Positions 1 through 64,000 of a stretch of DNA of 64,000 bases are shown here, piece after piece (the stretch's first letter is position 1; every line of letters begins with the position of its first letter). Position numbers and translations under genes: made by a program. The notes below the pieces were generated by a model, which saw nothing but the letters and a program-made list of their open reading frames with translations, did not search any database and was not told the DNA's origin. Location: assembly GCF_002056295.1 (NCBI RefSeq), contig NZ_CP020100.1:3557501-3621500 (forward strand). Reading direction: 5' to 3'. Origin of the DNA: Halopseudomonas phragmitis (GTDB lineage Bacteria; Pseudomonadota; Gammaproteobacteria; Pseudomonadales; Pseudomonadaceae).

Positions 1-911
1 ATGATCTCGCGATCTAGAATCTGGTAGGTCACACCATAGGACTGCTGCATGCAGGCATCGCCGAGCAGCTTGTAGGACAGCGACTCGTCAACATAGCGCC
101 GACCTTCCTGATTCACCGCAATGGCGCCCTTGTAAACCGCCAGACAGGCGTGGTGGTTGTGTTCGTCCATCGGGTGTTTGCCATAGGTACCCTTGATATG
201 CACCATATCCCGCACATCGGCGCCCAGGGCCCAGGCCATGCGCAGCCCGTCACCCTCATTGCCCTCACCACCGATAAACACTGCATTGTCATACAGCGGG
301 GAGAAGCGATGGATCATCTCGCGGTCATGCACAAAGCCGCCGCTGGCCAGAATCACCCCGCGCGACGCCCGAACCTCCAGCGGACTCCCGGCCTGCTCGG
401 CAGCTACTCCGGTAACCCGCCCGCTGACATCGCGTTGCAACCGACGGGCTCGCGTATCGCGCAGCAGTTCAACCTTGCCGGTCGCCAAGGCGGCCCGTTC
501 CAATTGGCGTATCATGTCGGCAGGATCAACATTGTGTACTCTGGGCACCGACTGCCCTGAGGCGGTTTCAATGACAGGCAGGAAACTGACACCGTGGTGC
601 TTAAGCCACTCATAGGTTGCCAGTTGCTGGTCGACGTAGGCCTTGACCAATGCCTCGTCACATTCACCCTTGCCCACCTCGATCAGATCCCGATACAGCA
701 GTTCAGAGGAATCCTCGATACCGCGTTCCTGCTGCAGATCAGTACCAGCGAAGGCCAGACAACCTCCGCTCATGGCTGAGGAGCCTCCTGTCGCCGAGGT
801 CTTTTCCAGTATCAACACCTGAATTCCCGCTTCAGCCGCCGTCAACGCGGCAGTAAAACCAGCCAGCCCCCCACCGATCACCAAGAGTTCAGTCTCAAGA
901 CGGTTGCTCAT
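1..911 (-). CDS. FAD-dependent fumarate reductase/succinate dehydrogenase-type flavoprotein (3' end beyond window)
   Basis: The N-terminal 303 residues are visible; the gene runs off the left edge. Residues about 8-37 form a Rossmann FAD-binding fold (LLVIGGGLAGFTAALTA ending in LILEK), followed by TGGSSAMSGG, the flavin contact typical of the fumarate reductase/ketosteroid dehydrogenase flavoprotein superfamily. A second FAD-associated stretch (GVILASGGF) and a GNEGDGLRMAWALGA segment follow, as in that family. No signal peptide or haem motif is seen in the visible part. Its ATG overlaps the stop of the upstream racemase gene by four bases (ATGA), so translation is probably coupled. It is the third gene of an operon with a second flavoprotein and a racemase, which suggests catabolism of a small organic acid. 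The substrate cannot be told from the sequence. Confidence 0.85.
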   Translation of the reverse strand, partial: MSNRLETELLVIGGGLAGFTAALTAAEAGIQVLILEKTSATGGSSAMSGGCLAFAGTDLQQERGIEDSSELLYRDLIEVGKGECDEALVKAYVDQQLATYEWLKHHGVSFLPVIETASGQSVPRVHNVDPADMIRQLERAALATGKVELLRDTRARRLQRDVSGRVTGVAAEQAGSPLEVRASRGVILASGGFVHDREMIHRFSPLYDNAVFIGGEGNEGDGLRMAWALGADVRDMVHIKGTYGKHPMDEHNHHACLAVYKGAIAVNQEGRRYVDESLSYKLLGDACMQQSYGVTYQILDREI

Positions 912-1741
912 GCCGTGCGCTCCTCGGTGGTTTCGAGCAGACGTTCGCCCAGCCCGTAAAAATCAAAAATCTCTCTGACTCGTAGTGGGTCTGGGCGGGC
1001 CGAAAAATAGTTGCGATTGCAGCTGCGGGTGCCGTTGGCCCGCTGCAGGTCGACCATCGCCTCGGCCTGCTTGATCCAGGCACCAAGCGAATCGAGCACC
1101 GGTACGCCGTCCACCTCACTGATACCGTGAGTAGCCAGCAGCACATTCAGCGGTGCCTCACCGGGAATGATCACTTCGGCGCCAGCGGTAATCAGTGCCC
1201 GTGCCGCACTGCGGAACTGCTCGATCAAAGGCTCAGGATCGCTGAAGGCCGCCAACACATCGGCGAAGCGGAAGCCAACGTGACGCACACCGGCCAGTCG
1301 CCCACCCAGCCCATGCCGAGCCGCGTTGTCGCTGACCAATTCAGCCAGTTCGTCGATGAACACCAGTACGCCAAAACGCCGGCCAAGCATGCAGGCAGTC
1401 AGCATGGCCGACTCACCGTAACCAACCACCGGGATGTTAAGCAGGCTACGGATTTCCCGCAGCGCCGGCTCCGGCAGGGTGCTGATCGCATAGGCGTCGT
1501 AACCCTGAGCTTCGGCATTGATACCGTTGGCCATGAACTGCAAGCCATGCAGGTACTGGAGAGCGCCGTACTTGATATCGTCGCCCGGATAATTGCTGCG
1601 GTAGGTGCCAGGCTGCATACCGTGCATATCGATCACGGTATCGGGGCGGGCCACTTTGCGGAAGTGAGCCCGCAACGCAGCGTCATAGGCGCCCAAGTCG
1701 CTGAGAACGGTAAAACTCTGATGCCAGATGCGAATGCTCAT
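908..1741 (-). CDS. Aspartate/glutamate/hydantoin racemase family protein
   Basis: A 277-residue protein of the Asp/Glu/hydantoin racemase superfamily, cofactor-independent enzymes that use two cysteines to move a proton at the alpha carbon. The segment VVGYGESAMLTACMLGRRFGVL carries the first candidate cysteine in the usual position after a beta strand. A conventional second cysteine near the C-terminal GAEVIIPGEAPLN segment is not obvious, so racemase chemistry is uncertain. The chosen ATG gives a normal family length; a longer open frame extends upstream into the preceding gene. It starts two bases after the stop of the tricarballylate dehydrogenase-like gene and overlaps the next gene by four bases, so all three form one operon. 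Related proteins include isomerases and decarboxylases, so the reaction stays open. Confidence 0.75.
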   Translation of the reverse strand: MSIRIWHQSFTVLSDLGAYDAALRAHFRKVARPDTVIDMHGMQPGTYRSNYPGDDIKYGALQYLHGLQFMANGINAEAQGYDAYAISTLPEPALREIRSLLNIPVVGYGESAMLTACMLGRRFGVLVFIDELAELVSDNAARHGLGGRLAGVRHVGFRFADVLAAFSDPEPLIEQFRSAARALITAGAEVIIPGEAPLNVLLATHGISEVDGVPVLDSLGAWIKQAEAMVDLQRANGTRSCNRNYFSARPDPLRVREIFDFYGLGERLLETTEERTA

Positions 1742-1743
1742 GG

Positions 1744-3249
1744 TCAGTCCCTGGTTGGCTGATTGTCGATGGACAGAGTGTCGGTGACGCTGTATTGCGC
1801 AGCATCGGCGCCGGCCAGACGGCCCAGCACCGACCCCGAGGTGAGCCCGGCACCACCGGCGTATTTGACGTAGTAAAGGTTGCCGACCAGCTCGCCGGCG
1901 GCATACAGCCCTTCGATCGGCTGACCCTGTTCGTCCTGAACCCGCGCCTGGCTGTCGACCTGCAGGCCGCCAAAGGTAAAGGTGATGCCACAAGTAACGG
2001 CATAGGCAACGAACGGCGGTTTGCTCAGCGGGTTGGCCCAGTTCGACTTCGGCAGACTCAAACCCTGAGTACAACGGCCATCACGTACCGCCGGGTTGAA
2101 GGGGATATCGGTACGCACCGCTGCGTTATAGTCGGTCAGGGTCTGCAGCAATGCTGCTGCATTTATGCCTTCGAGCCTGGCCGCCAGCGCTTCAAGGCTG
2201 TCGGCCTCGATACGGGTGGCCTGACGCACCCGGTACTCATCCGGCAGCAGGTGCTCGCTGTGCTGATCGAAGATCTGCCAGGCAACACCTCCGGGTTGGC
2301 GCAACACCTTCTCACCCATGCCGGAGTAGGTGTAATTGCGAAAATCCTCGCCCTCGTCGATAAAGCGCCGGCCATCGGCATTCACCACCACACCGAGGTG
2401 GAAATAGTTCTTCTGCATGTTGAGCAGGTTGATGTCACCCTGCGCCGGGGCGTTGAGGTCGTAGAACACGGCGTGGCAACCGGACCAGTTACCATGAGCC
2501 GCCGCACCGACATCCAGCGCCATCTGGATACCATCGCCGGTATTGAAACGTGAGCCACGCACCTTGGCCAGATCCCAGCCCGGCCCCAGGTACTGGGCAC
2601 GCCAGCGCAGATTGGCGTGAAAACCGCCGGTGGCAACAATAACCGCAGGTGCGGCATACACCTCACCACGGTCGGTCAGCACCTGCCAGCGCCCGTCGCC
2701 ACAGCGGTTCAGCCGCTTGCCGCGGGTATCATAGACAAGCTCAACTCCCTCCTGCACAGCCCGGCGAGTCAGAGCATCAACCAGTCCCAGGCCACCGCCG
2801 GACACCTCGACCGTCAGGCCGCCCCAAAATTTGTACTTACCGTCGACCTTGAACGCCTGGCGGCCATAGATCGGCATGAAGCGCACGCCCTTGCCGGTCA
2901 TCCAGCACAGGGTATCCAGACTACGGGTAACCACGGTATCCAGCACTTCGGGGTCAGCCCGATACTGACTCATCGCGGCCAGCTCACCAAAGAAATCGTC
3001 CTCGCTGTAACTGCCGAAGTCACTGTTGTCCAGCTCACTGTCGAGCAGGTCGGGCATCAGCAGTTTGAGGTCGTTAGCACCCTGATAGGCAACCCGAAAA
3101 GCACCGCCAGTATGAGCCGAGTTGCCGCCTTTGAGCGCTTCGGGGGCACGCTCAAGCAGCGCCACTCTCGCCCCCTGCTCACGTGCAGACAGGGCTGCGC
3201 AGAGGCCGGCATTGCCGCCGCCGAGAACGATAACGTCGAATGAATGCAT
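1744..3249 (-). CDS. FAD-dependent tricarballylate dehydrogenase-like flavoprotein
   Basis: A 501-residue flavoprotein. It opens with an FAD fold (DVIVLGGGNAGLCAALSARE), then GGNSAHTGGAFR, the NS-x-HT-type contact seen in TcuA-like tricarballylate dehydrogenases. Near the C terminus GLYAAGELVGNLYY and GGAGLTSGSVLGRLAG close the FAD site. The family oxidises tricarballylate or related polycarboxylates and passes electrons to a partner. No TcuB-like membrane partner is visible here; instead a racemase-family gene and a second flavoprotein follow. The ATG was chosen because GGAGAGC lies just upstream and the FAD motif begins at residue 4; the open frame upstream adds no conserved sequence. It is the first gene of the operon and diverges from a PadR regulator gene. 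Substrate assignment is by family only. Confidence 0.8.
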   Translation of the reverse strand: MHSFDVIVLGGGNAGLCAALSAREQGARVALLERAPEALKGGNSAHTGGAFRVAYQGANDLKLLMPDLLDSELDNSDFGSYSEDDFFGELAAMSQYRADPEVLDTVVTRSLDTLCWMTGKGVRFMPIYGRQAFKVDGKYKFWGGLTVEVSGGGLGLVDALTRRAVQEGVELVYDTRGKRLNRCGDGRWQVLTDRGEVYAAPAVIVATGGFHANLRWRAQYLGPGWDLAKVRGSRFNTGDGIQMALDVGAAAHGNWSGCHAVFYDLNAPAQGDINLLNMQKNYFHLGVVVNADGRRFIDEGEDFRNYTYSGMGEKVLRQPGGVAWQIFDQHSEHLLPDEYRVRQATRIEADSLEALAARLEGINAAALLQTLTDYNAAVRTDIPFNPAVRDGRCTQGLSLPKSNWANPLSKPPFVAYAVTCGITFTFGGLQVDSQARVQDEQGQPIEGLYAAGELVGNLYYVKYAGGAGLTSGSVLGRLAGADAAQYSVTDTLSIDNQPTRD

Positions 3250-3276
3250 GCTGCTCTCCGTCTGTTGCGGTGATGC

Positions 3277-3291
3277 TGTCATCACCTGACA
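3277..3291. promoter_or_regulatory. TGTCA-N5-TGACA palindrome in the flavoprotein/PadR intergenic region
   Basis: TGTCATCACCTGACA is a perfect five-base inverted repeat with a five-base spacer, 28 bases upstream of the flavoprotein ATG, in the 182-base gap to the divergent padR-type gene. PadR proteins commonly bind dyads of about this size in such intergenic regions. That this is the PadR operator is inference from position and symmetry. Confidence 0.35.
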
Positions 3292-3431
3292 TGGCGGCAT
3301 TATCCAAGCGTGAAACCGGTAGTAGGAGGCACCAAGACCGAAGGGGTTTTTCGGATTAGCTGCAAAGTAATGCGAGGCTTTCCAGCAAAGCATGACTTTG
3401 ATAGCAGCTGCGCCCCGGCTAGAATGCGCTC

Positions 3432-3971
3432 ATGTCTATCCAACACGCCCTGCTTACCTCCCTGCTGGAACAGCCCTCAACCGGCTATGAACTGGCCAAT
3501 CGCTTCGATCGCTCGATCGGCTATTTCTGGCAGGCCAGCCATCAGCAGATCTATCGTGAACTGGCGCGCATGGCCCGTAGTGGCTGGGTGCAGGTCGAGG
3601 AGCAGGACAATGGCGGCAAGCGCCGGCGCAAGGTCTACCGGGTGCTACCGGACGGACGTGAAGAGTTGATTCGCTGGGCGCGCAGCCCGGAGCTGTCACT
3701 GAACAATACCCAGGATCTGCTGGTAAAACTGCGAGCTGAAGCAGTGATAGGTCCGCTGGGGCTGGATGCCGAGCTGCAGCAACTGATCGAGCAGCATCAG
3801 GCACGACTGGAGGTTTACCGCGAAATCGAGCAGCGCGACTTTGCCGCCGCCAATCTGAGCAGGGCCCAACAACTGCAATATGCCATTTTGCGCAAGGGCA
3901 TCATGACCGAGGAAAACTGGCTGGCCTGGGCGCAGCAAGTTTTGCCCCTGCTGCACCAAAACCAGCCATAG
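3432..3971 (+). CDS. PadR family transcriptional regulator
   Basis: A 179-residue PadR-type regulator. Residues about 1-75 make the winged helix typical of the family (ALLTSLLEQPSTGYEL, then WQASHQQIYRELARMARSGWV and the wing KRRRKVYRVLPDGREEL). The remainder is the helical C-terminal dimerisation domain found with PadR (Vir_act_alpha_C type). It is transcribed divergently from the flavoprotein/racemase operon and is its most likely regulator, probably as a ligand-released repressor. The stop lies two bases from the convergent nitronate monooxygenase-like gene. The effector is unknown. Confidence 0.88.
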   Translation: MSIQHALLTSLLEQPSTGYELANRFDRSIGYFWQASHQQIYRELARMARSGWVQVEEQDNGGKRRRKVYRVLPDGREELIRWARSPELSLNNTQDLLVKLRAEAVIGPLGLDAELQQLIEQHQARLEVYREIEQRDFAAANLSRAQQLQYAILRKGIMTEENWLAWAQQVLPLLHQNQP

Positions 3972-3973
3972 GA

Positions 3974-4933
3974 TTACAGCGCCAGACGTTCCCGCGCGGC
4001 CTGATACTCGCGCTTGAGTCGTTCAACCAGCTGTGCCGCTGGTACCACTTCCTTCACTGCACCAACCCCTTGACCAGCACCCCAGATATCACGCCAGGCC
4101 TTGGACTTGCTGCTGCCGCCGGAACCAAAGCTCATCTTCGACGGATCAGACTCAGGCAGGCTCTCCGGATCCAGACCGCTGTTGACGATGCTCTGGCGCA
4201 GGTAGTTGCCGTGTACCCCGGTGAACAGGTTGGAGTAGACGATGTCCTCGGCGCTACTGGCAACGATCATGTCCTTGTAGGCCTGGTCGGCATGGGCTTC
4301 TTCAGTGGCAATGAAGGCCGAGCCAATGTAGGCCAGGTCGGCCCCGGCGGCCTGGGCTGCCAGCACCGCATTGCCGTTGGCAATCGAGCCGGACAGCAGC
4401 AGCGGGCCGTCGAACCACTCGCGAATTTCCTGGATCAGCGCGAACGGCGACTGGGTACCGGCATGCCCGCCAGCACCGGCGGCTACCGCAATCAGGCCAT
4501 CGGCGCCTTTCTCGATGGCCTTCTTGGCGAACTTGTTGTTGATGATGTCGTGCAGCACGATGCCGCCATAGGCGTGGACCCGCTGATTCAGATCCTCACG
4601 AGCACCCAGCGAGGTGATGATGATCGGCACCTTGTACTTTTCGCACAGTGCCAGGTCGTGCTCCAGCCGGTCATTGGACTTGTGTACGATCTGGTTGACC
4701 GCAAACGGCGCGGCCGGTTTGTCCGGGTTTTGCGCATTGTATTCGTCCAGCTCGCGAGTGATGCGCTCCAGCCACTCTTCCAGCACCGGTCCGGGACGCG
4801 CATTGAGCGCCGGGAACGAGCCAACCACCCCGGCCTTGCACTGGGCAATTACCAGATCAGGGTTGGAAATGATGAACAGCGGCGAGCAGACCGCCGGCAA
4901 CGACAGATTTTGCAGAATTGCGGGAAGAGCCAT
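3974..4933 (-). CDS. Nitronate monooxygenase family protein
   Basis: A 319-residue flavin-dependent TIM-barrel protein of the nitronate monooxygenase / 2-nitropropane dioxygenase family, which oxidises alkyl nitronates using FMN and oxygen. Family marks are PLFIISNPDLVIAQCKAGVVGSFPALNAR near the N terminus, VAAGAGGHAGTQSPFALI (glycine-rich FMN phosphate region with the family HAG), and GSIANGNAVLAAQAAGADLAYIGSAF. The start MALPAI was taken because GGAGG stands seven bases upstream; an upstream open extension of about 28 residues has no support. It is followed on the same strand, after 28 bases in the other direction, by the small NTF2-like gene, which may be co-transcribed upstream of it. Substrate is by family only. 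Confidence 0.85.
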   Translation of the reverse strand: MALPAILQNLSLPAVCSPLFIISNPDLVIAQCKAGVVGSFPALNARPGPVLEEWLERITRELDEYNAQNPDKPAAPFAVNQIVHKSNDRLEHDLALCEKYKVPIIITSLGAREDLNQRVHAYGGIVLHDIINNKFAKKAIEKGADGLIAVAAGAGGHAGTQSPFALIQEIREWFDGPLLLSGSIANGNAVLAAQAAGADLAYIGSAFIATEEAHADQAYKDMIVASSAEDIVYSNLFTGVHGNYLRQSIVNSGLDPESLPESDPSKMSFGSGGSSKSKAWRDIWGAGQGVGAVKEVVPAAQLVERLKREYQAARERLAL

Positions 4934-4961
4934 GAAGCCTCCGGAAACAGGTGGAAATTGA

Positions 4962-5396
4962 TCAGGCCTGGCCAGCCAGAATCGCCTTGTAAGGCTCCAT
5001 GCGCCGGGCCATTTCCGCACCCAGTGCCTGCAGTCCGCTCAGCGGCCGTACCATGACTTCGAATTCAAGAATCTTGCCCTGGTCATCGAAACGCAGCATG
5101 TCGATGCCCTTGAGCGCCTTGCCGTTGACCTCGGCACTGAACTCCAGAACTACGCTGGAGCCGCAGTCACTGACGAAGCTGCGATGATAGCGGAAATTCT
5201 CGAAAACCTGATTGACGTTTTTGAGTACCAGCTTGATGGCCGCTCGCCCTGGATAGGGGGTATGGGCTACCGGCGAGCGAAACACTATGTCATCGGCCAG
5301 CAACGGGTCCAGCTCTTCCATTGCATTACGTTCGAGAATCCGGTGCCAGGTATCAAGGGTGGCCTGGGCAGCCGGAGCAAGGGTATTGGATGACAT
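4962..5396 (-). CDS. NTF2-fold / SnoaL-like small protein
   Basis: A 144-residue single-domain protein with the cone-shaped NTF2-like pattern: an N-terminal helix (ATLDTWHRILERNAMEEL), a LLADDIVFRSPV strand, PYPGRAAIKLVLKNV, and a C-terminal sheet ending in GLQALGAEMARRM. Such proteins act as small isomerases, hydrolases or binding subunits; no catalytic assignment is possible here. AGGAGC stands about nine bases upstream of the ATG. It lies 28 bases upstream of the nitronate monooxygenase-like gene on the same strand, so the two probably share a transcript. Confidence 0.75.
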   Translation of the reverse strand: MSSNTLAPAAQATLDTWHRILERNAMEELDPLLADDIVFRSPVAHTPYPGRAAIKLVLKNVNQVFENFRYHRSFVSDCGSSVVLEFSAEVNGKALKGIDMLRFDDQGKILEFEVMVRPLSGLQALGAEMARRMEPYKAILAGQA

Positions 5397-5486
5397 GGGC
5401 GGCTCCTGTTGTTGGAATATTTATGCAACTGGTTGCATATCAATACCCCAAGCCACCCGATTTTGCAACGGGCACGACCAGCCACT

Positions 5487-5566
5487 CGTCATTACCAGCG
5501 GCTTAGCCGTGTGGTGATCCATGCACACTTATGGATGGCCACGCCGCTTCGCGACTCGCCATGACG
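5487..5566. repeat. Degenerate palindromic repeat pair of the CGTCATTGCGAG family
   Basis: Between the NTF2-like gene and hemN, CGTCATTACCAGCGGCTT (from 5487) and GGATGGCCACGCCGCTTC (from 5532) are decayed copies of the palindromic repeat that is abundant at 32.6-35.6 kb. Each still has a short central hairpin (CGGC/GCCG; GCCGC/GCGAC). Here the reverse-oriented copy comes first and the forward copy second, opposite to all intact pairs in the window. Confidence 0.6.
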
Positions 5567-5575
5567 ATGCTGGAG

Positions 5576-6958
5576 CTAAATAATCCGCGAAAACCGCTGA
5601 CTACCATCAACCTGCTGGTAGGCGTCGAACACCATGCACACCGAGCGCACCAGCAGTCGCCCGGCCGGCAATATTTCGATGTTGTCGACATCCAGCCGGA
5701 TCAGGCCATCACGGTGCATTTGCTGAAGAATCGGCCAGCAATCGGCAAAATAGTTCTGAAAGTCGATGCCAAAGCGCCGCTCGATATCACCGAAACGCAA
5801 TTTGAAATGACAAATAAGCTGGCCGATCACGGCCCGGCGCAACCGGTCGTCAGCATTGCAGCTTAAGCCGCGCCGGGTCGCCAGCCGGTCATGGTCGAGG
5901 CTGTCCTGATAAACCTTGATGTCGGCCGTGTTCTGGCAATACAGATCACCGATCTGACTGATGGATGAAACTCCCAGACCGATCAAATCGCAGTGGCCAT
6001 GGGTGGTATAGCCCTGGAAGTTGCGCTGCAACTCACCCGACTCCTGGGCCAGGCTCAAGCTATCGTCGGGCAGGGCGAAATGGTCCATGCCGATATAACG
6101 GTAGCCGGCATCGGTCAGTTGCCGGATGCTGGTTTCCAGCATCTGTAGTTTGGCTTCCGGGCTGGGCAGATCGGCTGCGTTGATCCGCCGCTGCGGCGGA
6201 AAACGTTCGGGCAGATGAGCGTAGTTGAATACCGACAACCGATCCGGCTTGAGCGCGATGATCGCCTCTACGGTCTTGGCAAAACTCTCCGGGTTCTGCT
6301 TGGGCAGGCCGTAGATCAGATCGATGTTGATCGAGCGGTATTCCAGCGTGCGCGCCGCATCCATCACCGCCTGGGTCTGCTCAGGGCTTTGCAGCCGGTT
6401 GACCGCGCGCTGCACTTCGGGATCCAGATCCTGGACCCCGAAACTGACCCGGTTGAAGCCGATTTCACGCAACATGCCCATGGTCGACCAGTCCGCCTCA
6501 CGCGGGTCGATCTCGATACTGTAGTCGCCGATATCGTCATCGTGCAGGTTGAAATGCGCCCGCAGCTTGGCCATCAGCCCACGCAGCTCCTCATGCCCGA
6601 GGAACGTGGGCGTGCCGCCGCCGAAATGCAGTTGTTCAACCTGCTGGTCCGGATCAGCATGGGCCGAGACCAGCTCGATCTCGCGGAACAGGCTCTTGAG
6701 GTAAGGCTGGGAGCGGCTGCGGTCCTTGGTAATGACCTTGTTGCAGGCGCAGTAGTAGCAGATGTTGGCACAGAACGGCACATGCACGTACAGCGACAGT
6801 GGCCGGCGTGCAAAGCGGCTACCTTCCAGCGCCTGAAGCAGATCGGCAGGCTCGACACCGTCATGAAACTGCACGGCGGTGGGATAGGAGGTATAGCGCG
6901 GCCCTGCGGTATCGTAACGGCGGATGAGTTCGGCATCCCAGCGGATGGTATTGAACAT
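5576..6958 (-). CDS. hemN: Oxygen-independent coproporphyrinogen III oxidase (radical SAM)
   Basis: A 460-residue HemN that decarboxylates coproporphyrinogen III to protoporphyrinogen IX for haem synthesis without oxygen. The radical SAM motif is C63-x3-C67-x2-C70 (PFCANICYYCACNK), with a further Cys72 typical of HemN. HFGGGTPTFL and GVQDLDPEVQRAVNRLQ are the following SAM-binding and family segments, and GMDHFALPDD and the terminal QRFSRII match true HemN rather than HemW. Length is that of the Pseudomonas enzyme. An FNR-type box lies 66 bases upstream of the ATG, so anaerobic induction by ANR/Dnr is likely, in line with the denitrification genes that follow. Confidence 0.95.
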   Translation of the reverse strand: MFNTIRWDAELIRRYDTAGPRYTSYPTAVQFHDGVEPADLLQALEGSRFARRPLSLYVHVPFCANICYYCACNKVITKDRSRSQPYLKSLFREIELVSAHADPDQQVEQLHFGGGTPTFLGHEELRGLMAKLRAHFNLHDDDIGDYSIEIDPREADWSTMGMLREIGFNRVSFGVQDLDPEVQRAVNRLQSPEQTQAVMDAARTLEYRSINIDLIYGLPKQNPESFAKTVEAIIALKPDRLSVFNYAHLPERFPPQRRINAADLPSPEAKLQMLETSIRQLTDAGYRYIGMDHFALPDDSLSLAQESGELQRNFQGYTTHGHCDLIGLGVSSISQIGDLYCQNTADIKVYQDSLDHDRLATRRGLSCNADDRLRRAVIGQLICHFKLRFGDIERRFGIDFQNYFADCWPILQQMHRDGLIRLDVDNIEILPAGRLLVRSVCMVFDAYQQVDGSQRFSRII

Positions 6959-7023
6959 GGGAGGACGCTCCGAATGTATGACTCTGATGTCGTACAGCCT
7001 ACCGCCAGCGCCTTGCCGACACC

Positions 7024-7037
7024 TTGACGCATATCAA
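7024..7037. promoter_or_regulatory. FNR/ANR/Dnr box upstream of hemN
   Basis: TTGACGCATATCAA (on the hemN strand TTGATATGCGTCAA) matches the FNR-family consensus TTGAT-N4-ATCAA at nine of ten defined positions. Its centre is about 72 bases upstream of the hemN ATG, which fits an activator site near -41.5 with a leader of about 30 bases. ANR and Dnr recognise the same motif, so the regulator cannot be told apart. Confidence 0.8.
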
Positions 7038-7064
7038 CGGTGCGCCATTTGCCTGTACCACCGG

Positions 7065-8600
7065 TCACTCACCGAGGCTTTTCAGCCCCAGCCGCCGAGC
7101 CAATTTGTGCAGGTTGCTCGGGTCCAGATCCAGCATTCGCGCCGCGGCGCTCCAGTTGCCATCGGTCACCGCCAGTGCCCGGCGAATCTGCTCGCGCTGA
7201 CAACTGTCCACGCTGATACGCATGGGCTGCACACCCGTAGGTGCCGCGCCAACACTGCGTTCGTCCCTGAGCACCGGGGCGACACTGGCCGGCACATCCA
7301 ATACTCCCGTATCCAGGACCAGCATGGCCTGGCGCGAGCCTTCACGCCCCAACGCCCGGATCGCCGCCCGACTGATCACGTGCTCAAGCTCACGCACATT
7401 GCCGGGCCAGTCATAGGCCAGCAGTGCCTGTTCGGCATCGCTGGCCAGACGCAGGCTGCGCACGCCCAGACGCGCCCGATTGAGTTCAAGAAAGTGCCCG
7501 GCCAGCAGCAGGATGTCATTGCCACGCTCACGCAGGGCCGGGATCGGCACCGGGTAGACCGAAAGCCGGTGGTACAGATCGGCCCTGAAGTCGCCCTTGG
7601 CCACCGAGTCGGCCAGATTACGGTTGGTGGCTGCGATGATCCGCACATCAACCCGCAACGGCTGGTCAGCGCCCAAACGCTGAATCTCGCCATTTTGCAG
7701 GGTTCTCAGCAGCTTGGCCTGGACACTCAGAGGCAACTCACCGACCTCATCGAGAAACAGGGTGCCGCCGTCAGCGGCATCGAATCGGCCACTGCGATCG
7801 TTGGCCGCCCCGGAGAATGCGCCTTTGACATGGCCGAACAGCTCGCTTTCAGCCAGCGACTCCGGCAACGCCGCACAGTTGACCTGAACCAACGGCTTAT
7901 CCGCACGCGCCGAGTGGCGATGCAGCCAATGGGCAAACAGCTCCTTGCCCACCCCGGTTTCGCCACTCAACAGTACCGGCAAGTCTGAATCGGCCACCAC
8001 TGCCAGCTCCTCGAGCAAGCGGGTGACCGCCGGGCTCTGACCGACAATGCCATGCTCGAAGCGACCAGGCAGCGTCTCGGGCGCAGTCACCCGGTCCAGA
8101 CGCAAGGCCCGGTTTTCCTGCTCCAGGCGTGTTACCCGCAGTAGCGCCTCAACCAACGGCAACAGCTCCTGAAGACGCAACCTGGCCTGTTCGTCAAAGG
8201 TACCGGCGCGCAGTGCGTCAAAGGTCAGAGCCCCCCACAACTCACCTTCCACATACAGACTGACACCCATGCAATCGTGTACCGGCAGCGGCGCACCGGG
8301 GCTGTCGTCGAGCAAGCCGTCATAGGGATCCGGTAGCGGGCTGCCCGGCTCGAACCAGGTCGGCTCACGGCGCGACAGCAAGGCTGCCAGACGTGGGTGG
8401 CGTGCAATCTCGAAACGCCGGCCCAGCGCATCCTGCACCAACCCCACCGCCGCCAGAGGCCGCAGGCAGTCATCTTCGCGCTGTAGCAGCACCACCGCGC
8501 CACAGGCAAACGCCTCGCGCAATACGTGCACCAGGCGCTGCAAACGTACCGCAGCGGGCAGATCCGCAACCAGGTCAGGTAAAAGCAGCTTGTCGATCAT
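7065..8600 (-). CDS. norR: NorR, nitric-oxide-responsive sigma-54 activator
   Basis: A 511-residue bacterial enhancer-binding protein. The N-terminal GAF domain keeps the residues that hold the NO-sensing non-haem iron in E. coli NorR: D94 in PDPYDG, H108 and C110 in VHDCMG, and D128 in LTFDAL. The AAA+ domain has Walker A GETGVGKE (213-220) and Walker B LFLDE (281-285). The sigma-54 contact loop reads GAFSGA (260-265) instead of GAFTGA. A Fis-type helix-turn-helix ([26 protein letters not shown]) ends the protein. It diverges from ric, with three GT-N7-AC boxes and a sigma-54-like promoter between them, so ric is a probable direct target. Confidence 0.93.
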
Positions 8601-8601
8601 G

Positions 8602-8657
8602 GTTCAATCTACCCTGTGACGGTCAAATAAACCCTATTTTTGATGAGTAATAATGAC
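8602..8657. promoter_or_regulatory. Three NorR-type enhancer boxes (GT-N7-AC)
   Basis: Three matches to the NorR core GT-N7-AC lie in the norR-ric gap: 8602-8612 (GTTCAATCTAC), 8622-8632 (GTCAAATAAAC) and 8647-8657 (GTAATAATGAC). Two also carry the outer G/C of GGT...ACC. E. coli NorR uses three such sites upstream of its sigma-54 promoter. The same number, the position upstream of a sigma-54-like promoter and the adjoining norR gene support the call. Confidence 0.72.
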
Positions 8658-8699
8658 CATAAAAATCAAAATGCCAATAAATATCAACAACTTAAAAAC

Positions 8700-8714
8700 T
8701 GGCACAGAGCTTGA
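8700..8714 (+). promoter_or_regulatory. Sigma-54-like -24/-12 promoter of ric
   Basis: TGGCAC-N5-TTGA matches the sigma-54 consensus TGGCAC-N5-TTGC except for the last base. It lies 36 bases upstream of the ric ATG and 42 bases downstream of the last NorR-type box. Immediately downstream GTTCAGT (8719-8725) and ACTGAAC (8733-8739) form a perfect seven-base inverted repeat in the predicted leader. Confidence 0.7.
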
Positions 8715-8750
8715 CATGGTTCAGTTAGATCCACTGAACGGAGCAAGTGC

Positions 8751-9407
8751 ATGAACATCGACTATCTCAACAGCCCTTTGGGCGATCTGGCCCGCAGTAT
8801 TCCCGGCGCCACCAAAGTGTTTCACGACTACCGCCTGGACTTCTGCTGCAATGGTCATCGGACCCTGGCCGAAGCCAGTGCCCGCAAAGGCCTGGAGCCA
8901 GATGCAGTGATCAATGAATTGCAGCGCCTGAGCGCCGGCCCCGGCGATACCCAGGACTGGAGCAGCGCCAGTGCCGCGGAACTGATTGATCACATTCTGC
9001 ATCGCTATCATGCCCGGCACCGCGAACAACTGCCGGAACTGATTCGCCTGGCCCGCCGGGTCGAGCAGGTACATGGTGACCGGCCCGAGTGCCCCAACGG
9101 CCTGGCCGATCATCTGTGCGCCATGCTTCAGGAACTGGAAAGCCACATGCTGAAAGAGGAGCAGATCCTGTTCCCGTTATTGGCCCGCGGGCATGCCGCC
9201 ATGGCCTCCGGCCCCATCAGCGTGATGCGCTTCGAGCATGAGCAGCATGGCGATGCGCTCGAAGGGGTTATCAACCTGACCAACGACATCACCCCGCCAC
9301 CCGGTGCCTGCAACACCTGGCAGGCGCTGTACCGCGGGTTGGAAGAACTGCGCCAGGACCTGATGCAACACATTCATCTGGAAAACAACATCCTGTTCCA
9401 GGCCTGA
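8751..9407 (+). CDS. ric: Ric/YtfE/ScdA di-iron iron-sulfur cluster repair protein
   Basis: A 218-residue protein of the RIC family, which helps restore iron-sulfur clusters damaged by nitric oxide. The N-terminal ScdA domain contains DFCCNG (C32, C33). The rest is a hemerythrin-like four-helix bundle with the expected His/Glu ligands (HILHRYHARHREQLPEL, LESHMLKEEQILFP, MRFEHEQHGD, HIHLENNILF). Length is usual for the family. A GGAGC ribosome site stands eight bases upstream. It is divergent from norR and preceded by a sigma-54-like promoter with NorR-type boxes, which makes NO induction the likely control. Symbols ytfE and scdA are used for the same family. Confidence 0.93.
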   Translation: MNIDYLNSPLGDLARSIPGATKVFHDYRLDFCCNGHRTLAEASARKGLEPDAVINELQRLSAGPGDTQDWSSASAAELIDHILHRYHARHREQLPELIRLARRVEQVHGDRPECPNGLADHLCAMLQELESHMLKEEQILFPLLARGHAAMASGPISVMRFEHEQHGDALEGVINLTNDITPPPGACNTWQALYRGLEELRQDLMQHIHLENNILFQA

Positions 9408-9413
9408 CCGGCA

Positions 9414-9848
9414 TTACAGCACGAACATTGCCTTGGCACAGATAACCAGCAGCACGGCATGCAGCAACAGACTGACGTTCAGCCAGTGCATGCCGCGCTC
9501 GGCAATCAACTGGCGGCGGCGCAACACGATCAACGCCAGGTAATGACCGATGATCAGCAGCGCCAGCAGAATTTTAAGACTCAGCAGCGTGCCGAAGGTG
9601 GTCGCCAGTGGGTCGGCCAGCAACCGCCGATAGGGCCAGGCCAGGGCGATACCCGCGCCATACAGCAGTAAGGCCACCCAATGGATGACATGGCGCGCAC
9701 GCTGGCCCAGCAACTCTGCCAGTCTGGTTCGGCTGGCTGGCTCCAGTTCACGCACAGCAGGCCAGAGAATCAGAACCTGGAAAAATAGTGCGCCAATGAA
9801 GGCGATAGCCATCAGCAAATGCAGGCTCTTGAGTAGCAGATAGGTCAT
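9414..9848 (-). CDS. Small integral membrane protein (CopD-like)
   Basis: A 144-residue protein with four predicted membrane helices (LLMAIAFIGALFFQVLIL; HVIHWVALLLYGAGIALAW; LLSLKILLALLIIGHYLAL; VSLLLHAVLLVICAKAMFVL). Histidines sit at helix ends (KSLHLL, HVIHW, IGHYL), as in CopD-like or b-type cytochrome-like small membrane proteins. It ends six bases from the end of the convergent ric gene and is divergent from nnrS. A role in the NO response is suggested by position only. Confidence 0.65.
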   Translation of the reverse strand: MTYLLLKSLHLLMAIAFIGALFFQVLILWPAVRELEPASRTRLAELLGQRARHVIHWVALLLYGAGIALAWPYRRLLADPLATTFGTLLSLKILLALLIIGHYLALIVLRRRQLIAERGMHWLNVSLLLHAVLLVICAKAMFVL

Positions 9849-9989
9849 TGTTCGGGTCCGTCGGCCATGGCTGGTTTCAGCTTACTAGAAGTACCTCCCA
9901 AATAAAGGCTGCTACCGAGGTACCCCCAAGGACATATTGTCGCAACCGCTCCTGTAACGGCAGCATGCGGCAACAGCAAGGAGATTTCC

Positions 9990-11141
9990 ATGGCCCTATT
10001 CGGTCTGGGCTTTCGCCCCTTTTTTCTAGCCGGCAGCCTGTACGCCGCACTGGCGGTCCCCTTGTGGATCGCCGCCCTGTTCGGCCTGATCGACTGGCAG
10101 CCGGCCGGTGGCTGGCTGGCCTGGCACCGGCATGAAATGCCCTTCGGCTTCGCCGTGGCCATTGTGGCCGGTTTTCTGCTGACTGCCGTGCAGAACTGGA
10201 CCAGCATCGCCGGTCTGGCCGGGCGTCCTTTGGCACTCCTGGCCGGGCTGTGGCTGGCTGCCCGCCTCGCCTGGCTGCTCGGCGCGCCCAACTGGCTGCT
10301 GATCCCCCTGGATCTGATCTTCCTGCCGGCAGTGGCGATCGTGCTTGGCCTGCGTCTGTGGCAAGTGCGCCAGGCACGCAATTACCCGATCGTGCTGGTG
10401 CTCGGCCTGCTGACATTGTGCAACCTGCTCAGTCTGATCGGCCTGGAACGCAACGATCACGGCCTGCAACGCCAAGGCGCGCTGGCGGCCATCTGGTTAA
10501 TTGCCGCGCTGATCGGCCTGATCGGTGGCCGGGTCATCCCCTTCTTCACCAGTCGCGGGCTGGGGCTGAACGCCCAGGTCACGGCCTGGCCCTGGCTCGA
10601 TCACACTCTGTTGATCGGCGGCTTGTTGCTGGCACTGTTGGTACTCAGCGGTATTGGACTGGTTGCCGCTCCCTGGCAAGCCGTACTGTTTCTGGTGTTG
10701 GCCGCAGGACACCTAATCCGCCTGCTGCGCTGGCACCACCCGGGCATCTGGCGCGTGCCGCTGCTCTGGTCCCTGCACTTGGCTTATGCCTGGCTGGTAC
10801 TGGCCCTGCTGATCAGCGGCTTTTGGCATCTGGGCTGGCGTCCCGGCTTCAGCCAGGGCCTGCATCTGCTGACCATCGGGGCCATGGCCGGCATGATTCT
10901 GGCCATGATCGCCAGAGTCAGCCTCGGCCACACAGGTCGGCCGCTGCAGCCACCCCTCAGCATGGGAGTGGCCTTCGCCCTGCTCAATCTGGCGGTACCA
11001 CTGCGCGTCTGGCTGGCGCCCAGTCAGCCGCTGGCCGGTTTCTGGCTGAGCAGCCTGTGCTGGACAGCAGCCTTCGCCCTGTTTCTCTGCCACTACGCGC
11101 CCATGCTCTGGGCCCCACGTGCAGATGGAAAGCCAGGCTGA
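9990..11141 (+). CDS. nnrS: NnrS family haem-copper membrane protein
   Basis: A 383-residue polytopic membrane protein of the NnrS family, which is linked with protection from nitrosative stress in denitrifiers. It has about twelve hydrophobic helices and the family's histidine-bearing segments: GLGFRPFFLAGSLYA, WHRHEMPFGFAVAIVAGFLLTAVQNW, GGRVIPFFTSRGLG, HLLTIGAMAGMILAMIARVSLGHTGR. AAGGAG precedes the ATG. The dnr gene follows after 87 bases, and ric and norR lie just upstream. In other Pseudomonads nnrS is regulated with dnr-type factors; no FNR box was found directly in front of this gene. Confidence 0.92.
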   Translation: MALFGLGFRPFFLAGSLYAALAVPLWIAALFGLIDWQPAGGWLAWHRHEMPFGFAVAIVAGFLLTAVQNWTSIAGLAGRPLALLAGLWLAARLAWLLGAPNWLLIPLDLIFLPAVAIVLGLRLWQVRQARNYPIVLVLGLLTLCNLLSLIGLERNDHGLQRQGALAAIWLIAALIGLIGGRVIPFFTSRGLGLNAQVTAWPWLDHTLLIGGLLLALLVLSGIGLVAAPWQAVLFLVLAAGHLIRLLRWHHPGIWRVPLLWSLHLAYAWLVLALLISGFWHLGWRPGFSQGLHLLTIGAMAGMILAMIARVSLGHTGRPLQPPLSMGVAFALLNLAVPLRVWLAPSQPLAGFWLSSLCWTAAFALFLCHYAPMLWAPRADGKPG

Positions 11142-11174
11142 ACTGCAAACCAGTTACCTCTTTGGGGGCATGGC

Positions 11175-11188
11175 TTGATGGCCGTCAA
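11175..11188. promoter_or_regulatory. FNR/ANR/Dnr box upstream of dnr
   Basis: TTGATGGCCGTCAA matches TTGAT-N4-ATCAA at nine of ten positions and is centred about 47 bases upstream of the dnr ATG. In P. aeruginosa dnr expression depends on ANR, so an ANR site here is expected. With the box at -41.5 the leader would be only a few bases, so the true promoter geometry or start codon deserves a check. Confidence 0.72.
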
Positions 11189-11228
11189 GAATTTACTCTG
11201 AAACTCTGCCTTCGATGATGGAACGCTC

Positions 11229-11978
11229 ATGCCACTCAGCAAACCGCACCGCCTGCAGGTCCTCCACCACCCACTGCTGGCTCATTTCAGCCCCGCAGTG
11301 CAAGACCAACTGCTGGCCGACGCTCACTACCGTGAGTATCACTCCCACGCGCAGATTTTGCGCCAGAGCGATCCTGCCGAGCGTTTCTTCATGGTGCTGG
11401 AGGGCCGCGTCAAGCTGTATCGCATATCTGCCGATGGCAAGGAAAAGGTGGTGGAAATCATCCAGCCGGGCCACACCTTCGCTGAAGCGGTGATGTTCAT
11501 GCGCAAGTCGGTCTATCCGGTCTGCGCCGAAACCCTGGATGCGGTCAAACTGGTCGCCTTCTCCAACCGCCTGATGCTGCATCATTTGCAGGAAAACCCG
11601 CAGACCTGTCTGCACTTGCTTGGCCACCTGAGCATTCGTCTGCATCAACGCCTGGACGAACTGGAAAATCTGACGCTGCAAAATGCCACTCAGCGCCTGG
11701 CCCTGTACCTGGCTGGCCAGGTCAAGGACCACTCGCAGGACAGCGCCGCCATCGACCTGATGCTGCCCAAGGGCCTGATCGCCGCGCGGCTGTCAATCAA
11801 GCCGGAAACCCTGTCACGGGCCATGGCAAATCTGCGCGAACGCGGGCTTATCGAGAGCAAGGCCCGGCATATCCGGATTCCCAGCCTGTCGCGGCTGCTC
11901 AATGAATTCTCCCAGGGAGACTGCTCGAACGTTCAAGCAGACTCTGGAAAGCCTATACTTTGCAGCGACAGATCCTGA
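11229..11978 (+). CDS. dnr: Dnr-type Crp/Fnr family regulator of denitrification
   Basis: A 249-residue Crp/Fnr protein. Residues about 40-130 form the effector domain (FFMVLEGRVKLYRISADGKEKVVEI, HTFAEAVMFM), followed by the long dimer helix (LHQRLDELENLTLQNATQRLALYL) and a helix-turn-helix ending KPETLSRAMANLRERGLIE. It lacks the N-terminal cysteine cluster of ANR/FNR, as expected for Dnr, which senses NO through haem. The TFAEAVMFM segment and the LENLTLQNATQR helix match the Dnr subgroup closely. It is somewhat longer than P. aeruginosa Dnr at the C terminus. The ribosome site (TGGAAC) is weak. An FNR-type box lies upstream. Neighbours are nnrS and a ybaN-like gene. Confidence 0.88.
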   Translation: MPLSKPHRLQVLHHPLLAHFSPAVQDQLLADAHYREYHSHAQILRQSDPAERFFMVLEGRVKLYRISADGKEKVVEIIQPGHTFAEAVMFMRKSVYPVCAETLDAVKLVAFSNRLMLHHLQENPQTCLHLLGHLSIRLHQRLDELENLTLQNATQRLALYLAGQVKDHSQDSAAIDLMLPKGLIAARLSIKPETLSRAMANLRERGLIESKARHIRIPSLSRLLNEFSQGDCSNVQADSGKPILCSDRS

Positions 11979-11999
11979 CCCAGAGAACCAACCCCACCC

Positions 12000-12368
12000 A
12001 TGTTCTGGTTTTGGCGCACACTGGCCTCCCTGTGTCTCGGCCTGGCTAGCCTGGGCGTAGTACTGCCCGGCCTGCCGACCACGCCCTTTCTTCTGGTAGC
12101 GGCCTGGGCTGGCGCTCGCGGCTGGCCAGAACTGGAAGCCCGCCTGCTCGCCCACCCGCATTACGGTCCGCTGATCCGTAACTGGCGCGAGCACCGGGCC
12201 GTTCCGCGCCGAGCCAAATGGCTGGCCAGTGCCCTGATGCTCAGCAGCGTGCTGATGATCTGGCTGCTACCAGCACCACAACTGCTCCGCTGGCTGTTGC
12301 CGGCCTTCCTGCTGTGCGTCGCGCTGTGGCTTTGGACCCGGCCGGAGCCCTCCAGCCACACTGGATAG
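12000..12368 (+). CDS. YbaN/DUF454 family inner membrane protein
   Basis: A 122-residue protein with three hydrophobic segments. The N-terminal stretch LASLCLGLASLGVVLPGLPTTPFLLVAAWAGARG is the DUF454 (YbaN) signature, and HPHYGPLIRNWREHRAVPRRAKW follows as in that family. Function is unknown. It starts 21 bases after dnr and is probably co-transcribed with it. YbaN-like genes are often found beside Crp/Fnr regulators of denitrification. Confidence 0.82.
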   Translation: MFWFWRTLASLCLGLASLGVVLPGLPTTPFLLVAAWAGARGWPELEARLLAHPHYGPLIRNWREHRAVPRRAKWLASALMLSSVLMIWLLPAPQLLRWLLPAFLLCVALWLWTRPEPSSHTG

Positions 12369-12441
12369 ATCGCCTGCCTCTACTACAGTTAGACCTGACG
12401 GCGTTCATATCTGACTGAGTAATGAAGGAAAGGAGAACTTC

Positions 12442-13821
12442 ATGGCCTTGCCCACCCCTGTGCCACGGAGCCGGCAATATCAGGCTCTGGGCCTGTCCAC
12501 CCTGGCCTTCACGTTGTGCTTTGCGGTCTGGACGGTGTTTTCCATCATCGGCCTGAGCATGAAAACCGAGTTCGGCCTGAGTGATACCCAGCTCGGCCTG
12601 CTAATGGCCACGCCAGTACTGACCGGTTCGATCAGTCGGCTGTTTCTGGGGATCTGGACCGACCGCTATGGCGGCCGCTGGGTATTCGGCCTGCTGATGC
12701 TGACCAGCGCCGCCTGCACCTACCTGCTGACCTATGCACAGAATTACCCCATGCTGCTGCTCGGCGCACTGGGTGTAGGCCTGGCGGGGGGCGCCTTCAT
12801 TGTCGGCGTGACCTACACCGCCGCCTGGTTCGAGCCCGAGCGTCAAGGCACGGCGCTGGGCATCTTCGGCGCCGGCAATGTCGGGGCGGGGGTCACCAAC
12901 TTCGCCGCCCCCTTTCTGCTGGTCGCCCTCGGCTGGCAGGGAACGGCTCAGGTCTATGCAGCTATCCTGGCCATCATGGGCGTGGTGTTTTTGCTCGCCG
13001 CCCGTGAGGACCCTCTGGCCGCCGAACGCAGACAACAAGGCGCGCCGGGAATGCTCGAGCAACTCTCGCCCCTGGCCGACCCCAGGGTCTGGCGCTTCTC
13101 GCTGTATTACTTCTTTGTGTTTGGCGCTTTCGTTGCCCTGGCCCTGTGGCTGCCGCACTATCTGATGGGCGTCTATAAGGTCGACATCAAGACCGCCGGG
13201 ATCATTGCCGCGCTTTATACCGTACCTGCCTCGCTGTTTCGCATTCTCGGCGGGGTGCTGTCAGACCGCTACGGCGCCCGCAAGGTTATGTACTGGACCT
13301 TTCTGGCTTCGGTAGCCTGCACCTTTGTGCTCAGCTATCCGGCTACCGATTTCATCATTGCAGGTGTCCAGGGCGAGGTTCGCTTTCACTTTGAAATCAG
13401 CCTGTATGCCTTCACCGTGCTGATCTTCATCCTCGGATTCTTCATGTCGCTGGGCAAGGCGGCGGTGTTCAAACATATTCCGGTCTACTATCCCAAGCAT
13501 GTCGGCGCGGTTGGCGGGGTGGTCGGCATGGTGGGGGGGCTGGGCGGTTTTTGCCTGCCACTGACCTTCGGCATGCTCAATGACGTCATCGGCATCTGGC
13601 AAAGCAGCTTCATGCTGCTGTTTCTGATCGTCGCTGCGGCACTGGGCTGGATGCACTACAGTATTCGCCGGGCCGAGCGGGTCGAATGGCAAACCCAGCA
13701 AGTCTCGACCGATCTGCCGGAGCTGGCCACCCCCAAGGCCTTTGTGCTGGACGACTGGCGTCCGGAAGATCCAGAGTTCTGGGACACCACCGGGCGACGC
13801 ATCGCCACTCGTAACCTGTGA
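12442..13821 (+). CDS. NarK1-type half of the interrupted NarK fusion
   Basis: As translated, this is a 459-residue protein with twelve membrane helices of the NarK1 type (proton-linked nitrate uptake). The nitrate-signature helices are FGAGNVGAGVTNFAAPFL and GVVGMVGGLGGFCLP, and GIWTDRYGGRW is the MFS loop. The last 25 residues (WRPEDPEFWDTTGRRIATRNL) are really the N terminus of the second NarK2-type domain, cut by TGA. AAGGAG stands upstream of the ATG. This half could still make a working transporter alone. Confidence 0.8.
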   Translation: MALPTPVPRSRQYQALGLSTLAFTLCFAVWTVFSIIGLSMKTEFGLSDTQLGLLMATPVLTGSISRLFLGIWTDRYGGRWVFGLLMLTSAACTYLLTYAQNYPMLLLGALGVGLAGGAFIVGVTYTAAWFEPERQGTALGIFGAGNVGAGVTNFAAPFLLVALGWQGTAQVYAAILAIMGVVFLLAAREDPLAAERRQQGAPGMLEQLSPLADPRVWRFSLYYFFVFGAFVALALWLPHYLMGVYKVDIKTAGIIAALYTVPASLFRILGGVLSDRYGARKVMYWTFLASVACTFVLSYPATDFIIAGVQGEVRFHFEISLYAFTVLIFILGFFMSLGKAAVFKHIPVYYPKHVGAVGGVVGMVGGLGGFCLPLTFGMLNDVIGIWQSSFMLLFLIVAAALGWMHYSIRRAERVEWQTQQVSTDLPELATPKAFVLDDWRPEDPEFWDTTGRRIATRNL

Positions 13822-13839
13822 ATCTCGATCCCCAACCTG

Positions 13840-15111
13840 TTGCTGGCCTTCGCGGTCTGGACCATCTGGAGCATTCTGGTAGTAAAGCTGCCAGCCCTGG
13901 GCTTCAGTTACAGCGCCAACCAGTTGTTTTGGCTGGCCGCCTTGCCGGCACTGTCCGGCGCCACCTTACGGATCTTCTACAGTTTCATGGTGCCGATCTT
14001 CGGTGGTCGGCGCTGGACGGCATTGTCCACCGCCAGCCTGCTGCTGCCCTGCCTGTGGATCGGGGTTGCTGTGCAAAATCCGGATACGCCCTACCTGATT
14101 ATGCTGATCCTGGCCTTGCTGTGCGGTTTTGGTGGCGGCAATTTTGCCTCCAGCATGGCCAATATCAGCTTCTTCTACCCGCAGGCACACAAGGGCGCAG
14201 CCATGGGCATGAATGCCGGGCTCGGCAACCTCGGGGTGTCCGCCATGCAGTTGCTGGCACCGCTGGCCATTGCCAGCAGCGTCTTCGGCGGCATGGCCGG
14301 TGAGCCGCTGATCATTCAGGAGGGCAGCAACGCTGGCAATCCGGTCTGGCTGCAGAACGCCGCCTTCATCTGGGTGCCACTGATCGTAGTGGCCGCCCTG
14401 GCGGCCTGGTTCGGCATGAACGACATCGCCGACGCCAAGGCCAGCTTCAAGGATCAGGCGGTGATCTTCAAGCGTCAGCACAACTGGCTGATGTGCTGGC
14501 TGTATATGGGCATGTTCGGCAGTTTCATCGGTTTTGCCGCCGGTTTCCCGTTGCTGGCCGGCATGCAGTTCCCGGAAATGGACCCGGTCAAGTATGCCTT
14601 CCTTGGGCCTCTGGTTGGCGCTCTGGCGCGCCCGGTCGGCGGTGCCATGGCCGACAGGCTTGGTGGCGCACAAGTAACCCTCTGGGCCTTCGTGGTCATG
14701 ATCGGCGGGGTCATCGGTGTGCTGAGCTTTCTGCCGAGCGACCAAGGGAGCGGTAACTTCTGGGGCTTCTTTGCCATGTTCCTGCTGCTGTTCGTCTGCT
14801 CGGGTATCGGTAACGGCTCGACCTTCCGCATGGTTCCGGTGATTTTCCATGATCTGCTACTGCGCGAGCTGGGCAACGAACGCGCCGAAGAGGCCCAGAA
14901 GGCCGCCAACCGCGAATCGGCGGCGGTCATCGGTTTCATCTCGGCGATTGCCGCCTATGGCGGTTTCTTCATCCCCAAGGCCTACGGCAGCTCCATTGAA
15001 CTCACTGGCAGCGTGGCCGCGGCCTTCATCGGCTTCATCCTGTTCTACGCCAGCTGCATTGCCGTAACCTGGTGGTTCTATGCCCGGCGCGGAGCACCCG
15101 CGCCGTGCTGA
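13840..15111 (+). CDS. NarK2-type half of the interrupted NarK fusion
   Basis: In frame with the upstream half, this segment encodes the NarK2-type domain from its first membrane helix on (FAVWTIWSILV; nitrate-signature helices FGGGNFASSMANISFFYPQ and GFISAIAAYGGFFIP). The only start near its beginning is a TTG at 13840 without a ribosome site, and it lacks the conserved cytoplasmic N terminus, so it is best read as the orphaned C-terminal half of the fusion rather than a separate gene. It would be made only by readthrough or restart. Confidence 0.55.
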   Translation: MLAFAVWTIWSILVVKLPALGFSYSANQLFWLAALPALSGATLRIFYSFMVPIFGGRRWTALSTASLLLPCLWIGVAVQNPDTPYLIMLILALLCGFGGGNFASSMANISFFYPQAHKGAAMGMNAGLGNLGVSAMQLLAPLAIASSVFGGMAGEPLIIQEGSNAGNPVWLQNAAFIWVPLIVVAALAAWFGMNDIADAKASFKDQAVIFKRQHNWLMCWLYMGMFGSFIGFAAGFPLLAGMQFPEMDPVKYAFLGPLVGALARPVGGAMADRLGGAQVTLWAFVVMIGGVIGVLSFLPSDQGSGNFWGFFAMFLLLFVCSGIGNGSTFRMVPVIFHDLLLRELGNERAEEAQKAANRESAAVIGFISAIAAYGGFFIPKAYGSSIELTGSVAAAFIGFILFYASCIAVTWWFYARRGAPAPC

Positions 15112-15165
15112 GGGAGGTAAAAAATGGGTTGCTTATGCGGCCCCAAGGGAGATGATCTTTGCCGG

Positions 15166-16158
15166 TCAGCCACCACTGGCGTTCATGAACCGCAGAATCT
15201 GTACCTGATCCACTTCGAACTGGTGACGGGCCGGTTTGAGCTGCATGGCCCGGTCCAGGGCCTGATGAATCGGTGCGTCAGTGGTCGGGTGGCGGCGCAC
15301 CAGCGCGCGCAGATCGATGGCGTTTTCATGCCCCAGGCACAGCAGCAGCCGACCTTCGGCAGTCAGCCGCACGCGGTTGCAACTGGCGCAGAAGTTGTGC
15401 GAGTGCGGCGAGATGAAACCGATACGCGAGGCCGGGTAATCCGCTACCCGCACATAACGGGCCGGGCCACCGGTGCTTTCGGTGCTATCGAGCAAACTGT
15501 AGCGTTCAGCGATCCGGGCACGGACTTCATCGCTGCTGCACAGCGACTCAGCGCGTGAACGGCCCACTTCGCCCAGCGGCATCTCCTCGATGAAACTGAT
15601 ATCCAGCCCGTGGTTCAGGGCGTAGTCGACCAGCGCCGGGACTTCGTCGGCATTGCGCCCTTTCATCACCACCACATTGAGCTTGATACGTTCGAAACCC
15701 GCACTGCGCGCGGCCTCAATCCCGGCCAATACCTGCGCCAGCTCGCCAGTGCGGGTGATCGCCCGGAACCGGGCGGGGTCGAGGCTATCGAGGCTGATGT
15801 TGAGGCGTTTGACACCGGCATCGGCCAACGGCCGGGCCAGCTTGACCAGTTGCGAGCCGTTGCTGGTCATAACCAGTTCACGCAAACCGGGCAGCGCGCT
15901 GATGCGCTCACACAACCCGACAATACCCTGACGCACCAGCGGTTCGCCGCCGGTCAGGCGGATTTTCTTCACCCCGCGGGCGACGAACAGCCGGGCCAGC
16001 CGTTCAATCTCCTCCAGGCTCAAGACCTGCTGGCGTGGCAGAAAGGTCATATCCTCGGCCATGCAGTAGACGCAGCGAAAGTCGCAGCGGTCGGTCACCG
16101 ACAGCCGCAGATAATCGATACGTCGGCCCAGGCCGTCGATCAGCGCTGCCTCAGTCAT
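15166..16158 (-). CDS. moaA: GTP 3',8-cyclase MoaA (molybdenum cofactor)
   Basis: A 330-residue radical SAM enzyme for the first step of molybdopterin synthesis, converting GTP to 3',8-cyclo-dihydro-GTP. The SAM cluster is C25-x3-C29-x2-C32 (RCDFRCVYC); the second 4Fe-4S cluster uses C257, C260 and C274 ([20 protein letters not shown]). [10 protein letters not shown] is the SAM-binding glycine motif, and the protein ends in the GG that MoaA needs. It is the last gene of the nar operon, nine bases after the parvulin gene, as in other Pseudomonads where a moaA copy travels with narGHJI. Confidence 0.95.
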
Positions 16159-16167
16159 GACGCCCTC

Positions 16168-16986
16168 CTATTGCACCAGTGGCGAATCAGCGGCACGCAG
16201 AACGATACCTTCGATCTCGGCCTCAGCCATCAGGGTTTCCAGATACTGCACTACCGCCTTGCGCCAGACCCGCTCACCCAGCTCCCGGGCGATGCTGTCG
16301 CGAACATGCTCATAGGGCAGTTGGCGGCCATCAATACGCTGATCGACCCTGACGATATGCAGACCGTAACGCGACTCCAGTGGCTGCGCCGACAAGCCTT
16401 CTGGCAGACGCAGCAACTGCCGCTCGAACTCGGGCACGGTCTGGCCCTGGCTGATCTGACCCAGCGCCCCGCCCTGCTCTTTGGATGGGCAATCGGAATG
16501 CCGCTTGGTCAGTTCGGCAAACCGCTCGGGCGCTTCCTGCAACTGACTGATCAACTGCAGCGCCACCTCACGCTGCTGGCTGCGCCCCACCGCATCCTCG
16601 GCCGGCACGGCCAGCAGGATATGACTGGCCGCCACCAGTGGAGCACTGCAATAGCGCGCCTGATTGGCCTGGTAGAAACGTTGCAGGCTGGCCTCATCGG
16701 CTTCCGGCACCTGCACCTCGCACTCCAGCAAGCCACGAATCAGGGCCTCTTCGGCCGTTTCACCCGCAGCGGGCCGTACTTCCACACCCAACTCGGCAGC
16801 CCGCTGGTCCAGCAACTCTCGAATCACCAGTGCCTGAGCCGCCAGATAAATCGCATCCTCACGATTCTCGGCCGGGTGATACTGCATTTCCCGGGCAATC
16901 GCCTCGGGGTCCAGCTCGATACCGTTGACCCTGACCTGCGGCCACTCGGCACGCTCACTGCTGGCAATGATCGCAGCGTTGTTCAT
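16168..16986 (-). CDS. Parvulin-type peptidyl-prolyl isomerase of the nar operon
   Basis: A 272-residue protein with a NifM/SurA-like helical N-terminal half and a parvulin domain at about residues 115-215 (AASHILLAVP, FAELTKRHSDCPSKEQGGALGQISQGQTVPEFERQLL, LESRYGLHIVRVDQR). There is no signal peptide, so it should act in the cytoplasm. A similar gene sits between narI and moaA in P. aeruginosa, where it is presumed to help fold or mature the reductase. It starts 60 bases after narI. Confidence 0.9.
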   Translation of the reverse strand: MNNAAIIASSERAEWPQVRVNGIELDPEAIAREMQYHPAENREDAIYLAAQALVIRELLDQRAAELGVEVRPAAGETAEEALIRGLLECEVQVPEADEASLQRFYQANQARYCSAPLVAASHILLAVPAEDAVGRSQQREVALQLISQLQEAPERFAELTKRHSDCPSKEQGGALGQISQGQTVPEFERQLLRLPEGLSAQPLESRYGLHIVRVDQRIDGRQLPYEHVRDSIARELGERVWRKAVVQYLETLMAEAEIEGIVLRAADSPLVQ

Positions 16987-17046
16987 CGCTCTACTCCTGT
17001 ACGGGTCTGAAAGCGTGCAGGTAACTGCCCTGCACGCACCAGGCTC

Positions 17047-17727
17047 TCAACCACGTTGACGGACGATCTGATAACGGCGACCCAGATACCACACCGGGGC
17101 ACTGATGATGTGCACCAGCCGGGTAAAGGGGAACAGCACGAACAGCGTCAGGCCGAGGAACACGTGCAGTTTGTAGACCAGGCTGACCGGCTCGATCGAC
17201 GCAGCCGCCAGGAACGGCTGGAAGGTCACGGTGTACTGTGCCCAGTTGGCCAGCAACACCATCACCGAGCCATCCATGTGTCCGGCCGAGGCCGGAATGG
17301 TGGCCAGACCCAGCAGCAGTTGCGCCAGCAGCACCCAGAGAATCATGATGTCCGAGAAGCTCGACTGGGCACGTACCCGCGGGTTGGTCATGCGCCGGTG
17401 AATCAGCATGAGCAGACCGACCAGACACAGGATGCCGAAGAACCCGCCCGACACCATCGCCAGCAACTGCTTGTTCGAGGTGCTGATGACATGGTGATAA
17501 ATCGCCTCCGGAATCAGCAGGCCAACGAAGTGCCCGGCCAGAATGAACAGGATGCCGATATGGAACAGGTTGCTGGCCAGACGCAGGCCCTTGTCATGCA
17601 TAAGCTGACTGGAGTGCGCCTTCCAGGTGTATTGCGACAGATCGAAGCGCGCCCAACTGCCGATCACGAACACCGCCAGGGCAATGTAGGGATACACGCC
17701 GAACAGAAGAAAATTGAAGTTTGACAT
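17047..17727 (-). CDS. narI: Respiratory nitrate reductase gamma subunit NarI
   Basis: A 226-residue di-haem cytochrome b membrane anchor that passes electrons from quinol to NarH. It has five membrane helices. The four axial histidines are in LFHIGILFILAGHFVGLL (two) and VYKLHVFLGLTLFVLFPFTRLVHIISAP (two), as in E. coli NarI. Length is normal. It follows narJ by nine bases, in the standard GHJI order. Confidence 0.96.
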   Translation of the reverse strand: MSNFNFLLFGVYPYIALAVFVIGSWARFDLSQYTWKAHSSQLMHDKGLRLASNLFHIGILFILAGHFVGLLIPEAIYHHVISTSNKQLLAMVSGGFFGILCLVGLLMLIHRRMTNPRVRAQSSFSDIMILWVLLAQLLLGLATIPASAGHMDGSVMVLLANWAQYTVTFQPFLAAASIEPVSLVYKLHVFLGLTLFVLFPFTRLVHIISAPVWYLGRRYQIVRQRG

Positions 17728-17736
17728 GCTTGCCTC

Positions 17737-18459
17737 CTAGGCCTTGCCGGCCGATACGGCGTTATCGTTGAACCCGACCCAATGCACCGGCACCGCCTGC
17801 TCTTCACGCGGTTTGCCCGGTGCCCGGCTGGTGCCGCAGGCACCCTGGCTGTCGCCATTGAGGAAGGTCACTTCCTCTTCCTGCCAGTCCCGGTCGAGTG
17901 CTTCCAGACTGTGATCGGGCTGGCCCGGTTCGATACCGGCGGTGGCCGTTTCCGGCTCACACCCGGCAATCTGCAACAGCGCCTGCAAGCAAGCGGCATA
18001 GTCCGACTCACGCTCGGCCAACCGGGCAGCCAGCAGCGCCAGCAGGTGCTGTACGTCGGCCAGACCTTCGCGGGCCTCCAGATCCTCTCGACTGGCAAGA
18101 AACTCCAGGTACAGCGGGATGTAGTCCGGCAGCTCCTTGACCCCGATGGCAAAACCGGCAGCCTCGTACTGGGCCATCAGATCGACCATCGCCTGACCGC
18201 GATCGCGCGACTCGCCATGCACATGCTCGAACAGCAACAGCGACAGGTAGCGGCCACGCTCGAACAGCTCGGTCCAGGCTTCCTGCACGTCCAGCAATGG
18301 CTGGCCAGCAACACGCTCCAGCAGCGCCTGCAGGGCCTGACGCTGGGCCGGGCTGACCTCCCGGGCAGCGGCAATCGCTTGGTTCAGCTCATCCCGGGCC
18401 GCCTGGACGGCGGCCTCGGGGTAATCGAGCAACAGGGAAATTACCTTGAGAATTCGCAT
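17737..18459 (-). CDS. narJ: Nitrate reductase assembly chaperone NarJ
   Basis: A 240-residue TorD/NarJ-type chaperone needed to insert the molybdenum and iron-sulfur cofactors into NarG before membrane attachment. Family marks are LLDYPEAAVQ at the N terminus, YLSLLLFEHVHGESRDRGQAMVDLM, and KELPDYIPLYLEFLA. It starts two bases after narH. Length matches the Pseudomonas protein; the C-terminal tail is less conserved, as usual. Confidence 0.95.
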   Translation of the reverse strand: MRILKVISLLLDYPEAAVQAARDELNQAIAAAREVSPAQRQALQALLERVAGQPLLDVQEAWTELFERGRYLSLLLFEHVHGESRDRGQAMVDLMAQYEAAGFAIGVKELPDYIPLYLEFLASREDLEAREGLADVQHLLALLAARLAERESDYAACLQALLQIAGCEPETATAGIEPGQPDHSLEALDRDWQEEEVTFLNGDSQGACGTSRAPGKPREEQAVPVHWVGFNDNAVSAGKA

Positions 18460-18461
18460 GT

Positions 18462-20000
18462 TCAGTTCTCCCAGATCTGCACGGTCTTGAGCACGTCACG
18501 GCGGCTGGCCTTCTTGCCACCGAACATGTTGACCTCGGAACTGCCATTGCAGCCGCTGCCGAAGCTGAAGCCACAACCATTGCGCTCGGCAAAGACTTCG
18601 CTCAGCGCCTCTTCGCGGTGCGCGGTGGGGATCACGTAGCGGTCCTCGTAGTTGGCAATCGCCAGATAGCGGTACATGTCTTCGGCCAGCGCCTTGGTCA
18701 GACCCACCTCTTGCAGTGCCTTGAGGTCTTCCACCCCGTCGACCTGCTGGGCCCGCTTGTACACGCGCATGGCCAGCAGGCGCTTGAGCGCCAGCTTGAC
18801 CGGCGCTTCATCACCGGCAGTCAGCAGGTTGGCCAGATAGCGCAGCGGAATGCGCAGGCTGTCGACATCCGGCAGAATGCCGTTCATCCCGACCTTGCCA
18901 GCCTCGGCTGCATTCTGGATCGGCGACAGCGGCGGCACGTACCAGACCATCGGCAGCGTGCGGTATTCCGGGTGCAGCGGCAGCGCCAGCTTCCAGTCCA
19001 CCGCCAGCTTGTACACCGGCGATTGCTGAGCCGCCTCAATCACCGACATCGGCACGCCATCGGCCAGCGCCTGCTTGATCACCTTGGGATCATGCGGATC
19101 AAGGAAAATCTCCAGTTGCTTCTGGTACAGGTCCTGCTCGTTCGGGGTACTGGCCACCTCATGAATCCGGTCGGCGTCGTACAGCAGTACGCCGAGGTAG
19201 CGAATCCGGCCAACACAGGTTTCCGAGCAGACGGTCGGCATGCCCGACTCGATCCGCGGATAACAGAAAATGCACTTCTCGGATTTGCCGCTCTTCCAGT
19301 TGAAGTAGATCTTCTTGTACGGGCAGCCGCTGATGCACATGCGCCAGCCGCGGCACTTTTCCTGGTCGATCAGGACGATGCCATCCTCTTCGCGCTTATA
19401 GATCGCGCCACTCGGGCAGGCGGCCGCACAGGCCGGGTTCAGGCAGTGCTCGCACAGACGCGGCAAGTACATCATGAAGGTGTTTTCATACTCACCATAG
19501 ATGTCGGCCTGGACCTGGTCGAAGTTCTTGTCCTTGCGCCGTTTGGCGAACTCGGTGCCAAGAATTTCTTCCCAGTTCGGGCCCCATTCGATCTTCTCCA
19601 TGCGCTTGCCGGAAATCGCCGAACGCGGCCTGGCGGTCGGCTGGTGGGCCGACTCGGGTGCGGTGTGCAGATGCTGGTAGTCAAAATCGAACGGCTCGTA
19701 GTAGTCGTCGATGGTCGGCATGTCGGGGTTGGCGAAGATGTTCGCCAGCACCCGGAACTTGCCACCGATCTTCGGGTTGATCGAGCCGTCCTTGTTGCGT
19801 ACCCAGCCACCCTTCCACTTGTCCTGGTTCTCCCACTCCTTGGGATAGCCAATGCCGGGTTTGGTCTCGACGTTGTTGAACCAGGCGTACTCCATACCTT
19901 CACGGCTGGTCCATACGTTCTTGCAGGTAATCGAGCAGGTATGGCAGCCAATGCACTTGTCCAGGTTCAGCACCATGCCCACTTGTGAACGAATCTTCAT
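18462..20000 (-). CDS. narH: Respiratory nitrate reductase beta subunit NarH
   Basis: A 512-residue iron-sulfur subunit that wires NarI to NarG. Cysteine groups for three 4Fe-4S clusters and one 3Fe-4S cluster are present: CIGCHTCSITCK near the N terminus, CEHCLNPACAAACP, CRGWRMCISGCPYKK (where a tryptophan replaces a cysteine to make the 3Fe-4S site, as in E. coli), and CIFCYPR. The start MKIRSQVGM was chosen because GAGGAG lies just upstream and it matches the family; a longer open frame runs into narG. It starts ten bases after narG. Confidence 0.96.
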   Translation of the reverse strand: MKIRSQVGMVLNLDKCIGCHTCSITCKNVWTSREGMEYAWFNNVETKPGIGYPKEWENQDKWKGGWVRNKDGSINPKIGGKFRVLANIFANPDMPTIDDYYEPFDFDYQHLHTAPESAHQPTARPRSAISGKRMEKIEWGPNWEEILGTEFAKRRKDKNFDQVQADIYGEYENTFMMYLPRLCEHCLNPACAAACPSGAIYKREEDGIVLIDQEKCRGWRMCISGCPYKKIYFNWKSGKSEKCIFCYPRIESGMPTVCSETCVGRIRYLGVLLYDADRIHEVASTPNEQDLYQKQLEIFLDPHDPKVIKQALADGVPMSVIEAAQQSPVYKLAVDWKLALPLHPEYRTLPMVWYVPPLSPIQNAAEAGKVGMNGILPDVDSLRIPLRYLANLLTAGDEAPVKLALKRLLAMRVYKRAQQVDGVEDLKALQEVGLTKALAEDMYRYLAIANYEDRYVIPTAHREEALSEVFAERNGCGFSFGSGCNGSSEVNMFGGKKASRRDVLKTVQIWEN

Positions 20001-20010
20001 GGCTGTCTCC

Positions 20011-23000
20011 TCAGTCGATATCACGCGGCAAGGGTTGCGGCAGAGCGTCGCCGCCCAGTCCGCCATGTTCGGCACCATCCAGCCAGTCGACCTTGCTCAT
20101 CTTGCGTACCACAACGAACTCGTCACGGTTGCAGCCCACGGTGCCGTAGTAGTTGAAACCATAGGCCTGCTGGGCATAGCCACCGATCATGTGAGTCGGC
20201 TTGAGCACCACCCGGGTGACCGAGTTGTGGTGACCGCCACGAGTACCGGTCATTTCACTGCCCGGCATGTTCACGATCCGTTCCTGGGCGTGGTACATCA
20301 TCACCATGCCCTCCTTGACCCGTTGACTGACCACCGCCCGGGCGACCAGCGCACCGTTGGCGTTGAAGCACTCGACCCAGTCGTTGTCTTCGATACCGGC
20401 TTTTTGGGCATCGATTTCCGACAGCCAGATGATCGGCCCACCCCGACTGAGAGTGAGCATGATCAGGTTGTCCGAGTAGGTGCTGTGGATGCCCCACTTC
20501 TGGTGCGGGGTGATCCAGTTCAGCACGATCTCGGTATTGCCGTTGGGCTTCTTGCCCTTGACGTACTCAATGGTGCGGGTGTTGATCGGCGGGCGATAAC
20601 TCATCAGCTGCTCACCGAACGCCTGCATCCACGGGTGATCCTGATAGAACTGCTGACGACCGGTGATGGTGCGCCATGGAATCAGCTCGTGGACGTTGGT
20701 GTAGCCGGCGTTGTAACTGACCTTCTCGTCTTCCAGGCCAGACCAGGTCGGGCTGGAAATGATCTTGCGCGGCTGCGCCTGAATGTCACGGAAGCGGATC
20801 GCTTCGTGCTCCTTGGCCAGTGCCAGATGGGTGTGATCGCGACCGGTGAATTTCGACAGTGCCGCCCAGGCCTTGACCGCCACATGACCATTGGTCTCGG
20901 GTGCCAGGCTGAGTACGACCTCGGCAGCATCAATGGCAGTATTGATCTGTGGCCGGCCCTGGCTGACACCCTCTTCCTGCACCACATGGTTGAGCTTGCC
21001 GAGGAACTCGACCTCATGCTCGGTATTCCAGCCGATCCCCTTGCCACCGTTACCCAGCTTGTCCAGCAGCGGCCCAAGCGAGGTGAACTTCTTGTAGGTG
21101 TTGGGGTAGTCACGCTCGACCACCATCATGTTCGGGCAGTTCTTGCCCGGTACCGGCGCTTCACCGGCGGTTTTCCAATCCGTACCACCGAACGGCTGAG
21201 CCAGTTCGCCGGGGCTGTCATGCAGCAGCGGCACGGTGACCAGATCCTGTTCGACCCCAAGCACACCCTCGGCCACCTGGGAAAACTTCTTGGCGATGGC
21301 CTTGTAGATTTCCCAGTCCGACTTCGACTCCCAGGCCGGGTCCGCCGCCTGCGACAGCGGATGGATGAACGGGTGCATGTCCGAGGTGTTGAGATCGTCC
21401 TTTTCGTACCAGGTGGCGGTCGGCAGCACGATGTCCGAATACACGCAGGTACTGGACATGCGGAAGTCCAGCGTGGTGACCAGATCCAGCTTGCCGATCG
21501 CACCCTCATCGACCCACTCGGCCTCATGTGGCTTGAAGCCGTCTCGCTTGCCCAGATCCTCGTTGAGCACGCCATGCTTCTCAGCGCCCAGCAGGTACTT
21601 GAGCATGTACTCATGGCCCTTGCCGGAGCTGCCCAGCAGGTTGGAGCGCCAGATGAACAGGTTGCGCGGGAAGTTGTCCGGGTTATCGGGCTGCTCACAG
21701 GCGAACTTCAGACTGCCGTCCTGCAACGATTGCAGTACATAGTCCTTCGGCTCCAGGCCTTTGGCTGCCGCTTCACGGCAGATCTGCAGCGGGTTGCGAT
21801 TGAGCTGCGGCGCGCTGGGCAACCAGCCGGCACGTTCGGCGCGGACGTTGTAATCGAGCATGTGCTCGGGGAACTGGCTCTTGTCGGCCAAGGGTGAGAG
21901 CACTTCATGAATGCTCATCTTCTCGTGGCGCCACTGCGAGCTGTGGTTGTAGAAGAAGCTGGTGCTGTTCATTTGCCGCGGCGGACGGCTCCAGTCCAGG
22001 CCGAAGGCCAGTGGCAGCCAGCCACACTGCGGGCGCAGTTTTTCCTGACCCACGTAGTGCGCCCAGCCACCCCCGGTCTGACCCACGCAACCGCACAACA
22101 TCAGCATGTTGATCAGGCCGCGGTAGTTCATGTCCATGTGGTACCAGTGGTTCATCGCCGCACCGACGATAATCATCGACCGGCCATGGGTCTTGTCGGC
22201 GGTATCGGCGAACTCGCGGGCGATCTGGATCACCTTCTCACGCGCAACACCGGTGATCTGCTCCTGCCAGGCCGGGGTGCCGGGAACGCTGGCATCGTCG
22301 TAGCTGCTGGCAACGTTGCCACCACCCAGGCCACGATCAATCCCCAGACCGGCGGCCTGAATATCAAATACCGTGGCGACCTTGACCGCCCGGCCGTCAC
22401 CCAGGGTCAGGCTGCGGGCCGGCACCCGGCGCAACTGAATTTCCTCGCCCTCGACGTGCTGGAAATGCTCGTGCAGTTGGCCGCCAAAATACGGGAAGGC
22501 CACCTCGACCGCTTCGCCGCCATCGAGCTGTGACAGTTGCAACTCGACATCGCGGCCGTCACGCCCTTCACGGGCCTCGATATTCCATTTTCCGGACTCG
22601 CCCCAGCGATAACCGATCGAACCCAACGGCGACACCAGCTCACCGGTCGGGCCGTCAACCGCCACGGTTTTCCACTCGGGATTGTTGTCCTGGCCAAGCT
22701 TGCCATCCAGATCGGAGGCGCGCAGGAACCGGGTCGGCTGATAGCCGCCGGCCAGGGGCTCAAGCAGCACCAGCATTGGCAGGTCGGTATAGCGGCGCAC
22801 ATAGTCGGTGAAATAGGCGCTGGGTTTTTCCAGGTGAAATTCCTTGAAGATCACATGGTTCATGGCCTGGGCCAGCGCCGCATCGGTGCCCTGCTTGGGG
22901 TTGAGCCACAGGTCGGTGAGCTTGGCCACCTCGGAGTAGTCCGGGGTTACCGCCACGGTCTTGGTGCCCTTGTAGCGCACCTCAGTGAAGAAGTGCGCAT

Positions 23001-23787
23001 CCGGGGTCCGGGTCTGCGGTACGTTGGAACCCCAGGCAATGATGTAGTTGGAGTTGTACCAGTCGGCCGACTCCGGCACGTCGGTCTGCTCGCCCCAGAC
23101 CATCGGCGAGGCCGGCGGCAGGTCGCAGTACCAGTCGTAGAAGCTCATGCACACCCCGCCAATCAGCGACAGGTAGCGGCTGCCGGCGGCGTAGCTGATC
23201 ATCGACATGGCCGGAATCGGTGAGAAACCAATCACCCGATCCGGGCCGTACTGCTTGATGGTATAGACGTTGGCAGCGGCGATGATCTCGGTCACTTCCT
23301 CCCAGCTGGAGCGCACAAAGCCGCCCAGACCACGCTTGCTCTTGTACGAGCGGGACTTGGCCGGATCCTCGACAATACTGGCCCAGGCCTCGACCGGGGT
23401 CTTGCCCGCCCGGGCCTCACGCCAGAGTTTGAGCAGCGACTTGCGCACCTTGGGATACTTGACCCGGTTGGCGCTGTAGATATACCAGCTGTAGCTGGCA
23501 CCGCGCGGGCAACCACGGGGCTCGTGGTTGGGCAGGTCCGGACGGGTGCGCGGATAGTCGGTCTGCTGGGTTTCCCAGGTGATCAGGCCGTTCTTGACGT
23601 AGATCTTCCAGGAACAGGACCCGGTACAGTTGACCCCGTGGGTCGAGCGGACGATTTTGTCGTACTGCCAACGCGCACGGTAGACGTTCTCCCAGTCACG
23701 CGACTCCTCGCGGGTCTCGCCGTGACCGTCAGCGAATTCGCCCTGCTTCCTCTTGAAGAAGCGCAGTTGATCGAGCAGATGGCTCAT
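20011..23787 (-). CDS. narG: Respiratory nitrate reductase alpha subunit NarG
   Basis: A 1258-residue catalytic subunit carrying the bis-MGD molybdenum cofactor and the FS0 cluster. The FS0 ligands are His50, Cys54 and Cys58 in STHGVNCTGSCSW, plus Cys93 in RGCPRGASYSW. SFYDWYCDLPPASPMVWGEQ is the segment with the molybdenum-ligand aspartate of membrane-bound Nar. There is no twin-arginine signal, so the site faces the cytoplasm. The start MSHLLDQ was taken because GAGGAG lies upstream and it matches Pseudomonas NarG; length is as expected. It reduces nitrate to nitrite with NarH and NarI. Confidence 0.97.
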   Translation of the reverse strand: MSHLLDQLRFFKRKQGEFADGHGETREESRDWENVYRARWQYDKIVRSTHGVNCTGSCSWKIYVKNGLITWETQQTDYPRTRPDLPNHEPRGCPRGASYSWYIYSANRVKYPKVRKSLLKLWREARAGKTPVEAWASIVEDPAKSRSYKSKRGLGGFVRSSWEEVTEIIAAANVYTIKQYGPDRVIGFSPIPAMSMISYAAGSRYLSLIGGVCMSFYDWYCDLPPASPMVWGEQTDVPESADWYNSNYIIAWGSNVPQTRTPDAHFFTEVRYKGTKTVAVTPDYSEVAKLTDLWLNPKQGTDAALAQAMNHVIFKEFHLEKPSAYFTDYVRRYTDLPMLVLLEPLAGGYQPTRFLRASDLDGKLGQDNNPEWKTVAVDGPTGELVSPLGSIGYRWGESGKWNIEAREGRDGRDVELQLSQLDGGEAVEVAFPYFGGQLHEHFQHVEGEEIQLRRVPARSLTLGDGRAVKVATVFDIQAAGLGIDRGLGGGNVASSYDDASVPGTPAWQEQITGVAREKVIQIAREFADTADKTHGRSMIIVGAAMNHWYHMDMNYRGLINMLMLCGCVGQTGGGWAHYVGQEKLRPQCGWLPLAFGLDWSRPPRQMNSTSFFYNHSSQWRHEKMSIHEVLSPLADKSQFPEHMLDYNVRAERAGWLPSAPQLNRNPLQICREAAAKGLEPKDYVLQSLQDGSLKFACEQPDNPDNFPRNLFIWRSNLLGSSGKGHEYMLKYLLGAEKHGVLNEDLGKRDGFKPHEAEWVDEGAIGKLDLVTTLDFRMSSTCVYSDIVLPTATWYEKDDLNTSDMHPFIHPLSQAADPAWESKSDWEIYKAIAKKFSQVAEGVLGVEQDLVTVPLLHDSPGELAQPFGGTDWKTAGEAPVPGKNCPNMMVVERDYPNTYKKFTSLGPLLDKLGNGGKGIGWNTEHEVEFLGKLNHVVQEEGVSQGRPQINTAIDAAEVVLSLAPETNGHVAVKAWAALSKFTGRDHTHLALAKEHEAIRFRDIQAQPRKIISSPTWSGLEDEKVSYNAGYTNVHELIPWRTITGRQQFYQDHPWMQAFGEQLMSYRPPINTRTIEYVKGKKPNGNTEIVLNWITPHQKWGIHSTYSDNLIMLTLSRGGPIIWLSEIDAQKAGIEDNDWVECFNANGALVARAVVSQRVKEGMVMMYHAQERIVNMPGSEMTGTRGGHHNSVTRVVLKPTHMIGGYAQQAYGFNYYGTVGCNRDEFVVVRKMSKVDWLDGAEHGGLGGDALPQPLPRDID

Positions 23788-23866
23788 GGTGGTTCTCCTC
23801 ATTCCGAACGGATAAGCCGTTCAGTGGCTATCGGGATTGCTAGCGGAACTGCTGCCGTTTTTTGCT

Positions 23867-25363
23867 TTATTTGATCGTCACTTCCTGTTGACGGAGGGCC
23901 TCAAGCTCACGATCCACCGAGGACACGTAGTACTCCTCGGAGAACGCCCCCTCAGGTTCCTTGAGCCAGACAAAACAGAGGGCGAAGCTGATGAAGGCCC
24001 CGGCGGCAATGATCATGAAGAACTGCGACGGGGATACGAACGTATAGAGAGTAAGGTAGCAGACCGCCCCGACATTGCCATACGCGCCCGCCATCCCCGA
24101 GATTTGCCCGGTGATGCGCCGCTTGATCGAGGGGATGATGCCGAAGGTCGCGCCCTCAGCCCCCTGCACGAATACCGAGCAGGCCACAGTCACCGCCACG
24201 GCAACCAGCAACGGCCACTTCTCGCTCATCAGCCCCATCATCAGGAAGCCGACACCGATACCGAACATGTAGGCCAGCATCACGAAGCGGCGATTACCCA
24301 AACGGTCGGACACCAGCCCGCCCATTGGTCGGGCAACCAGATTGACGAAGGCGAACGAGGCGGCAATGATCCCGGCGGTTGTCGGAGTCAGCCCCCAGGT
24401 CAATTCGAAGAACATCGGCAGCATCGACACCACCGCCAGCTCGGCACCGAAGTTGGCGAAATAGGTCGAGTTCAGCGCGGCGACGCTGTTGAACGGATAC
24501 TTGTCATCCTCCGGCACGCCCTTCTTCAGGATCGGCACGTTGACCCGCAGGATCTGGATGATCTGGTACAGCACCACCAGGGCAATCACCACGTAGCAGA
24601 CCGTTGCGCCGGTTGCTGACAGGTAGCCCATGTCCTCAATCCGCCAGACCAGGATGCCCAGCACGCCGACCATGGGGATGGTCCAGAGAATCAGCTTGAT
24701 CATGTCGGCCCAGGTACTGACCTCCATGGCACTGGCCTTCTTCGGCTTGTGATGCACGGTACCGGGCGGGCCGTCGGAAATCGCAAACCAGTAGTAGACC
24801 CCGTAGGCCGCCATGATCAGCGCCGAGCTGGCAATCGCCCAGCGCCAGCCTTCCGGACCGCCGAAGATATGGATCGCGATAGCCGGCAGGCTCATGGCTG
24901 CAGCAGCCGAACCGAAGTTGCCCCAGCCGGCATAGAAGCCTTCGGCAAAACCGATGTCCTTGGGCTTGAACCACATGGCGGTCATGTGGATGCCGACCAC
25001 AAAACTGGCGCCAATCGAGCTGAGCACCAGGCGTGATACCAGCAGTTGTACGCGGCTGTCACCAAAGGCGAAGAACAGCGCCGGCAGCGCCATCACCACC
25101 AGCAGCACCGAGAACACCCGGCGCGGCCCCCAACGGTCCAGCGCCATCCCGACGATGATCCGCGCCGGGATCGTCAGCGCCACGTTGGCAATGGCAAACA
25201 GCTTGATATCGTCCGGGGTCAGCCAGTCGAGGCTTTTCAGCATGCTCGACGCCAGCGGCGCCATGCCGAACCAGACGAAGAAAGTGATGTAGAAAGCGAT
25301 CCAGGTCAGATGCAGCGCCCTGATTTCCGGATTCTTCCACTTGAACACATCAGCAACTTTCAT
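23867..25363 (-). CDS. narK1: NarK family nitrate/nitrite transporter (first to narG)
   Basis: A 498-residue major facilitator of the nitrate/nitrite porter family with twelve membrane helices. The two nitrate-signature helices are AGWGNFGSAAAAMSLPAI and SGMAGAYGNVGAVCYLTLY, and the MFS loop is GMALDRWGPRRV. It sits 79 bases upstream of narG in the same operon. Whether it works as a nitrate/proton symporter or a nitrate/nitrite antiporter cannot be settled here; the symbol follows the usual gene order. Confidence 0.88.
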   Translation of the reverse strand: MKVADVFKWKNPEIRALHLTWIAFYITFFVWFGMAPLASSMLKSLDWLTPDDIKLFAIANVALTIPARIIVGMALDRWGPRRVFSVLLVVMALPALFFAFGDSRVQLLVSRLVLSSIGASFVVGIHMTAMWFKPKDIGFAEGFYAGWGNFGSAAAAMSLPAIAIHIFGGPEGWRWAIASSALIMAAYGVYYWFAISDGPPGTVHHKPKKASAMEVSTWADMIKLILWTIPMVGVLGILVWRIEDMGYLSATGATVCYVVIALVVLYQIIQILRVNVPILKKGVPEDDKYPFNSVAALNSTYFANFGAELAVVSMLPMFFELTWGLTPTTAGIIAASFAFVNLVARPMGGLVSDRLGNRRFVMLAYMFGIGVGFLMMGLMSEKWPLLVAVAVTVACSVFVQGAEGATFGIIPSIKRRITGQISGMAGAYGNVGAVCYLTLYTFVSPSQFFMIIAAGAFISFALCFVWLKEPEGAFSEEYYVSSVDRELEALRQQEVTIK

Positions 25364-25383
25364 GTTCCGTTACTCCTTGCAAC

Positions 25384-25842
25384 TCAGGGGCAAGCCTGGA
25401 TCAGCACCGGGCACGGAGCCCGGCGCGCCAGGAAGGCACTGACACTGCCAAAAGTCATGTAGTCGAGTTCATCGACCAGCAGATTGAGCGAGCGCGATAT
25501 GAAGCCACCGTCCGGCTCGTTGCTGTGACGGGCAATCACCAGCAGGTCGGGCTTCTTGTGCTCGGCAGCCTTGAGGATCATCTTGCGGGCGTCGCCTTCG
25601 GCCAGAATCACATCGGCATTGAGGCCGGCCTGACCGACCCGCTCGGCCGCCTCGCGCAGAAAGCCCTGGAACTCGGCGCGTTGCTGGCTGAACAGTTCGG
25701 AACTGGCGTCACTGGTGTCCAACGAGCCTTCAACCACCCCGATCAGCATGATCAGCGGGTCGAGCGGCTTGAACATGGCGATGGTGGCATCCAGCGCCTT
25801 GCGGGAATTACGTGAGTTGTCGTAAGCGATCATGATTCTCAT
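25384..25842 (-). CDS. Universal stress protein family (UspA-like)
   Basis: A 152-residue Usp fold with the N-terminal MIAYDNSRNSRKALDATIAMF strand-helix and the C-terminal DLLVIARHSNEP and APCPVLIQ segments. The G-2x-G-9x-G-S/T ATP motif is not clearly kept (around FISRSLNLLVDELDYMTFGSVSAFL), so nucleotide binding is uncertain. It stands between two narK genes in the nar operon, 20 bases before narK1 and 13 after narK2, and should be induced under nitrate respiration. Usp proteins in Pseudomonas are known to help anaerobic survival. Confidence 0.85.
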   Translation of the reverse strand: MRIMIAYDNSRNSRKALDATIAMFKPLDPLIMLIGVVEGSLDTSDASSELFSQQRAEFQGFLREAAERVGQAGLNADVILAEGDARKMILKAAEHKKPDLLVIARHSNEPDGGFISRSLNLLVDELDYMTFGSVSAFLARRAPCPVLIQACP

Positions 25843-25855
25843 GGTCTGTCTCCGC

Positions 25856-27457
25856 TCAGGGGTTCTTCACATAGGCATTGCGGCGCAGGTAGAACCACCA
25901 GTTGAGAACCAGGCACAGGGCGTAGAACACCGCGAACCCGTACATGGCCACCTCCGGGGTGCCGGCCTTGACCTGCTCACCAATCACGATCGGGGCAACG
26001 AAGGAGCCGTAAGCGGCCACCGCCGAGGTCCAGCCCAGTACCGGGCCAGCCTTCTCGCGGTCGTAGATCACACCGATGGTGCGGAAGGTCGAACCGTTAC
26101 CGATGCCGCTGGCAGCGAACAGCACCAGGAACAGCACCAGGAACAGGAAGAAGTACTGCTCAGGCTGGCTGGAGCTGTAGGCCTGCTGCAGCACGTAGCC
26201 GACCGCCACCGAGGCTGCGACCATCACCACCGAGATCACCTGGGTGACAATCGAGCCGCCAACCTTGTCAGAGATCCAGCCACCCAGCGGGCGGATCAGC
26301 GCACCGATGAACGGGCCAATCCAGGCATAGGTCAGCGCGCTGGGCGCATTGGGGTTGGCCACCCGGGTTATCGTGCCGTCGGCTGCCACCTCGGTAACGA
26401 AGCCGAAGATCACCGTGATTGACAACGGCAGCGCCATCGAGAAGCCAATGAAGGAGCCGAAGGTAAGGATGTACAGCACGCTCATCGACCAGGTGTGCTT
26501 GTCGCGGAAGATCGCGAACTGGCGCTTGATGTTCGGCTGAATGCTGCCCGGCAGCAGCCGCAACAAGCCCAGGGTCAGCCCCATGATCAGGATCATGGTC
26601 AGCCACATATTGAGTACACCCAGCCCCACCGGAGCCGGCAGATACAGATACAGGCCCACCGCAGCGGCAATGAAGCCCACGCCGTACAGGCCAAGAATTT
26701 TGCCGAAAGCACCCAGGGCGCTGCCCGGATTCGGGGTAATTGGCTCAAGGTTGTTCATGCCGAACCAGCCGGCAAACGCCAGCGGAATCAGAAACACCAG
26801 CCAGACCCAACCGGCGTTCTGAATCCAGGTTTCAGTCCCGGCCGGAATTCGTCCGATCAAAGTGCCGCTGTCCTGGGTCAGCACCATGGAACCACCGGCA
26901 AAAGCTCCAAACACCCCGGCGGTCATTACCAGCGGAATCAGAATCTGCATGGTGGTCACCCCGAAATTGCCCAGCCCGGCATTCAGGCCCAGGGCCAGAC
27001 CCTGCTGGTTCTTCGGGAAGAAACCGCTGATGTTGCTCATCGAGCAGGCGAAGTTGCCGCCGCCGATACCCGAGAGAAAGGCCAGCAACTGAAACACCCA
27101 CAACGGCGTATTGGGATTTTGCAGCGCCATGCCAGCACCCGCGGCCGGAATCATCAGCAGCGCGGTGGTCAGAAAGATGGTGTTGCGACCGCCAGCGATG
27201 CGGATCATGAACGAGGCCGGAATCCGCAGGGTCGCCCCGGTCAGGCCGGCGATGGCGGTCAGGGTGAACAGTTCAGCCGGAGCAAAGGGAAAGCCCAGGT
27301 TGATCATCTGAACGGTGACGATGCCCCACATCAGCCAGATGGCGAACCCCATCAGCAGACTTGGGATAGAAATCCATAGATTGCGGTTGGCAATTTTCTT
27401 GCCGGTGGACTCCCAGAAAACCGGTTCCTCCACATCCCATTTCTTGATCATGCTCAT
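25856..27457 (-). CDS. narK2: NarK2-type nitrate/nitrite transporter, first gene of the nar operon
   Basis: A 533-residue MFS transporter of the NarK2 type, associated with nitrate/nitrite exchange in denitrifiers. The N terminus (DVEEPVFWESTGKKIANRNLWISIP) and signature helices GIGGGNFACSMSNISGFFP and GWTSAVAAYGSFVAP are typical. It is longer than P. aeruginosa NarK2 through an extra hydrophobic stretch in the middle (about residues 255-330). ATG at 27457 is preceded by AGAGGA; a second ATG two codons later is possible. It heads the narK2-usp-narK1-GHJI-ppi-moaA operon, behind an FNR box. Confidence 0.9.
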   Translation of the reverse strand: MSMIKKWDVEEPVFWESTGKKIANRNLWISIPSLLMGFAIWLMWGIVTVQMINLGFPFAPAELFTLTAIAGLTGATLRIPASFMIRIAGGRNTIFLTTALLMIPAAGAGMALQNPNTPLWVFQLLAFLSGIGGGNFACSMSNISGFFPKNQQGLALGLNAGLGNFGVTTMQILIPLVMTAGVFGAFAGGSMVLTQDSGTLIGRIPAGTETWIQNAGWVWLVFLIPLAFAGWFGMNNLEPITPNPGSALGAFGKILGLYGVGFIAAAVGLYLYLPAPVGLGVLNMWLTMILIMGLTLGLLRLLPGSIQPNIKRQFAIFRDKHTWSMSVLYILTFGSFIGFSMALPLSITVIFGFVTEVAADGTITRVANPNAPSALTYAWIGPFIGALIRPLGGWISDKVGGSIVTQVISVVMVAASVAVGYVLQQAYSSSQPEQYFFLFLVLFLVLFAASGIGNGSTFRTIGVIYDREKAGPVLGWTSAVAAYGSFVAPIVIGEQVKAGTPEVAMYGFAVFYALCLVLNWWFYLRRNAYVKNP

Positions 27458-27541
27458 GGCGCATCCTCTGTCTGGTGCAAGTCGGGACCGGCCATACCGG
27501 CTCCATGGCTCGCACGCTAAGGGGATGTGGCCTGGCAAAAC

Positions 27542-27555
27542 TTGATCTGGATCAA
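27542..27555. promoter_or_regulatory. Perfect FNR/ANR/Dnr box of the narK2GHJI operon
   Basis: TTGATCTGGATCAA matches the FNR consensus at all ten positions. Its centre is 92 bases upstream of the narK2 ATG; a site at -41.5 predicts a start of transcription near 27507 and a leader of about 50 bases. It lies in the 326-base gap between narK2 and narX. Confidence 0.85.
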
Positions 27556-27592
27556 CACGACCATTTCGCACAGGCGAGCAAAATCGGGCTCA

Positions 27593-27613
27593 TACCTCTT
27601 TTTGGATACCTAT
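27593..27613. promoter_or_regulatory. Two NarL heptamers upstream of narK2
   Basis: TACCTCT (27593-27599) and TACCTAT (27607-27613) both fit the NarL heptamer TACYNMT and are direct repeats 14 bases apart, 45-65 bases upstream of the FNR box. With the encoded NarXL pair beside them they are probable nitrate-response sites. Confidence 0.6.
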
Positions 27614-27636
27614 TTAAAACAAAATAAATCCATTAA

Positions 27637-27649
27637 AATCAAACAATTA
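27637..27649. promoter_or_regulatory. IHF site in the narK2-narX intergenic region
   Basis: AATCAAACAATTA matches the IHF consensus WATCAANNNNTTR at every defined position and lies in an AT-rich stretch (27600-27660) between the NarL heptamers and narX. In P. aeruginosa the narK1 promoter needs Anr, NarL and IHF, and the three sites occur here in a workable order. Confidence 0.6.
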
Positions 27650-27783
27650 AAAGACTGAGACACAACATAGGGAGTAGCCCGCCAGCAGCCCGGCTTATTG
27701 GAGATACCTACCGCCGGTGATTGCAAAAATCGGCGTCTGGCGCACAATTGGTTCTACCTGCCGCCAGAATCTGCCAAGCTCTC

Positions 27784-29634
27784 ATGCCCAACACCCCGCC
27801 TGACCCGCTCACTCCCCGCCATTCAGTGGTGTTCCACACGCTGCTGGCGTTTGTGGTGATCATCGGCGTGTCGGTGTTAAGTCTGCTCGGCAACCTGTAC
27901 ATGGCTGATGCCCTGGAAGGTGACGCCGCCGCCATCAACCAGGCCGGCAGCCTGCGCATGCAGGCCTACCGTCTGGCCCTGACTGCCACCCAGGGCGATG
28001 ACGAGCGGCTGGCCGAACGCCTGCAACGGCTGGACGATACCCTGACCTCGCCGGCGCTACTGCTGACCGTGCGCCGCCACCCCAACAGTGCGCTCCCGGA
28101 GCGCTACGCCACCATCGTCAGCCATTGGGCCTATACCATGCGCCCACAACTGGCCGACCAGCCCCGTGATCTGGCGCGTTATCTCAGCGAACTGGATGCC
28201 TTTACCCAGGAGCTGGACGGTTTCGTGCGCAGCCTGCAGGAAGCCTCGGAACGCAAACTGGGGGTGATTCGGGTACTGCAGGTCGGCACCCTGTTCATCA
28301 TCGTGTTGATCGCCTTTTTGCTGATCAACCGCCTGCACAACAACCTGGCGACACCGCTGCGCGCGCTGACCGCCATGGCCCGGCAGATCGGGCGCGGCAA
28401 CTTCAGCAGCCGGGTCGAGGTTGCGGGTGATACCGAGCTGAGTCTGCTGGCTCGCACGCTCAACCAGATGAGTCAGGAGCTGGCCGAGCTGTACGCCCAG
28501 ATGGAACAGAAAGTCAGCGACAAGACCGCCGAGCTGCAACGCAGCAACGCCAGCCTGCAACTGCTGTTCAACGGCGCACAGATGCTCTACAGCCAGCCCC
28601 AGGACCCCGGTCAGATGATGGGTCAGTTGCTCAGCAAAGTGCAGGAAGCACTGGGCAGTGGCCCGGTCAGCCTGTGCCTGAACCGCCCCGGGGAAGCCGG
28701 CAGTCACACCGCTATCAGCTCGCTCGATATGCTGCCACCCTACTATTGCGACCTCCCCCAGTGTGCAGCCTGCCCGGCGCAGGCCAACCAGGGGCTGCTG
28801 GCCAACGGCAACCGGCTGATCAGCTTTGCCATGCGCTCCGGGGCCAGCGAGCTGGGCACCCTGCGGGTTGAGCATCCGGCCGATCAGGCACTGGAGCCCT
28901 GGCAGGAACAGTTGATGCTCACCCTGGCAGACCTGTTTGCCGCCTCACTCAGCCTTGCTGGTCAGGGCGAACAACAGGCACGCATGGCGCTGATGGAAGA
29001 GCGTGCAGTCATCGCCCGCGAACTGCACGACTCGCTGGCCCAGGCACTGTCGGCGCAGAAGCTGCAGTTGGCACGACTCAAACGCCTGGCTGCACGTGGC
29101 GCCGACAGCGAGACCCTGAGCGCTACCGCTGGCGAGATTGAACAGGGATTGAATGCCGCCTATCGACAACTACGCGAGCTGCTCACCACCTTCCGTATCA
29201 AGGTCAACGCCCCCGGACTCAAGCCAGCCCTGCACGCCACCGTGGAAGAGTTCAGCAGCAACTCCGGGCTGGACATTCATTTCAACTACCAGCTCGATCA
29301 CTGCCCGCTGACCCCCAACGAGGAAATCCACTGCCTGCAGGTAGTCCGAGAAGCCCTGAGCAACGTGCTCAAACACGCCAAGGCCAGCCAGTGCTGGCTG
29401 AGCCTGTATCAGGACCGCAAGGGCATGATCCATGTCCAGATCGAGGACAACGGCATTGGTATTGGCGACAGCGTCAGCCCTAGCGGTCACTATGGGCTGA
29501 CCATTTTGCGTGAACGTGCCGAAGGTCTGCATGGCGAGGTCAGCATCGACCCACGCGAAGCTGGCGGCACCCGGGTCTGGTTACGCTTTGCCCCCGACTA
29601 TCGACGAATCCCCCTGAGACAGGAGTCAGTCTGA
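27784..29634 (+). CDS. narX: Nitrate/nitrite sensor histidine kinase NarX
   Basis: A 616-residue membrane sensor kinase. A first membrane helix (about 16-40) is followed by the nitrate-sensing P box ([16 protein letters not shown], 51-66), a second helix (161-182), a HAMP domain, and a central module with the cysteines of [10 protein letters not shown] (322-330). The HPK7-type H box [10 protein letters not shown] puts the phosphorylated His at 415, and the HATPase ends with [15 protein letters not shown] and [20 protein letters not shown] at 27784 was preferred to an open extension upstream because the helix begins soon after. It reports nitrate to NarL, encoded two bases downstream. Confidence 0.95.
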
Positions 29635-29635
29635 A

Positions 29636-30289
29636 ATGAGTGAAGAGGACATCACCCGCATTCTGTTGGTCGACGACCACCCGATGATGCGTCGCGGTTT
29701 GCGTGACCTGCTGGAACTGGAAGACGACCTGCAACCGGTCGGTGAAGCCGGCAGTGGCGCAGAAGCCCTGCAGCTGGCCGAGCAGCACGAGCCCGACCTG
29801 ATTCTGATGGACCTGAACATGCCCGGTATGGATGGCATCGAAACCGTCCGCCAACTGCGCGACGCCGGCTGCGATGCCCGAATCGTGATGTTTACCGTTT
29901 CCGACGAGCACGGCCATGTGCTTGAGGCCCTGCGCCAGGGGGCCGACGGCTATCTGCTCAAGGACATGGACGCCGATCACCTGGTCGAGCAGATCCGCAA
30001 GGCCGCCCACGGTCAATTGGCCCTGAGCCCGGACCTGACCATGGTGCTGGCCCAGGCCATTCGTGAGCGCCCCAGCAAGCATCAGCCTAGTTCAGCCGCG
30101 TCTCTGACCAAGCGGGAAAAGGATGTGCTCAAGCTGATCGCCAAGGGCCACAGCAACAAGATGATCGCGCGCCGCCTGGATATCACCGAAGGTACGGTCA
30201 AGGTCCACGTCAAACGCCTGCTCAACAAGCTGGGCATGCGCTCACGCACCGAAGCGGCGGTCTGGGTAGTGGAAAACCATCTGAACTGA
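29636..30289 (+). CDS. narL: Nitrate/nitrite response regulator NarL
   Basis: A 217-residue response regulator. The receiver domain has the acidic pair in LLVDDH, the phosphorylated Asp59 ([13 protein letters not shown]), and the conserved Lys in [11 protein letters not shown]. The C-terminal LuxR/FixJ-type helix-turn-helix is [43 protein letters not shown]. It begins two bases after narX. Its stop is shared in the palindrome TGATCA with the stop of the convergent DGC gene. Likely targets include the heptamers in front of narK2. Confidence 0.95.
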
Positions 30290-30676
30290 TCAGCCGCTGG
30301 CAATACGGGTCTTCAACTCCCAGATCTGCTCGACCAGCCGGTCCTCAAGCAGGTCAGCCTGCTCCTGGGTACAGTCCGTGCCAAAGCGCTTGCGCAGGCC
30401 CAGGTCACTCAACACGATGTGTTCATCCGGCTGCACCTGGCAGCGAGCCAGGCAGGCTTTGACGCAATGCAGCCGGCAGCCATCGATGGCGACGATCGGA
30501 CGCCCGGAGCGGGCCAGTTTGACCAGCGCCGCAACGCCACCACCAACGCCGGCAATACAGGACATTTCCGCCACTCCGGCCCGATCCAGGCGCAGCGCCA
30601 GGTTATTGGCCAACTGTGCGACATTGGAGCAGCCGGAACAGGAGTAGATCAAAGGGTGTTCAGATGTAGACGACAT
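30290..30676 (-). CDS. DGC-domain putative zinc-binding protein
   Basis: A 128-residue protein with the cysteine pattern of the DGC family: YSCSGCSNVAQLANNLALRLDR at the N terminus, AEMSCIAGVGGG, and IAIDGC-type AIDGCRLHCVKACL, the motif that names the family. Function is unknown; metal binding is inferred from the cysteines. ATG at 30676 has GAGGTG seven bases upstream; a TTG start 14 codons earlier is less likely. DGC genes occur beside denitrification genes in several Proteobacteria. It abuts narL tail to tail and lies 34 bases after moeA. Confidence 0.78.
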   Translation of the reverse strand: MSSTSEHPLIYSCSGCSNVAQLANNLALRLDRAGVAEMSCIAGVGGGVAALVKLARSGRPIVAIDGCRLHCVKACLARCQVQPDEHIVLSDLGLRKRFGTDCTQEQADLLEDRLVEQIWELKTRIASG

Positions 30677-30694
30677 GTTTGTCACCTCGCTGAG

Positions 30695-30706
30695 GTTACA
30701 TGTAAC
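30695..30706. promoter_or_regulatory. Perfect 12-base palindrome GTTACATGTAAC before the DGC gene
   Basis: GTTACATGTAAC is a perfect palindrome in the 34-base space between the moeA stop and the DGC gene, just upstream of its ribosome site. It could be an operator or an mRNA element; no known regulator was matched. Confidence 0.3.
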
Positions 30707-30710
30707 AGAG

Positions 30711-31943
30711 TCAGACAAGCAGTTGCTCGAATGGCCAGTAGCGCACCAGATCTCCCTGTTTCAGGGTCCGCTCCGGCTCGATCTCCACCAGCCCTGCGGC
30801 CCAACAGGCTGCGCTGAGCATGGCCGAGCCCTGGTTCTCGTGCAGCACCGCCTGTTGGCCAGTTGCACAGGACTCGTGGCGGCCACGCAGAAACTGACGT
30901 CGTGGCCGGGCCTTGGGCCAGTCAAAACCGGCCGGCAGCAAATACGGCATGGGGTTGTCGGTCAGGCAGCCCTGAGCCTTTAGCAACCAGGGCCGCGCCA
31001 CCATCAATGCGGTAACCAGAACCGCCACCGGGTTCCCCGGCAAACCGATCCACGGCGTCCCGGCCACCTCGCCAAAGGCCAGCGGCTTGCCCGGTTGAAT
31101 CGCCAGCCGCCACAGTTGCAGACTGCCCAGATCCTGCACTGCCAGTTTCAGATGATCTTCTTCACCAACCGAGACGCCACCCGAACTGAGCAGCACGTCA
31201 GCCTGTCCGGCCAGTTCGGCCAGACGGTTGCGGGTGAGCGCCAGATCATCGGCCAGGCATCCACCATCGATCACCTCCATCCCCCAGCCCTGCAACAGAC
31301 TGAGCAATGTATAGCGATTGGCATCGTAGATCTGCCCGCCGGCCACCGGCTGCCCTGGCTCACGCAGCTCATCACCACTGCTCACCAAGGCGACCCGCAG
31401 ACGCCGGTAGACCGGTATCCGGGCCAGCCCATGACTGGCCAGCAGGCCAATGTCCTGAGCCCGCAAGCGCTGCCCTTTGGGCACCAGAAGATCCCCACGG
31501 CGCAATTCTTCAGCCTGACGGCGAACATGCTGACCCGGCGTCAATGCCGGCAGCAAAACCTGCCCACCTTCGACCCGGCACTGCTCCTGCGGCACGACAC
31601 TATCGGCCCCAGGTGGCAATGGTGCACCGGTAAAGATCCGCACTGCTGTCTGCGGCGCCAGAAGATCAGCCTGATCACCTGCCGCCACCCGCCCCAAAAC
31701 CGGCAACCAGCCGCCCGCAGCCGGCAGATCACTGGCCCGCAGCGCGTAACCGTCCATCGCACTATTGTCCCAGGCCGGCACATCCAGCAGCGCGTGCTGA
31801 TCCATGGCCAGCACCCGGCCAAGCGCCTGGTGCAGCTCCACCGGCTCGCTGACCAGCGGGTCCGGCATGAACTCAAGCAGATGGGCCAGTGCCACTTCCA
31901 GCGGCAACAGATGCTGGCTGGTCGTGCAGTCGCATTGGCTCAT
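30711..31943 (-). CDS. moeA: Molybdopterin molybdenumtransferase MoeA
   Basis: A 410-residue MoeA that inserts molybdate into adenylated molybdopterin. Family marks are VPAWDNSAMDGYALRASDLP, IFTGAPLPPGADSVVPQEQ, LVSSGDELREPGQPVAGGQIYDANRYTL, SSGGVSVGEEDHLK and GLPGNPVAVLVTALMVARPWL. The start MSQCDC at 31943 overlaps the stop of moaB by four bases (ATGA) and has GGGAG upstream; a start six codons earlier is possible. It is the second gene of a moaB-moeA unit. Confidence 0.93.
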   Translation of the reverse strand: MSQCDCTTSQHLLPLEVALAHLLEFMPDPLVSEPVELHQALGRVLAMDQHALLDVPAWDNSAMDGYALRASDLPAAGGWLPVLGRVAAGDQADLLAPQTAVRIFTGAPLPPGADSVVPQEQCRVEGGQVLLPALTPGQHVRRQAEELRRGDLLVPKGQRLRAQDIGLLASHGLARIPVYRRLRVALVSSGDELREPGQPVAGGQIYDANRYTLLSLLQGWGMEVIDGGCLADDLALTRNRLAELAGQADVLLSSGGVSVGEEDHLKLAVQDLGSLQLWRLAIQPGKPLAFGEVAGTPWIGLPGNPVAVLVTALMVARPWLLKAQGCLTDNPMPYLLPAGFDWPKARPRRQFLRGRHESCATGQQAVLHENQGSAMLSAACWAAGLVEIEPERTLKQGDLVRYWPFEQLLV

Positions 31944-32491
31944 GACCGACTCCCGCAACATGCCACCTGCTGTTCAATCGGCTTGAGGTGAGGCACGGCG
32001 TTGCACGGTCGGGTCCGACTATCCAGTTGCAGCGCCAGAATCCCATCCCATGCAGTGCGACAGGCACCCGGCGAGCCCGGCAAACAACACACCAGCGTGC
32101 CATTGGCAAAACCGGCCAGCGCCCGGGACTGCACGGTCGAAGTACCAATTTCCTGGAACGACAACTGACGAAACAGCTCGCCAAAGCCATCCATGCTCTT
32201 GTCCAGCAGCGGGCTGATGGCCTGGGGTGTATTGTCCCGCGCAGTAAACCCGGTCCCCCCGGTGATCAGCACCACCTGAACGTCCGGCGCAGCAATCCAC
32301 TGCGACACCTGGGCCCGCAGCAGGTAGATATCGTCGATCACCAACTGCCGGTCAGCCAGCACATGGCCTGCAGCCTGCAAGCGCTCAACCAGAGTGCGAC
32401 CGGAGTCATCGGTTTCCAGAGTACGGGTATCGCTGACCGTCAGCACAGCGATGCGCAAGGGAATAAAAGCCTGAGAAGCCAGGTGGGCCAT
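31940..32491 (-). CDS. moaB: Molybdenum cofactor biosynthesis protein MoaB
   Basis: A 183-residue MoaB/Mog fold protein (molybdopterin adenylyltransferase type). Marks are [45 protein letters not shown] (the TGGTG substrate loop), and [29 protein letters not shown] precedes the ATG. It is translationally coupled to moeA. Upstream, at 32492-32600, a half FNR site (ATCAA on this strand) and NarL-like TACCCCT are seen but are weak. Confidence 0.93.
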
Positions 32492-32620
32492 AAGCCAAAC
32501 CTCCTAGAAAGTCTGGCTTTGAGCATGCAGTTGATCAGCACTGACCGATAGTGCCCTATGGAGGTACATACCCGGAGCATTGGAGGGGTATGGCACTACC
32601 CCCTCACACATCCCCACCCT

Positions 32621-32734
32621 GGATTGCCACGCCGCTGCGCGGCTCGCAATGACAGTTTGGGAGTAACAACCCCAATCGCCACACACCGCCTCCACCTACC
32701 CGTCATTGCGAGGACCTCAGGTCCGTGGCAATCC
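32621..32734. repeat. Palindromic repeat pair upstream of the GIY-YIG gene
   Basis: Two 34-base palindromic copies in opposite orientation: 32621-32654 (forward, inner stem GCCGC/GCGGC) and 32701-32734 (reverse, inner stem GGACC/GGTCC). Both keep the outer stem ATTGC/GCAAT. Starts are 80 bases apart, as in the other pairs. The rest of the 330-base gap from moaB to the GIY-YIG gene holds only the moaB promoter region. Confidence 0.85.
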
Positions 32735-32821
32735 ATAGGCCACCTCATACGCACCCCGGTTGCACCCACCATCAAACCTGCGCAACACTGCCCCTCCCGA
32801 AAGCACCCCAAGGATGGCCGT

Positions 32822-33109
32822 ATGATCAGGGAACCCTGTGTCTACATCATGAGCAACAAACCCAACGGCACACTGTACGTTGGCGTCACCTCCAACCTAC
32901 CTGCCCGCGTCTGGCAGCATCGAACCGGAGCAGTACCCGGCTTCACCTCCCGGTACGGACTCACCAAACTGGTCTGGTATGAAAGACATGAACAAATGGC
33001 AGAAGCCATAAGTCGAGAGAAACAGCTAAAAGCCGGCAACCGCGCAGGAAAAATCCGCCTGATCGAAGAAAGCAACCCACACTGGAACGATTTGTATACG
33101 ACCCTGTAA
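32822..33109 (+). CDS. Small GIY-YIG endonuclease family protein
   Basis: A 95-residue single-domain GIY-YIG protein of the UPF0213/YhbQ type. The core is CVYIMSNKPNGTLYVGVTSNL, where VYI and YVG correspond to the GIY and YIG strands, followed by R38 region LPARVWQHRTG, the second catalytic segment RYGLTKLVWYERH, and the acidic EAISREKQLKAGNRAGKIRLIEE that holds the metal-binding glutamate. No DNA-binding domain is attached. ATG at 32822 has AAGGATGG upstream; a longer open frame includes repeat DNA and is unlikely. It lies antisense inside the moa gene cluster, with palindromic repeats 87 bases upstream and 20 bases downstream. Confidence 0.87.
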   Translation: MIREPCVYIMSNKPNGTLYVGVTSNLPARVWQHRTGAVPGFTSRYGLTKLVWYERHEQMAEAISREKQLKAGNRAGKIRLIEESNPHWNDLYTTL

Positions 33110-33129
33110 GAGTGCGGCAGCGAAACCCT

Positions 33130-33515
33130 GGATTGCCACGCCGCTACGCGGCTCGCAATGACGACCGGGAGTAACAGCCCCAATCACCACACACCGCCCC
33201 CACCAACCCCGTCATTGCGAGGGCCAAAGGCCCGTGGCAATCCAAGCGCCCTCATCAACAACACTCCTGGATTGCCACGCCGCTACACGGCTCGCAATGA
33301 CGGCCGGGAGCAACAAACCCCATCACCGTGCCCACGCCCCACCCCCGTCATTGCGAGGGCCGAAGGCCCGCGGCAATCCAAGCGCCCGCATCAACAACAC
33401 CCCTGGATTGCCACGCCACTACGCGGCTCGCAATGACGGCCGGGAGCAACAGCCCCAATCTCCGTGCCCACTTCCCGCCCTCGTCATTGCGAGGGCCGCA
33501 GGCCCGTGGCAATCC
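33130..33515. repeat. Tandem palindromic repeat array downstream of the GIY-YIG gene (six copies)
   Basis: Six 34-base copies alternate in orientation: forward at 33130, 33269 and 33405 (inner stem GCCGC/GCGGC type) and reverse at 33210, 33346 and 33482 (inner stem GGGCC/GGCCC). The unit repeats every 136-139 bases. The short spacer AAGCGCCC-x-CATCAACAACA is nearly identical in both places. The array fills the space between the GIY-YIG stop and the moaE stop (33541). Confidence 0.9.
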
Positions 33516-33540
33516 ATAGGCGGCTACACAACACCCCACC

Positions 33541-33990
33541 TCAAACCCAGCGCTTCAACGCCGCATCATCGCTCTCACGGGCATCGACCCAGCGTGGGCC
33601 GTCCGCGGTGTCTTCCTTTTTCCAGAATGGGGCCTGGGTCTTGAGGTAGTCGATGATGAAATGACAGGCCTCAAAAGCTGCCTCTCGGTGAGCAGAGCTG
33701 ACGCCAACAAACACGATTGGCTCACCCGGCTCCAGGCGTCCAACCCGGTGCAACACTTCAACGGTCAGCAGCGGCCAGCGCTCACGGGCCAGATCGACAA
33801 TCTTGCCCAGCGCCTTCTCGGTCATCCCCGAATAGTGCTCAAGCAGCATGCCGGCCACTTCCTGGCCGTCATTGAAATCACGCACATAACCAACAAACCC
33901 GACCACCGCACCAACCCCAAGCTGATCGGCATGCAACTGGTTGAGTAACTGGCCAGGATCGAAGCAGGCCGTCTGCACCCGTATCGCCAT
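33541..33990 (-). CDS. moaE: Molybdopterin synthase catalytic subunit MoaE
   Basis: A 149-residue MoaE, which with MoaD converts cyclic pyranopterin to molybdopterin. Marks are VGAVVGFVGYVRDFNDG, LEHYSGMTEKAL, HRVGRLEPGEPIVFVGVSSAHREAAFEACHFIIDYLKTQAPFWKKE, including the active lysines of APFWKKE. It starts one base after the moaD stop, completing moaC-moaD-moaE. Confidence 0.95.
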   Translation of the reverse strand: MAIRVQTACFDPGQLLNQLHADQLGVGAVVGFVGYVRDFNDGQEVAGMLLEHYSGMTEKALGKIVDLARERWPLLTVEVLHRVGRLEPGEPIVFVGVSSAHREAAFEACHFIIDYLKTQAPFWKKEDTADGPRWVDARESDDAALKRWV

Positions 33991-33991
33991 A

Positions 33992-34240
33992 TCAGCCTCC
34001 GGTTACCGGCGGAAAAAACGCCACTTCATCGCCATCGGCCAAAGGCTCATCCAAACCACACAATTCCTGATTGCGAGCGCACATCAGACGCGGTTCGGCC
34101 AGCACCTGCCAGGCTTCACCCCGGGCCAGCAGCAAGTCACGCACCGCAGCAACGCTATCGAGTTCAGCCGACCAGGGCAGTTGCTCCTGATCACAATTGA
34201 GGGTTTCCCGGTAACGGGCGAAATAGTTGAGGGTCAGCAT
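33992..34240 (-). CDS. moaD: Molybdopterin synthase sulfur carrier subunit MoaD
   Basis: An 82-residue ubiquitin-like protein ending in VAFFPPVTGG; the terminal double glycine is thiocarboxylated to give sulfur to MoaE. NYFARYRE and GDEVAFFPPV are family marks. The ATG overlaps the moaC stop by one base (TGATG), which decides the start within a longer open frame. Confidence 0.93.
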   Translation of the reverse strand: MLTLNYFARYRETLNCDQEQLPWSAELDSVAAVRDLLLARGEAWQVLAEPRLMCARNQELCGLDEPLADGDEVAFFPPVTGG

Positions 34241-34713
34241 CAGTCCGGCTCCGCCTGGTAGTCGCCACTCTTGCCGCCGTGCTTGCTGAGCAGCCGGGTC
34301 GATTCGATCACCATGCCCTTGTCCACCGCCTTGCACATGTCGTACAGGGTCAGTGCGGCGATACTGGCGGCGGTCAGGGCTTCCATCTCTACCCCGGTCT
34401 GACCGGCCAGTTTGCAGCGCGCCTCGATCCGTACCGCATCCGGCGCCTCGGCAAACAGTTCGACCTTGACCCCGGTCAGCAGTAGCGGGTGACACAGCGG
34501 GATCAGTTCATGGGTGCGTTTGGCCGCCTGGATGCCGGCGATCCGGGCTACGGCAAATACATCCCCCTTGGGATGGCCGCCGGTCTGGATCAGCTCCAGG
34601 GTTTGCGGGAGCATGCGCACCCGGCTTTGCGCCACGGCTTCACGGAAAGTCACCGCCTTGTCGGTGACATCGACCATATTGGCCCGGCCCTGGCTGTCGA
34701 GGTGAGTAAGCAT
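34240..34713 (-). CDS. moaC: Cyclic pyranopterin monophosphate synthase MoaC
   Basis: A 157-residue MoaC that turns the MoaA product into cyclic pyranopterin monophosphate. Marks are [72 protein letters not shown] and GGKSGDY. Start MLTHLDSQG aligns with E. coli MoaC and has AGGA upstream; eight more codons upstream are possible. It is the first gene of moaCDE; its promoter must lie within or next to the repeat array that begins 83 bases upstream. Confidence 0.94.
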
Positions 34714-34795
34714 CGATGATTCCTGTAACGTCGTCATGCCTCTACTCTACCGCAACCGCCCAGGCCGGGCATTACCTCTAACGAGGGGGTTACCT

Positions 34796-35589
34796 GGATT
34801 GCCACGGACCTACGGCCCTCGCAATGACGGAGTAGAGCCAACGCACCACACTCTACCCTCACCCCAAACCGTCATTGCGAGCCGCACAGCGGCGCGGCAA
34901 TCCAAAAGGCGGCTCTGCACACCCGAACACCTGGATTGCCACGGGCCTGCGGCCCTCGCAATGACGGAGTAGAGCCAACGCACCGTACTCCCCCCACCCC
35001 AAACCGTCATTGCGAGCCGCGAAGCGGCGCGGCAATCCAAGGGACGACTCTGCACACCCGAACACCTGGATTGCCACGGGCCTTCGGCCCTCGCAATGAC
35101 GGAGTAGAGCCAACGCCCCGTACTCCACCCCTCACCCCAAACCGTCATTGCGAGCCGCGCAGCGGCGCGGCAATCCAAGGGATGGCTCTGCACACCCGGG
35201 CACCTGGATTGCCACGGGCCTACGGCCCTCGCAATGACGTAGTAGAACCGACGCCCCCCACTCCACCCCCACCCCAAACCGTCATTGCGAGCCGCACAGC
35301 GGCGCGGCAATCCAAGGGATGGCTCTGCACACCCGGGCACCTGGATTGCCACGGGCCTTCGGCCCTCGCAATGACGTAGTAGAACCGACGCACCGTACTC
35401 ACCCCTCACCCCAAACCGTCATTGCGAGCCGCACAGCGGCGCGGCAATCCAAGGGACGGCTCTGCTCGCCCGGACACCTGGATTGCCACGGGCCTGCGGC
35501 CCTCGCAATGACGGAGTAGAACCGACGCACCGCACTCTACCCCCTCACCCCAAACCGTCATTGCGAGCCGCGAAGCGGCGCGGCAATCC
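34796..35589. repeat. Tandem array of 12 palindromic repeats (about 137-base unit, nearly six units)
   Basis: Six forward copies (34796, 34933, 35068, 35206, 35343, 35480; inner stem GGGCC/GGCCC) alternate strictly with six reverse copies (34870, 35005, 35143, 35280, 35417, 35556; inner stem GCCGC/GCGGC). Each is 34 bases. The period is 135-138 bases. The spacers are conserved too: one begins GGAGTAGA and ends ACCCCAAAC, the other reads AAGGGAYGGCTCTGCACACC. The array fills the gap between the acyl-CoA dehydrogenase stop and moaC. Open frames through it are products of the repetition and not genes. Confidence 0.93.
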
Positions 35590-35612
35590 ATGGCCCACGA
35601 ATGAGCCCCAAC

Positions 35613-36872
35613 TCAGCTCACCCGCAACACATCCGGCGGCGTCAGGTAATCGCTGCTGGAGCCACGCCGTTCGGCACTGTCATCAATCTCCAGCCGAGCA
35701 ATACTGCGCAGGTGTACCTCGTCCGGGCCATCGGCGATCCGCAGTGAGCGGGCGCTGGTCCACAGATCGGCCAGTGGGGTGTCCGGGGTCAGGCCCATGG
35801 CGCCGAATACCTGCATGGCGCGATCAACCACACCACCCAACATCGCCGGCACCACCGCCTTGATCATGGCAATTTCGCGGCGGGCCTTGCGCGCGCCAAC
35901 CTGATCGATCATCCAGGCGGTCTTGAGTACCAGCAGCCTGGCCTGCTCAATCTCCATGCGTGAACGGGCGATCCACTCACTGATGCTGCCATGCTGATGC
36001 AGGTAGCGGCCAAAAGTCTTGCGCTCCTGAGCCCGGTCAACCATCAGTTCCAGCGCCAGCTCAGCCATCCCGATGGCACGCATGCAGTGATGGACTCGCC
36101 CCGGCCCCAACCGGGCCTGGGCCATCATGAACCCATCCCCCTCATTGCCCAGCAGATTCTCGACCGGCACCCGAACATTGCGCAGCAGCAGCTCACAATG
36201 ACCTTCGGCCGAAACGTGGTTCATCACCGGAATATTGCGCACAAGCTCAACGCCGGGGGTATCGAACGGGACGATCATCATGCTCTGCTGACGGTGACTG
36301 TCCGCATCCGGGTCGGTCTTGCCCATTACAATAAGAAACGCGCAGTCAGGATGAGCCGCATTGGTGATGAACCACTTGCGCCCATTGATCACATAGTGAT
36401 CGCCATCACGGCGGATCAGCGTCTGGATATTGCTGGCATCCGAGGACGGTACATCCGGCTCGGTCATGGCAAAGGCCGAGCGAATCTCACCATTAAGCAA
36501 GGGCAGCAGCCAGCGCTGGTACTGCGCATCCGTGGCAAACAGGTGCAGCAACTCCATGTTGCCGGTATCCGGCGCATTGCAGTTGAATACTTCCGAAGCC
36601 CAGTGAATCCGGCCCATGATTTCCGCCAGCGGGGCGTACTCCAGATTGCTCAGGCCGGTCCCCGGCTCATCCTCGCGCAACCCAGGCAGAAACAGATTCC
36701 ACAGCCCCTCTTCCCTGGCCAGGGCCTTGAGGTCAGCCATGAACGGCGGCGGATAGTCACCCGCCGCCACCGCCCGGTGCCACTCAGGGATGCGTGGCAC
36801 GATGTAACGCTCCATGAACCCACGCAACTGGGTCATCAGCGCCTGGGTCCGTTCACTGTATGCAAAATTCAT
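35613..36872 (-). CDS. Acyl-CoA dehydrogenase family protein (ACAD10/11-like)
   Basis: A 419-residue flavoenzyme that oxidises an acyl-CoA to the enoyl-CoA. Family marks are FAMTEPDVPSSDASNIQT (FAD and substrate contact), NGRKWFITNAAHPDCAF, GRVHHCMRAIGMAELALELMVDRAQERKTFG and the C-terminal QVFGAMGLTPDTPLADLWTSARSLRIADGPDEVH, close to the ACAD10/11 type active on longer or unusual acyl chains. MNFAYS at 36872 was chosen (GGAG upstream). A perfect FNR box precedes it, which is unexpected for an acyl-CoA dehydrogenase. No other beta-oxidation genes adjoin. Confidence 0.9.
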   Translation of the reverse strand: MNFAYSERTQALMTQLRGFMERYIVPRIPEWHRAVAAGDYPPPFMADLKALAREEGLWNLFLPGLREDEPGTGLSNLEYAPLAEIMGRIHWASEVFNCNAPDTGNMELLHLFATDAQYQRWLLPLLNGEIRSAFAMTEPDVPSSDASNIQTLIRRDGDHYVINGRKWFITNAAHPDCAFLIVMGKTDPDADSHRQQSMMIVPFDTPGVELVRNIPVMNHVSAEGHCELLLRNVRVPVENLLGNEGDGFMMAQARLGPGRVHHCMRAIGMAELALELMVDRAQERKTFGRYLHQHGSISEWIARSRMEIEQARLLVLKTAWMIDQVGARKARREIAMIKAVVPAMLGGVVDRAMQVFGAMGLTPDTPLADLWTSARSLRIADGPDEVHLRSIARLEIDDSAERRGSSSDYLTPPDVLRVS

Positions 36873-36931
36873 GAGGTCAACTCCAATCGAGGGGGTTGAA
36901 CTCACGTTAATCCAGTCAATTAATTTTGATT

Positions 36932-36945
36932 TTGATCAGAATCAA
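36932..36945. promoter_or_regulatory. Perfect FNR/ANR/Dnr box upstream of the acyl-CoA dehydrogenase gene
   Basis: TTGATCAGAATCAA matches all ten defined positions of the FNR consensus, inside the 18-base palindrome TTTTGATCAGAATCAAAA (36930-36947). Its centre is 66 bases upstream of the ATG, which fits a -41.5 activator site and a leader of about 25 bases. The nearest gene on the other side is convergent, so the acyl-CoA dehydrogenase is the only evident target. Between here and 37111 nothing else was recognised. Confidence 0.72.
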
Positions 36946-37111
36946 AAATAAAAGCCGTGAATACCACAGGGCGCACCACTGCGGCGGAACAAAAGTCCAG
37001 CACAGCTTGAGAGCGACACCTTTAACACTCTGCCCCTACGTCGGGTTGGTTTACAAGGCCACGGATGACGCTTTTGCTTATCGCCCAGCTTCGGTATCAC
37101 TACTGATTTGA

Positions 37112-37178
37112 CGCTTTGCTCACCGGAAAATCAGGAGCGTAGCGAGTGATTTTCCGAGTGCAGCAATTTGTTATGTGT
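37112..37178 (-). other. attC recombination site of the DUF4238 cassette
   Basis: Read on the minus strand: ACATAACAA, TGCTGCAC, CGGAAAATCA, a terminal loop CTCGCTACGCTCC, TGATTTTCCG, GTGAGCA, AAGCG. The arms pair over most of their length; TGCTGCAC against GTGAGCA leaves one extra base, like the extrahelical bases of attC. ACATAAC at one end pairs with GTTATGT found at the far end of the cassette (38316-38322). The stop codon of the DUF4238 gene lies inside the first conserved box. Confidence 0.7.
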
Positions 37179-38295
37179 TTAATTTAATGTTGGATTCAAT
37201 TACAACTTCGCCATTGGTGTAATTAACTGATGAAGCCTTGCACTCCCTCATACCCCTTATACTCACACCATCTTCGAGCACTTCCATAAGCTTAACCTGT
37301 TCCCCTTCCTTGATTTGCTTTATGCCCTCTAAATCTTCGACTTTAAGGGTGACAACTGAGTTTGCGTCGCTTTTAATAGAGCCAACAGAAATAATTCGTT
37401 TAGACTGGGTGTATATTTTTACAATCAGGCCACTTTCGGAGGATAATATTTTTGAAAGCTGTTCCCCTCCTTTTATTGGCTCTCTCACTGATGAATAAAC
37501 CTTACTATAAGAGTCAACAATCGAAAAGTAATTCAAGTAGAAAATATTTTCGAGATCAATATCGGAAAAATGGAGGCTTTCTTGACCTTTTAACATCTCA
37601 CATGACAAATATGCGATGTTTGGACTCAAAGGAAAGAAAAAGAACGCAACCTCCGTGCTTTCATCTTCCATTTCCAGGAGATATCTCTTAGGAATAACTC
37701 TTAATGCATCTGTGATATTTACCTGTCTTCTTACCACTGGATTGTCAGATGTCACGAACGGAAATTTTGTTGAATTATAAATGATTGTCGCATGTGGATG
37801 TATCACATGCCCTAAATCAGTGCTAACAAGCAGCCTTTTTGCAACGTCCTTTAAAGCAGATTGATAGTTATCCTTCCCTTCAAAAGCATCCATCCATTCA
37901 GCAATTTTATCCCAAGCACCTTGGAAAATTTCAACGAAAGCCTCTACCCTCATAAGCTGGAGAGTGACAAAGTAAGACATAAATGACATGTTTTCGTTTC
38001 TAGTCCTACCCTTTCTAATTTCATCAAATACTTTAGGATAAACACCTTCAACTTTAGACAAATAGCTTTCAATTACTGGCTGTTTAGAATCATCTTCAGG
38101 GAGATTGTAGAAGTAGGATTTTACAAGTGTTTTATGCCTAATAGATCTCAGCTTCCAGCCAGCCGTTAAATTTTTGTCATTGACGTATATTCCACTAGTA
38201 AAATTTGGATTTACCTTCTTCTCATAAGATACGTCAGCAATAAAATTTTTTAAGTAGCAAGCTGGCACTAAATGTTGGTTCTTTTTCTCTGGCAT
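37171..38295 (-). CDS. DUF4238 domain protein (cassette-borne)
   Basis: A 374-residue protein. It opens with KNQHLVPACYLKNFI, the DUF4238 signature, and has FPFVTSDNPVVRR in the middle, the second conserved block of that family. Function is unknown; DUF4238 genes are common in mobile and defence-associated DNA. There is no signal peptide or membrane helix. ATG at 38295 was chosen because the family motif begins at once; an ATG eight codons upstream is an alternative. Codon use is AT-rich, unlike all neighbours, and the gene is flanked by integron-cassette boundaries. Confidence 0.78.
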   Translation of the reverse strand: MPEKKNQHLVPACYLKNFIADVSYEKKVNPNFTSGIYVNDKNLTAGWKLRSIRHKTLVKSYFYNLPEDDSKQPVIESYLSKVEGVYPKVFDEIRKGRTRNENMSFMSYFVTLQLMRVEAFVEIFQGAWDKIAEWMDAFEGKDNYQSALKDVAKRLLVSTDLGHVIHPHATIIYNSTKFPFVTSDNPVVRRQVNITDALRVIPKRYLLEMEDESTEVAFFFFPLSPNIAYLSCEMLKGQESLHFSDIDLENIFYLNYFSIVDSYSKVYSSVREPIKGGEQLSKILSSESGLIVKIYTQSKRIISVGSIKSDANSVVTLKVEDLEGIKQIKEGEQVKLMEVLEDGVSIRGMRECKASSVNYTNGEVVIESNIKLNT

Positions 38296-38321
38296 ACGCA
38301 ACAGCTCTCTAAGACACATAA

Positions 38322-38560
38322 CAGTGAAGTGGATCGACGGCTTTATGACCACATACCAAAGGTTTTTTATGATCACGCTTATGGCGACGGCCGCTTCCAA
38401 ACAACCCCCAACTAAATCAACCATCTAGGCAGTTACGTATTACTCGATTGTGTAATCGCGTGACGTCTCTATTTTGTTTGTGCCGGCGGCGTTGAATGAT
38501 GTCAGTGTGCCTTGCGCGAGCGTTGTTGCCAAGGGCATGGGTTTACCCCGTTTCCAAGGC
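38322..38560. other. Gene-free stretch between the cassette and acs
   Basis: Together with the acs terminator this gives about 340 bases without a recognised gene. Composition returns gradually to the GC-rich background. No promoter, repeat or coding remnant could be supported. Confidence 0.4.
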
Positions 38561-38592
38561 AAAAAAACGGCTGCCTTCTTGCGTTGGCAGCC
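38561..38592 (-). terminator. Rho-independent terminator of acs
   Basis: On the minus strand GGCTGCC, a ten-base loop and GGCAGCC are followed by G and seven T residues, 44 bases after the acs stop. Confidence 0.88.
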
Positions 38593-38635
38593 TAATCGAG
38601 AGCAGGAGATATCCGCTATCGGGGGGAGCAGCGCA

Positions 38636-40597
<1,962 letters not shown>

Positions 40598-40736
40598 GGG
40601 CACCTCATGGGAGAGTTTTAAAATTGTGGCCCTAGTGTCGTAGCCACACCCCTCCCATTCCATTCGACCAAGGTCTTAGCGGGATTAGACCTTTGGTGAA
40701 CGGGTGCCACGCGGTTGACCTGCAGCGGCTTCCAGC

Positions 40737-40751
40737 TTACGTTAACGTCAA
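40737..40751. promoter_or_regulatory. LiuR-type operator upstream of liuR
   Basis: TTACGTTAACGTCAA differs by one base from the perfect palindrome in front of liuA (41424-41439) and lies 42 bases upstream of the liuR ATG. The shared core TACGTTAACGT suggests that LiuR controls its own gene as well as liuA. Confidence 0.7.
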
Positions 40752-40792
40752 TATAGACCGGGCTCGCAGCCCATTGGCTACCCGAGGCACCG

Positions 40793-41179
40793 ATGTCCGA
40801 AACCTACAGCATTTCCGATCTGGCCCGCGAACTGGACATCACCACCCGCGCCATCCGTTTCTACGAGGAACAGGGCATGCTCAGCCCCGAGCGGCGCGGC
40901 CAGGAACGCATCTACAGCCCACGCGACAAGGTCACGCTCAAGCTGATTCTGCGCGGTAAAAGGATCGGCTTTTCCCTGGCTGAGTGCAAGGAGTTGATCG
41001 AGCTGTACGACCCCAGCCATGGCAATCGCAAACAGCTGGAAACCTTCCTGCACAAGATCAGCCAACGACGCCAGCAACTGGCCCAGCAACTGCTGGATAT
41101 CCAGCAGATGCAACTGGAGCTGGACACCGCCGAAGAGCGCTGTCTGGCGGCATTGGCAGGGGGCCAGACCAGCGCCTGA
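40793..41179 (+). CDS. liuR: LiuR, MerR family regulator of the liu operon
   Basis: A 128-residue MerR-type regulator. The N-terminal winged helix is YSISDLARELDITTRAIRFYEEQGMLSPERRGQERIYSPRDKVTLKLILRGKRIGFSL, followed by the dimerisation coiled coil (about 75-115) and a short C-terminal effector region. It stands upstream of liuABCDE in the same direction, as in other Gammaproteobacteria, where LiuR controls branched-chain amino acid breakdown. Palindromes with the core TACGTTAACGT occur before both liuR and liuA. Confidence 0.92.
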   Translation: MSETYSISDLARELDITTRAIRFYEEQGMLSPERRGQERIYSPRDKVTLKLILRGKRIGFSLAECKELIELYDPSHGNRKQLETFLHKISQRRQQLAQQLLDIQQMQLELDTAEERCLAALAGGQTSA

Positions 41180-41218
41180 GCACTCTCACTCCGGCTTCCA
41201 TCTCCTACACTCCCATGA

Positions 41219-41387
41219 AAACACTGATTAATTGCACGCGAGCCCAGCAGCCCTGTTGGCGCTGACCTGTTCTGGACCGTTAGATGCCAGGGATGGCATC
41301 TAAGAGCGTACAGGGATGTATTTACAGCGTGTCCAGAACAGGTCAGCGACAATTGGGCCAACACCGAAATTGCTTTAATCAGTGTTT
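41219..41387. repeat. MITE-like nested inverted repeat between liuR and liuA
   Basis: A 169-base element with perfect terminal inverted repeats AAACACTGATTAA (41219-41231) and TTAATCAGTGTTT (41375-41387). Inside are a second perfect inverted repeat of 18 bases (41260-41277 CGCTGACCTGTTCTGGAC and 41331-41348) and a central hairpin AGATGCCA-N4-TGGCATCT (41282-41301). It has no coding capacity. No target-site duplication is evident. It sits between liuR and the liuA operator. Confidence 0.68.
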
Positions 41388-41423
41388 CCCTATTAACAAC
41401 CATTGACGTTGGTCGCAAGCAAG

Positions 41424-41439
41424 TTTACGTTAACGTAAA
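41424..41439. promoter_or_regulatory. LiuR operator upstream of liuA
   Basis: TTTACGTTAACGTAAA is a perfect 16-base palindrome 58 bases upstream of the liuA ATG and fits the LiuR-binding motif described for Gammaproteobacteria. Confidence 0.82.
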
Positions 41440-41497
41440 GGTAAGCAAAATTACCGGTACTGGAAAAACTCTGACAACTACAAGCACAGGAGCCGCC

Positions 41498-42661
41498 ATG
41501 TACTACCCCAGCCTCAACTTCGCCCTGGGCGAAACCATCGACATGCTGCGCGAACAGGTCCAGCATCTGGCGGCTGCCGAACTGGCTCCACGGGCGGCGC
41601 AGATCGACCGTGACAACAGTTTTCCGCATGACATGTGGCGCAAATTTGGCGACCTGGGTCTGCTGGGCATCACGGTCAGCGAAGAGTACGGCGGCGCCGG
41701 GCTTGGTTATCTGGCCCATGTGGTGGCCATGGAGGAAATCAGCCGGGCTTCGGCCTCGGTAGCGCTGTCCTACGGGGCCCACTCCAACCTGTGCGTCAAC
41801 CAGATCTTCCGCAATGGCACCGCCGCACAGAAAGCCCGTTACCTGCCCAAACTGATCAGCGGCGAACAGGTCGGCGCGCTGGCCATGAGCGAGCCGAATG
41901 CCGGCTCCGATGTGGTCAGCATGAAACTGCGGGCCGAACAGCGCGGCGACCACTACGTGCTCAACGGCAGCAAGATGTGGATCACCAACGGCCCGGACGC
42001 CGATGTCTACGTGATCTATGCCAAGACCGAACCAGACCAGGGCCCGCACGGCATCACCGCCTTCATCGTCGAGAGTAGCGCCAAGGGCTTTTCCCGGGGC
42101 GACAAGCTGGACAAGCTGGGTATGCGCGGCTCCAACACCTGCCCGCTGTTCTTCGATGACGTTGAAGTGCCTGCCGAGAATGTCCTGGGCGCGCTCAACG
42201 GCGGGGTCAAGGTGCTGATGAGCGGGCTGGACTACGAGCGCGTAGTGCTGTCTGGCGGCCCAACCGGCATCATGCAGGCCTGTCTGGATGTGGTGGTGCC
42301 TTATATCCACGACCGCCAGCAGTTCGGTCAGAGCATTGGCGAGTTCCAGTTGATCCAGGGCAAGGTCGCCGACATGTATACCCAGCTCAACGCCAGCCGC
42401 GCCTATCTCTATGCAGTCGCCCAGGCCTGTGATCGCGGCGACGCCACCCGCAAGGATGCCGCCGGGGTAATCCTCTACAGCGCAGAAGCAGCCACCCGAA
42501 TGGCGCTGGATGCGATCCAGATTCTCGGCGGCAACGGCTACATCAACGATTACCCCTGTGGACGTCTGCTGCGCGACGCCAAACTCTATGAGATCGGCGC
42601 CGGCACCAGCGAGATCCGGCGCATGCTGATTGGCCGGGAACTGTTCAATGAGACCCGCTGA
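41498..42661 (+). CDS. liuA: Isovaleryl-CoA dehydrogenase
   Basis: A 387-residue acyl-CoA dehydrogenase for leucine breakdown, turning isovaleryl-CoA to 3-methylcrotonyl-CoA with electrons passed to ETF. Marks are [35 protein letters not shown], and [18 protein letters not shown], which holds the catalytic base Glu247 at the position used by isovaleryl-CoA dehydrogenases rather than the more distal medium-chain position. [36 protein letters not shown] closes the FAD site. First gene of the liu operon. Confidence 0.95.
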
Positions 42662-42676
42662 AGCCCGGAGCCGGCC

Positions 42677-44284
42677 ATGACCATACTCGCCTCGCATCTG
42701 AACCGGCACGCTACCGAGTTCGCCAGCAACAGCAGCGCCATGCAGGCGCTGGTCGCGGACCTGCGTTTGCAACTGGCACAAATCGCTGAAGGCGGTGGCG
42801 CCAAAGCCCAGCAGCGCCATCTGGAACGCGGCAAGTTGCTGCCGCGCCAGCGCATCGACACCCTGCTTGATCCCGGCTCGCCGTTTCTGGAAATCGCGCC
42901 GCTGGCCGCCCATGAGGTCTACGACGAGCAGGTGCCGGCTGCCGGGCTGATCGCCGGTATCGGTCGGGTTTCGGGGGTCGAGTGCCTCATCGTCGCCAAC
43001 GATGCCACAGTCAAAGGCGGCACCTACTACCCGCTGACCGTGAAAAAGCACCTGCGCGCCCAGGCGATTGCCCGCGAGAACCGCCTGCCATGCATCTATC
43101 TGGCCGATTCCGGTGGCGCCAACCTGCCGCGCCAGGACGAGGTGTTCCCTGACCGCGAGCACTTTGGCCGGATTTTCTTCAATCAGGCCAATCTGAGTGC
43201 CGCCGGCATCCCACAGATTGCCGTGGTCATGGGTTCCTGCACCGCCGGCGGAGCCTACGTGCCGGCCATGGCCGACGAGGCGATCATGGTCCGCAACCAG
43301 GCGACCATTTTTCTCGCCGGCCCGCCACTGGTCAAAGCAGCTACCGGCGAGGTGGTCAGCGCCGAAGAACTGGGCGGTGCTGACGTGCACTGCAAGACCT
43401 CCGGGGTGGCCGACCATTACGCCGAGAACGATGAACACGCTCTGGCGCTGGCCCGGCGCTGCATCGCCAACCTCAACTGGCGCAAGCAGGGTCAGTTGCA
43501 GGTGCAGCCCCCTCGCCCGCCGCGCTACCCGGTCGAAGAACTGTACGGCGTGATCCCCAGCGATAGCCGCCAGCCGTTCGACGTTCGTGAAGTGATTGCC
43601 CGGCTGGTCGACGACAGTCAGTTCGATGAATTCAAGGCGCTGTACGGAGCCACCCTGGTCTGCGGCTTCGCCCACCTGCACGGCTACCCGGTCGCGATTC
43701 TGGCCAACAATGGCATCCTGTTCAGCGAGTCCGCCCAGAAAGGTGCGCACTTCATCGAACTGGCCTGCCAGCGCGGCATCCCGCTGCTGTTTTTGCAGAA
43801 CATCACCGGCTTCATGGTCGGCCAGAAATACGAAGCAGGCGGCATCGCCAAGCATGGCGCCAAGCTGGTCACCGCCGTGGCCTGCGCCCAGGTGCCGAAA
43901 TTCACGGTGATCATTGGCGGCAGTTTCGGTGCCGGCAATTACGGCATGTGCGGGCGCGCCTACGACCCGCGTTTTCTGTGGATGTGGCCTAATGCGCGGA
44001 TTTCGGTCATGGGTGGCGAACAGGCCGCCGGTGTGCTCGCCCAGGTCAAGCGCGAGCAGGCCGAACGCGCCGGCGAAAGCTTCAGCAGTGAACAGGACGC
44101 CGCCATTCGCCAACCGATCCTCGACCAGTATGAACACCAGGGCCACCCCTACTACTCCAGCGCCAGGCTCTGGGACGACGGGGTCATCGACCCGGCGCAA
44201 ACCCGTGAGATTCTGGGCCTGGCCCTGTCGGCAGCGCTCAGTGCGCCGATCGAGCCGACCCGCTTCGGGGTCTTCCGGATGTAG
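42677..44284 (+). CDS. liuB: 3-methylcrotonyl-CoA carboxylase beta (carboxyltransferase) subunit
   Basis: A 535-residue carboxyltransferase of the propionyl/methylcrotonyl-CoA carboxylase family that moves CO2 from biotin on LiuD to 3-methylcrotonyl-CoA. Two crotonase-like halves are seen: [22 protein letters not shown] and [20 protein letters not shown] in the first, [32 protein letters not shown] and [40 protein letters not shown] in the second; the latter is typical of methylcrotonyl-CoA enzymes. It follows liuA by 15 bases. Confidence 0.95.
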
Positions 44285-44322
44285 GGCCAGGGTCACAACA
44301 GACACAACGAGCGAGACAGCGC

Positions 44323-45117
44323 ATGACCACCTTCAACACCCTCGAACTCGACTTCAGCCCGCGTGGCGTGGCGACCCTGTGGCTCAACCGGCCAGAGAAG
44401 AACAATGCCTTCAATGCCGAGATGATTGCTGAACTGCTGCAGGCCTTTGATCGCGTGCAGCAGCACGACGCGGTGCGCTTCATGCTGCTGCGCGCCCGTG
44501 GCAAGCATTTTTGCGCCGGGGCCGACCTGGAATGGATGCGGGCCGCCGCCGCGCTTGATTACAACGCCAACCTGGAGGATGCCCAAGAGCTGGCCGAGGT
44601 CATGGCCCGCCTTGAGCAGTTGCCGGTCCCGACCCTGGCCGTGGTGCAAGGCGCAGCTTATGGTGGCGCACTGGGGCTGATCAGTTGCTGTGACATGGCC
44701 ATCGGCACCCCGGACAGTCAGTTCTGCCTGTCGGAAGTGCGTATTGGCCTGACCCCGGCAGTGATCAGCCCGTTCGTGGTCAAGGCCATTGGCGAGCGTG
44801 CCATGCGCCGCTACGCCCTGAGCGCCGAGCGCTTCAGCGGTGAAACCGCCCGCGAGCTGGGGCTGCTGGCTGAATGTCACCCTGCCGCGGAGCTGGAAGC
44901 TGAAGTGCAACGCTGGACCGACAACCTGCTGCTCAACAGCCCTGCCGCACTGCGCAGTACCAAGGCGCTGCTGCGGGAGGTCAAGCATGGCGAACTGTCA
45001 CCGGCGCTACGCCGTTATACCGAGGAGGCCATAGCCCGCATCAGGGTCAGCCCCGAAGGTCAGGAAGGGCTCAAGGCGTTTCTGGAAAAACGCCCGCCAC
45101 GGTGGCAGCAGTCATGA
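44323..45117 (+). CDS. liuC: Methylglutaconyl-CoA hydratase
   Basis: A 264-residue enoyl-CoA hydratase/isomerase family protein. RGKHFCAGADLEWMR forms the first oxyanion-hole segment and VQGAAYGGALGLISCCDMAIGTPDSQFCLSEVRIGLTPAVISPF the second, with the glutamate of LSEVRIGLTPA at the hydratase position. In the liu order it hydrates 3-methylglutaconyl-CoA to HMG-CoA. A pair of palindromic repeats follows and separates it from liuD. Confidence 0.94.
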   Translation: MTTFNTLELDFSPRGVATLWLNRPEKNNAFNAEMIAELLQAFDRVQQHDAVRFMLLRARGKHFCAGADLEWMRAAAALDYNANLEDAQELAEVMARLEQLPVPTLAVVQGAAYGGALGLISCCDMAIGTPDSQFCLSEVRIGLTPAVISPFVVKAIGERAMRRYALSAERFSGETARELGLLAECHPAAELEAEVQRWTDNLLLNSPAALRSTKALLREVKHGELSPALRRYTEEAIARIRVSPEGQEGLKAFLEKRPPRWQQS

Positions 45118-45131
45118 GCCTGCGCCAGTCT

Positions 45132-45261
45132 GGATTGCCACGTCGCTACGCTCCTCGCAATGACGGTGGGGTACGGCAGGCGGTGCCTCGTCGTCGCCAT
45201 ACCCCGCGCACCCGTCCGCTGCTATCTCGTCATTGCGAGGGCCAACGGCCCGTGGCAATCC
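45132..45261. repeat. Palindromic repeat pair between liuC and liuD
   Basis: A forward copy at 45132-45165 with a divergent inner part (GTCGC-TAC-GCTCC) and a reverse copy at 45228-45261 (inner stem GGGCC/GGCCC). Both keep the ATTGC/GCAAT outer stem. The starts are 96 bases apart, wider than in other pairs. Confidence 0.85.
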
Positions 45262-45298
45262 ATTGGCCCCATACACATCCAGCCAAGGTAACCCCGTC

Positions 45299-47218
45299 AT
45301 GATCCAAACCCTGCTGATCGCCAACCGTGGCGAGATCGCCTGCCGGATCATTTGCACCGCCCGGGCGCTGGGCATCACCACGGTAGCCGTCCACAGTGAC
45401 AGTGACCGCGATGCCCGCCATGTCCGTGAGGCCGACCGCGCCATCAGTCTGGGCGGAGCCAAGCCCGCCGACAGCTACCTGCGCAGCGCAGCCCTGATCG
45501 AGGCGGCCCGGGCCAGCGGGGCCGAAGCCATCCATCCAGGCTATGGCTTTGTCTCGGAAAACGCCGGTTTCGCCCGCGCCTGCGAACAGGCCGGATTGAT
45601 TTTCATCGGCCCGCCAGCCAGCGCAATTGAAGCCATGGGCAGCAAATCAGCGGCCAAGGCCCTGATGGCAGAGGCCGGAGTACCACTGGTGCCTGGTTAT
45701 CACGGCGACGAGCAGAGCCTGCAGCGATTTCGCGCCGAAGCCGCCCACATCGGTTACCCGGTACTGCTCAAGGCCGCCGCCGGGGGCGGTGGCAAAGGCA
45801 TGAAGGTAGTCGAACGCGAAGCCGACCTGGAGCAGGCCCTGGCCTCAGCCCAGCGCGAAGCCCAGGCGGCCTTTGGCGATGCCCGCATGCTGGTGGAAAA
45901 ATACCTGCTCAAGCCGCGGCATGTGGAAATTCAGGTATTCGCCGACCAGCATGGCCACTGCCTGTATCTCAACGAGCGCGACTGCTCAATCCAGCGCCGT
46001 CACCAGAAAGTGGTGGAAGAAGCCCCGGCTCCCGGCCTCAGCCCCGAGCAGCGCCAGGCCATGGGTCAGGCAGCAGTACGCGCGGCCCAGGCCATTGGTT
46101 ATGTCGGGGCTGGCACCGTCGAGTTTCTGCTGGATCAGCGCGGCGATTTTTTCTTCATGGAGATGAACACCCGGTTGCAGGTAGAACACCCGGTCACCGA
46201 GGCCATTACCGGTCTGGATCTGGTTGACTGGCAACTGCGCATCGCCAGCGGCGCCCCCCTGCCCCTGAGCCAGGAGCAGGTGCCGCTGAACGGTCATGCC
46301 ATCGAAGTGCGCCTGTACGCCGAAGATCCGGCCAACGAGTTTCTGCCGTCGACCGGTACCCTGGAGCTTTACCGTGAAGCGCCCCCCGGCCCGGGCCGGC
46401 GTATTGATAGCGGCGTGAGCGAAGGTGACAGTATCTCGCCCTGGTACGACCCGATGCTGGGCAAGCTGATCGCCTGGGGCGAAGACCGCGAACAGGCCCG
46501 CCGCCGGTTGCTGGCCATGCTCGATGAAACTCTGGTTGGCGGCGTCAGCACCAACCTGGCCTTTCTGCGGCGGGTGCTCGCGCATCCAGCCTTCGCTGCC
46601 TGTGAACTGGACACCGATTTCATCCCACGCCATCAGGCCGAACTGCTGCCAGCCACCACGGACTTGCCAGACAGCTTCTGGGCGCTGGCCGCCGACGCCT
46701 GGTTGCTGACCCTGCCCACCGAGATCCGATCTGATGACCCCTACTCACCCTGGTCCGCCCGGAGCGGCTGGCGCGCTGGCCTGCCCTGCACCCAAGCCCT
46801 GTATCTGCAGTGCCGCAATCAGCAGCGCCGGGTGATGCCAGGGTTGCACAGCCGGCTGGAGGGCAATTGGCTGATCGCTGACGACGGCCAACGTTATCGT
46901 GTGCTACGCCAGGACCGGCACCTCTATCTGGATTGGCACGGAGAGCTGTACCAGCTTGCCGAGGTCGACGCGCTGGCAGCCGCCGAACAGCATCAGCATC
47001 CCGGAGACCTGAGCGCGCCAATGAACGGCAGCATCGTCAAACTACTGGTCAACCCAGGCGATCAGGTCGAGGCCGGGGCCACGCTGGTGATTCTCGAAGC
47101 GATGAAAATGGAACACAGCATCCGGGCCCCGCAAGCCGGTACCGTGCAGGCGATATATTGCGCCGAGGGGCAGTTGGTGAGTGAGGGGGAGCCTTTGGTG
47201 GAGCTTGGGGGTGACTGA
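45299..47218 (+). CDS. liuD: 3-methylcrotonyl-CoA carboxylase alpha (biotin) subunit
   Basis: A 639-residue biotin carboxylase with a fused biotin carrier domain. TLLIANRGEIACRI opens the carboxylase, AAAGGGGKGMKVV is the ATP glycine loop, YLNERDCSIQRRHQKVVEEAPAP and FMEMNTRLQVEHPVTEAITGLDLV are the catalytic segments, and EAMKMEHS near the end holds the biotinylated Lys603. The start was put at ATG 45299; upstream sequence is repeat DNA. It works with LiuB. Confidence 0.95.
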   Translation: MIQTLLIANRGEIACRIICTARALGITTVAVHSDSDRDARHVREADRAISLGGAKPADSYLRSAALIEAARASGAEAIHPGYGFVSENAGFARACEQAGLIFIGPPASAIEAMGSKSAAKALMAEAGVPLVPGYHGDEQSLQRFRAEAAHIGYPVLLKAAAGGGGKGMKVVEREADLEQALASAQREAQAAFGDARMLVEKYLLKPRHVEIQVFADQHGHCLYLNERDCSIQRRHQKVVEEAPAPGLSPEQRQAMGQAAVRAAQAIGYVGAGTVEFLLDQRGDFFFMEMNTRLQVEHPVTEAITGLDLVDWQLRIASGAPLPLSQEQVPLNGHAIEVRLYAEDPANEFLPSTGTLELYREAPPGPGRRIDSGVSEGDSISPWYDPMLGKLIAWGEDREQARRRLLAMLDETLVGGVSTNLAFLRRVLAHPAFAACELDTDFIPRHQAELLPATTDLPDSFWALAADAWLLTLPTEIRSDDPYSPWSARSGWRAGLPCTQALYLQCRNQQRRVMPGLHSRLEGNWLIADDGQRYRVLRQDRHLYLDWHGELYQLAEVDALAAAEQHQHPGDLSAPMNGSIVKLLVNPGDQVEAGATLVILEAMKMEHSIRAPQAGTVQAIYCAEGQLVSEGEPLVELGGD

Positions 47219-47234
47219 GTGCCCAGCGCTTTCT

Positions 47235-47343
47235 GGATTGCCACGGGCCTGTGGCCCTCGCAATGACGCAGTGGAACCAATACACCGTGCCCTACCCTCC
47301 ACCCCATACCGTCATTGCGAGCCGCGTAGCGGTGCGGCAATCC
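47235..47343. repeat. Palindromic repeat pair between liuD and liuE
   Basis: A forward copy at 47235-47268 (inner stem GGGCC/GGCCC) and a reverse copy at 47310-47343 (GCCGC/GCGGT), starts 75 bases apart. The spacer between them (GTGGAACCAATACACCGTG and on) resembles the spacers of the 34.8-35.6 kb array, so the pair with its spacer seems to be the unit that spreads. Confidence 0.88.
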
Positions 47344-47427
47344 AGGGTGCGGTTGTGCTGTGCCCCTTCCCTGTGCGCCGCTTATGCGAAACACTAGGAC
47401 TATGAGCATACAACTATCAGGAACCCC

Positions 47428-48336
47428 ATGACCCAGTCCCTACCCCAGCACGTCCGTCTGGTCGAAGTCGGTCCGCGTGACGGGCTGCAGAACGAACAGC
47501 AACCGATCAGCGTGGCCGACAAGGTCCGGCTGGTCGATGATCTGAGTGCCGCCGGTCTTTCCAGTATTGAAGTGGGCAGCTTCGTCTCACCCAAGTGGGT
47601 ACCGCAGATGGCCGGCTCGGCCGAAGTGTTCGCCGCCATCAAGCAGCGCCCCGGCGTCAACTACAGCGCTCTGACCCCGAACCTGAAAGGTTTCGAGGCG
47701 GCGCTGGCTGCCGGGGTCAAAGAGGTTGCGGTGTTCGCGGCCGCCTCCGAGGCGTTTTCGCAGAAGAACATCAACTGTTCGATCAGCGAAAGCCTGGAGC
47801 GCTTTGCCCCGGTCATGGCCGCGGCCAAGGCCCATAACATCCGGGTACGCGGCTATATCTCCTGCGTACTCGGTTGCCCTTACGACGGCGAAGTCGCCCC
47901 CGAGCAGGTCAGCAGCATCGCCCGCGAGCTGATCGCCATGGGCTGCTATGAAGTTTCGCTCGGCGACACCATTGGCGTGGGCACCGCTGGCGCTACTCGC
48001 CGGCTGTTCGAGATAGCGGCCCGTGACATTCCCCGAGAACAGTTGGCCGGACACTTCCACGACACCTACGGTCAGGCCCTGGCGAACATCTACGCCAGCC
48101 TGCTCGAAGGCATCAGCGTGTTCGACAGCTCGGTCGCCGGGCTGGGCGGCTGCCCCTACGCCAAGGGCGCCACCGGCAATGTCGCCACCGAGGATGTGCT
48201 CTACCTGCTCAATGGCCTGGGTATCGACACCGGTATTGACCTGGACCGCCTGATTGCCGCCGGCCAGCGGATCTGCGCGGTATTGGACAAACCCAACGGC
48301 TCACGGGTAGCCCGCGCCTGGCTGGCCAAAGCCTGA
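47428..48336 (+). CDS. liuE: Hydroxymethylglutaryl-CoA lyase
   Basis: A 302-residue HMG-CoA lyase giving acetyl-CoA and acetoacetate, the last liu step. VEVGPRDGLQNE holds the catalytic arginine and metal ligand, LAGHFHDTYGQALANI the metal-binding histidines, and GLGGCPYAKGATGNVATED the active-site loop cysteine. An AGGAAC stands just upstream. Length is typical. Confidence 0.95.
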   Translation: MTQSLPQHVRLVEVGPRDGLQNEQQPISVADKVRLVDDLSAAGLSSIEVGSFVSPKWVPQMAGSAEVFAAIKQRPGVNYSALTPNLKGFEAALAAGVKEVAVFAAASEAFSQKNINCSISESLERFAPVMAAAKAHNIRVRGYISCVLGCPYDGEVAPEQVSSIARELIAMGCYEVSLGDTIGVGTAGATRRLFEIAARDIPREQLAGHFHDTYGQALANIYASLLEGISVFDSSVAGLGGCPYAKGATGNVATEDVLYLLNGLGIDTGIDLDRLIAAGQRICAVLDKPNGSRVARAWLAKA

Positions 48337-48358
48337 GGAACCTGCTTAGGAGATCGCC

Positions 48359-50314
<1,956 letters not shown>

Positions 50315-50317
50315 GCC

Positions 50318-51274
50318 TCAGGAGCGCCCGTGATCGGCCGGATCTACCCCCTTGATCCGATGCCAGCCATCGTCGGCGCGCTCAACCCTATAGCGCGCCC
50401 AAAGAGCAAACTCGGACAACCGGCAAATACCCTCGGCTCCCAGCCCATTGCCGGCCACCACCCGATAGCGTACCCGGCCACTGCGACCGGGCCGGCGTGG
50501 CAGAATGAACAGTATCTGACGCACCGCCCAGTTGCTGCCCGGCAGGCCATTGCTGTAGCAGCCTGACTCGACCAGATCGGCCTCACTCACCCCGTGGCTT
50601 TTGGCATGTTCGTTGGCCAGCTCGACCAGATGCAGCAGGTCATCGAACTCGATATCGACATAAGCGTTCATCTGCCGCAGGGCATAGTGAAAGTCCTCTG
50701 GAGCAATCCCCGGTGTGCGCTGGACCTGATAACGAGCCAGTGCCAGCGGATAGCGACGCCAGTGAAACAGATTATTGAACAGCAGCGCGGCCGCCACGAT
50801 TACCAGCGCATCGAGAAGAATCGGGTAGAGCAGAAAGCCGAAACCGGCCTGCTGGATAGCCGGACCACCCAGGACCGCAATCATCGCCGTTGCCCCACCC
50901 GGTGGATGCAGGCAACGTAAAACCATCATCAGGAAAATACTGGCACCAACCGCCAGCGCCGCAACCCAGGCTCCCAACGGCAGCCAGGTGGCACAGGCTA
51001 CACCTACCGCGGCAGAAACCAGATGACCACCCACCACCGACCAGGGCTGCGACAACATCCCGTGCGGCATGGCGAAAACCAGCACCGTGGTTGCCCCCAT
51101 TGAACCGGTCACCCACAGTGCAGTATCACCGCCCAGTGCCTGATGAGTGATCCAGTAGACCAGCAGCAATGCCAGGGTGGCACCAACAGCGGAGATCAGT
51201 TTTTCCTGGTAGCTGGTACTGTCGGGAGTCCAGCCGATCCCGCTCAGCAGCCAGCGAAAACCTGTACGCCCCAT
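50318..51274 (-). CDS. HPP family membrane protein
   Basis: A protein of about 318 residues with an N-terminal HPP domain of four to five membrane helices, including LRCLHPPGGATAMIAVLGGP, the His-Pro-Pro motif that names the family. The C-terminal 140 residues are soluble and lack a CBS motif. HPP proteins of plastids and cyanobacteria are described as nitrite transporters; bacterial members are mostly uncharacterised. The start is uncertain: ATG 51274 is chosen, and ATGs at 51298 and 51328 or a TTG at 51397 would add residues. It is convergent with the acetoacetyl-CoA synthetase gene. Confidence 0.8.
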   Translation of the reverse strand: MGRTGFRWLLSGIGWTPDSTSYQEKLISAVGATLALLLVYWITHQALGGDTALWVTGSMGATTVLVFAMPHGMLSQPWSVVGGHLVSAAVGVACATWLPLGAWVAALAVGASIFLMMVLRCLHPPGGATAMIAVLGGPAIQQAGFGFLLYPILLDALVIVAAALLFNNLFHWRRYPLALARYQVQRTPGIAPEDFHYALRQMNAYVDIEFDDLLHLVELANEHAKSHGVSEADLVESGCYSNGLPGSNWAVRQILFILPRRPGRSGRVRYRVVAGNGLGAEGICRLSEFALWARYRVERADDGWHRIKGVDPADHGRS

Positions 51275-51399
51275 GCACGCCCCCAAAAAAGCGACCATGA
51301 TAACGGCTGCGACCACTGATCGCACCATTTTGGGGCAATCACACGCAACACCAGAATGACCTATGCTCTGAGAAATGACTTTGTATGAGGTAAACAACC

Positions 51400-51738
51400 A
51401 TGCTCGCGCTGGCTGACGAACCCCTGAACATGAGTGATGCCGCTGCCGTGCTGCTCACTCAGGAGCAGATCGATGAACTGCTCGAACGACTGCCCGGCTG
51501 GACCCTGCGTCAGGTCGATGGCATTCCCAGAATCGAAAAAACCTACAAGCTCAAGGACTTCGCCCAGGCGCTGGCGTTGACCAACCGGATCGGCGAGCTG
51601 GCCGAACAAACCGGCCACCACCCGGCACTACTGACCGAGTGGGGCAAGGTCACGGTAAGCTGGTGGACCCACTTCCTCGGCGGCCTGCATCGCAACGACC
51701 TGATCATGGCGGCGCGCACCGAACAGCTGGCGGATTGA
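51400..51738 (+). CDS. phhB: Pterin-4a-carbinolamine dehydratase
   Basis: A 112-residue PCD/DCoH protein that dehydrates 4a-hydroxytetrahydrobiopterin formed by phenylalanine hydroxylase. The active-site segment is EQTGHHPALLTEWGKVTVSWWTH, with the His-His-Pro expected. GAGG precedes the ATG. No phhA gene is beside it; the flanking HPP gene is divergent. Confidence 0.93.
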   Translation: MLALADEPLNMSDAAAVLLTQEQIDELLERLPGWTLRQVDGIPRIEKTYKLKDFAQALALTNRIGELAEQTGHHPALLTEWGKVTVSWWTHFLGGLHRNDLIMAARTEQLAD

Positions 51739-51745
51739 GCCGCCG

Positions 51746-51865
51746 TTATTCACCAGCACTCAAGGTGCCGATATTGCAGGCCAGCGTTGCTATCCATAGG
51801 TCGCGGAACACCGGGATTCCGAATGGCGCCCAGGCGGATTTTTTCTCTGGTGGGGTCTGGGCCAT
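51746..51865 (-). pseudogene. Remnant of an MFS transporter (first 39 codons)
   Basis: The frame reads MAQTPPEKKSAWAPFGIPVF then RDLWIATLACNIGT, a typical start of MFS permeases of the enterobactin-exporter type (SAWAP..., F-R-x-LW-x-AT, NIGT), and then ends after LSAGE. Resemblance stops where the first membrane helix should go on. It fills the 139-base space between phhB and the pirin gene and looks like the stub of a deleted transporter gene. Confidence 0.55.
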
Positions 51866-51877
51866 GCTCGGGAGCTC

Positions 51878-52792
51878 TCATTCAGGAAGAGGGATGAACT
51901 CGTCTTCATCTCCCGGCACGGTGGGGAAGCGCCGGGCTTTCCAGTCCGCTTTGGCTTGATCGATACGCTCCCTGCGACTGGACACGAAATTCCACTCCAC
52001 AAACCGTGGTGCCATCTTCTCACCACCCAAAATACCGATGCGGGATTCACTGACAGCCTCCACGACTACACCGGGGTGGTTGCCAATGATCGCCAGGCAA
52101 TGCTCGGGCACTTCCGTGTCCCGCGCTTTCAGCTTGCCACTGGCCACATACACCGCCCGCTCTTGCGCGTCAGGCAGCATCAGGGTCTGTCCAGCCTGCA
52201 GATGAGCTTCCACATAGAGGGTTTCGGCAAAGGTCTTCACTGGCGACACCTGACCATAGGCGCTGCCCATCAGCACACGGACCGACACCCCCTCTACAGT
52301 GAGCGCAGGTATTTGCACCGCAGGATAGTGGTAGAAGGCAGGCTCGACCTCTTCTGCCGCTTCCGGCAGCGCCAACCACAGTTGCAGCCCATGCAAACGA
52401 TGGGATTGTGCCTTGACCTCGGGACGCTCCCGCTCGGAATGCACGATACCTCTGCCGGCCACCATCAGGTTGATGTCGCCCGGACGAATCGGTTGCAGAC
52501 TGCCAAGGGAATCACGATGCAGGATCTCGCCCTCGAACAGATAGGTCACCGTCGCCAGATTCACATGCGGGTGGGGACGGACATTGATACCCTGACCCGC
52601 TGGAAACTCTGCCGGCCCCATGTGATCGAAGAATATCCAGGGGCCCACCATCTGGCGCTGGGTACTGGGTAGCGCCCTGCGCACGGAAAAACCACCAAGA
52701 TCCTTTTCATGAGGCTGAATAATCAACTCAATCGCGCCACAGCCCAGAGAAAAATCACACTCAAGCTCAGTACGTACCGTTTCATTACTCAT
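51878..52792 (-). CDS. Pirin family protein
   Basis: A 304-residue bicupin of the pirin family. The N-terminal cupin has metal-ligand histidines in RPHPHVNLATVTYLFEGEILHRDS and VAGRGIVHSERER; the C-terminal cupin includes the pirin C-terminal domain (TLYVEAHLQAGQTLML). Start MSNETV at 52792 follows GGAGG at a short distance. Pirins act as iron-dependent quercetin dioxygenases or redox-sensing partners; the role here is open. A second pirin gene of another subtype lies upstream. Confidence 0.88.
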   Translation of the reverse strand: MSNETVRTELECDFSLGCGAIELIIQPHEKDLGGFSVRRALPSTQRQMVGPWIFFDHMGPAEFPAGQGINVRPHPHVNLATVTYLFEGEILHRDSLGSLQPIRPGDINLMVAGRGIVHSERERPEVKAQSHRLHGLQLWLALPEAAEEVEPAFYHYPAVQIPALTVEGVSVRVLMGSAYGQVSPVKTFAETLYVEAHLQAGQTLMLPDAQERAVYVASGKLKARDTEVPEHCLAIIGNHPGVVVEAVSESRIGILGGEKMAPRFVEWNFVSSRRERIDQAKADWKARRFPTVPGDEDEFIPLPE

Positions 52793-52843
52793 AACCCCCC
52801 CTCCATTTATGGGCCCCCGATATGGCGTGCCCAAGGTGCCGGT

Positions 52844-53551
52844 TCAGGCGCTATCGGTCATATCAAAGAGCAGCACTTCAGCGCGCGTATTGGCTTGTAA
52901 TTCAATCTCCCCGTCTTCCTGAATGGCCACGCCATCCCCGGCAGACAAGGCCAGATCGCGCAATTGCAACTGCCCGCTCACAACCTGAAGCCAGGTTTTT
53001 CTTTTCGCGGAAAGTGCGCGACTGAGTGAGTCCCCGCTCTCAATGATCGCGGCGTACAGGTTGATATCCTGATGAATTGTGACCGCCCCATCCCGGCCAT
53101 CGGGTGCACCGATCAACCGCCACTGGCCACGCCGTTGGTCGTCACTGAAATGTTTCTCTTCGTAGCTGGGCGCAAGACCGGACTGCTGGGGAATAATCCA
53201 GATTTGCAAAAAGTGCACGGGGTCCTGGTCGGAAGCATTGAACTCGCTGTGTAAAATGCCGGTACCTGCCGACATCCGCTGTACATCACCCGGTCGGATT
53301 ACCGAGCCGCTCCCAGTGCTGTCTTTGTGCGCCAACGCACCTTCAAGCACATAGGAGATGATTTCCATATCCCTATGGCCATGGGTTTCAAACCCTTTCC
53401 CCGGCTGCACCTTGTCCTCATTGATTACCCGCAAGGGGCCATAGCCCATATGCGCAGGATCGTAATAGTGGCCAAAGGAAAAGCTGTGCCGGCTGTTAAG
53501 CCAGCCAAAGCTCACGGCTCCCCGCTCGCTTGCTAGACGCACCTGCAACAT
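52844..53551 (-). CDS. Pirin family protein, YhhW/quercetinase type
   Basis: A 235-residue bicupin close to E. coli YhhW. FGWLNSRHSFSFGHYYDPAHMGYGPLRVINEDKV is the family start, with metal-site histidines in FETHGHRDMEIISYVLEGALAHKDS and MSAGTGILHSEFN. ATG 53551 has GGAGG seven bases upstream and matches the family; an open extension of 44 codons has no support. It lies 51 bases before the other pirin gene and may share its transcript. Confidence 0.9.
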   Translation of the reverse strand: MLQVRLASERGAVSFGWLNSRHSFSFGHYYDPAHMGYGPLRVINEDKVQPGKGFETHGHRDMEIISYVLEGALAHKDSTGSGSVIRPGDVQRMSAGTGILHSEFNASDQDPVHFLQIWIIPQQSGLAPSYEEKHFSDDQRRGQWRLIGAPDGRDGAVTIHQDINLYAAIIESGDSLSRALSAKRKTWLQVVSGQLQLRDLALSAGDGVAIQEDGEIELQANTRAEVLLFDMTDSA

Positions 53552-53910
53552 GAGACCTCCATCAATCCCAGCCCTGGTTTTACCTTCGAACCTCAGCATC
53601 AGGACTGGAAACAGCTGATCAACAAGTCGACAGTCCGTGTTTGTATCAGGGTAGCCATAATGGGGAGACTTGCCACTGCTCATAGTGCATGGAAACTAGT
53701 CTGAAATCTGTTGTAGCCAAATTGTCTAATTACCAGCCCACAACGGGGCTAACATCAGTGAACGGACCGCGAAAACTATGGTCCGAATCTGTGACCAGCC
53801 GTATACGAGCAGCGTACAAGGTCATCGACGACGAATCGTTCCATCACACCAATGACGGAACGTGGCAAGGAACCCACAAGGTCACTGCTAAAAATAAGAA
53901 GGCACCCACT
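53552..53910. other. Stretch without a confident gene
   Basis: An open frame on the plus strand (from ATG 53689) runs into the small membrane peptide at its end, but its upstream part has no recognisable domain. No repeat or terminator is clear. Confidence 0.35.
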
Positions 53911-54000
53911 ATGAAACAACTTATCAAGGGCAAATTGCCCACCATTACGCTGATTTTTCTGGCAACCGGACTGCTGTTGATCCTGCCAAATATCCATTGA
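53911..54000 (+). CDS. Possible 29-residue single-helix membrane peptide
   Basis: ATG 53911 follows AAGAAGG and opens a 29-codon frame (MKQLIKGKLPTITLIFLATG and on, ending PNIH). A lysine-rich start followed by a hydrophobic helix of about 17 residues is typical of small membrane proteins. The same frame can be read from ATG 53689 as a 103-residue protein. No family is recognised. Confidence 0.35.
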   Translation: MKQLIKGKLPTITLIFLATGLLLILPNIH

Positions 54001-54056
54001 AAGACGCTGTTGAGGTTCACGGTTAAAATGGCGCTTTATTTTGTGCCGGAGTAACC

Positions 54057-56057
54057 GTGAACCCCTCAAAGCCTTTTGCCGATTTGGTCTGGTCCGATGA
54101 TGGCCAGCCCTATTCCAGCCAGTTCGACGACGTGTATTTCTCACGCGAATCAGGCCTGGAAGAAACCCGGCATGTGTTTCTGGCCAACAACCAACTGGCC
54201 GAACGCTGGGAGAAGCTCAGGGCTGGCGAGCGCTTCTGCATTGCCGAGACCGGTTTTGGTACTGGCCTCAATTTTCTCTGTGCCTGGCAGCTATGGGATC
54301 AGTCCGCCCCGCCAGATACCCACCTGCATTTTGTCAGTACCGAAAAATACCCCCTGAGCGCAGCGGATATGCAGCGCGCCGCAGTACTGTGGCCGGAGCT
54401 GGCGCTCTGGTCAGAGCAGTTGCTGGCTCAGTACAGCGACCTGACACCCGGCTGGCACCAGTTTCAGCTTGATCAGGGGCGGATCACCCTGACCCTACTG
54501 ATCGGCGACCTGCTGGACAGCCTGCCGCTGCTCGACGCCAGCGTTGACGCCTGGTTCCTCGACGGCTTCGCCCCGGCCAAGAATCCGGACATGTGGCAAC
54601 CAGCGCTCTATGCCCAGATGGCCCGGCTGTCGCGCCCGGGAGCGACACTGGCAACCTTCACCAGCGTCGGTGCTGTACGCCGTGGCCTGCAGGACGCCGG
54701 CTTTGTCATGCGCAAGGTTAAAGGCTATGGCCGCAAGCGAGAAATGCTCGCGGGCACGTTTGCTGGCTCAGCCAGCGCGGCCTGGCAAGCCCCCTGGTAT
54801 GCCCGCCCGGCTGCTCCCAGCCTGCCTCAGCGCCAGGCGCTGGTGATCGGCGCGGGCCTGGCTGGCTGTGCCACGGCGTTTGCCCTGGCCCGGCGCGGCT
54901 GGCAGGTCACTGTGCTGGAACGCCATGCCGAGCCAGCACAGGAGGCCTCGGGCAACCCTCAGGGGATTCTCTATTGCAAGCTGTCGGCGCATCAAACACC
55001 GCTGTCACGGTTTGTCCTGAGCAGCTACGCCTACGCCCTGCGGGTACTGCATGAACTGCTTGAACAAGACGGCCGGCAGTGGCAGCCCTGCGGTGTTCTG
55101 CAATTGCCAACCAGTGACAAGGAAGCCCAGCGCCAGCAGGCACTGGCCGATCTGGGCTGGCCCGATACACTGCTCAGACTGGTCGATCAGGCCGAGGCCA
55201 GCCAACTGGCCGGGGTAGCAACGCCCAGTGGCGGGCTGTGGTTCGAAGGCGGCGGCTGGGTCAATCCGCCGAGCCTGTGTCAGGCGCTGTTGCAGCATCC
55301 AAACATCCAGTTGCTGGCCCACCATCAAACGCTGAGCCTTGCCGCCAGCGAATACGGCTGGCAGGCGCTGGATCATGAAGGGCAGATACTGGCCAGTGCG
55401 CCTCAGGTCGTGATCTGCGGCGCGGCCGACAGCCTGCGTCTGGCGCCCAGTGCGCACCTGCCACTCAAGGCCATTCGTGGGCAAGTCACTCATCTGCCAG
55501 CCACAACAGCAAGCCAGGCATTGCGCACCGTGCTCTGCGCCGAAGGCTACGTTTCACCAGCCCGGCTGGGCGAGCATCACGTAGGTGCCAGCTTTCGTTT
55601 CGACCGGCTGGACACCCAACCCAGCCAGGAGGAAACCGAAAGCAATCTGGGGCTGCTGCTGCAGCTTTCCCCCGCCCTGGCGGCCAGCCTCCAGGTCGAA
55701 CAACTCGACCCCGCCAGCCTGCCGGCGCGGGCCGCGCTGCGCTGCACGACTCCGGACTACCTGCCGGTCATTGGTCCGTTGGTGGACGCCAAAGTTTTCC
55801 GTGAACGCTATGCCGAACTGGCCAAAGACGCCTCACGCCAGCCGACAGCAGGCGCGCCCTGGCTGGCCGGGCTGCATATCAACGCAGCGCATGGTTCACG
55901 CGGGCTGATCAGCGCGCCCTTGAGTGGCGAGCTGGTAGCGGCCTGGATCTGTGATGAACCCCTGCCCCTGCCCCGCGACCTGGCCGAAGCAGTACACCCA
56001 AGCCGGTTTCTGCTGCGCGAACTGATTCGCGGACGAGGCCGTGCGGGCCAGGCTTGA
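54057..56057 (+). CDS. mnmC: Bifunctional tRNA mnm5s2U34 biosynthesis protein MnmC (GTG start)
   Basis: A 666-residue fusion. The N-terminal methyltransferase has CIAETGFGTGLNFL (61-74) and DAWFLDGFAPAKNPDMW; the C-terminal FAD-dependent oxidoreductase begins with ALVIGAGLAGCATAFALARRG (261-281) and includes GNPQGILYCKLS and the terminal INAAHGSRGLISAPLSGEL. It converts cmnm5U to nm5U and then mnm5U at the tRNA wobble base. The GTG at 54057 has GGAG six bases upstream and matches the family start. Convergent with the TSUP gene, four bases apart. Confidence 0.95.
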   Translation: MNPSKPFADLVWSDDGQPYSSQFDDVYFSRESGLEETRHVFLANNQLAERWEKLRAGERFCIAETGFGTGLNFLCAWQLWDQSAPPDTHLHFVSTEKYPLSAADMQRAAVLWPELALWSEQLLAQYSDLTPGWHQFQLDQGRITLTLLIGDLLDSLPLLDASVDAWFLDGFAPAKNPDMWQPALYAQMARLSRPGATLATFTSVGAVRRGLQDAGFVMRKVKGYGRKREMLAGTFAGSASAAWQAPWYARPAAPSLPQRQALVIGAGLAGCATAFALARRGWQVTVLERHAEPAQEASGNPQGILYCKLSAHQTPLSRFVLSSYAYALRVLHELLEQDGRQWQPCGVLQLPTSDKEAQRQQALADLGWPDTLLRLVDQAEASQLAGVATPSGGLWFEGGGWVNPPSLCQALLQHPNIQLLAHHQTLSLAASEYGWQALDHEGQILASAPQVVICGAADSLRLAPSAHLPLKAIRGQVTHLPATTASQALRTVLCAEGYVSPARLGEHHVGASFRFDRLDTQPSQEETESNLGLLLQLSPALAASLQVEQLDPASLPARAALRCTTPDYLPVIGPLVDAKVFRERYAELAKDASRQPTAGAPWLAGLHINAAHGSRGLISAPLSGELVAAWICDEPLPLPRDLAEAVHPSRFLLRELIRGRGRAGQA

Positions 56058-56061
56058 GGTA

Positions 56062-56814
56062 TTAAACTAGAGCCGTCACGCCCTCATACAACAGCTTGCC
56101 GCCGGTCAGGAACAGAAAGATGTAGCACAACTGATAGATCAGCTTTTCATTGCTGCGTTGCAGCAGCCAGAAGCCCAGTCGCACTCCGATCGGCGCCAAC
56201 GGCAGCAGTACCAGTGCGGTCAGCAGGTTGGCGGTATTGAACTGGCCAAGATAGATATAGGCCGGCACCTTGGCCAGGTTGGTGATGGCGAAGAACACCG
56301 CGATGGTGCCCATCAGAATGGTCTTTTCCAGTTTCTGTGGCAGCAGGTAAACATTGATCGGCGGCCCACCGGCATGAATCCCGAAGCTGGTGAAGCCGGC
56401 TACTGCCCCCCAGAAACCGCCGCGCAGTCTGCCCGGCCCACGCTTGGGCGGCTCGCCGCGGCGCAACCAGATATTGAGGGTGAAGACCAGAGCGATGACT
56501 CCGATGATGATCTGGATGTGTGCATCATTGAGCATCCGGAACGTCAGCGCGCCAATCACCACGCCAGCCAACGACGCCGGAATGATGATCCGCAAATTGA
56601 CCGCATCCCAGCGGCCACGAAAGGTCCGCAGAGCCATCAGGTCCATGGCACAGAGAATCGGCAGCAGAATGGCCGCTGCCACCTGCGGCGAGACCACCAG
56701 GGCCATCAGCGGTACCGACAGAATCGAGATATTGCCGCCAAACCCACCCTTGGCAAGACCGTATAGCAGGACGGCGGGAACGGCACAGAGATAGAAAAAC
56801 GGATCGGTGATCAT
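56062..56814 (-). CDS. TSUP (TauE/SafE) family membrane permease
   Basis: A 250-residue protein with seven to eight membrane helices. The family repeats are seen at GLAKGGFGGNISILSVPLMALVVSP and RGGFWGAVAGFTSFGIHAGGPPINVYLLPQ. TSUP members export or import sulfite, sulfonates or related anions; the substrate here is unknown. Confidence 0.88.
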   Translation of the reverse strand: MITDPFFYLCAVPAVLLYGLAKGGFGGNISILSVPLMALVVSPQVAAAILLPILCAMDLMALRTFRGRWDAVNLRIIIPASLAGVVIGALTFRMLNDAHIQIIIGVIALVFTLNIWLRRGEPPKRGPGRLRGGFWGAVAGFTSFGIHAGGPPINVYLLPQKLEKTILMGTIAVFFAITNLAKVPAYIYLGQFNTANLLTALVLLPLAPIGVRLGFWLLQRSNEKLIYQLCYIFLFLTGGKLLYEGVTALV

Positions 56815-56906
56815 GACAAAGCGGGCTTAGGGCATACCTGAATAACTGGCCCGGCAGTGTATCATCTATGACTCAACCGACCATGGCATCATCCGAGAAG
56901 TAGACC

Positions 56907-57143
56907 ATGCTGATTCCCTATCAAATGCTCGAAGCCGATACCCTGCAGCGTCTGCTGGAGGATTTCGTCACCCGCGACGGCACCGACAACGGCTATGACG
57001 ACACGCTCGAACAGCGCGTCGCCCGTCTGCGCACCATGCTGGAACGGCGTGAGGTGTTGATCGTATTCCACCCCGACACCGGCGATACCAGTCTGGCTCA
57101 CCGCCGTGACGTCCCGCGCGAGATGCTGGACGAGTTGGAGTAA
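56907..57143 (+). CDS. YheU family protein
   Basis: A 78-residue protein that matches the YheU family throughout: MLIPYQMLEADTLQRLLEDFVTRDGTDNG, then VARLRTMLERREVLIVFHPDTGDTSLA. The family is small, conserved in Gammaproteobacteria and of unknown function. It stands alone between divergent and convergent neighbours. Confidence 0.88.
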   Translation: MLIPYQMLEADTLQRLLEDFVTRDGTDNGYDDTLEQRVARLRTMLERREVLIVFHPDTGDTSLAHRRDVPREMLDELE

Positions 57144-57175
57144 GGGAGCCTCTGCATCGCGGGCACAACAGCGCC

Positions 57176-58477
57176 TCAGCGCAACAAATCCGCCAGCGCC
57201 ATCATCGCCGGACGAGTAGTCGGGAAGGTGTAGCCGCTGCTGGCGATCGGGTGGGATGACAAGCGCACCACTACCAGGCCGACCGCCGGGTTGACGTGAA
57301 TCATCTGCCCATGCACCCCCAGCGCCTCATAGCCACCATCGGCGTTGTGGCTGATCCACCACTGGTTGCGATATGAGTAGCCTGGCTGGAAGTCCCGACC
57401 CGAGGCCTTGAAGGCTTCCCGATCGGCGCCTTCAAGAATGCTGCGCACCACACTGGCATTGACGATCTGCCGACCATTGAAGCGCCCCTCGTTGCGCATC
57501 ATTTCGCCGAAGCGGGCCAGATCGCGCAGCGTGGCATTCATCCCGGCCCCGGCCCAGCCGGTCCCATGCCGATCCAGCAGCATGTAGGCGTCCTGTTCGG
57601 CCCCCAGTGGTTGCCAGATCCGCTCGCTGATCAGATCGGACAGGCGCTGACCACTAGCCCGGCGTACCAGCCAGCCCAGCACTTCGGTGTGCACGGTGCG
57701 GTAGATAAAGCCCTGGCCATGCTCACCGGCGGCACCGATCGTGGGCAGGTAACTGTACAGTTCACGGGCCCCCGGATAATCGGCCGGAGCTGGAACCATG
57801 CCGGCGGCCACGGCGTACTGCAGCACATCGGAGCGCTCATCACCGTAGATTTCGCTGTAATCGATGTCAGCGGTCATGTTCAGCACCTGCTGCACGGTCG
57901 CGCCCTGCCAGCCGCTGCCTTCCAGTTCCGGCAGATAATCGGTCACCTGCGCATCTGCCTTGATCAGACCTTCCTCGATCAACATGCTGGCAATCAGGCC
58001 GGTAAAGGACTTGGTCACCGACCACAGCTGGTGTGGCAGATGGGCAGTCTGGCCCTGGTGATAGGCCTCGTATATAACCTTGCCGTCCTTCATGATCAGG
58101 GTCGAATCGGCGTAGCTATCGGTCAGATAGTCGATAAAGCTCAGTTCATTGCCATCGGGTCCGGTAAAACGCAGCGCCTCGATCCGCTCACGCCAGTCCT
58201 CACCAACTGGCAGCTCGGATACCGGTCCTGCACCCCGGGCAATATTGCGACTGGGCAACAGCTCGCGCATGTGGTGGAAGGCCCAGCGAACATTCGGGTA
58301 CTGAGACAGAAAGTTGGCCGCGGTAACCTGACGTTCAGCCGGTGGCGGGAAGCCCTGCATCAGTTGCAGACGGTCCAGACGCACGCTATCAGGGCTGGGC
58401 AAGCTTGGCGATTGGGCCAGAAGCGGAGTGGAAAAGCTGGACAGCAACACACACAGAGCCAGAGGACGAAGACGCAT
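57176..58477 (-). CDS. Exported serine hydrolase, class C beta-lactamase fold
   Basis: A 433-residue protein with a signal peptide (residues about 1-21, cleaved after LLAQ or nearby). The nucleophile motif S-x-x-K is SVTKS, and the Tyr motif appears near YTFY-type sequence FIYRTVHTEVLG; GVHGQMIHVNP occupies the KTG-equivalent place. Such proteins are esterases or peptidases more often than beta-lactamases. ATG 58477 has GGGAG upstream; a TTG two codons earlier is less likely. Confidence 0.85.
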   Translation of the reverse strand: MRLRPLALCVLLSSFSTPLLAQSPSLPSPDSVRLDRLQLMQGFPPPAERQVTAANFLSQYPNVRWAFHHMRELLPSRNIARGAGPVSELPVGEDWRERIEALRFTGPDGNELSFIDYLTDSYADSTLIMKDGKVIYEAYHQGQTAHLPHQLWSVTKSFTGLIASMLIEEGLIKADAQVTDYLPELEGSGWQGATVQQVLNMTADIDYSEIYGDERSDVLQYAVAAGMVPAPADYPGARELYSYLPTIGAAGEHGQGFIYRTVHTEVLGWLVRRASGQRLSDLISERIWQPLGAEQDAYMLLDRHGTGWAGAGMNATLRDLARFGEMMRNEGRFNGRQIVNASVVRSILEGADREAFKASGRDFQPGYSYRNQWWISHNADGGYEALGVHGQMIHVNPAVGLVVVRLSSHPIASSGYTFPTTRPAMMALADLLR

Positions 58478-58588
58478 GGACAACTCCCATTGTCATTGTT
58501 GTTTGCATCCAGCCTAGCGGCCCTTGGGCGTTGCGTCATCATCGAACACAGTCAGTGATAACGGCCAATAAGCCTTTTGGCCAGACAC

Positions 58589-58614
58589 AAAAAAGGGGCC
58601 GGCAAGCCGGCCCC
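58589..58614 (-). terminator. Terminator of the PQQ dehydrogenase gene
   Basis: GGGGCCGGC-AA-GCCGGCCCC is a nine-base perfect stem. On the minus strand it is followed by six T residues, 30 bases after the stop of the dehydrogenase gene. Five A residues on the other side could also let it act for plus-strand transcripts. Confidence 0.9.
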
Positions 58615-58643
58615 AAAAACAACAGGAGCAGTTTTACTTCAGA

Positions 58644-60422
58644 TCAACGCTGGGCCACGGCCGCCGATTTCGGCAGTTTGAAGGTCCAGAGCATGCCGCC
58701 CTGGTTGAAGTCCTTCACCCGCTCGGCCACTTGGCCACCCCACAGCGGTACCGCGCCACCCCAGCCGGACAGGACAGATACATACTGTTCGCCGTCCATT
58801 TCCCAGGTCACCGGCGAGCCGATTACCCCGGAACCAGTGTTGAATTCCCAGAGCTTCTCGCCGTTCTGGGCGTTGAACGCCATCAGGTAGCCTTCCGGGT
58901 TACCGGTAAATACCAGGTTGCCGGCTGTGCTCAGTACCCCGCCCCACAGCGGTGCCGGGTTCTTCACGCGCCAGATTTCCTTGCCCTGAACCGGGTCGAT
59001 GGCACGCAGGACACCGATGTAGTCGTCATGCAGCGGCTTGATGGTAAAGCCCGCACCCAGATAGGCGGCGCCTTTCTTGTAAGCGGTGCCTTCGTTCCAG
59101 ATGTCCATGCCCCACTCGTTGGAAGGCACATAGAACAGCCCGGTCTGCTGGCTGTAGGACATCGGCATCCAGTTCTTGCCACCCAGGAACGCTGGCGCGC
59201 TGAATACGGTCCGGCCGGCTTCGCCTTCGGCAGTCGGCGCACCTGGACGGTTGCTGTCATCGAACACCGGCCGGCCATTGCGATCCAACCCCTTGGCCCA
59301 GGTGATCTTGTCAACGAATGGGAAGCCACGAATGAACTTGCCGTTAGTACGATCCAGGACGTAGAAGAACCCGTTACGGTCGGCAGTGGCAGCGGCTTTC
59401 ACTTCCTTGCGACCATCGCGGTAGTTGAACGAAATCAGTTCGTTGACACCGTCATAATCCCAGCCGTCGTTCGGGGTGGTCTGGAAGTGCCACTTGATCT
59501 CACCGGTATCCGGGTCGAGTGCCAGACGCGAGGCGGAGTACAGGTTGTCACCACGGCGCATGTGCGAGTTCCAGGGAGCCGGGTTACCAGTACCGAACAG
59601 CAGCAGGTTGGTTTCCGGATCGTAATAGCCGCCCAGCCAGGGTGCCGAGCCGCCGGTCTTCCACAGGTCGCCCGGCCAGGTCTTGTTGGCCTGACCACCG
59701 GAGATACCAGCTTCAACCGCTTTGCCGTCCTTGTAGACATAACCCATGTGACCTTCCACGGTCGGACGGGTCCACAGCAGTTCACCGTTGGTCGGATCAT
59801 AGGCCTCGATCTTGCCGACTACCCCGAACTCGCCACCGGATACCCCGGTGATCAGCTTGCCGTTGATGATCAGTGGTGCGGCGGTAATCGAGTAACCGGC
59901 CTTGTAGTCTTCCACGGTCTTGCGCCAGACCACTCGGCCAGTGTCCTTGTTCAGGGCAACCAGACGCGCATCCAGAGTACCGAAGATCACCAGGTCGCCG
60001 TACAGAGCGACACCCCGGTTGATCACGTCACAGCAGGGCATGATGCCGTCGGGCAGGCGGTGGTCGTATTGCCACAGCTTGCGACCGGTCTTGGCGTCCA
60101 CGGCAAACACCCGCGAATAGGAACCGGTGATATACATCACCCCGTCCTTGATCATCGGCTGGGCTTGCTGGCCGCGTTGTTTTTCACCACCCAGAGAAAA
60201 CGCCCAGACCGGTTGCAGTTGGTCGACGTTGCTGGCGTTGAGCGCGGTCAGCGGGCTGTAACGCTGGCCCTGCAGGCCCATGCCATTGGTGACGATCTGG
60301 TGGGTGGTAGTGGCATCCGTCAGGATGTCTTCATCGGTCACGTTGGCGGCGGCCATGCCAGAGAAAGTCATGGCACTCACCAAGGCGGTGAGGATGAAGG
60401 GCGAGCGTACACGTTGTGTCAT
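58644..60422 (-). CDS. pedH: PQQ-dependent alcohol dehydrogenase, lanthanide (PedH/XoxF) type
   Basis: A 592-residue periplasmic quinoprotein with a signal peptide (to about residue 26). The eight-bladed propeller carries the adjacent cysteines C130-C131 (MPCCDV) over PQQ. The active-site segment is NDGWDYDG: Asp322 is the catalytic base and Asp324, two residues on, is the extra carboxylate that marks lanthanide-dependent alcohol dehydrogenases. The neighbouring paralogue at the right edge has serine there. Order with a binding protein, cytochrome c and the second dehydrogenase is that of the P. putida ped cluster. Symbol assigned from this similarity. Confidence 0.88.
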
Positions 60423-60556
60423 TGCTGCTACCTCTGAGTGATTGTTGTGTGTTGTTCATGTCAGCGGCGAAACGGGAAATTTTCCTGCTTCTGGCTGTGA
60501 TTCTTCGCCGCGGGGGGCTTGGCAACAATTCAACCCAGGGGTGATTTATCTCATCA

Positions 60557-60567
60557 CTTGGTAGCAG
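60557..60567. promoter_or_regulatory. CTTGGTAGCAG motif upstream of pedH
   Basis: CTTGGTAGCAG lies about 135 bases upstream of the pedH ATG within the dyad CTTGGTA-N4-TACCGAG. A close relative, CTTGGTAGTAG, lies between the cytochrome c and pedE genes (62129-62139). It may be a shared regulator site; this is inference. Confidence 0.3.
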
Positions 60568-60610
60568 TACCGAGCTGGGAGCCACCAGCCAGAGCGGCTG
60601 AATAGCAGGC

Positions 60611-60652
60611 AAAAAAAACCGGCTTGCGTGAGGAGGTGAATACGCAAGCCGG
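60611..60652 (-). terminator. Terminator of the cytochrome c/binding protein genes
   Basis: On the minus strand CCGGCTTGCG, a 14-base loop and CGCAAGCCGG form a perfect ten-base stem followed by eight T residues, 31 bases after the stop at 60683. Confidence 0.9.
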
Positions 60653-60682
60653 CGGCAAATAAAGCCAAGTCACACTATCGAT

Positions 60683-61576
60683 TCAGATATCCTCGTACAG
60701 CCCAGGCCGCATATAGCGCAGGCCATGGCGCGCATAGAGTTCCGCCATGCGACCATCGAGAATCATTTCCTCAGCCACATCTGCCAGCGCATAAGCCAGC
60801 TGGCGGTTGGCTTCATGCACCGCCATACCCAGATCCCAGACCTGCTTGCCCATGCTGGGATAGGCGTTCTCGGTCAGCTGCATGCCGGCATCAGGGTGCT
60901 GGGCCAACAGCCAGTCGATCTCGGCCTGGGTCCCCATGACCGCATGCACTTCACCGTCAATCATGGCCTGAAAAGCCGCACGAACACTGCGATAGTGGCG
61001 AGTCATCTTACTGAGCTGACCGTTCATCACGGTGGTCAGGTAGAACGACGGCACGGTGTCTTCCTCCACCCCGATCGGATGGTACTGGAACACCGAGATG
61101 CTCTTGACCTCCTTGATCTTGCGCGGGTCGTAGGCAGCCTGCCAACGCTCGCGCTGGTAAGGGCCAAACATGTGCACCAGCTCGAAGGCCGGATGCCCCA
61201 GGTCATCGCGCTTGCTGCTGAAGGCCCGGTCATTGGGTACCCGCAGCATCACATCGGCAATCTGCCCGGGGCGCAGATAGTGACCACGCCACAAATGATT
61301 GCGGAAATCGCCGTCGATGCTCTCGTCAGCGACCATCCACTGGATCTCCAGCCGGGTGCCAAGGCCATCGGCTAACGCCTGAGCCAGCTCGACATCGACG
61401 CCGCGGGGGGTATCACCATCCATGAAGCTGTACGGCGGGAAGTCCTGATACAGGGCTACCCGCAGCACACCCGACTCGATGATCTCGTCATATTCGCGGA
61501 TATGGGTAATGTTCAGCGCCTGTGCCGGCAGACATACCAACAGGCACAGCCACAACCAGCATCGCCGCAGGTTCAT
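60683..61576 (-). CDS. Periplasmic substrate-binding protein of the PQQ dehydrogenase cluster (PedG/MxaJ-like)
   Basis: A 297-residue SBP_bac_3-type protein with a signal peptide (cleavage after about residue 20). GVLRVALYQDFPPYSFMDGDTPRGVDVELAQALADGLG is the classic N-terminal lobe. Proteins of this type accompany PQQ alcohol dehydrogenases (MxaJ in methylotrophs, PedG in P. putida) and are thought to help enzyme maturation or activity. It starts three bases after the cytochrome c stop, so the two are one transcript, ended by a strong terminator. Confidence 0.87.
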   Translation of the reverse strand: MNLRRCWLWLCLLVCLPAQALNITHIREYDEIIESGVLRVALYQDFPPYSFMDGDTPRGVDVELAQALADGLGTRLEIQWMVADESIDGDFRNHLWRGHYLRPGQIADVMLRVPNDRAFSSKRDDLGHPAFELVHMFGPYQRERWQAAYDPRKIKEVKSISVFQYHPIGVEEDTVPSFYLTTVMNGQLSKMTRHYRSVRAAFQAMIDGEVHAVMGTQAEIDWLLAQHPDAGMQLTENAYPSMGKQVWDLGMAVHEANRQLAYALADVAEEMILDGRMAELYARHGLRYMRPGLYEDI

Positions 61577-61579
61577 GAC

Positions 61580-62017
61580 TTATTGCTCCACGGCAACGGT
61601 TTCCAGCCAGGTCCGAATGGCCCACAGGGCTTCCTGACTGAGGATATCGGCCATTTTCGGCATATATACCCGGCCATCGCGCACTGCACCGTTGATTACC
61701 CGCTCCTTGTACCACTCGTCGCCGTAATCACCGACCTCAAGGTAGCGCAGGTCCGGGGTCATGCCGCCGGAAATGCCCTCCAGGCCATGGCAGGCTGCAC
61801 AGTTCTGGTTATAGGCTGAAGCCCCGATCCGCACCGCCAGATCATGATCCGGATGCGGCTCGCGGTAGGGATTGCTTTCATGCCACTCATCACCCAGCTT
61901 CTCCAGGCCCTTGGTATCCACCGGCTGGGGAGTCACATCACCATGAGCGAAGGCCTGACCGGCTGCCAGACACAGCCCCAGGGCGGAAACTTTCAGAAGG
62001 TTCTTGTAATGATTCAT
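61580..62017 (-). CDS. Periplasmic cytochrome c, electron acceptor of the PQQ dehydrogenases
   Basis: A 145-residue class I c-type cytochrome with a signal peptide (to about AFA, residue 24). One haem site, CAACH, is followed by the distal methionine region RVYMPKMADILS. It resembles cytochrome c550 (ExaB/PedF), which takes electrons from PQQ ethanol dehydrogenase. MNHYKN at 62017 has GAGGTG upstream. Divergent from pedE. Confidence 0.9.
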   Translation of the reverse strand: MNHYKNLLKVSALGLCLAAGQAFAHGDVTPQPVDTKGLEKLGDEWHESNPYREPHPDHDLAVRIGASAYNQNCAACHGLEGISGGMTPDLRYLEVGDYGDEWYKERVINGAVRDGRVYMPKMADILSQEALWAIRTWLETVAVEQ

Positions 62018-62085
62018 ACTGCTCACCTCGCGGCCGTGTGGTTCACGGAATTTTTTCAAGTGTCGTGACCATGGTAGGAAGCCCC

Positions 62086-62139
62086 GGGTAGTAGCCCAAT
62101 CCTGCTTTGGTGGTCGGGGTTTAGTTCCTTGGTAGTAGA
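62086..62139. promoter_or_regulatory. Repeated GGTAGTAG motifs in the cytochrome c/pedE intergenic region
   Basis: GGGTAGTAG (62086-62094) and TTGGTAGTAG (62130-62139) are direct repeats about 45 bases apart in the 268-base gap between the divergent cytochrome c and pedE genes. A similar motif precedes pedH. They could bind the LuxR-type regulators that control such genes. Confidence 0.35.
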
Positions 62140-62285
62140 TAAATCAGCCTCCCCCGGTGGTTGGCCGTCCAGTGTTATTTTCCTGCGTAGACCGGGTGTT
62201 TTTCCGTTTCTTGATTGAGCCGCGCTCCCGAAGATGAAGGCGAGGCACAGCATTCGCTGACCGCTCAACCAACAGGAAAGATGCC

Positions 62286-64000
62286 ATGACAACAAAAAAC
62301 CAGCACAACCCGAGGCCTGTCGCCCACGCCGTCAGAAGCCTGATTCTTGCTACCAGCCTGGGCCTGGCCAGCGGCGCCGTTCTGGCCAAGCCGGTGACCT
62401 GGGACGACATTGCCAACGATCACCTGACCACCCACGACGTACTGATGTACGGTCTGGGCAACAGCGCCCAACGCTGGAGCCCGCTTAAGCAGGTCAATGC
62501 CGACAACGTGTTTCAGCTCACCCCGGCCTGGTCCTTCTCCTTTGGCGATGAAAAACAGCGCGGCCAGGAATCCCAGGCCCTGGTTCATGACGGCGTGATC
62601 TACGTTACCGGCTCCTATTCACGCATCTTTGCCATCGACGCCCGGACCGGCAAACGCCTGTGGAGTTACGCCCACCGCCTGCCCGATGACATCCGCCCAT
62701 GCTGTGATGTGGTCAACCGCGGCGCCGCCATCTATGGCGACAAGGTGTTCTTCGGCACCCTTGATGCCGGCATCGTAGCCCTGAACAAGGACACCGGCCG
62801 GGTAGTCTGGCGCGAGAAATTCGGCGACCATCGCGCCGGTTACACCATGACCGGCGCACCGACCATCGTCAAAGACAAGAAAACCGGCAAGGTCCTGCTG
62901 ATCCATGGCAGCTCCGGCGATGAATTCGGTATTGTTGGCAAACTGTTTGCCCGCGATCCGGACACCGGCAAGGAAATCTGGATGCGGCCTTTCGTTGAAG
63001 GCCACATGGGTCGGCTGAACGGCAAGGACAGCACACCGACTGGCGACATTAAAGCACCGAGCTGGCCGGACGACCCCAACTCACCGACCGGCAAGGTCGA
63101 GGCCTGGAGTCACGGTGGCGGCGCGCCCTGGCAGAGCGCCAGTTTCGACCCGGAAACCAACACCATCATCGTCGGCGCCGGCAACCCCGCGCCCTGGAAC
63201 GGCTGGGCCAGAACGTCACCAAACGGCAACCCGGCCGACTACGACAGCCTCTACACTTCGGGTCAGGTCGGTGTTGACCCGACCACCGGTGAAGTGAAGT
63301 GGTTCTATCAGCATACCCCCAACGATGCCTGGGATTTCTCCGGTAACAACGAGCTGGTGCTGTTCGACTACAAGGACGCCAAGGGCAAGACCATCAAGGC
63401 CACCGCCCACGCCGACCGCAACGGGTTCTTCTACGTGGTCGATCGCAGCAACGGCAAACTGGTCAATGCCTTCCCGTTCGTCGACGGCATTACCTGGGCC
63501 AGCCACATCGACCTGGAAAGCGGCCGCCCGGTAGAAGTCGAAGGCCAGCGCCCACCCCGCCTGCTACCCGGACAGGAGCGCAGTGAGGCAGTCGAGGTAT
63601 CTCCGCCGTTCCTGGGTGGCAAAAACTGGAACCCCATGGCTTACAGCCAGGACACCGGTCTGTTCTACGTGCCAGCCAATCACTGGAAAGAGGACTACTG
63701 GACCGAGCAGGTCAGCTACAACAAGGGCTCGGCCTACCTGGGCATGGGCTTCCGGATCAAGCGCCTGTATGACGATCACGTTGGCATCCTGCGGGCAATG
63801 AACCCAACTACCGGCAAGGTCGAATGGGAGCATAAGGAACCGCTGCCACTGTGGGCCGGGGTGCTGGCCACTGCCGGAAACCTGGTCTTCACCGGTACCA
63901 GCGACGGCTATTTCAAGGCCTTCGACGCCCGGACTGGCAATGAGCTGTGGCAATTCCAGACCGGCACCGGAATCATCTCGCCGCCGATCACCTGGGAGAT
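62286..64000 (+). CDS. exaA: PQQ-dependent ethanol dehydrogenase, calcium type (3' end beyond window)
   Basis: The first 571 residues are visible. A signal peptide (to about LAK, residue 35) precedes the propeller. The cysteine pair is C139-C140 (RPCCDV). The active-site segment is NDAWDFSG: Asp350 is the catalytic base and Ser352 holds the place where lanthanide enzymes have aspartate, so this is the calcium (ExaA/PedE) type. AGGAAAG stands upstream of ATG 62286. It is divergent from its cytochrome c and runs off the right edge some tens of residues before the expected end. Confidence 0.92.
   Translation, partial: MTTKNQHNPRPVAHAVRSLILATSLGLASGAVLAKPVTWDDIANDHLTTHDVLMYGLGNSAQRWSPLKQVNADNVFQLTPAWSFSFGDEKQRGQESQALVHDGVIYVTGSYSRIFAIDARTGKRLWSYAHRLPDDIRPCCDVVNRGAAIYGDKVFFGTLDAGIVALNKDTGRVVWREKFGDHRAGYTMTGAPTIVKDKKTGKVLLIHGSSGDEFGIVGKLFARDPDTGKEIWMRPFVEGHMGRLNGKDSTPTGDIKAPSWPDDPNSPTGKVEAWSHGGGAPWQSASFDPETNTIIVGAGNPAPWNGWARTSPNGNPADYDSLYTSGQVGVDPTTGEVKWFYQHTPNDAWDFSGNNELVLFDYKDAKGKTIKATAHADRNGFFYVVDRSNGKLVNAFPFVDGITWASHIDLESGRPVEVEGQRPPRLLPGQERSEAVEVSPPFLGGKNWNPMAYSQDTGLFYVPANHWKEDYWTEQVSYNKGSAYLGMGFRIKRLYDDHVGILRAMNPTTGKVEWEHKEPLPLWAGVLATAGNLVFTGTSDGYFKAFDARTGNELWQFQTGTGIISPPITWE

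Follow-up and report, generated by a model that had tools for sequence, protein, structure and literature searches.

A stand-alone GIY-YIG nuclease gene among CGTC-tagged REPs in Halopseudomonas phragmitis, and the covariation of nuclease and repeat type

The window, by which we mean the whole 64-kb stretch of DNA analysed, contains a small gene for a stand-alone GIY-YIG domain, surrounded by palindromic repeats. The gene (32822–33109, plus strand) lies between moaB (31940–32491) and moaE (33541–33990) and is antisense to both, these being on the minus strand. The description in an earlier note, made from the letters alone, of a 95-residue stand-alone GIY-YIG protein antisense in the moa cluster was thus correct; its only Pfam match at E 0.001 is PF01541, with 52 bits. 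The positions given in that note for the repeats also agree with ours. There are two palindromes before the gene, 87 bases away, and six after it, starting at 20 bases and spanning 33129–33516, and the same family is found again at 34.8–35.6, 45.1 and 47.2 kb. The features are the following.

5487–5566 (about), decayed head-to-head REP pair, read by eye
32586–33546, whole insertion, 961 bp, with 21 bp in its place in the relative G139
32620–32653, minus strand, CGTC-tagged REP, which opens the tail-to-tail pair before the gene
32702–32735, plus strand, CGTC-tagged REP, CCA end toward the nuclease gene, 87 bp away
32822–33109, plus strand, GIY-YIG nuclease gene, intact, 95 aa (PF01541, 52 bits)
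33129–33162, minus strand, CGTC-tagged REP, CCA end toward the nuclease gene, 20 bp away
33211–33516, five more REPs in alternating orientation, in units of about 136 bp
34795–35590, REP array of 12 copies, flanked by moaC and by a gene for an acyl-CoA dehydrogenase
45131–45262, REP pair, tags face to face
47234–47344, REP pair, tags face to face

The residues that are invariant in the nuclease are Y8, Y19, R29, H33, E66 and N85, which fit the GIY-YIG active site. In the predicted structure (pLDDT 95.6) residues 71–73 are the turn that joins the E66-bearing helix to the next helix, and residues 70–77 of the window protein read KAGNRAGK. Pfam at E 0.001 gave no HUH/Y1 transposase domain in the 95 residues. 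Foldseek gave no match at E 0.001 or better; the best was 1zg2 (E 3.7e-3) and the next Slx1, a weak likeness which nevertheless suggests the same fold as the UPF0213-type solo GIY-YIG proteins and the Slx1/UvrC domains. A sequence search of the PDB returned weak relatives only, and none of the PADLOC models of known anti-phage defence families matched at E 0.01. The PHROGs search gave weak endonuclease matches, and a phage collection two distant ones, from Staphylococcus phage. The host genome (4.04 Mb, one contig) has three GIY-YIG matches including this gene, the other two being a frame of 324 codons and one of 628 codons, the latter presumably UvrC.

The eight palindromes flanking the gene share the form CGTC-ATTGCGAG...GCAAT-CCA, and the window repeats have the CGTC tag at one end, the CCA tail at the other and a stem opening with complementary A-T pairs. 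In form they match the known CGTC-tagged REPs of Di Nocera, De Gregorio and Rocco (2013, PMC3733652), to judge from the available part of that paper; they are alike in the tag, the AT-starting stem, the CCA tail, the dimers and in having no transposase alongside. According to the same part of the text, CGTC REPs occur in five phyla, are not associated with transposase genes and include dRS3 of Neisseria and RPE-4 and RPE-6 of Rickettsia conorii, and it was left open what, if anything, mobilises them. Head-to-head dimers are predominant there, which is a reported tendency and no strict criterion, whereas neighbouring REPs in the host genome are mostly tail-to-tail (27, as compared to 12 head-to-head and 8 tandem). 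The word GIY-YIG is absent from PMC3733652, and our literature search brought up no paper in which GIY-YIG proteins are connected with CGTC REPs. One candidate, PMC9465073, does contain both "GIY-YIG" and "repetitive extragenic palindrom" in its available part, but in a gene table and a reference, and was set aside.

Genome-wide, the repeat pattern had 97 matches and the reversed pattern none; one match was dropped for overlap, which leaves 96 non-overlapping copies. The window holds 24 of the 96, where its length would lead one to expect 1.5, and it is thus a hot spot of the repeat. The upstream REP pair folds as single-stranded DNA far better than shuffled sequences do (z −6.9). As to the decayed copies that the earlier note placed at 5.5 kb, a head-to-head pair can be read there by eye, but by themselves the two 11-mers match weakly, as may be expected by chance.

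The earlier note had also seen no REP-type tyrosine transposase in the window, and the only Y1 transposase match of the host genome does lie outside it, at C1:1877469 (L314). This is a lone gene with long inverted repeats (86 nt, 91%) that are unrelated to CGTC REPs, and neither GTCATTGC nor ATTGCGAG was found as an exact word on either strand in the 3.2 kb around it. It resembles the TIRYT class as described in the available part of PMC3733652, and the statement that CGTC REPs are not linked to transposase genes holds for the Y1 transposases of this genome.

The cassette looks mobile, since relatives have the site empty and the contexts in which it occurs are scattered. The flanks in the window align with those of G139 apart from the insertion, 961 bp as compared to 21 bp, and the 21 bp between moaB and moaE contain no REP. 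In G066, G128 and G021, moaB also adjoins moaE without a nuclease gene between them. Among 25 moaE loci of the genus the gene was present only in the window's genome (G000) and in G105; 19 of the 25 are otherwise arranged and so are uninformative as to an empty site. Twelve genomes of the family carry a close homologue, and only three pairs of them have a common neighbouring gene within about 1.5 kb, which makes nine contexts in 12 genomes (the contexts were compared over at most 1.5 kb per side, and over less at two contig ends). The arrays differ in size between the two genomes that carry the gene at this place: 12 exact matches beside moaC in G000 as compared to 2 in G105, and 6 as compared to 2 after the nuclease gene. 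The moaC array (34795–35590) has a period of about 137 bp, and may have undergone recent tandem expansion or contraction.

For the comparison of loci, a 12-row alignment was used in one scan of public genomes, which gave at least 576 relatives, and the best 80 loci were kept. The palindrome finder was neutral on the stem sequence and asked for a GTC tag, a 5-bp stem and a CC tail. Within 250 bp of the gene there were 174 palindromes in the best 80 of the at least 576 relatives, that is 4.42/kb; farther out in the same loci the density was 0.39/kb (250–500 bp) and 0.08–0.14/kb (0.5–10 kb). The earlier note had proposed counting palindromes near homologues as a check, and the count favours the pairing. 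One palindrome or more was found within 1 kb in 72 of the 80 loci. With the limit set at 300 bp, 82 of the 92 loci in the discovery set and 89 of the 128 further ones had at least one. Of 20 loci that belong to other GIY-YIG genes only three did, with one match each; the other GIY-YIG genes are thus mostly without CGTC palindromes. The finder gave no CGTC palindrome in 39 of the 128 further loci, many of which have variant flanking palindromes. Both CCA ends would be expected to point toward the gene (+ gene −) in 25% of the loci with repeats on both flanks, and did so in 40 of 61 and in 31 of 62. The layout of the cassette is REP, gene, REP, with the CCA ends most often toward the gene, and it is found in different genomic places.

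The two flanks tend to carry the same repeat type. Among the 128 loci outside the rule-finding set, the upstream and downstream stem words agreed in 49 of 62 two-flank loci, as compared to 10 of 34 when paralogues within a genome were set side by side and 18% when the loci came from different genomes. Four paralogues in G466 have four different, symmetric repeat types, and the paralogues in G188 and in G376 have one type in common. The protein columns most informative on repeat type in the discovery set were 71, 73, 72 and 76. Residue 72 was G or S in all 24 GCGA loci and W or Y in all 143 loci of other types, counted over the 167 usable of 220 loci (the count omits 49 in which no repeat was classified and four that have a gap at position 72), and with three GCGA classes assigned by inspection, L188, L006 and L015, the last two in the discovery step. 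If A is also allowed before GTC, the finder gives GCGA for L188 unaided. Where W72 is paired with a CCCG or a CCGG stem, the combination K71 and N73 went with CCCG in 32 loci and with CCGG in none, the other combinations numbering 20 and 41.

Outside the discovery set, as scored, GCGA was found in four of five G72 loci and in none of 81 W/Y loci. With a slightly wider tag, 144 held-out loci gave a GCGA palindrome within 300 bp in six of seven G/S72 loci and in none of 135 W/Y loci, 93 of which had another palindrome and 42 none at all; the seventh G/S72 locus is a fragment and has no palindrome. The held-out proteins with a readable motif were all below 90% identity to any discovery protein. 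A raw word count was also tried as a repeat classifier and turned out too noisy, as at least two GCGA-type words were present in 18 of the 135 W/Y loci and in six of the seven G/S loci. On the best tree, residue 72 and the repeat type each change eight times, and there are one to two independent pairs on supported branches, which are concordant, and six to eight on all branches. In the loci compared, the stem type of the repeat covaries with residues 71–73 of the nuclease, a covariation that cannot be called significant after phylogeny since the tree is poorly resolved and the power low.

The nuclease and the repeats also occur together across genomes. Repeat-rich was taken as at least 10 copies, a threshold that we chose after the family sample had been seen, and the two patterns used (GCGAG and CCCGC) cover two repeat types only, so that a genome in which another type abounds is classed as not rich. 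A close homologue (at least 56% identity) was present in 12 of 119 genomes of the family. These comprise 8 of 8 repeat-rich genomes (at least 10 copies of either pattern) as compared to 4 of 111 others, and none of the 107 genomes without a close homologue reaches 10 copies. In a sample of the phylum the nuclease was found at E 1e-12 in 116 of 397 genomes, 35 of 44 repeat-rich and 81 of 353 others (Fisher p 2e-13); by pattern, in 22 of 24 GCGAG-rich and 16 of 23 CCCGC-rich genomes, three genomes being in both lists.

The check proposed in the earlier note, whether copy number follows the presence of the nuclease, comes out positive for these proportions, but not for the 9 of 44 repeat-rich genomes in which no nuclease was found at E 1e-12. 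Repeat-rich genomes lacking the gene had been named there as evidence against a partnership, and to this extent they exist. A wider search of the nine gave no match at 0.001 in eight and one weak match in the ninth; they are G363, G389, G402, G412, G480, G507, G176, G192 and G245, with 10–152 copies each of the GCGAG or the CCCGC pattern. All seven genomes with a G/S72 copy were GCGAG-rich, as compared to 14 of 80 other genomes read. In 14 of 21 nuclease-bearing GCGAG-rich genomes (the window's excluded) the loci read had no G/S72 copy, in a survey of matches down to about 1e-15, and because the copy in G455 has an internal stop and that in G437 is a fragment, an intact one was found in 5 of the 21. 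The nine genomes without the gene, and the finding of an intact G/S72 copy in only 5 of the 21, count against the nuclease as an obligatory mover of the repeats.

The closest known enzymes seem to be Ssn, reportedly a family of site-specific single-stranded nucleases in the GIY-YIG superfamily (Nature Communications, 2025). The Neisseria enzyme reportedly acts on dRS3-type repeats and affects natural transformation, and Ssn is said to cleave its site only as single-stranded DNA. Both the lineage of the window nuclease and its gonococcal homologue are most likely Ssn. The gonococcal protein is 57.3% identical over 94% of the query, has the motif KKWNRAWK and lies within a dense array of CGTCATTCCCGCG repeats (dRS3-type), which is what the residue code predicts for K71-W72-N73. 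The window protein is like Ssn in being a small stand-alone GIY-YIG protein with cognate repeats beside its gene and throughout the genome, and differs in the repeat type (GCGAG) and in having A71-G72-N73 instead of K71-W72-N73 at the presumed specificity turn. It is most likely a member of the Ssn family with a different repeat specificity. To call the system uncharacterised, as the earlier note did, was therefore mostly wrong, the repeats being the CGTC REPs of the 2013 paper and the nuclease lineage apparently matching Ssn. We found no paper on such a residue code or pairing in the literature, and the Ssn paper may contain parts of it. Two 2.17-Mb records of Neisseria gonorrhoeae, L308 (NZ_CP119140.1) and NZ_CP119142.1, are filed as plasmids, and are, from their size, probably chromosomes.

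We put the probability at about two in three that the product of the window gene is a GIY-YIG nuclease of the Ssn type, with specific recognition of the CGTC-tagged REPs that flank the gene and are scattered over the genome. The comparisons of loci and genomes support well that it would recognise its own repeats specifically, while cutting of the repeats as single strands is suggested by analogy with Ssn. The idea in the earlier note of the nuclease as a partner for the spread of the repeats stands as far as the pairing goes, through proximity, co-occurrence, cognate types and covariation; a role in the spread itself is what we infer. On this reading the nuclease would cut or nick a repeat when it is single-stranded, in imported DNA or at a replication fork, and through repair of the cut ends the cassette and its gene-less REP dimers would reach new places and the REP arrays would grow or contract.

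The nuclease could instead serve the host as a gatekeeper, which cuts its own repeats in incoming single-stranded DNA and tunes natural transformation, the spread of repeats being incidental. The Ssn report on Neisseria and the gonococcal homologue in a dRS3 array both fit this, but the patchy presence, with nine contexts in 12 genomes of one family, the broken copies, and the fact that one genome may have as many as six copies whose repeat types often differ, look selfish, and we regard such a role as unlikely, if a serious alternative. Rather improbable is that the nuclease is a parasite which homes into pre-existing REPs spread by another process, so that the repeats mark its target and not its own element. 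The moaB-moaE site that is empty in G139 (21 bp) offers no REP to home into, and all eight repeat-rich genomes of the family sample have the nuclease, even though repeat-rich genomes without it exist, most GCGAG-rich genomes are without an intact G/S72 copy, and the repeats usually far outnumber the nuclease genes.

Mobilisation of the REPs in trans by a RAYT-like Y1 transposase, with the GIY-YIG gene as a bystander, is very improbable. The host genome does have one Y1_Tnp gene, but this has long inverted repeats of its own that are unrelated to the REPs, neither GTCATTGC nor ATTGCGAG stands near it as an exact word, the repeat type tracks the nuclease, and CGTC REPs are unassociated with transposase genes in the available part of PMC3733652. 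That a small gene came by chance to lie between genes where repeats abound could be imagined from the 24 of 96 copies that fall in the window, but this hardly survives the roughly 40-fold enrichment in the 80 loci (the best of at least 576), which recurs in further genomes. Judging from the sequences compared, the pairing of nuclease and repeats is not due to chance, and it has strong support from their proximity and co-occurrence, from the cognate repeat types and from residue–repeat covariation.

A wider and quite tentative interpretation is that CGTC REPs and GIY-YIG nucleases constitute one widespread minimal class of mobile elements, the GIY-YIG counterpart of REPtrons. A re-codable turn at 71–73 would read the repeat stem, the gene-less REP dimers would be non-autonomous, and movement would occur by single-strand cleavage and host repair, with no transposase. 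Like the RAYT/REPIN systems (REPtrons; in part PMC3733652), the window system has an enzyme gene flanked by genome-scattered palindromes, cognate types, few genes and many repeats, but the enzyme is GIY-YIG and not HUH/Y1, and the tag CGTC and not GTAG. Since such enzymes have their own matching repeat in many bacteria, they are a likely partner for a repeat family said to lack one. As a mobiliser of CGTC REPs, a nuclease that accompanies them and varies together with their stem type is a concrete candidate, and the code in residues 71–73 could yield re-targetable single-strand cutters.

Broken copies of the nuclease were common among the loci read, as would be expected of decaying elements, and several of the repeat-rich genomes have copies that are split or contain a stop. 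Internal stops were seen in 8 of 144 loci (L147, L165, L189, L217, L230, L238, L241 and L296), and split matches in G247 (L317, L319) and G437 (L283, L323).
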